In this document: positions 1 to 64,000 of the stretch, in pieces | How the letters are laid out: the number at the start of each line of letters is the position of its first letter | How positions within the stretch are numbered: the first letter of the stretch is position 1 | DNA from: Cheilinus undulatus | Lineage: Eukaryota > Chordata > Actinopteri > Labriformes > Labridae | NCBI RefSeq assembly: GCF_018320785.1 | Contig: NC_054884.1 | Location: 20,771,667 to 20,835,666, forward strand | Reading direction: 5' to 3' | Length of the DNA stretch: 64,000 bases | Made by a program: the position numbers and the translations under genes | Notes under the pieces: generated by a model | What the model was told of the DNA's origin: nothing | The model's database searches: none | The model's input: only the letters and a program-made list of their open reading frames with translations

Positions 1-2050
1 CTTCTTTGAAGGGAGCATTACTGACAGTTTCAGGCTGGGATCCATTAATGAGTCAGATGGTGCTTTGTGGTGGGTCCCCTCATAATAAGAGTGCTGGTTA
101 TGTTTAGATTAGTCATCATCACATAATGAGGCCACACTGGCAGAGTTTGTTAGGTTAATAAGCTTGAGCCAATGTGGTGTCCTTGTTCACGGTTTTGAAA
201 TAAGACAGACTAAAATTGATTCATTCGAAAAGCCAACAAAAGGGAGTTTCTGTAGCTCTGTGATATAAAGAGAAGGTGAGGACTGAAATATCCTTGATTT
301 GTGAAGATTTATTAAACCAAGGACAAAAAATTGAGCAGTCACACAAGGACTGAAGTAATAGCATGGATTCAATTTCTGTTATCACAGTGAAGATGATACT
401 GACTGTACAAGAAAGAAGCTTCTCTGGATGAAACAACAATCCCTCACAGGTTACCTTTCACTTTCACAGACAGACTCCTCCTTCCAGTTAAAGCCTGGCT
501 ACACTGCAACAGTCCAAACAGAACAGACTTTTCATGCAAGGGACTTGGAGAACATATGGCTTTGATTAGAGGGCAGGGCCGAGAGAAACTCCAATGGAAA
601 CAGCAAAGAAAGAGAGCGAGAGAGGCTGTATATGTGAGAGTGTGCATACAGTCTGTTTGTGTGAGCTTTATGGAGGGAGAGGGGCTGACTCAAGAATGGG
701 TGACTGTGTTTTCATGGTGGATTAGTGTGTGAATGGTGAGTGTGGTGTGTGTATGTCTGCGTGCAAGCGCTGATGAACAAGGCTAGAAAAAGATGAGTCA
801 AAGAGGGGACTGTGCCAAAACAGAGGGACAAAATGAAAAGAGCGCCGACTCTTTAGTCATCACTGGAGGGGTTTTCATGAAACAAACAACATGCTTGAAG
901 CATCAAACCAACTGAATGCATGATCAGCGTTTTTTTTTTTTTGTTTTTTTTTTTTTTTTTGCAATAGCATAATGAATTATTGAGAGGAAGGTAAAGCATA
1001 AGACAATCACAGGACATACCATATTCCTGTAAAATGTTTATTCTGTTAAGCCTCCTAAGCAACCAGTTCTCTGTCAAAGCCCAGACAAAGTCATAGGTCT
1101 ATATCTGAGACAACTCAGAGCAAAGGGAAAATCTGGTTCTAACAATGCAGCCAGAAATCTCATGTGTTCTGGTTTATATCTGGATGAGAACGTGCACTAA
1201 CTGCTTCTCTATTTTTCCATGAAATGCACATGGATACCGTTAGCTTATGACTGTGAGAAGTGCTGAAGGAAAAGGGATAAGAACAAATGATGCATGCATT
1301 CAAATGACTGGCTGGGACACAAAAACATTTTCTACACACCAAAATGCTTTTAGACTCAGAAGATATTTAACTTTACCAACAGATTCACATGATATGATAA
1401 GTACCTGTTGTTCAATTTGATTCAGCCTGCAAGGTTTTCTTATAAAGTGGAGGAGGATGGAGTGAAGAGCAAGGACACCATAGCTCATTTAAAACATGCA
1501 GAACAGCGATAAACAAATAATAAACTGTGAGTTAGAGCCAATATACTAAAATATAGCTGTTTCTTACAACTGCATGTCTTATGGTAGATGCAACATTTAA
1601 CAAGTTTTTGCACACCAAAGTTCCCCCCAATATTCTGGCCTGTTTCTAAGTAAATACTTACAATGCCTTATTCAAATATGCACACCTGAAAATGTATGGA
1701 ACATTTAACAATAGACTGCCCCTAAAATCTCACATAAGTACAGGATATGATAGAAAAACGGACAGCAGTTCATGTCTGTTTATGCATTTGCATCAGTGAT
1801 AAATGTCACTGCAAACACTAATCTGAAACATGCCCAGTTTGAGAATGAGAATGACCAATCAGCATCATTTTAAGAGAAAGAGCTGTACTGCAAGCCAGTA
1901 AACAATGGCGACTGGTGTAGCATTTAGCTGGGGTGTAGCTATAGCAGCAGTTTCTTTAAATCAGAACTGGAGCATATTTCTGTGTAGAACCACACTGGAG
2001 GCTTTTATCACTGAGAACAAGCCTTGCCCTTCTCCAGCTGATTTTTATTT
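1..2050. other. Intergenic, nothing recognised
   Basis: AT-rich sequence with short stop-riddled frames on both strands. The only distinctive item is an interrupted poly-T tract at about 930-960. Confidence 0.5.
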
Positions 2051-2054
2051 ATAA

Positions 2055-2230
2055 ACATAAAATGCTAGCTTGGTGCGCTGGTAGTCCGTATGCCCCATTT
2101 ACAGAGGCTGCTGGGGCAGTAGGCAGTCTGGATTCAAATCTCCCTGGTGGTTCCTTTACCATATGTGACTCCAAGCTCTCTGCCTTCCCTATCTCTCCAC
2201 TGTCCTATTCTTCCCAGGGCAAATTTGATC
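2055..2230 (+). repeat. tRNA-derived SINE (degraded)
   Basis: A-box-like TAGCTTGGTGCGCTGG and B-box-like GGATTCAAATC are spaced as in a tRNA. They are followed by the pyrimidine-rich body ending in TCTCCACTGTCCT. The body resembles the SINE near 53880, so both may be one family. Confidence 0.55.
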
Positions 2231-5200
2231 ATTCCAAGCAATTTAGGGCCTCATTTTTAGCTTGCAACATTGAAATAACTTTCTCTTCATTTAAATTTTT
2301 CAACCAACCACATTTGTTTCGCCAACTGTCTCCACTGCAACTGTGCTAACTGACTAAATCATGTTTTCATTGCTCTACTTGGCCTGTTATGAATGTCACA
2401 GACATAACTTTCATCCAATAACCCTCTGAGATCTTTATGAAAGGTTCTGCTCTTCCCTAACCCAGACTATGGGTGGTAACCTATTTGGACGTGTCACACA
2501 TCCAATGCAATCTTCACCTCCCCAAACCCCTCGGTTGACCGACAGGAATCAATTCAATCAAGCTGATTCTGTTGCTTATGTTTGCTTGCATTGGCTGCAG
2601 TTAGGGGGCACTGTAAGATCTCACCGGTTGCAATCGTGACAAAAAAACGTCCATCTGCTCACTTCAGTATATTTCACTGTGTTCTCGCATCAGCAAACAC
2701 CAACTTCACACAGAATTTTTGCTCTGGGGCTGGTACGAAAAGTTTAAAAGTAGAGGTGAAAATCTGATTTTTGCATTCACACAGGAAGTTTTCTTGAATT
2801 TTGTGAATTAAGGATACACTATTAGTGACAATATTGCAGCTCCCCATTCAACATCGTGAACAGTTGTTAATTCAAGGACTTACATGCAGCCTTTGACCCA
2901 GTTTTTGGTGCAAAAAATCAAAGAAAAATGGAAAAAAAAGTCTTTAATCATTGATGGTCACAAATACATCAGACATAAGTCCAAACACCCTAGCGCAGAG
3001 CTGGCTTACAAGTATGTTGTGGAGAGAGTGCTTGCACAGAAGGAAGAGGATGCAAACACATGCTGCCCAGACAGAAAACACAGTAGTTCTATCACAGTCT
3101 TGCCAGTAAGCTTGCTATAGAACAGCTGAAAAAAAATGTAAAATAAGCTCAGAAAATGGAGGTAACTTTTGAAAATGAAAACAAAGCTTAACCGACCCCA
3201 AGTATCCAGATGACATGCTAAGTGAGAACCTCTTGTACGGCCATTAAGATTGAATTGTTTTGATTTAAAGGTGAATGGTTGAATGTGGCTGCAAATCAAC
3301 ACTCTCTGAAAAAATAAAAAAACTCTTATGTAATCAAGAGAAAATGTGGAGTTGTGTCACAGCTGAAAAAACTGCGGTCCTGTGATTGAAATATAAACAA
3401 TAAGGTTGAAAACAACAAGTCCAACCAGTCTCCCATCCCTGTCTGTTATAACTAAAAACACCACCACACCTTCTCTCCACCAGCAAAGACAAAAAAGAGC
3501 AGCAACACTGAAATTATCTTTTAAAAATAATTGTTTCAAATGGGTTTGACTCTTAACTGTCTTTTTCTCTATAAATTTGTAGTGCATCTTTGCTGTACAG
3601 GGTCTATCCATTAGCCAATGTTCCAATGTGTAAACAAACAAATCCTACACTTCTGTTACTGATTCTGATCCGATGTGTTTCATTTAACATGCAGTTTCAT
3701 TTTATATGCATTTGGAGCTGAGGAATATGTGCAAAAGAGCTAAAAGTAACAAGGTCTCAGGGGGCTGCCTAAGGGACTCCGCTTATGTAAACAATGACAT
3801 GACCTGTCACCCTTTAACACTAACAGGCGCGCGTGCACATGCGATATCATAGTAAATGGGAGAATAAGTTGCTTACTACCCTAACCCTAACCTACGCAGA
3901 AGAAAACTACATCATTTTGGTTGATTTTATCTCATTGTCACCATGCAATAACAACTTTAATAGTGATTTTAGTCTCATGTGCAACAGTGCAAGGCGAAGC
4001 AGGCGTGAGAAAACAATTACTGACTTTTTTTCCGGACTTTTTCAAGCAAAGATACCCACAAACCCCCGCAAGAAACGAGTAGTACCTCGTTTTACTGTTG
4101 AGGGTTTTCATAAATGGGTTTCAGTTTGCCAGCCGAGGTGAGTCAAGCTTACCAACTTTTTGGCCAACATTTCTTTCTAATATTATGCAAACACAAGTAG
4201 CAATGACGCAACTGTATGGCTGTTTTATTTGGACTTTGGGGTTTCGACAGCAGTTAGCTAACCTTTGGCAAAGTGCGTTAACTTTACAAACAAACCGACC
4301 CAGACACCGCATGCTACGCTGCTTAGGAACAAGCCGCCCAAACTTTTACTTACGTTAAAATTCAGTGACGACTTTTAAGAAGAACTTACCCATTAGTGAT
4401 GTGAAGCAACGTAAGCACTCATTAAAACACCGCACAATGATATCTCCACAAAAGTTTCTGTTGACTGTCTCGCTCTGCAGCAGCGCTCGCGGACAGGGAG
4501 ACAGTTGATGCAGCAGCAGCTCGTGCCGCGGTGGGAAACCGGTGGTGCATTCACTTGCTCCTCGGAATAATGTACTTCGCAATCAAAATCATTCACAAGC
4601 CATACTTCTTGGGACCGGTTAGATTGGCACTTGCTACTTTTAAACTTTGAAGCACGCACCTTGGCTACTTGCTTGCAAACAATGCGGCAGAATACTCGAC
4701 AGAAATGTTGTGTGGACATATAAAAAGAAAGTTTGCATAGTCTGTCTGATATCTGGGAAAATCCCAGGAATTTGTCAAGTAGCATGAAGGCAACTGCATG
4801 GTAAACTCAATCACAAAGGAATATGATGTTATAGAATAGTAAACTGAGTGCTACAGTTATCTGTTTTGAAGACATCGCTTTTAAGTCATTGGACGAGAAC
4901 GAGGAAATGCAGGGGTAAGTCTAGTTACCACACTATTATTAATGCAACCGTTCTTTGGTATAATGTATTTTTTACGTAATTTCTTCCCCCCTCTACGAGC
5001 AGATTCTGAGGAGGAAATTTGATCGGACAGAGGTAACAAGGCTGATATGCCAGGTGAAAAAAGTGTGTCCATCATGCTCCTTTTAGACATGATGCTATTT
5101 AAAGAAGTCACACTTGCTCAGGTGATAGGTTCATGTTGAAAATGCAGTGGCATTGTTGTGTTTTGTTCCCCTTCCATGTGAGTTTTAATCATGTGTCAAC

Positions 5201-6190
5201 CCTCACTGCAATAAATTCAACAGTGCCTGAATGCAGCATCTCGTTTTCTCTCAGTAGCTGAACTGTGGACAGGGGACAATGAGTGTGGTGCCTTTGTGTG
5301 TCACCACATTGGAATGTCTGGCTATAATTTTGCACCATAGTTGCTCCACCATATGAAGCTAGTCCCATGCATTGTTTTTCCCCGTAACTCAAAATGAGAG
5401 TTCATGTTACCTAACTTAATTAGCCGAGTTGTGGGCCCCCATTAATTTTAACTGGGTAGCCATGTAACATGATCATGTCTAATTATGGAACTACTTAAAA
5501 AGAAACTTGTAAAGTTTTATCCAGGCGAGAAGCACCTCATGCCATACTTACATGTTGGGACTTCACTGGGCCACTGCAAAATTTCACTTTTGCAATTACT
5601 CCGCTCCTGAATGCACCTCTGCCCCGCCCCCTGCCAGGACAGCAAAAGCACGTGCCTGTAAGAGAGGTTCGTTTCCATTTCACAGCCTATAACTGCATTT
5701 ATTTCAGCTTGGAAAATGAGGGATAGATTTTCCAATTCCCTCCCGCTCCTCTGATGGGAAGTCTGATGCCATCCGTGAGGAATGTGCAACCCGTGTATTC
5801 CTCCAACTCCTCTCCACCAAGAAGCGCGAAAAAAAAACTTTGGGAATCCCCAGCTCACTGATAAAAGGCAGGGATGGTGTCTTTTCCTGCATTATAAACC
5901 ATGTTTAAACACAAACTCTTAATTAAACAACTTTTACATTTGAAAACATGCTAAGGTGAGGTAACGTGAGAGTTTTACAAAGGAAATTATGACTCAGTAT
6001 GGAGGAAGTGATCTGCAGGGCTGTCTGCAGAAACTCTGAGGCCCATGCAAAGACAGAATTACTATTACAATTGTGACTGTGACCCATTATAAGGTAAACT
6101 TTGAGTAACACCCTGAAAACTGGACCAACAGGGACTGTCATGACATTGTATCCAAACTACTTTATATGGAGTTGCCCTCCTTTTGTACTG
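2231..6190. other. Intergenic, no confirmed gene
   Basis: No recognisable protein. It holds one short candidate exon (3977-4138, listed separately) and a CpG-enriched patch near 4430-4560. A double CCCTAA motif near 3878 is too short to be more than chance. Confidence 0.4.
3977..4138 (+). other. Candidate coding exon, unrecognised (PIP-box-like)
   Basis: An ATG-initiated open frame, basic and ending at a consensus donor (GAG|GTGAGT). It contains KTITDFFSGLF, which resembles a PCNA-interacting motif, then NPRKKRVVPRF. No continuing exon with a matching phase was found downstream, so it may be a relic or chance. Confidence 0.15.
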
Positions 6191-6202
6191 TTCTTTAAGC
6201 CT

Positions 6203-6570
6203 TACCACAAGATTTTGGAGGGGTTTTTTTTTTGTGGGAATTTGTGGTCATTCAATCTGTAAAGCATTTAAGAGGTCAGGCACTGATCTGGACAAGAAGA
6301 CAACCCTTCAGTTCATCTAAAAGGTGCTAAATGGGGTTTAGGTCAGGGCTCTGTGCATGCCAGTCAAGTGGACCCTTGGAAGAATAGTCAATTTTTGCAC
6401 TAGGGCTAATGGGGATCCTTAAAAAGAAAGAAAGAGTGTTCTTCCACACTGAACTCATCAAACCATGTCTTTATAGTCCTTGCATTTTGCACTGGGGAAC
6501 AGTCATGTTGGAATAGAAAAGGGACATCCCCAAACTGTTGCAACATTGTTGGAAGCATAACATTTCCAAA
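6203..6570 (-). mobile_element. Tc1-like transposon relic (family of 43935-44757)
   Basis: On the minus strand it carries the decayed C-terminal half of a Tc1 transposase. Recognisable stretches are GTCAGGGCTCTGTGCATGCC, ACTCATCAAACCATGTCT and CAGTCATGTTGGAATAG. Transposase frame is broken and no terminal repeats remain. Confidence 0.65.
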
Positions 6571-6599
6571 ATGTATTTATATGCCATGTCTGATCATGA

Positions 6600-7065
6600 C
6601 CCTGAAGACATGTTGCTCTAATAAAGCTGCACTCAGCTCTTGTTCAGGGCTTCTTTTGTATGTATTGTTGCATCAATACAACTTGGCCAGGAGCTAAACA
6701 GCCTGTGACACTGCTTGAATGTTATGAAGCCCAGGTTGCTTTGATAGCAGCATTCACCTCATCTCTATTGTTGGGTATGGTGTCTCTCATCTCCCTCTTT
6801 TTTTCCTATACCAAGCCCAAGTTCTTGAATCTGCTTTGTTTGAAAATCCTCTAAAGGTTGAGCTCATCCCTGTTGCTTGTGCACCTTTTCTTACCACACG
6901 TTTCCCTTCCAGTCAACAATCAATGAAAATGCTTTAATACAGCCACTGAGAACAGCCTGCCTTATCAGCAATGCCCTTCTGTGGCTTACCCTCCTTTAAA
7001 GGGTGTCATTAATTGTACTCTGGACAATAGTGAGGCCAGGAGTCTTGGGGGACTAAGGGCTCAGG
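6600..7065 (-). mobile_element. Probable second DNA-transposon relic
   Basis: Sequence such as CCTTCTGTGGCTTACCCTCC followed by GGGTGTCATTAATTG resembles antisense transposase of fish Tc1/mariner-type elements. It abuts the preceding relic. Boundaries are uncertain. Confidence 0.4.
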
Positions 7066-9329
7066 AAACCCTTTGCAAATTTGACTATTATACAATATTT
7101 TATTATTCATTATTTATTTAATAGTGGATATTTGATTTCCATGAGCTGTAAGCCGTAATCATCAAGATAAAAACAAAAAAATCTTGATATATTTCTCTTT
7201 ATATGTGATCAATTAAAAAATTATGGAAGTTTAACTTTTTGAATTAAATCATGGGGGGAAATGAAATTGCATAGGATATTCTAATTTATACACCTGTACA
7301 TTCAAGTTTTACCTTAGATAAGACTCATGAATAAAAATCTTATATTGTCTTTTAAGCATGCAGTTAACATCAGAATTAATGGATTTGTCCACTAATGTTT
7401 AAAAAGAAGAATAAATAATCCTATAATCTGAACAAATGTGCCAGTCAGGTCTGCTTTCATTGAGGCTCCAGACCATTTACGCTCCTCCATTGCTCCCATC
7501 TGGCTAAAAGTGACACCTGCATGCATTGACGTCAAAGAGAGGACACAAAGAGGTTGAAAAATCACAGATATCACACCAAGGAAGGTGTCAATATAGCTCA
7601 GCCGTACTTCCTCATCAATACAGGTGTAAAATGGTAAAAAAAAAAAAAAAACAGTTTTCTCCTTTTGTAACTGATACACAGCAAATTTAAAGAGCACAGC
7701 AGAAGTGCTGAATTCCTTGTTTCAATTCCGGTCACACCTTCTTCAATGAGTCATACTCAGTGATTTGTCTGACTTAAGTGTGTTATCAGTGACTAGACCA
7801 AGCAGCAATGACAGGAATTTATTTATTGATTTGTTGCTTATTTTGCACTAGATTAAATACTACACACTTTCAGAGTGCTTCAATCGTCCACCGGGTTCTC
7901 TTTATTTGTATCCCTGCTTTATATATAAACACTTTTTTTTATTTTATTGTGTATTTCTCTTGCTTTGTTTTATACATTTCTTTGGACATGTGTAAAGAAT
8001 AATAGCAAAATCATTTAACCAAAAATAATTAGAGCATTAAAACTACAGCAGGTGAAGCTACTGATCAGAACATATGAGAGGGAGTGTTTGTTTTTGTATG
8101 TACTGCCCTCTGCTGTCAGTATAGACTTATTACAGGTGCATCGAGCCACAGCCATCCTATTCAACTTTATGTCTGACGTTTAATGCCAGAGTGATAAAGC
8201 AAATGAAAGCAGCAGATGAACTGTTAATGCTACTGCTATATTAATTATTTGTTTTTTTGTATAATTTAAACTTTATTACTATGATTAATTTAGAAAATTA
8301 TTAATTGAAAGTCAATCTCAACATCAGAAGAAAACAATTAGGACTCTAAGTGGTCCATTTATGTACAAGCTATCCTAACACTAAGTTCATCTCTGTAACA
8401 AAGAGTCTCTCTGTTCTCATTCAGCTTTTCACACTTGACTTAACTCAGAGCTGAGCTGAAGAATTACCAAGCAGCCGTGCTCCGACCCAGAGTAAAGTTT
8501 ATCTGCCTGCAGTCAGCCCTCCATGGAAGGTGCAGGCCTTTTGTTTTGCAAGATATGGGTTATATCACCACACAATGCTCTGCAGCCGCATGGCTGTACA
8601 ATGCCTCTCATACTGTGTTGTTTAAAAACAAAGGGGACATAAACAAAAGAGGATATGACCTGTATACATGTGTGCACACACAATGGTTACAGTCCTATTT
8701 AGCTAGGTACTATTCTGAGCACTGCTGTTAGCAGCTACCTGACTCAGTGTTTCAATGCACATGGAGACTAGTTTGTACAATTGTCACCTATTGAGTCATG
8801 AGTGAAATCGTGGGCTCTGGGACAATTAAGGAAGGAAACACAATTATGGTACACAGTCTGCATTTGTTCCACGAGTTTCAGCCATGTCAGACTGAAATTA
8901 TGATTCTGCCAAGATTTATCTAAAATACTGACAGCAGAAATATGCAGTATGATTACAACTGTAAGAGTCAGTGGTTTTCGGCTGGTTTAGCCTCAGGGCT
9001 CTCCACATTAATGAGATATGGTGCCCAATTAAATTGCTTAAGTTCTGCCAAAAAATTTCCAACCAATCAAATTTATTTAAGGAAAATGTAGCAAAACTTA
9101 CAGTAATGTGCATAAAGATATATCACGAGGCCTGATGTGCCATCGACACATGGCACAACACAGGATGGGGGGTTGGTCAGAGTCAAGTTCGACACATGTT
9201 GACACACATGTTGCTTGGCAGCCAAATTCAAGCTCAACTGAGTTTATTTTGTCCAGGCCTGTAGACTTCTGACAGTTTTCCAGCCATTAGAACATCCACA
9301 GCACAAGTAAGGGCTTGGGAATCCTAAGC
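7066..9329. other. Intergenic, nothing recognised
   Basis: Low-GC sequence without recognisable coding, RNA or repeat structure beyond short A/T runs. Confidence 0.45.
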
Positions 9330-10580
9330 CAGTGGTTTACGACCTTTTTTCCTTAGGGCTCCCCTACTCATATCTGATAAAAGCTAAGGCCCCCCAATGA
9401 CCAACTTGGAAAAATTAAACATCAATTTAAATTGTTTTCATTTCAAAAAATCCCAACATAATAGAACTACATAAACTTGTTCTTGGCTAAAGATTAATGT
9501 TTAAACTGTCCATTATTGCTTCTTGTATAAGAGCCACTCTTGAAAAAAATATTAAAGAGGATCAGTTAATTTTCAAAAAAAAACCCTCTTAATTCTCAAG
9601 TATCAAAAGTTTTTAAATAAAGAGAAAAAAACTATTTTTTTCTCTTTAAAAGTTGAAAATGTATGTATACCAAATGTAACATTTTTGAGATTATAAAGTT
9701 GAAAATCCAGCCACTGTTTTCAGTTTGGTTTCTTGAAGTTTCATTTGACTTATGCTGCTGTAAATTTCCAATTTTAAAAACTTGAAGTTTTTGAGTTTCA
9801 AGTGTCAAAATTTAAGACATCTTAAAATTGTAAACTTCATTTATTTTCTTGAAAATTTAAAACTTTTTAAGCTCTGAAATTCTGAGTTTGATTTCTTGTG
9901 AGATTATGTAAAAAAAAAAAAAAAATTCCCCCTTAAAAATTTCGACTTTTTTGATAAAAATAATGAATTCTAATGATCATTTTTTAGGTTGCTCTAAAAC
10001 ATGTTTTTTCTAAATATGGGTTTAAAAGAATATATATGTGCATCTATTTTGACAACATCAGAGCAGACAGGGTCACATACACCTCTTCTCTGCCCTAAAG
10101 GTGTGGACTTTGTTATTTTTGTACCAGATTATTTTCCCATGCCACTGGTAGTATACAAGGACATAAAGAGCACGACCAGGGTCGTGTCAGTCCTTCTGAT
10201 GGTGCCCTCAGGGGGGGCTTACTTGTCCTTATATTCCTTATTTCAGCCTAAATTTTTGGCCTTAACACAACTAAGTTTTTCACAGTACTGTATGACTGAA
10301 CAAAGAGACAAGACAATTATGTTTATTATAGATTCCCTGAGAGGACATTTAACTTGCTCTGCTTCCCATGAAAACATGTACATTATGACTTTAAATCATG
10401 AAAATGAGAAAATCATCATAGCCATGCTTCGTTATCCTAAGATATTGAGATAAATAAGTCTAGATCTTGAGAAAACAACATTTTTATGTGTCCTCTTCAG
10501 GCTTCCATAGAATCTCAGACTTTCGGACATGGACACGACCAACTTGAACAGCTCTGTGACCCACCATTTAAGAACCACTG
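9330..10580. mobile_element. Non-autonomous hAT-like element
   Basis: Left end CAGTGGTTTACGACCTTTTT and right end ACCATTTAAGAACCACTG are imperfect inverted copies of the CAGTGGTT-type hAT terminus. The interior lacks transposase. It contains degenerate A/T repeats and a minus-strand copy of the unclassified repeat family also found at 62165. Flanking 8-bp duplications are decayed. Confidence 0.5.
10090..10225 (-). repeat. Unclassified repeat family, copy 1
   Basis: The reverse complement shares GCATGGGAAAATAATCTG and AGTCCACACCTTTAGGGC with the copies near 18200 and 62340. No coding capacity. Confidence 0.65.
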
Positions 10581-11130
10581 GGTTAAAGAAACACCACTTA
10601 CAAAAGAGTTATAAATTCATTCAGAATTTATTATCAAATCATAATATACCAAATATAATTCAAAAAGTATGCAGAAATATAAACATCTTCAAGAATATAT
10701 ACTGTTGTAATACATGACAGAAATAGTAAAATAAATACTATGTAAGCATAGTTTAAATCCTAGAAACAGCTTAATTAGGTCTGTTAAGGCTGAGAGGTCC
10801 TGATAGAAAGGTTCACCATCTGATGGAAATATGTCACATCGTGCTTACGCTAGCAGCACTCAAGTCAACTAAAATACAATTCTGAGAAGTAAAAATGAAT
10901 GTCAAAGCAAATCAACCAATTACAACTTAAGATAAGCCTCCAAAGATGTAAAATAAATATGTTTCTTTATTATGAACACTGGCTTCAAAAAGTTATTGGG
11001 CCTTTTATTACTTCTGCACTCAGTAGTAAATCAGGGATTGTGGTAGATAACATCTTGAATCTAAGAAAGACGGTAATGGCCACAGATATATCTTTTTCAT
11101 TTTGTATTTAAAAGTAAGTAATAAGATATA

Positions 11131-11395
11131 AGTGATTGCATAAACATTCACCCCCTTTAAAATGACTGACCTGATTCAACAGAGGTCCAGCCAGCTGATG
11201 CTAGTAGTCTCACAATTGGTGAAATTGGGATCACCTGAGTCAAGTGATTGCAGTATAAAGACACCTGTGTCTGGAGGGTCTAGTCACTGGTTAATCAGTA
11301 TTCCTGGCTTACACCATGAAGACAAAAGAACACTCCAAGCAACTTAAAGAAAAGGTTATTGAAAAGTATGTCAGGGGATGGATACAAAAAAAATT
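11131..11395 (+). mobile_element. Tc1-like fragment (same family as 26632-28030)
   Basis: Closely parallels 26790-27060, including CTAGTAGTCTCACA, AAAGACACCTGTGTCTGGA and ATCAGTATTCCTGGCT. Covers the 5' part and start of the transposase region only; truncated on the right. Confidence 0.75.
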
Positions 11396-14300
11396 GTGCT
11401 CAGGCATGGTACGAATCAACCGTGCCAAATGTGAAAACAACCTAAATTGGGGAAAAAATGTTAACTCTACAGTTTTTTGTTTCCTAGTGGCACTTATCCT
11501 CTGCCATACTCATTTTAAATAAACAGTGTAGTGTGGTTTGTTGTAAAACATAACCTATGATCACAATTTTTGGAACCATTTGTTTACATGATTAAGTAAT
11601 AATACAAATCAATGCAAGCCTAAGTAAAACAAATGTGATTTTGCATAATTTTTGCACAGTTAAGATGAATTTCAAACAACTGCAAAAAAAGAGCATTTTT
11701 ACCAGCATGGAAATGACCATCGCTTTTATAAAGTATCATACAACATATAACAGACAGGACTTCAAATATTCTGGATTTTCTTTCATAAAGATAGAAAAAT
11801 GTGAAAATATAATACAGACAGAGTTTACATCACTGGCAAAAAGTGTCACATAAAACCCTATAATCACAAAAAATACAATAATGTGCAAACTAAAGGTTTG
11901 AGTTCACTAAATCAAAAGAAAAGCTAGTGTTGGAGGGGTCTGAGGATGGATGCATGCTGACACAGTTATTAACAGATGGATCAAAACAAAAACAGCAGTG
12001 TGTCAAGGACAGAAGGGTTGAATCAGCAGGGTATTTGAGGTTGCAGTTTAGGAGTCGTAACTGCCTTTCTCTTTTCTAAAATTACGTTGCACTGGACTAA
12101 ACATTTCTGCAACACTTGCAATGTGACTTCATGCGACTTGACAGCAGGAAATATCGAGCAAAATGCTTAAAATACAGTATGAGTCCTACAAGACAAAAAA
12201 AATAAATAAATAAAAAAAAAACTGAACAAGCAGGCTGCTGTGCTGGAAACCCATATATTTTGAAAAAAGGGTATTTCCACAAATAGTAACACATACAGAT
12301 CTTCTTTCCAAACATTGAAGCTGTGTAGAGTGGTACACAAGGAAGCCTTTTAATGCCTAAAGGGTAGAACACGATATTGCTTTTAGCACAAGATCCAATG
12401 TCTTTTGTCTAAGAAAAATATGTATATATTTTTAAAAAGGAGCCAAGAGTGGCCATGTTTTTAATCATTTATCAACAGTAGAATCTTAAGAAAGCAATTT
12501 TACCACACTGTAAAACCGAGCAAGTTGAAAATACTCAAATTATTTTTAGTAACTGATAATGGTAAAGTTTTAAATTGGTGGCAACAAAGTTTTTGAATAT
12601 GACTCCATGTTTCCAATCCACCTTATTTTATCTATTATCTTTCACATATTCTAATTTTCAACAGACATACCATCCACAGTAAGCTATGTTGAATGACTAC
12701 CAAACTGCAAGGTGTACTTTGAACTACAGGCAGGTTATTTGTAACTCAGTGGGCAACTTCACTCATGGTGGAAAAGTGTCTAATGCCCAAAGGCATTCTG
12801 GGAAAAATATGCATCATTAAATAATTTGACTCACAAAGTCATCTGCCCTCTGTATTTCTGCACGATCCATAAAAAAAGCAGGTCTGTATCAAAACAGGAA
12901 GTCAATTTTCTTTAGGTTAAGAGAGTAGAAAAAGCCAAAAAGCCACAAAAACGGTTTGGGTTGCAAAAGAAATTGTATTTTAAAATGTGATAAAACTGAT
13001 GCCATTAATCATGATTAACTACAGAAATCCTGAGATTAATTGCAATTAAAAATTGCAACCTTTTCACAGTCCTAAAGAAACACATTCATAATATGAGGAA
13101 CAGCTTTTGCCTCTTATAATTCATCTTGTTAATAAACAAAGTGTGTTTTCTTGAGAAAATACTGATATAATCAAGCATAACCACTCTTGGCTTCCATACA
13201 AAACCTGATATTTTAAGACTAATTTAGTTCTCACGTTTTTGTTTTTGCTATCTATACTGCCAAAATCTCTGCAAATCAGGCAGTAAGGCACACTGACACT
13301 TTATCATTTTGAGGCAATGATCAAAAATGTCATATATGTCTGTGTAGAGTGACTGAGACTAACACAAATTCAGTGCTACTCTGTTGTTGAACATTAATGC
13401 CAGCCTTCAAGTTAGCTTACAAAGTTTGACAGGTTCACTGCTACTCATCTGAAAGCTTTAGGGTTCATTTTGCAAAACCTGCACCATTATGATGAGGCTG
13501 CACGTCTCTTATTTCCTCCTTAGGTGCTTGCATTAATCCAGGGAACTATCATCTTTCACTCCCTGAAGTGTGCAGCTTATTTTTTTCATGATAGCTTCAT
13601 TTGTTGAATTATAGTGGCAGCTCACTGACACTTTTTCTCCCCTCCAGCAAAGACAAAGTGCAAACAACACCCCCCTTGGAGCATGGTATTTTTAGCCTGT
13701 CGAGATCACTTATAAGATGCGTTAGCTCCAAGCTGCCGGGAGTCAACATGAAAGAGCTGACTCCTCCTGAGGCAATGAAAACATCGGTGTGGCCTTCGCA
13801 GGAGATACAGGTCACGTCTTAGGCTCCCCAGAGAAAACTCATAGGACCTCATCTGTCTCACATGAATCATCAAGAATCGTTCCTTTGGGTTCTTTTTCAG
13901 GGTCAACCTACTTCATATTCATATTTAGCATCATCCCTGAGATCTGCAAAAGAACGAGATGCTGGTTACTGAGAACTACAGGAAGCTAAAGATGAAATTA
14001 TCTCCATAAGGCACATGAACAACATTCTTGAGAAATGATCAACTATGGTTGGACAATAATGGAAATAAGCTTATTATACTGTATTTGATTTTAAAAGGGG
14101 GGGTGGTGGTAAAAGAAATATCAAAATTAAATTACCATTGCAAATGAAAAGTCTTTAAGGGTTAGTATGCTTGGATTGGACATGTTAATTCATATTTCTG
14201 CTTCTTGAGCAGTAAGGCGAGAGATCCCTGAGAGAATCCTACAGCATTTTCAAGTAAAACTTCCTTTTATAAACTGTATATTCAGCTTAAAGTTTACTTT

Positions 14301-14660
14301 TGCTGACCTGCAGTGATTTTTGCAAGAAAAACATTGTGGATCGTATTCATAGCTTTCAACCACATGACAGGTGCAGAGGCCTGGAGGGCAAAAAGAGCTT
14401 AGGATGGTAGCAGCTATTAATGACAGCTGTGTGGAGCTATGAACCATATATGTTAATTCTCCATCTCCTCAAAACAAATCATGTTTACATTGCCTGACAA
14501 ATGCAGATAAACTGAGGTATTAATTTAAACTGTGAGTTTTAGTAACACTGGACCCTTATAGCACTATCTAAACCGCTAGATCAGAAAAGTTCCAGGCTGA
14601 GTTGGTTTACATACCAGCCTATCTACAGGGGAGGAAAATCCCTCTCTTACAGGATTCTAC
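11396..14660. other. Intergenic, no gene recognised
   Basis: AT-rich. The stretch 13440-13990 has higher GC and overlapping open frames on both strands. Neither shows a family motif nor a complete splice arrangement. Confidence 0.4.
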
Positions 14661-14671
14661 AACAGCATGGA

Positions 14672-14720
14672 CGGTAGGGATGCACGATATTACTGGCATG
14701 ATACTGGTATCAGCGGTGTA
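14672..14720 (+). mobile_element. hAT-like terminus (solo)
   Basis: GTAGGGATGCACGATATTAC and the following ATGATACTGGTATCAGC match the left end of the composite at 56876. No matching right end is nearby. Confidence 0.5.
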
Positions 14721-14788
14721 AGTTGTTTCCTAAGATGCAACACACTCAAGGAAGCCCATTGTAAGCCCTCAACATTTGAGTGAGGTGT

Positions 14789-15240
14789 ATATACTGGCAT
14801 TCCCATTCCATGCAGCTCCCACTGCACAGTTTTTGTAATTACATTAATGACAGTGGAAGTTCAGAACTCTCCAGCTATGGAATCAGCAGAGCGTTGGCGA
14901 CTTATGTACCATGTGCCTAAGCAGTCGTTGACCCTGCTCTGAGATTTCTGTGAAGTCTTCTGTGAGGCTAAGTTGCTGTTGTTCCTAAATGCTTCCACTT
15001 TCTAATAATATCCCTTACAGTGGACTGTGGAATATCCAGCAGGGATGAAATTTCAGAAACTGTCTTATTGCAAAGGCGGCATCCATCACAGGACCACACT
15101 TGAAGTCAGCGAGCTCCTCAGAACAACACAAATGTTTGCAAATGCAGACTGCACGCCTTGGTGATTAATCTTATACATCTGAAGCAACACCTGATTTGAA
15201 TAATTAACATTTTGGGCCAAATAGTTTTGTCCGTATAGTG
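14789..15240 (-). mobile_element. Tc1-like relic, 5' half (family of 43935-44757)
   Basis: Minus-strand copy ending in a terminal CACTATACGGACAAAAC next to TA. It includes GGAATATCCAGCAGGGATG and GGAATCAGCAGAGCGTTGG. The transposase is broken and its 3' half missing. Confidence 0.7.
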
Positions 15241-16407
15241 TATCTGAAAACATGCAAAAATTCAATGCATCTCTAATGCACAGCTTTATGAATTCATGAT
15301 GTATTTGGGTCAACAGCACTGCTGTTTGGGAAGTGAAGGGCATGACATTTTTAAGCATAGATGAGTGCTAATTGGTTAGTAGTAGCTAGTTCATGTCACT
15401 TTTTTAAAATAAGGATGACTGTCAGGTGTCTTTTGGGGATGTTATGTTTAACGTAAGTCAGATTTTAATCCGATTAATACATTACTTAATGACAGGATCA
15501 GGAGGTCTGTTTGGTATTGCTACATTGTTCCCCAAAGGAATAAAAGCGCTTAAAACTTCTGCCCCTTTCTGGGTTTTCTTTCTCTGATGTTGAAGTATAA
15601 CCTGTGTTTGTCTCTTCATCTAGTTAAAAAATACTGGAGTTTTAGAAAAATTAATAAACTAAACTGGCTAAAATATGTACATGGCACTGAGACTGTCAAC
15701 TTCTTGCAGCGTACATCTGTGGAAAGCCTTTCTTGCCTCCAGGGAGCAGTTCCATGACTGTGGAACGTCAGATGAAAGCTATGAATTGTCACTGCAGTAT
15801 GTCACTGGTACTCTTTAAATTGAACCTCAGACTTACAGCTATAAAATCACACATGCATTGGCAGTTTTGAAGAATGACACAGTATGCTTGGTCCTGTTGC
15901 AGTAAACCTTCTTTGGTAATTCTAGGTTAAAGCACAAGGAAGATGTGACTGAATATATATTTCAAACTACTACTTTTTGTTAAATATAACAGTCAGCCCC
16001 ATTTTTTGCTGCAAAGGTGTGTTTTTTGTGAAAGAGGTGATGGTAAATCTCTGTTGAATAGGCAGTTATTTAGCTACATGGCTCCAGAGAGCAGGAAATG
16101 TTTCTTTTCTCTTATATCTATCGCAGATGTGTCCATTTTAACAATAAATTAAAGCATGATAATTAAATATCCATGCTCATTCATTGGAATCAACTTGTAA
16201 AAATGAAAAATATTCAATTTCGCATTTAAAGCCTCACTAATAACCTCTACCAGACATTATCTACCCATGTTTTTTCTTCCAAAAAAATTTTAACCTCCTC
16301 ACAGTTTTGCTTGTAAATAACGTGTAAAACACAGAAGAAATCAAGAACATATGATAAGGAAAAATATAAATACTAATTCTAAAAGTACTTAATGTTTCTT
16401 CTCCTTT
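15241..16407. other. Region downstream of SLC35G1
   Basis: No gene. Part is probably the SLC35G1 3' UTR, but no convincing minus-strand poly(A) signal fixes its end. Confidence 0.35.
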
Positions 16408-16820
16408 TCAGCTCTTTCGAGAGCTGCTGTACCACTTCCTAAGTGCTACTCCACTTGTGCTCGCCACAACGCACAGCGCCCCACCCAGGCTCCACCAGGT
16501 AGGTACACGGTTAAAGAAGATAAACTGGAAGATGAACGACAGCACCACATCGAAAGTCCTCATCAGGGCGACTGGTCCAGCTTTCTCGATCTGCAGGGCC
16601 TTTGTGAGGAAGGTCTGTCCAGCAATGCCCAGGACAGCAATCAGCATCAGCATCCAGCGATCGCGGCCACAGGACGGGAGCTTCCACTCCCCAAGGACGG
16701 ATACGGTGATGATGCACTCAAGGAAACCAATGACAGCGTAGTACCAGACGGAGAGGTAGTAATGAACGCTCTTCCCAATCTTGCGAAGGACAACGTATGT
16801 CATAGCAGCTCCAATAGCCC
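16408..16820 (-). CDS. slc35g1: SLC35G1 coding exon 5 (terminal)
   Basis: Acceptor GAAAG; ends with the stop TGA (plus-strand tca at 16408-16410). Encodes the second EamA unit with LSVWYYAVIG, KALQIEKAGPVALM and WWSLGGALCVVAS, then a short Lys/Ser tail. Confidence 0.94.
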
Positions 16821-19800
16821 CTTTCATAGAAGAAAAAAGAGAAAGAATAAAAACAGAAAATTTTAAATGAATGGATAAATAAGAAACACACAATTCACTT
16901 CAAATCCTGATAACTTTAAACAGTTGATTTCTATTCTATTTCTAAGGAAAATCCCCTTCATAAAAACATGTAAATCACTCCTTAATTCGTCTTGCATTTT
17001 TAAACTTTCCTACCCTGATGTTAAAGTATTATCTCCATAGTGAAGAGGCAGCATCAAACCTCCTATCTGAGTCAGACTGAATTAGACCTTGTATTGTCAG
17101 CAGTAAAACTGCACTGTAGAAGAAGCAACAAATCAAAACTACCCTTTCATCAGTCAGTCATCATTTAGGACTAATTTCCAGACCCTTGGGAGCACTACAA
17201 TTTGCATGTAGAAACACCTTTGAGTTAAACAAAATAATACATTTGTATTTTTGTCAAACTGAAGGTATCTCCAATGTAAATGAGTTTCACAAGACCTTTC
17301 CATTGAGAATCTTGCTGTATTTGCTGGGTTAAATGTGTTGCAGAGATGTAGCACAAAAGAACAGGAACCAATGAGAGGAGGTCAGAGTGACCTTAACCTT
17401 TGACAGTAAAAATACAATCTGTTAATCCTTGAGTCAAAGGATCTGCTCACAGTGGATCATGAAGAAGCTCTTACAACTCCAGAGACAGCATTTAAATTCA
17501 TTTTTTTTCTCCAACAAAAATTTGGATAAAAGCATTGCTGTAAAGAAGCCAGTGTAAGATCACTACTTTGTGGCTAATTTAAAAAATTCTGTTTAAATAT
17601 TCTATTCACCAAAAAAAAAAAAAAAAAAAAAAAACAACAATAAAAAGAAAAACTTGATGGAGTGACATATGGTGTTTGAGATTGTGTTTGGAGTGATCGA
17701 CAACATTAGAAGTACCAAGTACCAACACCTTGGCAAAACAAGTCTACCTTGCTTTTCACAAAAGAAAATGAAGAATCACCAACTTTATACTTCCTTCTGT
17801 ATGGCTTTAAGTCTATGTAAGGCAAAATCAGAAATAGGTATGTAAACATACTTCTTCTGTTGGGAAAAATTGCTGAAAATCTGTTGTAAGAAAAATTTGC
17901 AAGGTCAGACAGGTCCAATATAAAAGCCAGATCAACCCTCTATTATCAGGTTTGGTCTTTATTTAAGGTTAAGAAAGGCACTTTCCTGTGAGTGGGTGTA
18001 GTTTTGGCACATTCAATACAACAGCAGCTCAATAAAAACTTAAAATACAGTACTGTGTGGAACTTTAAGGCATGTTTTGGCCAAAAAATGAGGCTGCAGT
18101 AAGGCGTAGATGTGTCAAGTAAGCCTGCCTGGGGGCATCATCGGCAGAAGAGAGAATTAACACAACCCCTGCCGTTATCTGGATGTCCATGCATACTACA
18201 AGGGGCATGGCAAAATAATCTGTTTAAATAAGAAAGTCCACACCTTTAGGGCGAAGTAAGGGGTGGCTGTGGAGAGTAAGCATATGTGCCAAGCTTGTCT
18301 CTTCCCAGCCATGCCCCCCTCTCCCTGTTGTGGCACATCAGGCAAGTTATGAAGCACCCTACATGTCTTAAACTTGTGAACAAGACAACAAAATTTTAAT
18401 TGCTTTACATGGGTATACAGGGGCAGGGAAAACAAAGTTATACAGAGTATACCCAATTATTTTTTAGTCTCCATGAGTACCCACTTCTAAATCCTCTCTG
18501 ATGTACACCATTCAGTAGTAGCTGCATTTTGTCCTTGGATGGCAAAGTCATGACCTGCCTCACTCAGCCTCTAATTGATAAGTACTTGTTAATTGGCTAG
18601 TTATTACCTACACTGTTTTGTTGGGTAAGGACAATAGGGTAAGCCAATCAGAAGCAGATTAGAGGAGGTCATACTTCGATATCTTACAATGTAAAAAGGC
18701 AGGCTGTTTATGCTTTGCTGGATTTGTTGCGAAAATGTGGGGCGTAAATGAAGAGTATATCCACTTCTGGGGGCACTTCATCACTGACTTTGAACCCCAA
18801 CTGCTTTCTAATTTTACAGCCAAATAGACATTTCACCTGCAAAAGCAGCAATGGTCCCCTTGAGATGGTTGGTGTAGTTTCCTTCAATACCATGTAAATC
18901 CTCGCCAAAGATGAATGGTGGTCGAGCGATGAGGATGACTCCAGTGAGCGTAAAAACAGTGAAGACACAGTCCCAGATTGTACAACGTTCCTTTAGGAAG
19001 ATCCAAGCCAGGAGGGAGGTAAAGACTGGATTACTGAAAAACATCAAAGGAAGATTTTTTTTGCGTGAAAAGAAATATGGATTTTTGTAGTTAGGTATTT
19101 AAAAAGGAGGGAATGAAAGGGCAAACTTTGGAGAAATGTTGGATTTTATGTCAACAGACTTGTCTCATATTTGCTTTCTTGCTCTATTAAAATCACTACC
19201 AACAAATTTTTAATTAATTATTGCCAGGATATGGGACAAACAGATAATTAGTAGATTAAAAAGGAAGATTAACAAAAATGGTGAACCATATAGAATTAAG
19301 ACATTAAAGACCATAATCTCTGCTAATCCACATCCATTAAATTCTTACAGATTCTCACCTGAACATAATAACTGTGGCATCTGCAAGCGGCATCTGCTGA
19401 ACAGCATAGAAGAGCAAGATCATGGCATTTGAACCGACGAAGCCCCGAAACACCAGATATTTACGTTTTTCCTTAGGACCAAGGAAACCTGTCCTGGAGG
19501 AAAGGAGACATGAGGATGATGGATGAATGAATGACAGGATGGATGGATGATAGGAGCTGGTGACAGAGGAAGTTACACACAAAATTTTGCTGAAATGTTT
19601 GGCAGCAAAGAGTGAGCTAAAAGAAGACAAATGATCAGATGGTTGGAAAGACAGATGGGTAGATCTAGGTCACAGGAAGATGACAGTGATGGATGGATGG
19701 GATTGAGTCTGGGGCTGGAAAGAGAGGTGGTGATGAATAGATGTCAAAAAGGAGGGATGTAAAGGTTGTATGGATAAATAGGCATACAAATGAATAGAAG

Positions 19801-22800
19801 AACGGGGGCAGTCTTTTGAAATTAAGTTTAATTTGCTTTTGGGATAATAATGATTTTTAAGTTTCCTCAAACAAAGAAAAAAAAACCCTATGTTTCAACA
19901 TAATCAAAACAAGCTGGCAGAATAAATGAGAGTAAAAAAATATAAGAGGTAATGTGTGAAACTTCAACTAATGAGAAAAGTGAACTGCAGTCAGCACCAC
20001 TGGCTAACAAAGAATACACTGCAAGCAAAGGTTAGCCAGCTAGCCAAGCTACAGGCATGATGATATGTTAAGCCATTTATTGCTATCTTAAAGCAAAATG
20101 CAAGCTAATAATAAGTTAAAGCATTCTGGCAAGCTAGCCAACCAATAGCATTTAGCAACCAAAAAGAGCATTTAGACTGCAAACGTTAGCACTCACATCG
20201 TAAAAGCTACACATTAATAATTTGTGATGTAAATTAGCAAGCAGCAGGCTCTGAATTCTAGATGAATAAGCTGACTTCATTTTGATACATTAGCCAAATA
20301 GAAAGTTGTCCACTTTGACAGGTAAGTTTATTTTAGCTAACAAAAGGTTAGCCAGCTAGCCTTAAAAGCTACACTCCATATTAATGGTGCTTATTGCTCA
20401 TAACATTAGCCGATAATGTAATTTACAAACAGTAGGTTAGCCCTTCTTCTAGCACAGTATTCTGGATGAATAAGATAACTTTCTAGCAACTTGTCAGTGT
20501 GGCCATGTTAGTTTAGTTATGACAATAAAAACTTTGTGTATGTACTAAAAGGCCCATTTTCTCCAATCACATTTGTTTGACCTTATCTTGCTTTCATTGT
20601 GTTTCTTTTTCTCCTTTGTCATTGTATTTTAATGTCCTGTGTGAAGCACTTTGAATTGCCTTGTTGCTGAAATGTGCTATACAAATAAACTTGCCTTGCC
20701 TTGCCTTACTGTATCAACTGGATGCAACTTTGAGCCTTATTATATCTTGCCTATATAAAGTTTTTCCCAGTGTTGGCTCTTTAAGAGTTGAAAAGAGGAA
20801 CATTGCTTTGTAATGCTTGACTTCATCCTCAAAACATGCATTTAGGTCTAATTAGTGTCCTTGTGGTCTTATAAAGTTGAATGTATATTTTGGTGTTCTG
20901 CTTGAAAATGGTTAATCAGATGGTTGAAAGCTAGAGTACTAATATCCTGTGTATACCAAATAATATAACATCATTAAGAAAGGCAGCCTTAGAGAATTGA
21001 GTTTCCCAAGAATAAAAACACAGTTTGTTTTCCCATAGCAAAAATGAATGGTATAATAAATGCCTTGTTCAGTATTTTGACAGCTTAAACTTGTTTGAAC
21101 AGTGACTCTAGGGTAAGCCAAAATTATAGCAAATGAAATAATCCAGACAAGCTAGCTAGCTGAGTTTTGCAGGTTAACCCAATGAAACCCAAAATATTAG
21201 CATGCAGAGAGTAAATCTTGAACCTTGGATTTAAGTTTTCAACAAAATTGTGAAACAGTCTGAGTGTCTCCATGATGCTTACTTGTTGTAGATGAGCAAC
21301 GGTATAGTAAAGAGCATCTGGAAAAAGCAGCGTATGGCACTGATCTCTATGGCGTGGACACCCTGGATGGTTTTCACCAACAGGGCAATGATGGAGAAGA
21401 AAACTGTGGACAGGAAAGCGTAAAACAAACCAATACCTGGACATCTCTTTTGTTTCTCTGGGCCTATGGAAAAGAAAGCACAGGAGGAAAGAGTCAACTG
21501 TCAGGGATGGAGAAGGAGAGTCATTTCTTAACATGCTGATTTTTTTCTTCTGTGCTTATGTTGATACAGTAACTATAGCATGATACGGTTGAGCTGAGTG
21601 TGTTATTGAACTCCATGTGGCTGAGTAAGATATTGTATTGAAAAACACATGGACAAAAGATCTGCAAGAGACAGCAGCGTATTGTTTGCAAACCCTGACT
21701 GTGGAGTAATAAACTGATATGCTTGTGAAGATTAGATTTCTACCTGAAGTCACACAGGCGTCTCTTTGTATTAGTCCACAATGTGACGTCTATTTAGCCC
21801 TTCCTTCATTATATGGTAGGTATTTTCCTCACCTTGCACCAAGCCAACGGCCTAACCTAACCTTTAAGTTCTCTATTGGAGAGGATTTAGTTCTACATGG
21901 TGTTTATTTATTCTATCTTTACCTGTAAGAGAAAGAGACAGGATCAAAGTACAGTGTAATTTAAGTGTCCTAGTAATGCCAACATTTTGTTAAATAAAAT
22001 ACCATTATGACTCAAGAGAAGGATTCTGTGATGATGACATCACTTTATTACAGTGGCCTGGAAGTGCAATACAAAATTACAAAGTCTGAAACACAAAGCT
22101 TGAAACAAATTTATATCGGTCAAAACACTTCTACATTTCATAGAAACAATTTACATTTGCAAACACTTTTACCAATGACAGGACAAAGATAGATTTTACG
22201 AAAAAAAAGTACAAACAGTCAGAAAAAAAAAGAATGAAACACTTAAAAAACATTTTTTATTCAATAAAGCAAATCTAAAATTTTACAAAAATACTTTTTT
22301 TTTAATTTACATTTTACAAAACAAATAAAACATGAAACACTTTTACATGAGTGGAGACAAATTTACAAGATGTAGAATACTTTTACAACTTTTAAAGGAA
22401 ATTTACAAACAGTATCTTAACAATATCTCTGTACCAAATGCAGAAAGTGAATTAAGTTTCAAATTTTGTAAAGTGTTTCAGACTTTCTCATTTGTTTTCA
22501 GACTGTGTAAATTGGTTTCAAGTTTTGTTATAGTGTTTCAGACTTTAACATTTTGTATCAGACTTTGTAGATTTGTTTCAAATTTTGTAAAAGTGTTTCA
22601 GACTTTCTCATTTTGTTTCAGACTGTGTAAATTGGTTTCAAGTTTCTAAAAATGTGTTTCATATTTTTCATGCTGTATCGGACTTTGTAAATTTGTGTCA
22701 AGTTCTGTAAAAGTGTTTCAAACTTTCTCATTTTGTATTGGACTTTAAAAATTTGTTTCAAGTTTTCTGGCAGTTTAAATACTTTGTTACTCTGAATCAG

Positions 22801-24353
22801 ACTTAGTTAATTTGTTTCCACTTTTGTAAAAGTGTTTCAGACTTTCTCATCTGGTATCAGAATGTGTAATTTTGTGTCAAGATTTGGGTTTCAGACTTTA
22901 TGGAAGTTTATGTTGTAAAATGCTATTCTTTACTTTTGTGAAAGTGCTTTACTGATGTAAATTTGTTTAATGAAATGTAAAAATATTTTGGTTAATGTAA
23001 ATTTCATTCAAGATTTGTAAAATTCCTTCAGACATTGTATTTCTTTATTGCACTTCCAGGCCACCATACTTTAGGATGTCTGTCAACAACAATAATCAAT
23101 TGGTATTAAAAAAAATAAACTATTTTGAGGGTTTTAATGCTTGAATATATGAAAGAGATGAAAGGAAAAAAAATCAGCATTGCTACCCCACTGCTGTTGT
23201 CAGCCTTTAATATGATCTATCAGTAAGGTGTTTTCCTCAGGTAAAAAAGGTATTAAGGGAAGCGGACACCCTGGGTCATCAGGTGCATTCCTCATTTGCT
23301 GCAAATGTATTTGTTTTCCTTCAAGTAGAAGGAAAAGATAAGAGGCCCTTTGTTGTTGAGGGCAGCTAGTTGTTGAAATCAACTGTACAGCAAATGAGCA
23401 AAAACAAGTAATAAAGTGCAGCAGCATTTTGATATAACTTTAGCAAGCTCTTATTTTGGAGTGTGGTTTGCAAAAAAAAAAAAAAAAGAAAGAAAAAAAA
23501 GAAAAATCAAAAAGAACTTGGGTGGCCTGGTGCTGTGAGTGAAAAGTGCACAGTCATCCATCCTCTTTAGGCATGATGCAAATGTTAAGCTGGCTTACAG
23601 CATTTTATCTTTGCTGGCTTCACACTTAGCAACCCAAAGATTATTAAGCAAAGAATTTAAGGTTAAAATGTTTATCAAGCATTTTGTTAAGTGTTTCCAA
23701 TCGTAGCCTATACTCAGAAATAATCAGATATCTATTTTTACATCGCAAAAGAGTACGCCATTCAACCAACCTTAAATGTAAACTGCATTTAACTGTTGTT
23801 TCCTTGAACTATAAAATTGTCAATAGGCTAGTAGCAAACACGTGACCGGTCCACTGATAAATGACGTTTCACGGTTAGATAATGTGAAGGCTACGCTGGA
23901 AGTCCGTGCTTCTCTGGCTGCTCTCTTACTATCTATTTACTCATGGGAAACGTATGGAATACTCAACATTAATGTTGAAATGGCAACACTTTGTCCACAG
24001 TTTAAACGTTATTTTGTGTAAATAAGTGCGTGCGCTCCTTTACCTTCACGTGCGTTCTGTTCTCTGGATGCAGGCTTGCCCCTGATGCAAAACGTCGGTG
24101 GGCATAGCGTTTTCTTCTTCTTCTCCTCGCCGCCTTCCTGTGAAGTTTCGCTTCCCCCCTCTTCTTCCTTCTCCTGAGCATCATCATCGTTACCGCGACA
24201 GTTACTACGCAGGTGAATCCTCTCTGCTGTCCCTTCATCATCGCCACTCTCTTCGTGGTCGTCGCCATGGCTGTCAACTTTGTGAAACACTACAGTAATG
24301 TCGTCCTCTACGGTTAAAGCCCGCTCGTGTGTACAGTTGTTACAGTCGCCCAT
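16408..24353 (-). CDS. slc35g1: SLC35G1, solute carrier family 35 member G1 (complete, 5 coding exons)
   Basis: Coding exons on the minus strand are 24353-24044, 21463-21283, 19493-19359, 19033-18837 and 16820-16408. Together they give 1236 nt, 411 residues plus TGA, with every junction GT-AG and in phase. The product is a ten-helix membrane protein of the drug/metabolite transporter superfamily with two EamA halves (about residues 114-250 and 270-405). It matches human SLC35G1 (about 365 residues) through motifs such as ISAIRC, LADATV, LKGTIAA, GKSV, KALQIEKAGPVA and PTWW.LGGALCVVAS. The first 103 residues are an extra-long hydrophilic tail rich in Asp/Glu with a run of Lys. The human protein, also called POST/TMEM20, binds STIM1 in store-operated calcium signalling, and citrate transport has been reported. 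The ATG at 24353 is the first in-frame ATG; upstream extension would need a non-ATG start. The family assignment is secure; transport substrate is not visible in sequence. Confidence 0.95.
17611..17634 (+). repeat. Poly-A tract
   Basis: Uninterrupted run of 24 A in SLC35G1 intron 4. Confidence 0.9.
18050..18285 (+). repeat. Unclassified repeat family, copy 2 (SLC35G1 intron 4)
   Basis: Contains AGTAAGGCGTAGATGTG, GGGGCATGGCAAAATAATCT and AGTAAGGGGTGG, shared with 10090, 53461 and 62165. Confidence 0.65.
18837..19033 (-). CDS. slc35g1: SLC35G1 coding exon 4
   Basis: Acceptor TTTTCAG, donor GTGAAA. Encodes SNPVFTSLLAWIFLKE, TGVILIARPPFIFG and LKGTIAAFAG, i.e. the end of EamA unit 1 and the linker. 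Confidence 0.93.
19359..19493 (-). CDS. slc35g1: SLC35G1 coding exon 3
   Basis: Acceptor CCTCCAG, donor GTGAGA. Encodes TGFLGPKEKRKYLVFRG and ends with LADATVIMF, covering helices 3 and 4 of the first EamA unit. Confidence 0.93.
19505..19710 (+). repeat. GGAT-type microsatellite, degenerate
   Basis: Scattered GGATGGATG runs with AGAT variants in SLC35G1 intron 2 (either side of exon 3 on the plus map). Confidence 0.6.
20560..20707 (+). mobile_element. LINE/SINE 3' tail with (TTGCC)n
   Basis: GAAGCACTTTGAATTGCC, GAAATGTGCTATACAAATAA and a short CTTGCCTTGCC end are typical of the 3' tail of a fish non-LTR retrotransposon. 5' truncated. Confidence 0.6.
21283..21463 (-). CDS. slc35g1: SLC35G1 coding exon 2
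   Basis: Acceptor CCATAG, donor GTAAGC. Encodes CPGIGLFYAFLS through IPLLIYNK: transmembrane segments 1 and 2 with the family motif VHAIEISAIRCFFQML. Confidence 0.93.
22052..23067. mobile_element. Palindromic element with internal 60-bp tandem array (SLC35G1 intron 1)
   Basis: Terminal inverted repeats GTGGCCTGGAAGTGCAATA are perfect over 19 bp at the two ends. The right half is a tandem array with motif AGTGTTTCAGACTTT recurring about every 60 bp (22471, 22531, 22591, 22652, 22711, 22830). The left half holds reverse-complement versions such as TTACAAAGTCTGAAACAC. No transposase. Class unknown. Confidence 0.7.
22471..22890 (+). repeat. 60-bp tandem repeat, about 7 units
   Basis: Units of the form AAGTGTTTCAGACTTTCTCA followed by TTTTGTTTCAGACTGTGTAA and ATTGGTTTCAAGTTTTGT. 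Divergence rises to the right. The open frame across it is an artefact of the 60-bp period. Confidence 0.75.
24044..24353 (-). CDS. slc35g1: SLC35G1 coding exon 1 (cytosolic acidic N-terminus)
   Basis: Starts ATGGGCGACTGTAAC and ends in phase 1 at donor GTAAAG. It encodes residues 1-103: acidic, with CxxC near the start (DCNNC) and a KKKK run near residue 84. It lies in a CpG-rich stretch typical of a vertebrate first exon. This part is poorly conserved in the family. Confidence 0.85.
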
Positions 24354-24480
24354 AGTAAGATGTAACGGCGGAGCGGCAGCATGCCTTGGACAGAGTACCG
24401 TCCGCCTTTGGTGCCCTGAGTGACTGAGAAAAGACAAGGTTAATGTCTAACCTTGGTGGCAGGATACAAACTCCCATGCG
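24354..24480 (-). promoter_or_regulatory. slc35g1: Putative SLC35G1 CpG promoter
   Basis: CpG-rich sequence extends from the first exon through its upstream flank, unlike the AT-rich surroundings. No TATA box seen. Inferred. Confidence 0.3.
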
Positions 24481-26629
24481 GTGGTAACTTTACCCACAGG
24501 GGGGCAGAACTGAACCCGAACTAACTGCTGAACAACTAAAACATGACCCTATGTTTACGCCCATTGTAGAGAGAGGACGTGGAGATTAGAACCAACCAAA
24601 ACTCACTTTAATGCCGGCACATTTCTTTATTAAATACATATGTAGTCCACATGGCGTACAGGAAAATCCATAGGTCGTATTTATGTGCGTAGAAAGCACT
24701 ATGTCAAATTATGACGTAGTGCTTAACTTAGGACAATGAGGCTCCGGGTTACTGAGCTAAATACATTACTTGTTTCCTGAGTCATTATGACGACGTTGAA
24801 ATAATTAGTTAGCAACAATATCTTAAGAGAAATTTTCTGTATGATTTTGTTGCAATACTGTTATGAACCTCACTGACAGAGTTTATATGAATTTATTTGC
24901 TATTTCTTAATGAAATTAAAACCCTTTCTTTGACTACATAAGTCGACTCTTCACAATATTCTGAAAGGCTCAGTTCACTTTAATGTAAATTTGAGACTTT
25001 CCTTTAATATCCATTCAGAAAGAAAACTTTACAAAGCAAAAAAGCACCAATAGCAGTAAAAACTGAATATAAATACAGTCACTAATACACACCTAAATTT
25101 ACTCCAGAAATCAATAAAAGCTTTAATCAGCATTCAACAGAACTAAGTCAGATGTTGCATTTTAGTATTTTATTACTACTGTACATAAAGTACATTAACC
25201 AAAATGACAAAGGAACAGCTTAAAACCTCTATCATACCCAGTTATGTTAGACTGACACAAGTAAGCCTACACTAATTTCCTAAAGACGCAAATCACAAAG
25301 CACTCAAACAAGTGGTCACTATTTGTTGCATTTTTTGCTGTATCTACACCAAATTCTATGTCTACAAAAAAAATAAAACACTAAATGTGGTCCCCTCTAC
25401 ATACAAAAGCGATATATAAATTACTTTACATAGTATCATAAAAACGTAAACATCATATTTGGCAACTGTTGTCAGTGAAGGTGTCAATTGTTATTAGAGT
25501 TCAGTTTCCTTTGTGTCTGAATAAGGGGAGTGCATGTGAAAGCACAGGTACTAGGTGCTGCACAGTGGCTGGCATTTTAGTTGCGTAGTAAAGACAACAA
25601 TGGTTTTGTCAATGAGGGAGAAAAGGGGCAAGAGTGCAGTGAAAGAGGGAGGGCGAGGTGACACAGTGGGACGCTTCTAGCTGGTCATTCATCAGGATTC
25701 AACACTGGTGGAGTCTGTGGCATACATGCAATCTTGCTTAACTGACAGCCATAGAGTCAAAAGGATGGGGAAGTTGTTTCTCTATCACTCACAGTGCTTT
25801 TTTTCTTGAATTTATATATCAGCTCAACCTTTTTAAGGTGAAAGTAATCACTTCAGACTTGAACGCAGGTTGAACTGCAGCCAAAGCGCCCTTTAAGAAA
25901 GATCGTAATTCTCAGGAAGTGGTCCTGTCTCTCATAGTAAACTACCCCTTACAGCACTGTCACTGTTGTGTCATCTCTTAAATTTAATTCCGGTTTAATT
26001 TAAAACACCTCAGTGCGGTGGTCCATCTTTTCCACGGTTTAAACTGTTATAGTTTGTGCATTATTTGATGCCTGGGTCAAACACTTTCTGCATTAATGCT
26101 GAAGTTCTTTTATAGACAGTATAATAAATAGGTGATGTCAATCTAAATAGTCCTAAATTGGTATTCCAATAGCTTTTACACAACCTCCTCAACCTCACAC
26201 TCATGCATCTCTTGTCATAACATTTTACTCTTAAGTCAGTTTCATGAAGTGCTTGTCAAACCAAACACGATGTCAGTTAAAAACAGTTTCCCTGGGTCTA
26301 TCTAGAAATACCTTGAGAAAATAACTATTTTCACATTATTGCTTGTTTCTACCACTAGCACTACCAGACTCTATTGTTTTCTACAAAAATTAAAGCACTG
26401 TATTTAGGTGACTTGCAGAGACATAGACAGTATGCCCAATAAGTGCAAGTACCCCTGTAGGGAGAATAACAGGGATTTAATAGCTTGTACTTCCTTTGAG
26501 ATGGTCACATCGCAATTTAAGTGGAAATAGGTTCAAAAATAGAGTATACAGTATTACATAACCTTAAGAAATCAAAATGAAATGGCACCAGGCTGATAGA
26601 CATTGGCATTGGAGACTGTGTTGGATATA
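24481..26629. other. Intergenic between SLC35G1 and LGI1, nothing recognised
   Basis: No coding, RNA or clear repeat features. It might include a long LGI1 3' UTR split by the downstream Tc1 insertion, but this cannot be shown. Confidence 0.35.
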
Positions 26630-26631
26630 TA

Positions 26632-28030
26632 CAGTGCCTATAAAAAGTATTCACCCCCTTGGATGTTTTACCCTTTTATTGATTTTATAAATGAATCATG
26701 GACAATATAATTTGTCCATAATGTCAAAATGAAAACAAATTTCTAAAAAGTAATATCAGTTAAACAAAAATATATTTGGTAAAATAAGTGTGCATGAATA
26801 TTCACCCCTTTAAAGTCATTCACCTAATTTAAAAGAGATCCAGCAAGCTGGTGCTAGTAGTCTCACATATAGTGATATAGGGATCACCAGAGTGCAGTGA
26901 ATGTGTCACAAGTGATTGTAGTATAAAGACACCTGTGTCTGGAAGCTTCAGTCACTGGTCAATCAGTATTCCTGGCTACCATTACACCATGAAGACAAAA
27001 GAACACGCCAAGCAACTTAAAGGAGGTGTTACTGAAAAGTGTAAGTCAGGGGATTGCAACAGAAAAATTCCAAGGCACTGAATATTCCCCGGTGTTTATT
27101 AAATTCATCATAAAGAAATGGGAGGAATATGGCACATGTGTAAATCTCTAGATCAGGCCGGCCTCACAAACTGAGTGACCGTAAAAGGAGACTAGTGAGA
27201 GAGTAGTACAGAAAAAGTCACTGTTGAAGAAAAGTCATTAAATCTCTCTAAAATTTGCAAAAAATAATGTGGGAGACTCCATGGTTAAGAGGAAGAAAGT
27301 TCTTTGGTCTGATAAGACCAAAATTTGGCCATCAGACCATATACTATGTTTGGCAGAAACCACTGCACATCCCCACGGTGAAGCATGGTGGTGGCAGCAT
27401 CATGCTGTGGGGGCTGCTTCTTGACAGGCATCCTTGGAAGGCTTGTAAAAGTAGAGGGGAAAAAAAGAATGCGGTAAACTATAAGAAAATCCTGGAGGAA
27501 AATCTTAACTCAGTTTACAAGAGAACTACGGCTTGGGAGAGGATTTATTTTCTAGCACGACAATGACACGAAGCATACAGCGAAAGCTACAGAGAAGTGA
27601 TTTAAAGACAACAAGGTGAATGTTCTGGAGTGAAAACCCAGACCTCAATCCAACAGAGAATTGGTGGCTGGACTTGAAAAGGGCTGTTCACGTCCAATAG
27701 CCATGCAGCCTGACAGAGCATGAGCAGTTTTGCAAGGAAGAATGAAGTATAATTGTAGTGTCCAGATGTGCAACTTATCCACACAGACTCAGTGCTGTGA
27801 TTGCATGTACTAAATACTGACTTGAAGGGGTAAACATTTATAAAGTCACTTATTTTGCCTAACATATTTCTATCTGATTGATATGACTTTTTTAGAAATC
27901 TGTTTTCACTTTGACATTAAAAAGGAGTTTGCTCTATTTTCCAAAAAAAGCCAAATTATAATGTCCATGATTGATTTATAAAATCAATAAAAGGGTCAAA
28001 CATCCAAGGGGGTGAAGAGTATAGGCACTG
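26632..28030 (+). mobile_element. Tc1/mariner element, near full length, decayed
   Basis: Terminal inverted repeats CAGTGCCTATAAAAAGTATT / AGTATAGGCACTG frame 1.4 kb with TA on both sides (26630-26631, 28031-28032). Inner ends share TTTTATTGATTTTATAAAT. The plus-strand transposase region contains VKHGGGSIMLWG but has frameshifts and stops, so it is inactive. It lies just beyond the LGI1 stop. Confidence 0.88.
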
Positions 28031-28203
28031 TATTAAATGACATGGGAAAGAGAAGGACCAGCCAGAATAATCATTGTTATTGTAATCAATGTAAGAATTC
28101 CAACCACTTAATCTTACGATTATGAATTAATAATATCTCAAACCTTTGCTGGAAGCATTCTTTTTGGATTTATAGTTTTATAAACTTAACTGAATGAATT
28201 GAA

Positions 28204-28209
28204 TTTATT
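28204..28209 (-). terminator. lgi1: Possible poly(A) signal of LGI1
   Basis: AATAAA on the minus strand about 110 nt past the LGI1 stop codon. It would give a very short 3' UTR; longer alternatives cannot be excluded. Confidence 0.3.
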
Positions 28210-28315
28210 GCTGGTGGTTTTCTGGTGTAAATATGAAGTTTAGATCAAAATACCAAAAAAAAAAAAAAACATTTGAGTGTTAGTGCACATCATTTATCCA
28301 GAACTGCTGGTGGGT

Positions 28316-28665
28316 TTAATTACTTAAATCAATCATGAGGTGCTCGTATATCTGAGTCTTTCCCTTGAAGCTGGATGCAAGCAGGAACACCCGGTCATCA
28401 ATGGAAACCAGAGAAAATGCCCGAGGTGCCTGGATATTCAGCTCCTGAGATGGGACAAACTGGCTCCTCTTGGTGTCCCATTGGTAGACCTGAGTCAGTG
28501 AGTAATCGCTGCCCAAGATGGCGTACTGCCAGTTGCCGATAGAGACGGGCTGGAACACCATGGAGCCACGGGAAGGAAATGTCTGGACCTCTTTGAACAT
28601 GGCGCCGTCCCAGCGCATCACCTTGGAGTCCCCGATGAATCTTGTCAGGCATATAAACAGCTCAC
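28316..28665 (-). CDS. lgi1: LGI1 coding exon 10 (terminal)
   Basis: Acceptor CAAAG; ends TAA (plus tta 28316-28318). Encodes [49 protein letters not shown] and [13 protein letters not shown], ending IDLSN. Confidence 0.95.
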
Positions 28666-31600
28666 CTTTGAAAAGATTCAGAAGACTGCTTAGCTTTCAA
28701 TTTCAGTAACTCAATCTGGCTCTGAAATAAAAGCAAGGAAACAGTTTACGTAATTCCAGATTAATTCATTTCTTGATATGAATTGCTCTAAAAGACTCCC
28801 TAAAAGACAAGCTGTTTCTATAGTAAGAAAAAACTCTTAGGTGTTTTACGGCTGTGAAATACAGTATGTGGAGGTTGTCTGGTAGTATGATATTTACTCC
28901 TACCACCTGTAAAATAAATGCCTGTGAAAGGCAGAGGAACTGGGAGTTTAAGTGTCATAAATTTACTGCAAGTTTAAAGAGGGGGGGTCTTAAATTATTT
29001 TGGTTCAATTAAACAAATGTTGGCACTGGATTAAAGTCCTCTGTTAAGCAAACAGCACCACCCCAGACGTTATTAATCATAGCATTAAACAATGAATAAT
29101 GGCTTACAGTGCCATATGGTGCTCCCAAGATAAACTTTTCAACATTGATACAGTGATTTAGTAATTAAGTTGTGTCCCAGTTCAAAGGCTCTTTTTCCGA
29201 ACAGTTGCATCCTTTCTTGAAATAAAAATGTGGGCTAACTAATATACTATTGTATTAGTATTTCTATTTTCAATTTTAATTATATTTTCAACTACAACTC
29301 CTGGCTAGCTTAAAGCTAACAACAACAGCTTCCAGTAACTGCAACTGAACACTGCCTGATCAACAGGAGACTACTGAATGCTAGCTACTGAGATAGCATG
29401 GGGTAGCGCATACGAACGCAGCAGCCCGGCGCTCCATCACTAGCAGCAAAACAACGCCCTACACTTACACCAGAACTGACAGCGTGCCCATGGAGTTTAC
29501 ATCTTTCCCGGCGGAGACTCAGAGACTGAAAGGAGAAGGATGCGGAGCAGCACGACACCTACAGCCAGTGGGGAGGAGGAAGAGACGACATTGTGCGAGA
29601 GGGCGGAAGCAGGGGCAAACAAGCCGGGCTGCAGGCTAGGCTAAGAGTGGCCCTACACAAACCTGTTGTACTGAGCATCTTTCTCCTGAGTGCCCACTAC
29701 CTCGCCAGCAGGATGGACTACGTGAGGCTGTGGATTTCTAACCACCGTTTGGACAACTGTGTTTGCTGCTATAGAGGAGACGGCCAAACGTAATTTCGTG
29801 TTTTTACAATGCAATGACAATAAACGACTATCTATCTATTTTCTTTCAAAATGTAAGTAATTTTTAGTCATTCATTGTGAGACCATTCCCCATCCCCTAT
29901 ACTGAAGCCAGCCACAAGGGGGCAGTTGAAATATTTAGCTATACTAGTACCACTTCCCTGTGGGGCTTCTCTATTACATGGCGCAGCTCGGTTTGACACG
30001 GCATGGCAGCCCAGCGCAGCAGGGGATTTCCTTTTCCACCACAACCAGGCTACCCATTTGAGGGTGCGTCTAGAGCTGATGATGCCGTGTTTTGAGCCCT
30101 CCTTGATCTCAACACTGTCTGGTCTGAGTGATTTTACATGGTGTTAAAGCAAAATTCAAATTGTAGACCAAAAACACTGCAAGCTGCTCTTATCACATTC
30201 TCTCTCTACCCCTTTTCTCTCTCCCTCTCTCTATCCCCAATCAGTAAACAAACAATAATTCACACTTATCTCGAAAAGGAGAGGATTTTCCTGCATTTAA
30301 GTTAAAGAACAATCTCCTTATTATTGATTTGTGGGTTTCTAAAGAGCAGTAGCTGAAAGGGGTAAATCCCCCCAGCATATCGGATCCTGCAAAGCGCTTC
30401 GACGTCAGCGCGGTGCTCTTGAAGGTGGGGCTGGCCTGCTTTGAGTGCGGCTCAGCGCGGCTAAACTGGTGATGGAAGTGCAAATCAGCATGGCTTGGTT
30501 TGGCTCGGCGCGGCCACAAGCCGTAGTGGAAAAGCCCCACTGGGGCTCTCATGTTGTCAATCTTTGTCAATCTTAGTCTGCTATGTCGTGATTGGTGCAA
30601 AACATGTGGGGAAAAGGTCTTTACATTCTCTAGTAATAAAAATGCACTTTTAAAGAGTATAAAGTGGAAAGTTGACAGAGAAATTTGAAGATTTCATCAG
30701 GATTAGGAAGATGAATACCCGTTTATCCTGCATAAAATGCAAATACTGTGCTGCACCAAACTGAACCAGACTGCTTGAAATTACCCATTAAAATCCAAGG
30801 GAGCATTCTTTGCTTTGGTTGTCAAAATAATATTGCACATATTACCTAAAACTAATATAACACACTGAATGGAGGGTTGATATAAAGGTCTATTGGTAGG
30901 AACAGATTGTGTGAGAGGGACCTGGATGCAGCAGAGGACCTCCACTTCATAACCGAAGTCAGACGAGCACTGCCATATCTCGCCTTCTAATACCGGAAGT
31001 CACTTAAATGGAACATCTTCTTCGTTGTTTTCTCCGTGTGTCACCGTGTTTCAAATATCACTTTGTACAGACATGATATGTGATGGGAGATTGGCTGGCT
31101 GGCCGGACACCGATGCCACCACCATGTTGCCAGAGAAAAGTCTGCTATGTCATTCAATACAGTAAACAAGGATTGTGCATGTTTTCAGAATAAAAAGCTC
31201 AAATGATTAGATGACTATACACACACACACACACATATATATATATATTTATACAAAGATATAATTTCAAAATAAAAAATATTTATACATATATGAAACT
31301 GTATTAAATATAAAATTACTTTATTTTAAATCATGGAGTACATCTTTTTTTTTATTTAACTGAGAAAATACAAGAAAGCAGATTCTGCTTCTATGTTTCA
31401 TTGTCAGCTATTATTCTAATATGAATCATTTATTATAAATGATTCATTGAAATCCATGTAATCTCATTATTTAAGCATTTTATTCCTAAAAAGTGTACAG
31501 TCCTTGTCTACTGTGTTGAATGATGTAGTGACTTGCCTCTGGCAACATGTTGGCGATGTCAGTGTCTGGCTGGCCAGTAAATCTCCTGTCGCATATCATG

Positions 31601-34600
31601 TCTGTGTACAGTGATACATGAATTTGAATCATAAATCGATTCATTAAAGAAAATGTAATGTTATCACTTTGCTTGTTAAGCCGAAAACTCGCAAATTTTT
31701 CATCTATTTATATTTCCTTATGTGGCAGACTTGCCTATATTAATATGGCGATGACACACGGAGAAAACAACGAAGAAGACGTTCAGTTCAACTGACTTCT
31801 GGTATTAGAAGATGAGATATCACGGTGATTTTCTGACTTCTGGTGTGAAGTGGAGGTCCTCGGCTGCATCCAGGTACTCTTGGATTGTGTTGGCCTTTTC
31901 TATTGGGATTTAACACTGTCAAATAAAGCTGATATTATCTTTAACAGCAATGTGTCATTTTTGGGGGGGTCCTTTTTATTACACAAGTAGAAGGAGGCTC
32001 CAAGAAAAAGGCTGGGAACCACTGCTTTAAAAGTATGTGACCCTCTGAAGTAGAACACAGCTAAAATGGGACTACAGTTGCAGCTCTCACCTTTGACCCG
32101 GAAGTGTTTGACGGAGAAGACATCTTCCATGTCAGGTATGTCTGTCCTGCGATCAAACTGTTTCTGGCTCCTGTTCCACTGGTAGACCACAGGTCTCTGG
32201 GAACTGCTGGACAGGATCAGGTGGGGTTTGTTTGAGATCTCCAAATATTCTACATCTGTGTCCCGGTACCATGGGTGAAGGGATTGGTGGGAGTAGAAAC
32301 CATTGCCGTTCCATTTGTACACCGTTGTGGAGCCAGCCTATGAGAGAAGAATGCACATGATGTCTCCCTGAAACATGCTTGATTTTAAAGACAATCAATG
32401 TAATCAGGCAAAAAAGTCATGAAAGATCAGTGAGTTAAAAATTTTAGCATATGAGAGGGTCTGTTTGCCTGAGTTTCCATGAGCATATGTGAGAGCATAT
32501 GTGAACATTTGGCAGTGCCAGGGTAATCAGCAGCTGTAAACTGACATGCTGCAGAGAAGGACACCAGAGGGAAGAAAATGCTGACACTGTGGGAAGAGTA
32601 GTTTAGAGGAGCAGAGTGCATACAGTCTGGCTACAATAACAGAAACACATGCACAGTATAATGTGATCAGTAGGGCTGCCCCTTGAAAGATAATGAATCG
32701 AGCTGTTGACTCCCGTTTTGTCTGTTGCAGTGCATATGCAAGTGTTTTAAACACAGAAAAATGCTGGAGCAATCACATTAAAGGGCAAAAATGTTAGGGC
32801 TGCAAGCTGTTCATTGTTCACATTGTTTTAACCCTTCAGAAAAAAAACTGATAAAATAGAAGACAAAAAAGCAACTTAAAAAAGTCAATCTGCTTTGGTG
32901 GAAAAGGAGAGACTCGGTCATGCTATAAGCATTGGCATAGCTTTGTATTCAACAGCCAATTTAAATAAAATTATATGCAGCATGTCACTAACACTCCTCT
33001 TAATGAGTTATATTAAAATGTTGCTTTGTGGTCTGATTGATTCAGGACTTTCAAATATAGGGAAAGCAAGAGCCACTAACCTTTGAGCTGTCCGCAATCA
33101 CAAAGAAAGACTCTCCGTCAATAATGAATGTCTCAATGTCGTTGGGTTTTCGAATCTTCAGGATGTCAATGTCCTGGATCTTGATGAACTTATTGGCGGA
33201 GATGTCTCGTTTGTAAATGTGTGAGCCACCAAAAAGCTGAGCCACAATAACAAAGAGGTGGTTATCGATTACCATGGGTTTACACACCACAGTGGAGGTG
33301 CCTAAATGAGAGAAGAGTAGACATCAACACAATAGAATATATAAATACGGCATGAAAAATCATTTAAAATAATTTTTATTTTAAAACACAGTATTAGAAA
33401 GGTATTGAAAACTATAAAACTGCATCTCTATGCAGATGACATTGTTGTATACTTGGATGCCCTTTTTCCAAGTCAAGTTATTTGTAAGTTACAGAAAACT
33501 GCTATGTGCCACCAAACAGACTTTAAAATGTAATATGTGCCATTTTAACATGAAAAAAGTGAATATAAATTACCGCCAAAGTATTTGTGAGTGATGACTT
33601 TCTAAATTATTAAAAGTAAAGTCAGATCCCCCTACACTCTATGTTTGTTGTTCTCAGTTCTGTGTTTGTGCTTGTCTCTTATGGGGCTGTTTTACAGGGT
33701 TGGGGCTACAGGCTCCTTATCTCAGTGAAGGCCAGTGTTAAAGGGGACCCATTTGAGTTTGTTGCTGAAAAACACTATAGTATAGGATTTTTACATGTCT
33801 AAAAACCCCTCTGTTTCAGCCATGCACAAAACAAACTGTTTCTGTGTCTGTGGCTTTAAATGTTACTGAGCTGTCTGACTCTGCCTCTCTCAGGAAATGG
33901 ATGTGGCTCTCCCGATCCTTCTCTCAGCTGGCATCTGTGAGGAGGCTCAGGAGAGGAGGGCGGAACTTTCTTCCAAGCAGGGAGGGCCAACCAAACCTGG
34001 GGGCGGTGCTAACTCCCCACATGACATCATGAGGGGAAAATCTGAGAACAGCTTGTTTAAGCACACATTTTCTGAAAGGTCGAGAATGGGCGGGAGGGTT
34101 CTGGTATTTGAGGGTATTGTGGACAGGCCAGGGGCACATATTTTTGTTAGAAAAGCCTGAAGAAGTGATTTTTGCACAATTTGTCTCCTTTAGTGTTTCA
34201 GTATATCAAGACTTTTTGGACAGTACTATGCCTTCAACTTAGTGCATGCCTCCAACAAAGTGCAACATCTACCAAATCAAGTCACTTATAGTTTTAAGAC
34301 AGCTCTCACTATGAATAACACAAACCCTATGGCTTTTAACCAATCTAGAACTTGATTGAGGGAGTCAGTTTAAGTATTGAATAAGATAATGAGAGTCTTT
34401 CTTATTGTTAAAGAATGTGTGCAGGCTGCTTTTTTAGGTGTTAAAACTTAAGTGATTTAGTTTAGCACTTTTCTTTTTGTATTCCCCAAAGAGCAGCTTA
34501 CCATATTAATACAATACAATCAACTGACACATTATTTCCCCCTGTAAATAATTCTGATTGGCATATTTATTCCCCCTGTAAACAATTCTGATTGGTATTT

Positions 34601-37600
34601 CAGCAGAAAAATATTTACAAAGGTCCCCTACAAACTGTTGTTTACTTTTTTATGAACTCACTTTCAACGGTGTCATAGGTCCTAAAGGTCATCTCAACAT
34701 GATCCCATTCCAGGAAGCTGCACGTTCCAGCAAACGGTTGGGCAAACACAATGTACTGATCTTTACCAAAGGTGAAGGCCTCCACCGAAATTGACTCAAA
34801 CTTCAGGGACTGGTAGGAAGCAAACTCTAAAAAGGTTGACATCAAAGTCAATATGATGAGGACATGATGGGAAACATGAGATGGAAAAGTTATGAGAGTT
34901 GATGGTATGAGAGGATACCTGATGCGAGGCAATCAAAAGACTGTGGCTGCAGGTCGTTTAGTTTCTTCCCTTGGTGGATGGGTGGGCCGCTGCAGTAAAT
35001 CTGGTCCAAGGTGGCATTAGTGTGATGCATCCACTCCACCAACCACTTCAGCTTGCAGTCGCATATTAGATTATTGCCTCGTAGATCCCTGCGAGCATAA
35101 TTAAGACATAATTTAGTAAATATTTACACAGAAAAATGATGTTTTTTTCCCTCTGGTTTCCTCTCTGTCTCTGTTTTTCTTTAGTAGCAGTTTGGGTCAC
35201 AGCCAGCAAAGCCACAACAACAAGTGTCCTGTCTTCTAAGTAGTCTGTGCTCGTCGCCTACTCTCAGTCTGAATTGCAATCGACCTTGGTTGTGTGTACA
35301 GAATCCACACTCACAAACTCTAGCCTGCATAATTCTGGCTGATTGTTGCTGTCTAGAGAAAGCCTGGATGTATCTATTTTCTCTTTCATACTCAGACATT
35401 CTCAAAATCATTTTCCCCTCATTCACCACAGGAGACAGCTTCTTGAACAGTTTTGGATATTGATCTTTTCTTCCTTTTACCCCATTTCCCTCCTCAATCT
35501 GTTGTCCTTTGTCCTTCCTCTTCAGCACCATGCCCTTCTAAAATTTAGATGTAATCCTACAGTTTAAAAAAATTAAGAGAAACTGCTCCCTGCTCAATGT
35601 CTCTGAATACCAAAATGTGATGATACTTTCAATAAATATGGAGAATTTGATGAGTGTTTTTTTCTATTTTAAAACACAGTTTCTTCCTTAAATGTGGCTT
35701 AAATGACATAAATCCACATATATGTCTGTAAGAATCAATCAGTGATGAAACTAGTGAACCAAATGAATGTAGATGTTCTGTCTCTCACCAAAGCTTAAGA
35801 CAGACTGTACTCACACTTTGGTCAAAGCATCCATGCCCTTGAAGACATCTTTGGGCAGTGTCTCAAGGTTGTTGTAAGCCAGACTCCTAATCAGCAAAGA
35901 GAGGAAAACATACACACACTAATTGAATTACACTGTCTCTCTACACATAATTGACATTGAGTCAGTACACTGTTTGGTCATTACGCCCACTTTTCAATTG
36001 TTCTGTTTGCTAGTTTGACGTCTGAAGGAAGAGATTAAACAAAGTCTCACAGCAAAACTATGACAAACAACCACATTTAAATTAGTCACTATGTCTTGAT
36101 TATAAAGTGTTTGGAAGAGATTTAGCTTTATTGTAAAATTAAACAAATTGAATTAGATATAGGAAATAACAGGAAAGAGTCAATTTTATCCAAAACTGTG
36201 ATATAGATCTTCAGGAAAGTCAAAATAATTTTATCCAAAGAGTACCACTCCATCATAAAGAAATTCAAAGCGCAACACACAGAAAATGACAAAATATCTA
36301 TAAAATTATGCTCAACAACACCTGAAATATTCCACAGGTAAGCAGGTACATTTGTTACAGGTAATAGTACTATGCGTTGTGTAAAGGGAGCACTCCTGAA
36401 GGCTTTAACTTGACAGCCAGACAGATTGTTTCATAACAACTGCATAAATACAGTATATTTCACGTTCATCTTTGAAAGCAGCATATGTGATGGTTTGGCA
36501 GTGTATTAGTGTCCACAGGATGGGTGACTTGCACATCTGTGAAGGAACCATTAATATTGAGAGGAACATACAGAGTTTGTAGAACAATATGCTTCCATCC
36601 AAGGGGCATCTTTTTTGGGGACATCCCTACTTATTTCAGCAAGACAATGCCAAGCCACAATGACAATACACAACAGAATGGCTTCATAGCAAAAATAGTG
36701 CAGGCATGGGATCTGGCTTCCATAGAAAATGTATGATGCATTATAAATATACATCCAAAAAGATGTATATTATAATTGCTTACAGTTGGGGTAGGCCAAA
36801 GATATGGCCTACCCCAATTGTGATTTATTAATGATATCAATGCATGTGTGTTGGATCATTGGTGGCAGCATCCTGGCTAACAGCTACCTTAATTTGGAGC
36901 TGAAAAGTGTGTCAAGCTTTTATTAGGTCCTGCTGTTCAAATAACTTGTTTGTGATACTTTATATCCCCTCCCAACACTGTATCTGCCCCCTTTTTTCCA
37001 TGTTTGACCCATTTTTGCCTCTTTTAACCAATTTTGTCACAACTTGTCGCCCATTTTTGACACGTTAACCTATTTGTGCTAGTTGTTAATTCCTTTCAAC
37101 GACTGTATTTGCTTATTTTGCAACTTTGTGCTATTTTTCCCTCTACAACCCATTGTTGCCATATTTTAACTGCTTTTCACCATCTTCTTGCCCATTTTTG
37201 ACCGTTGTTTGCTATCCTTAGGCCATTTTTACCACTGTAACCACAGTTTTGGCCACCTTTAACCTATTTTTCCAATTTCACCTTTTTTTGTATCTGTCTC
37301 AAATATTTAAAAATTTTACCTTAAAAGGAACCCTCAGACAAGTTCATCTTGTTAGATAAATTTGTATCTCTTATATGTATATTGAACTAAAAAACTCACT
37401 AGATATCTGCATTTTGAGTAATTTGAGTTTATAAACTCACCAGGAGGTCGCCATGTTTTGGTCTGCTCTGACACTGCGACGCACTGAGCCGCAGCGCTCC
37501 TCGCCATTCCTATACAGTAACCGCTGTTTCAGACTGGCAGCCAGTGTTAGGGCTGCATCTCAGAAACGCAGCATGTGTAATGCATGGAGAATTTAAGATT

Positions 37601-40600
37601 TGAGGTATCTTCTATTTTTTCCCTGCACCACAAGCATTTATTGGTCAAACTAGACAGTAAAATTATAAATGAAGAGCCATATTTACTTTGTTGTAGCATA
37701 TATGTACACATTGGTAGAATAAGCTTGAAATCTGTTTCTTGGTTGAATCAGATGAAGACCACGGGCTAAAATGTGTCTGTTTAATAAAGTTGTTCCCCAG
37801 ACTTCTACTCTTTAAGAAGCTTTCTGTTTCCATGTCATTCAAAATGTTGCAGGGAAAGTTTACAAGCTCAAATTTACTCAAAATGCAGATATCTAGGATA
37901 TCTAGTGAGTTTTTTTTAGTACAATATACATATGAGAGGTAGAAATATATATCCAACAAAATAAACTTGTCTGATCATGGAGGGTTCCTTTAAAAGTTAT
38001 TTTTGTTAGCCTGTTCACATTGTAAACATTGTCAAAAAATGTAATTCTGTTTAAAGAAAAGGGAATTACATTTTGAAAAGGCTGTATAGCACTACTGAAA
38101 AAAAAAATTTCATATGGGTTGTTATTCTTCAGGTTAGAAATAAAATATGGTTATCACAGATTAACCTTACATCAGACCATGATTTTCCTCACCTCCATGG
38201 GCACCCCAGTGGGATTTAGTTTCCTGTTTTTGATTTATATTTTACATACCAACTTTTCTGAAATTGGGTTTTGCTATTCACTGAAATTAAGATTCATTCG
38301 TGGAGCAAAAACATGTTGTTTGCAAACTATTTAAAAAGAAATATGAGATAAAAATAAGAACTACTCAAATTAAAAGAATGACGTAAGAAGTGACTGAACT
38401 TACAGTAATGAATGATTCACTGGCAGCAAGTTTAAAGCAGGCCTTATTATGTAGCGTGATAAGAGACTGAACTCCAAACTAGAAGGTGATGTGAATGAAA
38501 AAATATCAGCACAACTTGAATGCTGCATTATTTATTAGAGAGTCAGTCTTCTCGGGAGAGAGAGGCAGTTTTTCTTTGACTTTGTGCATGACTGAACTCT
38601 CCAATCATGATGTGGATGGAGCAGAGTAGACATGATTACATGATCAAAGTTTATGCCTTTAAATAATACATTTACTGTATATGGTACATTCAAAATATGC
38701 TTTTAATAATAGATTTTATTGTAGGGTTCTATTTGCAAGTTTTCTTGGGAAGTAGAAATAGCACTTTATACTTTATATGTGAGTCAGAACACTCACTTTG
38801 GCTTGGTCTACTTACAAGTCTGCCATTATAACTCTTAACACAGTGGAGGTGCATCTCTGCAGTGAATGGCCAGAAAACAGTCAGATAGAAAATTACCTCT
38901 GTAGAAACTCGTTGGTGCTTATATTATCAGTTTCTGCTGTGGAAACGGTTCCATAAAAACAATAAAAATATGACATTTCCTCAAAGTGAATGATGATAAA
39001 CTAATGCATACAATTATTGTAATGCACAGCACTGCACAAACTCCTAATGTGCTAAGAACGACCTGTCAGAGACTAGGGGACAGAGTGTGGGTCACTTGAT
39101 CTAAGGTTACAGAACAGTTATATTTAGTTTTGACCTAAGGGTCACTCACGTTCTTGCCTATCTTTAGTTTTGGCAAGCTCAGCGGCTCAATGTGAAAACA
39201 TGTCTACATGGCTGCTTTCTTAATGTGGAAGCAGCCAAATATTTTAATGTGTAAGACGAATCAAAGCTAAAATTCATAAACACAAAATACATGTAAAACT
39301 TCAGTATTTATAGACCTTACAAACTTCTGAAGTACTGTATAACATTACTCAACACAACTGGGGCTTAGCAGTACTGATGAAAGCTCCTGTGATTAGTTTT
39401 TTACTAGTTATGAAACATACCCAAACCAATGCTGATGCCACAAAATGAACCACAGAGGCAAATATTATCAAGAGCTTGAAGATTGGCTTGAAAATGATGC
39501 CGCAGGGTTAATGTCAGACTATATAAGCACACTTCCAAAACAGCACTTTTTCTTTTTCATTTTCTACAACACAAAGAGATATACGCTCAATTCTGAGGAC
39601 CGGAGAGGGGCTCCAACTCTGAATATTTTTTTACACGGATTTACTATATGAAGAAGAGATAACACATTATTGTGCATTCAGAAATTCCAAAACATTCTGG
39701 CTGCAGGCCACTGTCTTACATAGTAACATGAACTATGTAGCTAGTGAGGCTTTATTTGCTTAAGCTGAAGCTAGTGAAGCTAAAGCAAGCCTCCAGTGGC
39801 ATAACTACTTTAAAAACAGGTCCATACATAATTTAATTCCTGATTAATTAGACATCTGACCTTTTTTGCTGTTGCTCACATTATAGACTGGTCAACATTC
39901 CTGAATTAAAACAGAAAAAAAGGTCAGATGACCAGTCTATAATGTTAGAAATGTTGGTATTTGTGAATAAAGTTATGTATATTTTTTTGAACACCTGAAA
40001 CGTTGTACCAGCAAATTACATCACTTCCATTCTGACAGAGGCACCATCACATCAAAGGTCTGCAAGAGAGGGCATCTGAGATCTCTGGTCTACAACCTGA
40101 CCCTTCTGATAAATGCTGCCTTATGATATAAATAAGGTGGTCAAATAATTCAAAATCGCCAATATTCTCAGAATTTCTGTAGTAAATCACTATTTTGGAT
40201 TTTTGTTCTGTCTTAAACTAAGGTAAATTGACTTACTAGTTGGATTCCGACATGCTTTTATTTTGAAATACAATAAGTACCTTTGGGTAGATCAAAAATT
40301 ATGACACAAACTTAACCAGTGATATCCCTAGATATGAAGCATATGGCACATTTGTATATTCTCTCATTGTGTACAGACAATGAAGTAGATGTAAATATGG
40401 ACAGAAATGTTCATATCTGCCTATATAATAATGAACTTTTGAAGCTGTTAAAGTGTTATATAATACCAATGATACAATGCATCCACAATGAATTAATATT
40501 TAATTTTTTGTAAATAGTAAAGCAAAGAATATGATTGAGAACTGCTCTTTTTGTAATGTGTCTGTAATTTGTAATGGTTTTGTTATTTTGTGTAAACATT

Positions 40601-43600
40601 CATCATGAATTGGTGCAATGCAAAGAAAGACGGAGCACATTGTGTTGCCCTGTGTATAAGATATGCAATAAAATAAAAGTTTTACTTAATTTGACTTGCA
40701 GGATAAAATCAGCCAGGAGAGTTTCTAAAAGTTCCTCATTGAAGCCTTAAGCAAAATAAAGCTTTATGGCTGTAAAGGCATAATTGAGTGTACTTCATTT
40801 TGTCAAAAATATGCCCAGATGGTTCTAAAAGGCAAAGTAACATCCTGATCTGCCCTTCAGCATCCTGATCCAGCTGACAGCTTCAGACAGTAACCTTGTT
40901 CATCACCACAACAGGGAGCACTTTGCCTACCGCTGCATTTCACACCGTGACAGAGTGGCACAGAGAGGAGAAATGGAATTGATGCACCACTTTATGTTAA
41001 TACAGTCTGAATTCTTACACTTTATTACTTCTGCCATGGAGAAAAACAGAAATGTGGAAGCATCTGTGCACGAAGTTAATGATAAAGGGTAAAAATAAAA
41101 AACTGTTGACATTTTTAAAGAATAAAATAAGGAAGATATTTTACTTACAGATGTATGAGTGCTTTCAAGCCCCGGAAAGCAAATGGAGATATTGATGCAA
41201 TTCTGTTGTTTTCAATAAATCTGCAAATTAAAAGATAAATTGTTGACAATTACATATGACTGTAAGATGCATTTGACACCAGCAGTGATAAACTTCTGCA
41301 GAAATTCCCAGGTTTGAGAGATGTTTATGGGATGCCTCAATAGCCCAAATAACACTTTGAGAAAAAGACTAAAAAGGCCCTGTAATCTAACATGTGCTTC
41401 TTGTTATTTTGGCTAATTATGCTTCTGCTCATGCTGCTTTTTTGAATTCTGTTAAACTTTGTGTTACATGAGGCCAGGATACTTTATGAACAACTAAGAA
41501 TCATAAAAATGCAGGTCGTCCTCCCTAATCAGGCAACATAACAGTAAACACGTGTGGTTGAAATGTGAGAGTGGCTTTAAAAGATCAGCTTGCATGCTAA
41601 ATCTGCTCTACTTTTAGTGTAACAATGCAAAGATACTTGAAAACTAAGACAGTAAATATCATAAGACCTTTTTACTTGTTGTGGCAGTAAAATAATGATT
41701 TAGATTGATGTTGATTACTTTATTGCTTAACATTCCGTCCTGTAAGCACATAACAGAAAATATGCTACTTGCTCTGCATTTTATGACCCTTAACTTCACC
41801 AGTACAGTCTTTATAGCAAGTGTGTATAATTTTCAGAAAAATTACTCACAAATATTCCAAATGAGGTAAACCCAGGAATGCATCCTCATCTATCAGGTCA
41901 AAGGAATTTGCAGTGAACAATCTGTGAAGAAAAAACAGCAAACACCATTTTTATTTCAAGATACTATTCAAGGAATTTAATGGCAATTCCCTTGTTGTTG
42001 TTTCATATGATTTATTCCAACACAGCTATGTCCCAGTGCACAAAGCAAGGGCTATAATTTCACAGTTTGATGAGTTTGGTGTGGACAAATTGTAAAACCT
42101 GCTACATTTGTATATTCTTTTTTATTTCTCTAGATTTTTTTGTATTTATTGGACATATTATTTGCAGATTTCTTCCTTCTATCCTCGTGCTTACACTCTA
42201 TATACCCCTGCCCCCACACACACAAGGATTACTACAGTATTGCTGTTTCTGATTCAACATTAGTATGCCTTTAACAGAGGAAAGTAAGATTGAATGATAG
42301 TGTGAGAGTTACTTACACACAACAGACTCATTCTACCCACAGTGTGTGGCTCCAGAATGAATGAAATGAATCAGAGACATGGCAGATCACTCCTACATGT
42401 TTTCTATGAATTGAATGAAAGAGAGAAACGGATGCCTCATCCCACGTTTCTGAGTCACCCTTGAAACCAGTGCAGTCATAATGATGTCCACGATTTTCAC
42501 TGTGAACTGTATCTGTAGTTAAAAATCCTATGATTGTAACTTGTACAGTTTTACTTTGAGCCACTTATCATATGTGGGTTTTCATATTGCCATTTAGAGT
42601 AGAACAACTGCCTAGCAGTCAGTTACATGGCTCCAAAAGGTTAACAATTGTATTATGGTGAAAAGATGGTGGTGGGTGAAGAAAAAGGGCCAAGGGGTTT
42701 GTGCAGTTTTAACAAAGTCCACCTGAGTATTCTTGAGAAGATGCATTCAAGGAATGCACATCAAGTCAGTGGGCCTTTGACCTATGGCCCTAGATCTAAT
42801 CTTTTCATCATCATGTCTGAGTGGATATTTGTTCAAAATTTGAACAAAATCCATAAGCCTTCTTGGGATATTGGTTTCACAAGCAATAAATAAACATGAC
42901 ACCCAGTGGCCTGGACCTTTAACCTCTAGAATTTAGGTAGTTCTTTCTTGTATCAGAGTTGACATTCTTGCAAAGTCTGAAGGAAATCCATCCAATCAAT
43001 CTAGATGTATTGCATTCAAATGTAAGGGCCCACTGCCCTGTGACTATTAACCTACAGCCTACAAAATCGAATCTTTTCACTATCGCTTCAGAGTTGACAG
43101 TAGCGCACACTCTGAAGAAAATCAGTCAGTCTTCTAAAGATAGCAGGTTGGCTAGCCAAGCAACAAATGTTGCATCATTTTTTACAAATATACATGCATG
43201 TTGATGTATTTTTAAAGCATAATTTCCCCATTTATGAGCAATATTTTTACTATGGTTAAATTGAATTTGCTTGCATTTTTTCGCAGCGCTGGGCTATACC
43301 ATTTGGACATTTTTTAGGGAAGAGTTGAGGCCCCCTGAATTTAGTTACTCTATTTGATACAAATTTTAGTCTGTTGACCCATTTTGTTGCTTTTGGTTTA
43401 ATAATGACACTAATTACTAAGAAAAAATTGATTAAAAAAAACAAGCTTTTAATAGCAGGCTCCTCAGGGGCGCCCCCCTACTGTGGGCCCGGGTAATCAG
43501 TACCCTTTCCCCCCCTAGGCTATGCCCCTGTGTGCGAAGTTTGAATATTAAATCCATCAAACTTATTTTGAGATATTGGGTTCTCAAGTAAGAGATGAGC

Positions 43601-46149
43601 ATGAGTTCAAACTACTTTGACCTTTGATATATGACTCTCAAAATCAAATGAGTTCATCCTTGAGTCAGAGTGGACATTTGTGCAAATTTTGAAGAAAACT
43701 CATTATTATTAGTAAGACTTTGCATTCACTAGCCTGGGTGGACAGAGGATAAACAGATGGAGAGAAGGAAAAGCCAAAAACATAATGCCTCCGGCACTGA
43801 AGCTAAAAGATCTATCATTTCATTCAAAAACCACTGAAGCCCTTAAGGCAGATACATCTATGCATTTCTCTTTACTCTGAATAATCGCTGGCTGTTTTCT
43901 TAAGATCTTAACTTATTTAGGATATTATCTTGAACACTATGTGAACAAAAGTATATTGGCACACCTGTTAATTACTGAATTCAGGTGTTTCAATCAGACT
44001 GATTGCCACAGGAGTATAAAATCAAGCACCTAGCCATGCAGTCTACGTTTGCAAACATTTGTGATACAAATTGGCCGTTCTGAAGAGCTCAGTGACTTCA
44101 AGCGTGACAATGTGGTGGATGCCACTTTTGCAATAAAATGGTTTGTGTAATTTATCCTGGCTGGATATTCTACAGTCAACTGTATGTGATATAAGAAAGT
44201 GGAAGCGTTTAGGAACAACAATAACTCAGCCACACAGCAGAAGACCAGGTAAAGTTGCTGAGTGATGCCAACAGCTGCTGAGGTGTATGGTGCATAAATC
44301 TTCAGTGAAGGGCAATCTTATTGCTTCAGCATACCAAGACATTTTGGACAATACTATGATTTTAACTTTGAAGACCCTTTTCTATTCCAACGTAACTGTG
44401 CCCAAGTGCACAGACAAGGGCAATACAGACATGGTTTGATGAGTTCGGTAGGGAAGAGCTTGACTTCCTGCACAGAGCCTTGACCTCAGCTCCATCAAGA
44501 CCTTTGGGATGAACTAGAACAGAGATTGCGTGTCAGGCTTCTTGTCTAGCATCAGTGCCTGACCTCATAAATGCTCTACAGAATGAATGGGCATAAATTT
44601 CCACATAAACACTCCAAAACCTTGTGGAAGGCCTTCCAAGAAGAGTGGAAGATGTTTTAGCTGCAACTTGAGGGCCTACCTCATATGTATATGTCATTAC
44701 AGTCCCTGTCAGTGTAATGGTTAGGCGGATGACAACATTTTTCTTATCAGTACAGTGTAACAACACTTGTTATCCAGCGTTACCGAGTTCATTTCTCAAC
44801 ATTTTAAGAGAATGACTGAAATTTACAACTTATTCCAGGAAACCCCTGTTTTAGTCAGAGCTAAAAAAAGATAAAGAAGTCTCAAGAAAACAACAAAAGT
44901 TCTGGGGAAGACAGCAAGATGAAATGCATGCGTGGATGTCCTCTTAAAGCCTCTGTTAAAGACGTCCCATTTAAAGGGTCTTAATTTCAATATGTTGAAG
45001 TGCTGAAAATCTTCCAGTCTTTTTTAGCTGAAGCAATCATGCAACACTGGCCTTGCACACCCCTCTCTGTTAGCCACAGAGAAGCTCCATTGATTACTAT
45101 GTACTCTAATTGGGGTTAAGATACTCCAGGTCACCTTTGCAGTAAATAATACAAGAGGAAGGTTGAAGCTATTCATTCACTTTACCCACTTTACCGCTTA
45201 TATTCAGCGTCCGTCTGCACATAAGCCTTCATGCACATTCACACCGATTTAATGCCAACTGAGTACATGGAAAAACTGATGCCAGGAAAACATTTTGTAC
45301 TGAAACAAAGTGTGATTGGAGAATGCTATTAATAGTGACTTCACTGTTTATAAGACATTTCTACATCATCTCCAGTCCTACAAAGATGTGCAATAATGGA
45401 TGTCTTACGTAATCCTTGTAGTCTTGGTTTTAATCAGGATTTCTGGATGCTTTGGTCAAACAGAGCATGTTCAATATTTACCCCAGGCTTTCTACAGTAT
45501 GTCTCGCCTGCACATGCACACACAGCCTCTCCCTCCACAGCTCCTGCTGTTATATTTGCTGTGGCCATGTGGTGTATTGCATAATCCTGACACCATTACA
45601 GAGAATCCCCCCTTTAAATCTGCATATCAGACTGGAGATAAAGAAGTCGTCTGGAGGGTGGGGGAGACGCTGCCTCATTGTTTAAACATTGTGAAATATT
45701 GAGTGCAATTCTAAATAGCTAGGTAGATAGCTAGATAAAAAGATAGATAGATACTCACAGTAGTTGCAGGGCAGGTGTGTGAACAAAGCTTCCTCCTGTG
45801 ATTTCATTAAACCCAGATTTGACAAAAGATCTGAATAGATGCAGAAAATGTTAAATAATAAATATGAGACCAAATTGGGACATGAGCATTTCTTAAAGCT
45901 TCCTCTAGCAACACACCATTATAAATTTCACAATAAAAGTCTGATGTGGTGCATCAATACTTACAGTGAAACGACGTCTGGGGGGAAAGTATGAGGTACA
46001 GATCGGACGTTCTCACACAGGGCGTTATCTTTGGTGCAGGTACATCCAACGGGGCATCTGGGCTGTCTCACCCTCCTTCCGTCTGCTAGTACCAGGCTGA
46101 CAGCAGCGACCCACACCAGGAGCGTCCATCCTCTGCCCGGGTATCCCAT
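28316..46149 (-). CDS. lgi1: LGI1, leucine-rich glioma-inactivated protein 1 (complete, 10 coding exons)
   Basis: Exons on the minus strand: 46149-45965, 45830-45759, 41921-41850, 41220-41149, 35886-35815, 35088-34919, 34826-34662, 33301-33081, 32337-32091 and 28665-28316. Total 1626 nt, 541 residues plus TAA; human LGI1 has 557. Order: signal peptide (about 1-24), LRRNT with C32/C36/C38/C45, four LRRs each in a 72-nt phase-2 exon (62-157), LRRCT (about 159-214), then the seven-bladed EPTP propeller to the C-terminus. LGI1 is secreted by neurons, binds ADAM22/ADAM23 and organises AMPA receptors and Kv1 channels; human loss causes lateral temporal epilepsy. The start is the ATG at 46149, since the open frame upstream has no other ATG before a stop. 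Two introns (after exons 8 and 9) have no human counterpart. Teleosts can carry lgi1a and lgi1b; I cannot tell which copy this is. Confidence 0.96.
29395..29845 (+). mobile_element. Internally deleted non-LTR retrotransposon (LGI1 intron 9)
   Basis: Encodes [27 protein letters not shown] and [10 protein letters not shown], the start of a fish LINE endonuclease domain. It then jumps to a 3' tail, ACAATGCAATGACAATAAA, ending in TCTATCTATC-type repeats. The reverse transcriptase is missing. Confidence 0.6.
29957..30545. mobile_element. MITE with GTGGGGCTT termini
   Basis: Left end CCTGTGGGGCTTCTCTATTAC and the reverse complement of the right end CCAGTGGGGCTTTTCCACTAC are imperfect inverted repeats. 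Further GC-rich inverted similarity (CGGTTTGACACGGCATGG / CATGGCTTGGTTTGGCTCGG) lies inside. No coding. Confidence 0.6.
30921..31874. repeat. Foldback element, about 950 bp (LGI1 intron 9)
   Basis: Left arm from CCTGGATGCAGCAGAGGACC pairs with the right arm ending GGTCCTCGGCTGCATCCAGG. Arms also share CTTCTTCGTTGTTTTCTCCG, TCTAATACCGGAAGTCA and GATTGGCTGGCTGGCC-like segments over roughly 200 bp or more. The centre is AT-rich with a CA/TA microsatellite. Confidence 0.75.
31218..31250 (+). repeat. (AC)n(AT)n microsatellite
   Basis: Alternating ACACACAC then ATATATAT in the loop of the foldback element. Confidence 0.85.
31975..32027 (+). mobile_element. hAT-like terminus fragment
   Basis: AAGGCTGGGAACCACTGCTT is the reverse of the common AGCAGTGGTTCCCAACC hAT end. 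Solo remnant. Confidence 0.4.
32091..32337 (-). CDS. lgi1: LGI1 coding exon 9 (EPTP)
   Basis: Acceptor TCATAG, donor GTGAGA, phase 1. Encodes [45 protein letters not shown] and [15 protein letters not shown]. The loop after LEI is about six residues shorter than in human. Confidence 0.94.
33081..33301 (-). CDS. lgi1: LGI1 coding exon 8 (EPTP)
   Basis: Acceptor ATTTAG, donor GTTAGT, ends in phase 0 after ADSSK. Encodes [27 protein letters not shown] and [11 protein letters not shown]. In human the last exon begins at this acceptor and runs to the stop. Confidence 0.94.
33675..34240 (+). mobile_element. Tc1-like relic interrupted by a TTAA-type MITE
   Basis: Left part TATGGGGCTGTTTTACAGGG to CAGTGAAGGCCAGTGTTA and right part TTTCAGTATATCAAGAC to GACAGTACTATGCCTTCAAC are adjacent in other copies of the family (compare 44310-44360). 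Here they are split by 447 bp. Confidence 0.65.
33742..34188. mobile_element. TTAA-targeting MITE nested in Tc1 relic
   Basis: Begins AGGGGACCC directly after TTAA (33738-33741) and ends at TTTA (34189-34192), a likely mutated TTAA duplicate. No transposase. piggyBac-like by target only. Confidence 0.5.
34662..34826 (-). CDS. lgi1: LGI1 coding exon 7 (start of EPTP propeller)
   Basis: Acceptor TTTTAG, donor GTGAGT. Encodes [34 protein letters not shown] and RTYDTVE, the first EPTP repeat. Confidence 0.94.
34919..35088 (-). CDS. lgi1: LGI1 coding exon 6 (LRRCT cap)
   Basis: Acceptor TCGCAG, donor GTATCC. Encodes [19 protein letters not shown] and [14 protein letters not shown] and ends QSFDCLAS. 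It holds the four LRRCT cysteines and the N-glycosylation sequon N182-A-T, equivalent to human N192. Confidence 0.94.
35815..35886 (-). CDS. lgi1: LGI1 coding exon 5 (LRR 4, 72 nt)
   Basis: Acceptor GATTAG, donor GTGAGT. Encodes [19 protein letters not shown] then ALTKV. Confidence 0.94.
36490..36735 (+). mobile_element. Tc1/mariner-type transposase relic (LGI1 intron 5)
   Basis: GGGACATCCCTACTTATTTC then AGCAAGACAATGCCAAGCCAC encode the DDE-region motif FQQDNAKPQ of a fish transposase. Broken frame, no ends seen. Confidence 0.55.
36786..36817. other. Perfect 13-bp hairpin
   Basis: TTGGGGTAGGCCA, loop AAGATA, TGGCCTACCCCAA. It lies next to a transposase relic and may be a transposon end. 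Confidence 0.6.
36985..37285 (+). repeat. Degenerate short tandem repeat (CCCATTTTTG-like)
   Basis: Repeated blocks such as GACCCATTTTTGCC, GCCCATTTTTGAC and AACCTATTTTTCC at irregular 25-35-bp spacing. Confidence 0.6.
37325..37989. mobile_element. TTAA-flanked MITE with ~115-bp inverted repeats
   Basis: TTAA at 37321-37324 and 37990-37993 flank ends AAGGAACCCTC and its inverse. Both arms share ACTCACTAGATATC, TGCAGATATC/TGCATTTTGAGTA and CATATGTATATTG segments in inverted order. No transposase in the centre. piggyBac-like by target site. Confidence 0.7.
39853..39944. other. Interleaved perfect inverted repeats
   Basis: Arm A (39853-39867, CATCTGACCTTTTTT) pairs with 39916-39930. Arm B (39879-39893, CATTATAGACTGGTC) pairs with 39930-39944. 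The order is A-B-A'-B', each a perfect 15-bp match. Confidence 0.75.
41149..41220 (-). CDS. lgi1: LGI1 coding exon 4 (LRR 3, 72 nt)
   Basis: Acceptor TTGCAG, donor GTAAGT. Encodes [19 protein letters not shown] then ALIHL. Confidence 0.94.
41850..41921 (-). CDS. lgi1: LGI1 coding exon 3 (LRR 2, 72 nt)
   Basis: Acceptor CACAG, donor GTGAGT. Encodes [19 protein letters not shown] then PHLEYL. Confidence 0.94.
42700..43810 (+). repeat. Degenerate dispersed/tandem repeat block (LGI1 intron 2)
   Basis: Units built on GACCTTTGA(T/C)(A/C)TATG, AAATCTAATC, TTCATC(A/C)T and TTTGAAGAAAA recur several times. The block ends AAACATAATGCCTCCGGCAC, a known fish repeat end. An unrelated 43200-43550 stretch splits it. 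Confidence 0.55.
43935..44757 (+). mobile_element. Tc1-like element, internally deleted (LGI1 intron 2)
   Basis: Starts CACTATGTGAACAAAAGTAT and ends near a decayed TACAGTG|TA. The 5' transposase region (AAGAGCTCAGTGACTTCAAG, GTGGAAGCGTTTAGGAAC) joins directly to the 3' part (GTGAAGGGCAATCTTATTGC). The central DDE region is lost. Confidence 0.75.
45759..45830 (-). CDS. lgi1: LGI1 coding exon 2 (LRR 1, 72 nt)
   Basis: Acceptor TTCAG, donor GTGAGT. Encodes [15 protein letters not shown] and the LRR consensus; 72-nt phase-2 module as in all LGI genes. Confidence 0.94.
45965..46149 (-). CDS. lgi1: LGI1 coding exon 1 (signal peptide and LRRNT)
   Basis: Encodes a signal peptide with hydrophobic core [13 protein letters not shown], then [19 protein letters not shown] and PPDVVS. 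Donor GTAAGT, phase 2. The upstream GTG at 46179 is in frame but has no reason to be preferred over the ATG. Confidence 0.93.
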
Positions 46150-47579
46150 TCCTTCTGTCCCGCTTGAGTACACCAACACTCCTGCACATGCAACTTCTCG
46201 GCCAAATCCTCCGGCAGTATCCTAGATGTACTAGTGTCCTGTTGTGATGATGGTAGCTGGTGTTGTTGTGCTCAGATGCAGGCTAGTGTCTATGCCTCTT
46301 GCGTCTCAATAGGACGGCACGGGTCCAGCGGATTCGTTCTGCAAGGCGCAGGATTACAAATGCGGGACATGAACACAAAATAGTCTCAGATTTATTTATG
46401 AAGAAAAAATTAACTACAATCAGAGCTGGAAAAAGACAAAATAGTTCAATTTCATAGTGAGTCTTGTACTCTTAATCCTGAAAGAAAACACAACAAAAGC
46501 AGCGTGAATTCCCGTGAGAGAGACAGAAAAGAGAAGAAAGAGAGAGCTGGAGGAGAGAGAGGGGAGGGGGGGAGGCCCTAAGGTGCGCTTTTTTAGCTGC
46601 ACTGCCAGCTATTATTTATGCGCGCTTCAGAGCCGTGCATGCTTAATGGGAAGCGGCTATTCATGAGGCTGTGTGCAAATACTGCACCTGCCTCACTCAT
46701 TCAGAGGCTTTTCTACCCTGCTTAGGCATAATAATGGCATTAAGTGTGAACAGAAGACTGCTTTAAAGTGTGTGGTTAAATTAAATATGACACATTAATT
46801 CAAGGACATTAAAAAAGTGGGAAAAGGAAAGTAAGACTCAATATCTTTCAAAATACAAAAAAAAATTGCCATTAAGTTAAAATAGGCTATTTATTGTTCT
46901 AATTAGCAGACAGGCGTTACGATAGGCTAGCTACAAAAACGATGCCATATTCATGATAGAAAACAGCAATGTATTTCGTAAATAATTCGTCCTTTTTTAA
47001 CACAGGATGCAAAGCATACTCTTCACTGCTTTTGACTCCCACTTCCGGTCTTTTCCAATTCCCACATTTACGCCTTTGTTGACTTCACGGGTCGTGGAAA
47101 AGTCGCGAAACACTGCATAGTCTGTTCCCAGACTGTCGTGAACTTTCCCCCCTGGCTGCCTTCCCTTATAACCCGAGGAAATTGTCCAGAAATCACATCA
47201 AATGGTACAATACTCTCTTTGTTTTGTAGTTCACAGGAATAACCCTTACACTGCAATTTAGGAAAATGGATCCTGAAAATGTCAATCTGCCAAATCGATG
47301 TAAAAGTGATCATTTATCCCAAAATGAACGCCCTGAGACTGGTGGTGAACTTTATAAAATGCAGTCACAAAAATATGAAAAGAACATGTAATAAAAATAG
47401 AAATACATGCAACTCAAAGAAGAGAAGTCATTTAGTCATTCAAATCATTCAGTATAAACCACACCAAAATAAAGTAGTCGTTCAGATTAACGATTTTGCA
47501 CCTTATTTAAATCCTGTACCACTATTTCTTTTAGAAGAATGAAGTTATTCACATTTTTTTCGGCCGAATACTTCAAAGT
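46150..47579. other. Head-to-head intergenic region LGI1 / FRA10AC1
   Basis: Contains the LGI1 5' UTR and promoter, a purine-rich GA tract near 46530-46575, and a small plus-strand open frame (47266-47391, listed separately). No TATA box can be assigned with confidence. Confidence 0.45.
47266..47391 (+). other. Small ORF, 41 codons, unrecognised
   Basis: ATG to TAA, encoding MDPENVNLPNRCKSDHL onward. The open frame extends upstream to a TAG that lies within a good acceptor (TTTGTTTTGTAG), and AATAAA overlaps the stop. It could be a terminal exon, a retroposed scrap or chance. The antisense frame is also open. Confidence 0.2.
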
Positions 47580-47660
47580 AGGCTAAACGTCATTATCACG
47601 CGCCTTCCTGCGTTGCGTCATCTTCCCGCGACGTAATTTCATTTTGTAAACATTGCAAGA
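47580..47660 (+). promoter_or_regulatory. fra10ac1: Putative FRA10AC1 promoter region
   Basis: A short GC- and CpG-enriched stretch with CRE-like TGACG/CGTCA cores (ACGTCATT, GCGTCATC, CGACGTAA) just upstream of the proposed first exon. No TATA box is evident. Inferred from position only. Confidence 0.3.
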
Positions 47661-47679
47661 AATTTACGTGTGGAAACTC

Positions 47680-47697
47680 ATGGATAATCTTGTAAAG
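47680..47697 (+). CDS. fra10ac1: FRA10AC1 proposed coding exon 1 (six codons, start ATG)
   Basis: ATGGATAATCTTGTAAAG followed by donor GTATCC. It is phase 0 and joins in frame to GTGCATGGA of exon 2, giving MDNLVK-VHGGGGYDSD. An in-frame TAA lies 33 nt upstream, so this is the first possible ATG. The exon is inferred, because exon 2 itself lacks an in-frame ATG at the human start position. Confidence 0.5.
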
Positions 47698-50600
47698 GTA
47701 TCCGTCGTCTTTAAGCCCTAAAGTATCTTTAAATATACAAAGAACTGGGAAGAAATTTAGCGGTATATATTTTGAGCTAGCATTAATGCGAAGCATTACG
47801 AGCAGAAAGTATGCATGTACAGTATACGTACGCAACTGTTTACTGTTGTTGATACTGCTAAACTGTATGACATTTTATCTAAAATTTTAAGAATTAAACC
47901 CTGCAGTAGTTCTTCTTTGTTGTCCCCGACATGGTGTGACTTGGTTTGTCGTGAGGTTTTAAAGTATCAGGTTTTAAAGAATAACGTGAGTGATTATCAC
48001 TCGTGTTTTGTCTTAACTGCCAGCTAAATGAGTGTGGTTGTCGTCGTATCAGCAGCTGTTGGAAACGGAGACGTTTCTGCGAGTTTTTGTTCTGTTTTCA
48101 CTACGTGCATATCTACTGACTATCCTTAGACATGATAATGCAAGACAAAGCAACAACAAAAACTTGAGGACTGCAACTGTAACTACGGCAATCTCGGACG
48201 CAATAAATTGAAATCATTCAACACAGTCACCGATTGAACCGTTACACCCGTAATCTGACATGTTCAAAATGGATATGATTATTTTCGAGACGTCTGTGTA
48301 AACTAGAATGGGTTTCTGTTTTTCACAAACTATATCGTAAGTTTATGCTAGCTATGCCTTTCTTAAGTATGTGATCTCACCAATGGATTCTGTGTTTCCT
48401 CAGGTGCATGGAGGGGGCGGCTATGACTCTGATTTCAGTGATGATGAAGGGCAGGGAGAGCCCTCAGAGAGAGGACTTAAAAGGTGAAATATAACACAAT
48501 TACATGCTTGTTATTATACTTTATATTCACTTCAAAATTGTGCACTACACTAAAGCCTTGGCTCTTAACTGGTGGGTTGGAACCTAAAAGTGGATCACAA
48601 AACCATTTCAAGTGGGCCGCAGATGTGTACTTGGAAAAAAATATGTAGAAGAAAGGCAATGATTTGCTTTATCTTGACGGAAATGTTTCAATCTCTTCCT
48701 TCAGTCACATAAATTGTTCCATCTCAAGTCTAAATACCCCCATTTTGATCATGATTGAAAATTTTAAGTTTTGGTCGTGATTCCTCATTAAGGAGGTGGT
48801 GGTGTGTCCTGAAGCTAAACCAGTTTAAAACCACCCTCATCAATCATTAAAAACTAGTATTAAAAGACTAAGAATGAGTTACTAAATTATCTGTTTTGCT
48901 ATAGTCTGGAGTCAATTGCCTCAAGATTTTTTTTTGCTTTATCAAACTCTCTGTATTCATTCATGCCTTTAACAGGAAACGTGAGGAGGAAATCTTACAG
49001 AAGCCTTTCCAGAAAGGTCGACACTCACAGGCGGCTCATCGAAGTTTCCACTCCAATGAACTGGACAGGTACTGTTGGGTGCTTTGAAATAGCAGAGTCA
49101 TTAAGTTTACTTTTTTCATGATAATCATGACAGAGCTTAGTACTCACCATATTCTTTTTAGACCCATGCATTTTACCTGTTCATGTCGTAGTTAATGTCT
49201 TATCCAACAATATATGAGAACTGCAGGCAATAGCAAAATGAAATCATTCAATCACATGAAATTTAATCAGCAACATTTGTGCCTATGATGTATGACACTA
49301 TCAAAAATAGGGATATCTCACTTTAGTTATTGTTCAGGATGTCCTAATAACCCAGAATTTAATAATATGTTCCAATTTTCAAGTATTACCTTGCTGAGAT
49401 GATTTGTGGCATGACATTATACTTCCAATAACACCAAATGAGAAAGTGATTCTTTGTGCTAGGATGGTCCCCTGTCATGCCATTGTTCATGTTTTATGCA
49501 CCATTTGTTAAAGGTTTTGGAGAAATTTAGCTTGAGTAGAATGCTCAAACAGAAATTAAATGGCTTGACTGTTCTTTGTTCCCTATGTGGTACATTGTTC
49601 AATATGCAACCACAGCTGTATGAGTGCTTTGCTTTTTACCCAGCTAGTTATCTTACACACAGTGCACTCCTTAAGTATGGATAATCAAAAAAACAGTCAT
49701 TGTAGAGAGCAAAAAAGCTGGTATGTTATCCTCTGCACGTTATAATCTTTAGATTAACCCTAAAAACATTTGGTATTGATCAAACTTTTTAGCTTTAATA
49801 ACATCTTGAAACTGATATCTGCCTGCACGTGCAGCCAACAACTAGTTAGCTCTGAAGCTCTGGTTTCTGAAGTTACTAATAAGACTATAAACTAATGCAA
49901 CACACAGAAAAGAAGCCTGAAATCACTGTTTGTAACCCCTGACTGCATGGGAAGCCCCAAAGAATTGGCCACTGTTCCAAGAGGCTTGTTTATTCATCAG
50001 ATTATGGCCAATGTGTCCAGATAACCATCCTCCTTTGTTTTCTACATTTCAGAGAGGAAGCAAGGAACAGAAGAGCCCACCTGATATCAATGAATGCTGT
50101 ATCCTTTTCAATTTACTTTGACTGGTGCATAATGGCAGATGGCTGTAGATTAATACTGCTATCGATATGGAAAATATGATCAAGTTTAATGGTATTAAAA
50201 CTAAGCAGTGAAGGAACTTTTTTTGTCAACATTAAAGAAAAAAAAGTCCTCAGCAGATGTTTGCAGTTTGAGCGTCATAAGAAATTTGTTGCTGACTACA
50301 TTCTTTATTATGGAGGACAGATGGCTGACTTCAGACGCTCGGGGTAAGTATCGTGTTACACCCTCAAATGTGACAAAGCTAAAATTTGCCAGAATTTTTG
50401 ATCCACATAAGATCATTGTATATACACTACCACCCATTTTCTATACCGCTTATCCCATTCGGGGTCGCAGGGGGACTGGAGTCTATCCCAGCTGTCATTG
50501 GGCGAGAGGCGGGGTACACCCTTGACTGGTCCCCAGTCAATCGCATGGCTGACACATAGAGACAGACAACCAGGCATGCTCACACTCAAACCTATGGCCA

Positions 50601-53600
50601 ATTTAGAGTCCCAGTTAACCTAATGAGCATGTCTTTAGTGGTGGGAGGAGTACCCAGAGAGAATCCACGCATGCACGGAGAGAACATGCAAACTCCGCAT
50701 TTCTGACTTTCTCGCTGTAAGGCAACAGCGCTAACCCCTGCGGCGTCGAGCAGAGTATATACATAATTTTTATCAAATTATATTTAAAAAAACACAAGTT
50801 ATTCTAGTTGTCATTCTTATCATACAGAGTTCCCATGGGTCCTTAGGGTTAGGGTTATTATAGGACAATTACAGCATGGAGTCTTCTTGAAAATGATGCA
50901 ACAAGCTTTTCACACCTGGATTTGGGGATTTTCTGCCACTTATCTTAGCAAATCCTCTCAAGCTCAGTCAGGTTTGATGGGGACCGTCAGTGGACTTGAA
51001 CATCTCTGGACCAGAGATCAATGTGCTTCAATTTCATGTTGGAACATGAACAATTGGCCCAGTCTGAGGTCCTGAGTGCCATGGTTGTTTTCAGTGAGAA
51101 TATCTCTGTACTGTGCTCCTTTCAGCTCTCTCTCAACCCTAACCGGTCTTCTAGCACCTGCTGCTGAAAAACACCACCTCAGCTTGATGCTGCCACCACC
51201 ATGCTTTACTGATGGGATGGTATTGGGCAGGTGATGAGTGTTGCCTGGTTTCCTCAAGACACAATTTTTAAAACTGAGGCCAAACTATTTAATCTTGGTT
51301 CATTAGACCAGAAATTCTTGTTTCTCAGTCTGAGAGTCCTTTAGGTGCTTCATTGCAAAGTCCAAGTGGGCTTTAATGTGTTTTGTAATGATGAGAGGCC
51401 TCTGTGACCTTTGCCATGAAGCCCAGATCAGTGGAACTTTGTCCCATGTCCACACAGGATCTCTGGAGCCCAGTCAGAATGACCATCAAGTTCTTGGTCC
51501 CCTCTCTTAACTAAGGCCCTCCTTCCCCCATTACTCGGTTGGCCAGGTGACTAGCTTTAGGAAGAGTCCTGGTTGTGCCACTCTTTCCATTTAAGAATTA
51601 TTGTCACTGTACTCTTGGGAACCTTCGCATTTACCAACCATAAACAAACAAAAAAATTAGCAAGGCTAAGGCAATCTAAAAACTATGAGACTTCTTGTAA
51701 AACAAGCCAAAAAACATTTGATATTTTGGGAACAGGAATCAATGAAGTTGAGTCCCACAAGACACCTGAAAAGCACTGATGATAATCGATGGAAAAGCTA
51801 TATTCTAAAATGTTCTTTCTTTGAGTCTTAAAATTCTTTAATTTGAATTAAAAATGAGAGAAAAAACCCTGTTCTTTACTTTGCTTTTGGGATTTTTCTT
51901 TACTGATGTTTTCTGTCCCTCAGAGCCAGTGACAAGACAGATATGGATGTGCTGCGTGAGAATCATCGCTTCCTCTGGAGGGACGAGGATGAGGATGACA
52001 TGACATGGTGATCACACTGTCAGCTACTCATTCTATTCTCCTCTTAAAATGTTTGCACAAAAAATATGGGCTCTGAACTCTGAATCCACAAGTAGTCTGT
52101 GCCTGGTGACACAAATCTGCTTGTTTCAGATTTGTTTGTACTTTCCTCTGCCTCACACTTTGGCTTCATTTCATTCCAGGGAAAAAGAACTTGCCAAGAA
52201 GTATTATGACAAGCTGTTTAAGGAGTACTGCATCGCTGATCTCAGCAGATACAAGGAAAACAAGGTGGGATGAATGTCAGTGAAGAGCAGCAGTAGGCGT
52301 TAAGCAAATGTCTGACAGTGTGTACAATGGCAAGGGCCTCATGCCACTTGGTGATAACTGTTTTCAATAAGGCAGCTCATTAGTTTGATGCTGTAACACT
52401 GGTTAAATGCTGAAGTAAAAGGTCAGCTTAGGATGATTCTTCTCTGCCATAGGCTGTGTAGTCTGTCTGTAGACTGTAGTGAATGTTGGACAAAGCCTGA
52501 GTGGCATCAACTATTTGGTTACTGAATCTGTGAATCTCAATCTGTGGTAGCCATAATTGTTAAGTACACAGACTAACTTTAGATCAACCAAGAAATAGAC
52601 AGCGGTGAAGCTGAAGCCACTCTTCAGCCTCCTAAACAGCTACATTGTGCTGGCTTGCAGTCATATCAGCCATGCCCATAATTATTTATGCATAACTCGT
52701 ATTCTTCTTAAAGACAAAGTGGACAAGTTCTAAGAAATACTCGCATCATGTTCAAATCTTTTTTGAACTGGGCTGTTAATTTTTTATTTCTGCTTCAAAG
52801 ATGGGCATTTCATCACATAGTGAGTATGTGACTTTGGCTTATGTAGCCAGCCAAGTGGACACTTGAAGAGCTGCAGTTTTTTGCACTTGCACATTGGCTT
52901 CATTTTTTAAACACAATTGTTGCTACTTCGTCATGTCGCCAAGGTGCTCTGACCCTACTTGTGAGCACACTAAAATCATGGCACCACTAGACACTTCCTA
53001 GTCAAGTAGATATATGCTGCTTAGCTCTGCCTAGGTCCATTGCTTATTTTCTAGTTTTGAACTGAGTGTTCTATTTAGTTAAAACTTAACTCCATGAGGT
53101 GTATTTACTAAACAGTAAACCAACATTTTGGTTTCATTGATGAATTTCACATAATGTGAGAGAAAAGCTGTTAAAAGGGACTGTAGCTTGAGCAATGGGT
53201 CACTCTTCAAACTGTTGGTTTATTTTTCTTTCAAGACTCAAGATTGTTACAAAGACACCATAAGAGCTATGAGAGAATGAACAGAAAAACAGAACTTACA
53301 AAACTGAATAATCACGAAAACATAACCCACACGAGCAAAATGAAAGATATTTACAAGATTTACAGAATATACATTTGACACAATTATTTGTTAAAAACAA
53401 CAGCAAAAACACACAGTAATCAAAATATACACAAAAAAATACAATCTAAAACATACAATGCAGTGCAGAACGGTTAGGTATGTTTGAGCCAAAAGTCAAG
53501 GCTAAAGTAAGGCGTAGATGTGGCAGTAAGTATGGCCTAGGTTACTGCCTAGGTAGTACAAGGTTTCCACAAGCCCCTGACATGCAGTAGATGTCCCAAG

Positions 53601-56517
53601 GACCCGAAAACCACCGGTTGTCTATGGGCGTATCACCAGGAGTGAAAAGACCCAGACAAAAGAGATGCCATTGAGCTTGACCTTGGCTACCAAGCGACAC
53701 TTGTGTTGATACATGTCTAGCTCGGCTCTGGTAGACCCCCTCAATCCTTAGAGGCCTACGGCTAAAAAGTATAACCTTGCAAAGCAGATGGATACGACGG
53801 TTTCCTTGTTTCTCACTGGCGAATCCATCTTGCAAAGCTCCCATCTGAACTGTTTGGGCCCGATTAGAAAGTGACAGGCCCCGGGTTCGAATCTGACCTG
53901 TGGCCCTTTACTGCATGTCTCACCCCACTCTCCTGTTTCCGAGTCTATCCACTGTACTCCACTATCTAATAAACGCCCAAAAATAAATCTTAAAAAACAA
54001 AAGAAAATGAAACAAAACAAAACAAAGAACAACATAATTGTTGTCTTTTCAAAATCGACAAAAGTTGTATTCTGACATCTGTATAGTTGCCATGGTTAGC
54101 GTTATTCCTTGGTAGCTGCACACATGCACCTCGGTCGCGGCTTCGTCACGTTTTGTTGCTCTGATTGGCCTGTAAAGATGTGACAGACAGAACATTCATC
54201 CAGTCACACTCCTGGCTTTTTCAAATCCTCTGCCCTTTCCCAAACGCTTAGTATTGAAGGTGTCCCAGATGGATGTGTGAAACACATCCTTTTGGCGTGT
54301 CAAGTTATAAAACGTATGCATGCGTATACAGAAAAATCTAACACAAAGGCCAACCTTAAAGGCCTTTGAAACAAGATGCCAGGCTAGGCCAAAGAAATAA
54401 ATGCTAACAGCTAAGCTAACCGCTAGGTCAGCTAGTGCAAACATGTTTAAGACAGGACACCTAGACTCCGTGCACAAGGTTGTCTCTTCATATCCTGTCT
54501 CACTCAGGTAAAGCTGCCTTCAAAATAAAAGCCCCCACAAGTTTTAGAAACAAATATAAATAACACCAACCCTCAATACATGAATCAGTAGAAAAAGTGA
54601 ACATTTTTTAATACATTTTTGCCCTCTCAAGGAGACCTTTACAGCGTCTTCCTGGTTAATGCTACAAGTTAACCATGAATGCTTTGCAAGTGGCTCACAG
54701 GGCAAAAAAAAGAAAGCATCTTCTTACAGCTTTTCTCCCTCATAATGTGAAATTTGTCAATGAAGCAAAAATGGTTGTTTGCTGTTAACTTCATAGATTG
54801 TATTAAACATTGCTAATTTTGACATTTTTTAAAATTTTATCTTCTTATTATTAGTCTTTAGATTAAAATGCATTTTAGTTTTTGTCACATTTTAGTCATT
54901 TTCACTCTTGAAGCTTAAGCCTGGTTTTAGACGATGAATAATAAAACATTTTTGTCCGTCAAAAGTCCTTACATTTTTGTCTTTACTTTTAGTTAAAACG
55001 TTACTCATTATATCGTTAAATTAATATAAATGTAAAGAGATATTAAAGCACTACAAGGGGTTTTGAATGTCCGACAATTCAGTGCTACACCGTTAGTCTA
55101 GATTAAGTATCCTTGGCAAAAACTAAACATACTTTTGTCAGAGTTTTTATTATCAAGATCTATTTTTTATTTAGTCTAAGTCTTGAATTCCTCATAAAAA
55201 AGGCAGTTGATAAATATTGTTTGTACCTTTAGTTGGTGAAACTGACACTGTTACTGAACAGACTTGTCAATTCAGAACAAAAGTAAGCAGCAGCAGAGGA
55301 GGGCAGAGCTTAGCAGTGTCTCTACTTGTCATTATTTATTATTGTTTTGATTGAGAGCCCCCTGGTGGGGGATTTACATACTGTGCACTTAAAATTGTAT
55401 AAAAAGAGAATAATTCAGTGTTTATGGACACCACAGCTGTCGGAGACATTGTGATCTATTTTTCCACTAAAACTAATTGTCCCAGTGGAAGTTCAATGAG
55501 TAAAGGTTAATATTTCATAAGTCAGACACTTATCTCCACTAGTACTGCTCCACTTTAGATAAATGTTGGGGTTTGATGTGTTTTGGCACTGTGCTCAGCC
55601 TCTAGAGGCCATGGGCTGCTTTGGTTTGAAGCCAGGCTTTAAAACAGACAATATGTGAAACCCAAGGGCACTGGCTCTATAGCTGCACTGCTATGTGTAA
55701 TGATGCCGTGCTGCAATATTTTCAAAGTCGACTAAAATCTCAGACTGTTGTCGAGCTGACCGGCAGATGACGCCCATATTAAAATAAACAATCCTTATCA
55801 GAGGCCCTGTAGTTATAATTAAAATTCTGTTGATCTATAATCTAGCTCTTGAACTGTCAGTCTAGCTGGCTGCAAAACACCCTACAAAAAACATATTTCC
55901 TCAACAATTATTTATAGTTGTTGATGTCTGCAAATGCAGCACTGAGTTGCATCATTCCCACTAGTTTAGTCAAATTTTGATCAGCTGTGTTGGGTAAATG
56001 AGGTGTGACAGTGTGCAGATGCCTGCACAGACAGAGCGAGTGCTGTGAGAACTGTGAAACAACACAGGCAGAATACTAACGACTGCATTCCAATCACTGC
56101 TCATCGGCACTTCATTTCAACTGTCTGAGGTCCTGTACACATTCACACAAGATTGCACAACAGTAAAGTGAGCATTTGAATGAAAAAGACCCATTCACAA
56201 AGGGACATGGTAGAAATATTAATATTCACATGAACAAATGCTTCATAGCTGCAAAATGTTTTAACATTGGCAGCAGTGAAACAGTGACACGCAGAATTCT
56301 TCAGCTGAAATAAATTCTTTTCGATGCTAATGAATGTTCAAAGACCGAGCAGATACTGAGTGATGATACGGAGCATTAATTTCAGAGAAACTCAGTAATG
56401 CATACAGTGTGTCTGTCACTTTTATTTGAAATGATTCACAGATACTTTGCCCTTTTTAATGTGCCCAATAGTTTGGATTTCGATGGCGCACAGAGAACGA
56501 AGTCATCAACGGCAAAG
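47680..56517 (+). CDS. fra10ac1: FRA10AC1 (5' part, 8 coding exons; C-terminal exons not in view)
   Basis: Exons: 47680-47697 (proposed), 48404-48483, 48976-49068, 50053-50098, 50267-50343, 51924-52007, 52180-52264 and 56472-56517. Total 529 nt, 176 codons plus one base, all GT-AG and in phase. It matches human FRA10AC1 (315 residues) at GGYDSDFSDDE, LQKPFQK, REEARNRR.HLI.M, ADYILYYGG, ENHRFLWR, AKKYYDKLFKEYCIADLS and FGFRWR. FRA10AC1 is a nuclear protein of spliceosomal C complexes; human loss causes a growth and neurodevelopmental disorder. The next expected segment, beginning QFFCGNK with cysteine pairs, was not found in 56518-64000, so the gene appears to run off the right edge. It is head to head with LGI1, as in human. 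Confidence 0.93.
48404..48483 (+). CDS. fra10ac1: FRA10AC1 coding exon 2
   Basis: Acceptor CCTCAG, donor GTGAAA. Encodes VHGGGGYDSDFSDDEGQGE and ERGLK, aligned with the human N-terminus MHGHGGYDSDFSDDE. Confidence 0.88.
48552..48790 (+). mobile_element. hAT-like terminal fragment (FRA10AC1 intron 2)
   Basis: CTCTTAACTGGTGGGTTGG, AAAGTGGATCACAAAACC and TTTCAAGTGGGCCGCAG match a common fish hAT end, related to the right end at 10540-10580. Truncated. Confidence 0.45.
48976..49068 (+). CDS. fra10ac1: FRA10AC1 coding exon 3
   Basis: Acceptor TAACAG, donor GTACTG. Encodes KREEEILQKPFQKGRHS, AAHRSF and ELD. Confidence 0.9.
50053..50098 (+). CDS. fra10ac1: FRA10AC1 coding exon 4
   Basis: Acceptor TTTCAG, donor GTATCC. 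Encodes REEARNRRAHLISMNA, matching human REEARNRRFHLIAMDA. Confidence 0.9.
50267..50343 (+). CDS. fra10ac1: FRA10AC1 coding exon 5
   Basis: Acceptor TTGCAG, donor GTAAGT. Encodes FERHKKFVADYILYYGGQ then MADFRRSG. Confidence 0.92.
50425..50755 (+). repeat. Common teleost interspersed repeat (FRA10AC1 intron 5)
   Basis: CATTTTCTATACCGCTTATC, TTCGGGGTCGCAGGGGGACT, GAGAGGCGGGGTACACCC and AACATGCAAACTCCGCA identify a very widespread fish repeat. I am not certain of its class. Confidence 0.7.
50880..51600 (-). mobile_element. Tc1-like transposon relic (FRA10AC1 intron 5)
   Basis: Minus strand encodes VKHGGGSIKLRWCFSAAGAR and AQYRDILTEN, the Tc1 DDE region, with stops. Plus-strand text TTGATGCTGCCACCACCATG is the usual antisense mark. 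No ends found. Confidence 0.75.
51924..52007 (+). CDS. fra10ac1: FRA10AC1 coding exon 6
   Basis: Acceptor CCTCAG, donor GTGATC. Encodes SDKTDMDVLRENHRFLWRDE and DDMTW. Confidence 0.93.
52180..52264 (+). CDS. fra10ac1: FRA10AC1 coding exon 7
   Basis: Acceptor TTCCAG, donor GTGGGA, phase 0. Encodes AKKYYDKLFKEYCIADLS and YKENK, nearly identical to human. Confidence 0.95.
53461..53750 (+). repeat. Unclassified repeat family, copy 3 (FRA10AC1 intron 7)
   Basis: Shares AGTAAGGCGTAGATGTGGCA, CCCAGACAAAAGAGATGCC and CTTGACCTTGGCT with the copy at 62165, but lacks its central segment. Confidence 0.7.
53830..54005 (+). repeat. tRNA-derived SINE
   Basis: B box GGTTCGAATCTGACC at 53884, body TGTGGCCCTTTACTGCATGT, TTTCCGAGTCTATCCACTGT and an A-rich tail with AATAAA-like repeats. 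It sits directly after copy 3 of the unclassified repeat. Confidence 0.7.
54006..56471. other. Rest of FRA10AC1 intron 7, nothing recognised
   Basis: AT-rich intronic sequence with no recognisable coding, RNA or repeat feature. Confidence 0.4.
56472..56517 (+). CDS. fra10ac1: FRA10AC1 coding exon 8
   Basis: Acceptor CAATAG, donor GTAAGG, phase 1. Encodes FGFRWRTENEVINGKG (human FGFRWRVEKEVISGKG). Intron 7 before it is 4.2 kb. Confidence 0.93.
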
Positions 56518-56875
56518 GTAAGGTTTTTACCAACTTAAACTTGGATTTAAGTAAAATGTTTCTGTATTTTTGTGGTTTTAGTACATTCTGCTCATCATAA
56601 CACATGCAGAAATGATCTTGCATACCGAAATTCAGTTTAGAAACATTTATATGATAAAACGATGTTTAGTTTGATGAAATCCATGTTAATGACTGATTTT
56701 CTGCAGGTTTAGGTTTGTGTTCATAAGGGGGAAAGTGACATACAAACTAGACAGTTAGCATGTTTAATAAAAAAGTTGATTTACTGTCATTATAGTAAAG
56801 GATAGACGAGGGTTACAGGGTGGTTCTGTTATTACAAGATAAAGCTGCTTTGGGACAGTCAAAATGCTGTTGGTA

Positions 56876-58807
56876 ATAGGGATGTATGATATTATCAGCA
56901 TGATACCAGTGGTGTCAGATATTAGCCTATAAAGTTCATTATGATGTTCACGACTATGCCAACCATTCAAAGTGCAAACATTAAAGCATTCCATATTCTT
57001 AAGATACTTACCTACAATTTCCACATACAGTGAACGTGCCGCGAAACGCCGGTAAATCATACTGCGGAGCTCATCCCTCCCGCCCTTGTCTATCAGAGCA
57101 TTTCGGCAGCTGGTGCTCCAGACCAGCAGCGGCGTGTGCCTGGACCGACATTTCTTTCCGCTTCGCTTCGAGATACGCTGCAGGTCTGTTTTCAGCGTCG
57201 GCTGCTGCCAAACTGCGTCAATATCCATCGATCAGAAAGCTCCAGAAGAGGGAGTCACAAGCGTAGAATATCTGGTTCTTTCAAAATACAACACAATGCA
57301 CGGACTCCCGATCGTAAATCATCACTATATCAACATTACGTCTCATCCTGCAGTGAGAGCAAAGGGTCACCGAGAGGTCAGTGGGTCACAGAGCTACAAC
57401 GGCACTATTAATGAGGAAAAGTTAACTTTTGGGGATATTTAGCCAAAGAATTTTGCATAAAACCACAGATTCTTTAAGCAAACATTAACCTTTTAACTTC
57501 CTTATGTACTCACCCAATGGCGGAAGCAATAATATCATGGACATATACAGAAAGGATGATTAATAAAGCCCCAAAGGTAAAATAGTCCGCTGCTGACATA
57601 CTATTACTGGATGAATTCGCAATTCCAGTTGCTTCCAGTGGGCGAGGCCGCTCGCCTTCGGTGCGCAGCGCAGTCGTCCTATGTGGAAATTGCGGGTTAG
57701 TGTCCTGAAAGTAGTGAAAAATTCAGGCAAAAATAAAATATTTGCAAAAACCTTCGGTGAAATGGCAGCAGGCAGTGACACAATGATGTTTTAGGTTCTG
57801 TTTCCACAAAGCGGTTCAGTTTGGTTCAATACAGTTTTGCCTGGTTTAACACATTTAACTCTGATCTCGCCTGTGATTCTTAAGCCGATGTCTGTCCATT
57901 TTCACTCGTTACAGGAAATCGACCTCTTTTAAGAGATCCAGATCATTTGTCTCAGCTCAGTACAGCTGGTTGTTTGGCTCCCAAACAGCTCTTTATTTGG
58001 TACCAGTTTGGCTTTGTAAAGGTGGATTAAATGATGTCAAAGGAGGGAGGAAAGGAAACTGGAACTCAAACAGGTGCTAGCTACTGTGGCTAACATAAAA
58101 GAGTTGTTTGGTAGAACAGGCTCATTCGTGAGCAGCACATCATTTCTCGGTCGCTTGCCCAACAAGGTTTGTTGGGTTAATAGTTTATCGCCGTTTCAAT
58201 TAAAAGCATGTTTGTGACAAAATGAGGACTTTATGATGTTAAAGGGGTTCAGCTAACCACTTAGCTCAGTACAAGACTTCTCTTGACTCTTGTCTCCCTT
58301 CATCTGGTGGTCTGCAGGACAGAGTAAATTGAGATGTTGATCGCCCCCTTGCCAGGTAAATTGGTTAAATTGTGGAAAAAAACACTTTTAGTCAAGTGTG
58401 GGGATTGTACTCAATGTATGTAGAAATTTTCAGATAAGAAATGCAGTGTACAGGTCCATTTCAAGCTTTAAAGTACTAACTTCCCCCCGTTTCCATTCAT
58501 TCCATTAGGCTGTCCCCCACTTCCTGACCTTGGTCAGGAATTTGGGATGACGTGATTACAGACAACCTACTTGCTGCAAATATCAGCCTATATTGACTGT
58601 AAATATCAGCTGTATGTACAAATCAATTTGTCTGACCTACATAAGCTAATGTTTTTCTTTGTTTAGCTTCATTCCTCAAACTTTAAAATGTGTTTTATGG
58701 ACTTATGTTTTAGGTCTGAACTACATATAAAATATTGGTTTTGATATTGATATGGGCTGAAATAAATTTGTGAATATCAGCAAAAATCCAATATCATGCA
58801 TCCTCAA
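56876..58807. mobile_element. hAT-like composite element, 1.9 kb (FRA10AC1 intron 8)
   Basis: Left end TAGGGATGTATGATATTATC and right end CCAATATCATGCATCCTCA are inverted. TTGGTA occurs immediately outside both ends (56870-56875, 58808-58813), the core of a likely 8-bp target duplication. The middle is not transposase. It includes a GC-rich stretch (57040-57240, 57600-57700) with candidate minus-strand exons, and a further fold-back-like segment around 57790-58330. Confidence 0.5.
57514..57599 (-). CDS. Candidate first coding exon, small membrane protein (unrecognised)
   Basis: ATG followed by 28 codons with one strong hydrophobic segment (FGALLIILSVYV) and a consensus donor GG|GTGAGT. A GC-rich 5' flank lies upstream. 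A possible second exon is 57212-57071 (acceptor GACGCAG), which stays in frame (LAAADAEN, YLEAKRKEMS) to a TGA, giving about 75 residues. A competing open frame over that exon starts at an ATG at 57228 (MDIDAVWQQP). No family is recognised. Confidence 0.25.
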
Positions 58808-59222
58808 TTGGTATGAAAGACCGCAGTAATGCTCCCTCTCACAGCTGAGGTGTCAGTCTGATGCTGAAGGTAAAATTTTGTTTTCATACTAAGTTTCATA
58901 GTAATTTAATTTGACAAATAAAATGTCTATCCTCTAGAGGTATAATAGAAATGGTGCAAAGTTAAGGTGTCTTCTGCCCATATTACTCAAAACAGTTCAC
59001 ATATTTCCCCACTAGATGGCAACAGTGATTAAGACAATCTGCACACTAGTAGATCAAATCCTGAGGTCCTAACACGTGTCAATCCACATTAGAACACAAC
59101 TTTCTCTCACTTTTATTTGACCTATTGTCTTCTAAGGCTCCTAAAATGTGTTGGTATAAACCATTTTAGTAGTCTTGCCACATGCCATACACAGTATCTA
59201 TCTATCTCCATATTAATATGTA

Positions 59223-60769
59223 CAGCCCCCTCCAAAAGTATTGGAACAGTGAGGCTAATTCCTTTAATTTTGCTGTAGACTGAAAACATTTCAGTTTGAC
59301 ATGAAAAGATGAACATGAGACAATAGATCAACATTTCAGCTTTTATTTCCAGGTATTTACATCTGGATCTGCTACACCACTTAGAAGACAGTACCTTTTG
59401 TTTGAACTCACCCATTTTTCATGTGAGCAAAAGTAATTTAAAATGTGACTGACAGGTGTGTTTTGTTGCCCAGGTGTGTCCAATGACATTGATTATTCAC
59501 ACAATAAATAGTACTGAATGTCTACACTCAGTTTCAGATTTGTGTTTTGCCTGTGCAGACTGCATATAGTTAGAGGTGTAACCAATATGACAACCAGAGA
59601 TCTTTCTATGGGTGAAAAACAAGAAATTCTGAAGCTGAGAGAAGATGGAAAATCAGAGTAATTTCACAAACATTGGCGACCGCCAGTACAACCTTTGGAC
59701 CGTCCTGAAGAACATAGAAACCACTGGTGTACTAAAAAACAGAGGTCAAACGGATAAACCAAGGAAAACAGCATCAGTTGATGGTGGACAAGAGCTGTAA
59801 AGAAATACCCTAAAACAACTGTTAGTGACATCAGCAGCAAGTACAGAGGCTACACCAGACAATGCTAACCACTCATTAGCAAGAACAGGAAGGCCAGGCT
59901 GGAATTTGCCAAAAAGTACAGAGATGAGCCTAAAAAATTCTGCGACAAAATTGTATGGACTGATAAGACAGAAACTAACCTTTACCAAAGTGATGGAAAG
60001 GCTAAAGTTTGGAGAAAGAAAGGGTCTTCTCATGATCCCAAACATACAAGCTCATCTGTGAAACACAGTGCAGGTGATGCCATGGCTTGGGGTTGTGTGG
60101 CTTCTACTGGGACGGGCTTGTCAATCTTCAGTGAAGATGTAACACATGATGGCAGCAGCAAAATAAACTCAGAAGTCTGCTAATTTAAAGAAAGATGCAA
60201 CCAAAATGATTGGGAGATCCTTCATCATGCAGCAAGATAATGACCCAAAACACACTGGCAAATCAACAAAGCAGTTCATCAGGGGCAAGAAGTGGGACAT
60301 TTTAGACTGGCCAAGTCATTCTCCAGACTTAAATCCTATAGAACATGCATTTTAGCTGCTAAATAGGAGACTGAAGGGAGTAAACCCCCAAAGCAAACAA
60401 CTGAAAGAGGCTGTGGTGAAAGCCCAGAAAAGCATCACAAAAGAAGAAAGGAAAAATTTGGTGATGTCAGTGGGTCACAGGCTTCGTGCAGGTATTGCAA
60501 GAAAAGGATTTCCAACTAAATATTAAGGTTTACTCACTTTAATATATTTTGAATCTATCTTTTCCAATACTTTTGCTCACCTAAAAATGTGTTGTTCCAT
60601 TACAGATAAAGCTATCTCTTAAGTTGTGTATCAGATCCAGATGTAAACACCTGGAAATAAAAGTTGAAATGTAATTGTCTTTTTGTGTCAAACAAAAAGT
60701 TGATGTTTTCAGTCTACAGCGAAAATAAATGCATTGGGCCCACCGTTCCAATACTTTTGGAGGGGAGTG
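59223..60769 (+). mobile_element. Tc1-like element, full length, decayed (FRA10AC1 intron 8)
   Basis: Ends CAGCCCCCTCCAAAAGTATT and the inverse of CCAATACTTTTGGAGGGGAGTG, with TA on each side (59221-59222, 60770-60771). Long inverted repeats of roughly 200 bp include CATTTCAGTTTGACATG / GTGTCAAAC-type and ATTTCCAGGTATTTACATCTGG / CCAGATGTAAACACCTGGAAAT segments. The transposase between has many stops and shifts (traces: MTTRDLSMGEKQEILKL). Confidence 0.85.
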
Positions 60770-60771
60770 TA

Positions 60772-62160
60772 TATTATTTTGACAGTGTCAGAGCAGACAA
60801 AGCTGGAAATCTTTGGTCATCCCTTAGGGTCCCCAGACCCCAGGCTGGGAACTAATGTTCTAAGACTGGGATCAAGAGTCTTGAATATTTTTGACCCTTT
60901 AAATCCTCTTGTTTACTTGTGAATATGTTGTACTGTTCAGCTCACAACTGATCTGTTTATTGACATAGATTTTTCTTAGTGCTTAACATTTGTTTTTGTT
61001 TTTCTGTCTATCTTTGCACTTGTGATGGAGCCCTCTCTGACAGTCTAGCCACGACTCTGTGATCAGGGTCTTTTCATTGTTCAGGGTTAGCAAAACACCT
61101 CCTCTCTCTGTCTTCATGCGACACTGACAGATATTTATAGGTTTACCTGGGAGGTCATTATCCTTGTCACTGAGAGTGACACCTCCCCTAACAACTCATT
61201 GATATGTTTTGTCCCACATGGACACATAAAACCGTCTCGCACACACATGTTTACATCAATGCAGCCTCACAAATATACACAGTATGTCTGAGAAAGCTGA
61301 CTAAGCCAATATATTGTTCCAGATTAAGACTCTGTAATCCTGGTCTGTGACAGTTCACCCCTTGTAGCAAAACCTCACAGGAAGTGGATTAGATTAGGTC
61401 AGAAGCACTTCACTCGGACTGTCGCGCCTGTGATTTGTGTACATTAGCAAGAGACATACTTCTTAAGCACTATTAAGAGCGTGGGATGGTAAAATCAATA
61501 CTCATCTAATTCCAGCGTCCTCACGGAGAGGTCGAGGAAACGCTGGGGCAAATTGAAAGTTTGGAGTGTTTGTGTGGCAAGTTAAAGGTGGAAGAGTGTT
61601 TGTCTTTGGCTCATTATGACTTAAGTTTTACTTGATTTGAAGGCTAATGAAAAGTGTTGTTTAAGGATGCAAAAAAATGAACAAAGAAAACATGTCTCTT
61701 GTTAAATTGAACTTGGACTACATTTAGGCCAGGTGTTTAAGATGACAACTTCTCCGTATTAATTATTTAAACATCACTGAAACATTTTCATGTAAAACTG
61801 TTCGTCTCTGTTCTTGAAGGGTACCACACTCCAGTCCGGAATCCATTTTGGGGAGAGGTGCCCTTATCATCTCCTACTATCTGGGCACTTCAGGTCATGC
61901 TGCTGTTAGGCAATGCTGACTAGTTGTCAACCAATCAGGTCGCTTTAGAAGACACTGACCTTCATTTTTGAAGGCATCGCTTTGACATAGGATGGAACAA
62001 AAGGCACTCCTTTAGTGTCTCTTCCCTCTCATATTTAAGGCTGAAATTTTGCTGCTTTAAAAGTGGAGAAGACATGAATGAAATCACATTTTTGCATTAT
62101 TTACCCAAGAACAAGACCTACATTTCAAGCCTAATTTATACTTCTGCATCAAATGCCATA
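60772..62160. other. FRA10AC1 intron 8, nothing recognised
   Basis: A short hAT-like scrap (CCAGGCTGGGAACTAATG) lies near 60840. The rest is unremarkable. Confidence 0.35.
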
Positions 62161-62164
62161 ACAT

Positions 62165-62610
62165 ATTTTATAAGTTCACGTACAGTGTGGTACAGAACTT
62201 TCAAGCATGTTTGGGTCAAAACTGAAGTAAGGCGTTTAATGGTGAGCAAGCCCACCTGAGGGTACCATCGGGCGTTAGGGAGGATTGAGACGACCCAGGT
62301 TGTGCACTGGCTGTCTTTGCATATTACCAGGGGCATGGGAAAATAATCTGTTGAAAAAATAAAATCCATACTTATAGGACAGAGTAAGGGGTGGATGTGG
62401 CAAGTTATCATGGCCTAGGGCAGGTAGTAAGGTTGCCATGAGCCCCTGCTACAGATGTTGCAAGGGCCTGAAAACCAGCAGTGATCTCGAGGCATTTTAC
62501 CACAGGCGGAAAGGCCCAGACAAAAGAGATGCCGTCAGGCTTGACCTTGGCTGCCGAGTGACACACGTGTGTTAATGTGTCGAGCTTGACTCTGATTCCC
62601 CTCCAGCCCT
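62165..62610 (+). repeat. Unclassified repeat family, copy 4 (longest)
   Basis: Contains all shared blocks: GTACAGTGTGGTACAGAACT, TGAAGTAAGGCGT, GGGGCATGGGAAAATAATCT, AGTAAGGGGTGGATGTGGCA, CCCAGACAAAAGAGATGCC and GCTTGACCTTGGCT. No coding frame is conserved between copies. Confidence 0.7.
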
Positions 62611-64000
62611 GGGTTGTGGCACAAGGGGCCCTTTGATGACCTTTGCACCCGACATACCTAAAGCTTATGCACCACTGTAGCTCAGAACCCTACACATAAG
62701 ACTATGCATTAAGGTTGCATACAACCAACCAATTAATCTACTTGCCAACTTCCGACAATTATCAAGAGTACATTTCCTTATCCACATTCCTGTCATCTGC
62801 CACAACTAATTCAACAGCTGTACATTCCATCTCCTCCAACATCATCTCTTTTTCTCTTTTGCTGTAACTACTGCTCAGTAGTTATCCAACTTAACTCCAA
62901 CATAATACATCTAGTTTCAGTTGCCATGATTTTCTGTACACAATCAAGTAGAGTAGGCAGAATATTGCAGAGCTATGCGGTCATACCAGTGCACAATTAT
63001 GTGGTGCTTAGGGTGGTGTAGCTCAGTACAGCATGGCTATGACATGGATTTAACATCACAGTATAAACCAGTATTTACATATATCTACAGCTCATAGGCC
63101 CCATTTTTAACTAAAGAAAACCATAAACAGATCTCAAAGTTGGCTGGTTTAGTTTTATTTAATACAGTCATAGATAAGCTACAAGTTGTAGGTCCTTAAA
63201 TTGTAGGGAATTTGGACAATTTATTGACACACTTACTGCTGAAATGATAATGAAAAGCTAAGAAAAGGGAGGAGGAGCCATCCCTTATGTAACATTATTA
63301 AACATTGTTGCCCATAAACCACCCTTAAACAAAGGATGGTTCCCTAAGATGTTTAGCTAAGCAGTGGTGGGGCTAACAAGGGATGTGCATGATTAGCTGG
63401 ATAAATTTGGACATCAAATAAGCTGGTGCACGATTTACAAATTGGCTAAAATAATCTGTTTTGTTTTGTTTCTTTTTTTTATAAACATGGGCCTGAAATC
63501 CCAGCCAAATGCTCTTTCAAGGCTGTAATAAAGCCTCACACCACTAGTAGCCACTGTAGTTTCAGTTAATGGCCACTGCCTTTCTGTCAGAGCTTTCCCT
63601 GGCACTTTGCAGACATTAACATGAGAAGTTTAGTAGTTAGCATGTTGTATGAACAGCGAGGTATGACCTCTTTTCTTATTAGAAAATTGAAATAAAGTTG
63701 TGTGTATGTCACACTTGCTGTAACTGCTCAACGGAAGTGATGAGTAACCACTTTAAGCACGATATTTATCTGTAAAGAAGAACGAAGGCTGGTGGAACTT
63801 TAGCCACACTTGAGTCAGTATACTCAGCAGGGCTCATGTCATGTACCCACTGACACGACAATCCTGTGAGGAATTTGACTTTTTTTCTGAGCATTTTCTC
63901 CAATTTAGACTCATTTTAATGCAATTTAAATGCACGTTAAGCTGAATAAGGAAATAGTCACTTGGAACATCCTTAGTGCTACTTGTTGTAAAATCAGAGC
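62611..64000. other. Right edge, nothing recognised
   Basis: Presumed continuation of FRA10AC1 intron 8; no further exon of the gene was found. Confidence 0.35.

Follow-up and report, generated by a model that had tools for sequence, protein, structure and literature searches.

A probable intron gain in one of two lgi1 copies of Cheilinus undulatus, with a likely 11-bp duplication at the intron edges

Introduction

Intron gain in teleosts is already a known kind of event. Intron turnover is raised in these fish, and intron 3 of notothenioid slc26a2 was made by a transposon with gt-ag in its repeats (PMC12357937). The lgi1 intron considered here resembles the slc26a2 case, where gt-ag lies in direct and inverted edge repeats, as a putative gain in a single fish lineage with gt-ag in edge repeats, and a later insertion lengthened the slc26a2 intron; the two differ in that slc26a2 carries an identified element, inverted repeats and direct repeats of 4 nt, whereas lgi1 has an 11-bp repeat and no recognised element at its edges. 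In PMC3443670, gained introns share with lgi1 short direct repeats at both edges and an insert of unknown source, the difference being that no intronless orthologue has been seen for lgi1. The vertebrate ATP2A1 intron, as told in PMC4974935, goes back to a tandem duplication of AGGT, and in both genes AGGT is repeated at the two edges and the protein is unchanged; unlike in ATP2A1, no exon duplication longer than 11 bp was found in lgi1, though decay could hide one. Serpin introns of ray-finned fish (PMC2746811) are likewise fish gains, more than one of them in two genes and mostly at (C/A)AG sites, but they measure 68-178 bp and hold no known complex repeats, whereas the lgi1 introns measure 743 and 3,425 bp. 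Across thousands of surveyed genomes, PMC9860276 reports no pattern of introner gain in vertebrates, and a literature search of limited scope found nothing naming both 'lgi1' and 'intron gain'.

It is seldom that a vertebrate intron gain is caught with the scar of its birth still legible. The intron described here sits in an epilepsy-linked gene of which this fish has two copies; the other copy is uninterrupted and offers a natural comparison within the genome. From the comparison of sequences within a single genome, that of Cheilinus undulatus, we consider it somewhat more probable than its converse that intron 9 was gained in one teleost lgi1 copy and was born with an 11-bp duplication.

Results and Discussion

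Gene model of lgi1

The window is the whole 64-kb stretch of DNA analysed, and window coordinates refer to it. The ten predicted coding exons of lgi1, counted from the ATG of exon 1 that we picked as start codon, join into an open frame of 541 codons with no internal stop. Pfam searches identified EPTP repeats within lgi1 itself. Its flanks in the window carry Fra10Ac1 and EamA families, which fits the LGI1 neighbourhood. Exon 9 (32091..32337, minus strand) corresponds to human LGI1 residues 354-441 and exon 10, stop codon included (28316..28665, minus), to residues 441-556. Between them lies predicted intron 9 (28666..32090, minus), a GT-AG intron of 3,425 bp in phase 1 that splits a Gly codon; joined at the 11-mers described below, the two exons align to human LGI1 with no gap at the junction. 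Intron 8 (32338..33080, minus) measures 743 bp.

Direct repeat at the edges of intron 9

The 11-mer TCAAAGGTGAG stands exactly on both edges of intron 9 on the minus strand, and the window holds these two exact copies and no third. The upstream copy (32086..32096, minus) contains the donor TCAAAG|GTGAG, which reads on as TCAAAG|GTGAGA, and the downstream copy (28661..28671, minus) contains the acceptor TCAAAG|GTGAG, which reads on as TCAAAG|GTGAGC. When up to one mismatch was allowed, the window gave three matches against 1.78 expected. In intron 9 the in-register match at the junction extends over 11 bp; the remaining introns of lgi1, eight in all, show matches of 0, 0, 0, 1, 1, 2, 1 and 3 bp, the last value being that of intron 8, so the direct repeat of intron 9 is longer than those of the gene's other introns, as looked for under repair of a staggered break. 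The 11-mer itself is not rare in this genome of 1.17 Gb, with 594 forward and 522 reverse places; when the pattern is reversed, the counts are 394 and 415.

The level of matching expected by chance was estimated with 10 million introns simulated from assumed splice-site frequencies, which gave a probability of 4.7e-5 per intron for an in-register run of at least 11. With an assumed total of 200,000 introns this amounts to a few to some ten chance introns per genome; the 11-bp match is unusual for a single intron, yet expected by chance in a few per genome. If the exon reads TCAAAG|GTGAG, the probability that donor and intron end agree by chance comes to about 4e-4 under assumed frequencies, and the bulk of this value comes from TCAA ahead of the acceptor AG. 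In Drosophila, repeats of at least 5 bp were found in 25% of gained versus 26% of conserved introns (PMC3443670), near-equal rates that make direct repeats alone weak evidence.

Splice-site scores, which use assumed frequencies, place the intron 9 donor (10.7) at the top of the nine lgi1 donors and its acceptor (3.2) at rank 46 of 234 intronic AGs, under the five other lgi1 acceptors compared; among the nine introns only intron 9 has A at acceptor position -3. Such a pattern is what one would expect if duplicated coding sequence had been recruited for splicing. These values bear on the possibility, which we regard as doubtful, that the intron was gained and its match is accidental: it would have entered at AG|GTGAG, a proto-splice site, where GTGAG would be the product of selection on the donor and TCAA at the intron end a coincidence. 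The simulated rate accommodates such a case, intron 9 was singled out because of its match, and intron 8, which is also extra, has no such repeat. However, judged on the assumed frequencies, TCAA-AG makes a poor context for an acceptor, and selection would not be expected to favour it. If the intron was indeed gained, the 11-bp match is rather probably a duplication scar. The probabilities that we attach to this alternative and to those discussed below overlap one another.

Three minor observations concern related motifs. The donor of intron 8 (33076-33086, minus) reads TCAAAG|GTTAG, one base off TCAAAGGTGAG; TCAAAG precedes both extra introns, 8 and 9; and TCAAAGGTGAG occurs three times with 50-bp spacing at C3:1646192-1646302, perhaps in a minisatellite.

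Paralogous loci and the direction of change

A protein query made of exons 8-10, searched in the one genome, recovered the window copy (C20) and loci on C6, C22, C5 and C4, with identities to the window copy of 83%, 59%, 63% (a row of 235 residues) and 51%, respectively. In the codon alignment the intron 9 site (K-G|E) is uninterrupted in all four paralogous loci, and so is the intron 8 site (S-K|A). The C6 copy reads GTCAAATCAGACC at the intron 9 site and thus differs from TCAAAGGTGAG. We take human LGI1 exon 8 to start near codon 280 and to span the intron 9 site.

The teleost repertoire is reported to comprise two copies each of lgi1 and lgi2 and a single lgi3 (PMC3691968). We take the C6 locus as the second lgi1 copy; a tree of six rows grouped C22 and C4 against the rest and left the C20-C6 fork open, so this pairing rests on identity. 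The window copy lacks six human LGI1 residues near YLEI, a stretch over which its alignment to the C6, C22 and C5 copies is gapless; the gap against human was rejected as a link between C20 and C6 because the same residues are missing in other paralogs.

According to two papers, human LGI1 has eight exons, as do cat LGI1-LGI3, and the structure is similar in other mammals. Four paralogs without introns at either site, together with the eight mammalian exons against ten coding exons here, indicate that introns 8 and 9 were most likely gained in this lgi1 copy, and for intron 9 we hold a gain to be highly probable. The original prediction was of an inserted intron that had duplicated a pre-existing site and was bounded by an 11-bp direct repeat: the exact copies sit where it placed them and the gain is supported, and the insertion scar is likely, though unproven.

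That intron 9 is an old intron, retained here and lost from the C6 copy, from the other lgi genes and from mammalian LGI1, appears improbable. Large-scale studies of a small number of vertebrate genomes are reported to have found losses only and no gains (PMC3257199), in keeping with such a history, but the four paralogs, and mammals too, would need separate losses at two positions. Two gains amount to two events against many losses.

At the C5 lgi locus (C5:11180928-11183670) the match to query residues 3-33 lies 1.9 kb upstream of that to residues 35-271, and this gene may carry an intron elsewhere in the region; a paralog seemingly split at another position suggests that introns in the lgi family move.

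Repeat content of intron 9

The claim that intron 9 is packed with mobile elements is right for its inner part; at the edges no repeat was recognised. Nearest the donor lies an interspersed repeat (31888..32024, minus), presumably hAT-like, whose first bases by eye are CAGTGGTTCCCAGCC; these begin at base 67, 66 bp inside the donor end. The 215 bp on the donor side match eight other places in the genome at 72-91% identity, seven of which begin at query base 55-62, and no second terminus of this repeat was found in the intron at up to five mismatches. A palindromic repeat element follows (30913..31875, minus; limits approximate, the 31875 side being set by the query), with long matches 79-85% identical; its arms are 85% and 77% complementary and it has many genomic matches. 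A second repeat of about 552 bp (29288..29839, minus) has steady limits and matches 84-89% identical. The mid-intron matches come from the 40 of 4102 candidates that were scored, and all of these 40 stay about 620 bp or more away from the acceptor. The acceptor-side edge (28666..29000, minus; 335 bp) has itself as its sole genomic match, an absence of others that does not prove rarity.

The genome search thus recognised no repeat before base 55 from the donor and none in the last 335 bases. We rejected the idea that a visible element left TCAAAGGTGAG behind as its target duplication, since the recognised repeats stop short of both 11-mers. The ends of recognised elements do not coincide with intron ends, as they would in a transposon-made intron, though a decayed element may be present. 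No inverted repeat was found at the intron edges (the score was equalled or exceeded in 203 of 500 shuffles).

The edges also bear on a tandem duplication of an exon segment containing AGGT, which would have created both splice sites and which we consider unlikely. AGGT does lie within the direct repeat at both edges, as this model has it (PMC3443670), but nothing similar extends past the 11-mer, either between exon 10 and the start of the intron (the score was equalled or exceeded in 171 of 500 shuffles) or between exon 9 and the intron end (242 of 500), a signal that decay could mask.

The original prediction also called the intron recent, and this finds no support: the nested elements are 79-89% identical to their best-scored relatives, among the 40 of 4102 candidates that were scored, which argues against a very recent birth. 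This suggests that intron 9 is not very young; the elements could also have arrived with the insert.

Among minor searches, the last 56 nt of the intron were considered as an exon of another gene and dropped, as they matched only themselves and their open frame is not that of lgi1. A 224-kb genome sample gave no match to the intron, a result of little weight since the wider genome search gave many. Viral contigs gave no match, and genome contigs gave 12 pattern matches and no relatives.

Proposed origin

Under the reading that we favour, a gain with a duplication scar, DNA would have been inserted at a pre-existing exonic TCAAAGGTGAG and 11 bp duplicated, either by fill-in of a staggered break or by transposition of an element that has since become unrecognisable. 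The TCAAAGGTGAG copy upstream would then have become the donor and the downstream TCAAAGGTGAG the acceptor, and with both splice sites supplied by the two copies the protein would be unchanged. Mobile elements would have expanded the intron afterwards or arrived with the insert. A narrower version is that the insert was not a transposon and entered at a staggered break, where the 11-bp fill-in made both sites at once and stayed exact after elements now at 79-89% identity had settled inside; we put this forward tentatively, as a plausible course that falls a little short of even. Among the findings against a scar, no intronless sequence bearing TCAAAGGTGAG was seen, the C6 copy differing at the site, and the extra intron 8 has the run of just 3 bp noted above.

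Alternative acceptors and other features of the window

Upstream acceptors may be used in place of the predicted one, as stronger candidates have their first bases at 28921 (12.4) and 28721 (7.6), the latter leading to a stop within a few codons. That the insertion disrupts lgi1 and a different junction is spliced would fit these stronger sites, but it is very unlikely, with flanking exons that are open and conserved and a joined frame free of stops.

Elsewhere in the window, two open stretches on the plus strand (60167-60523 and 27242-27563) resemble transposase remnants, which we take to be of Tc1/mariner type.
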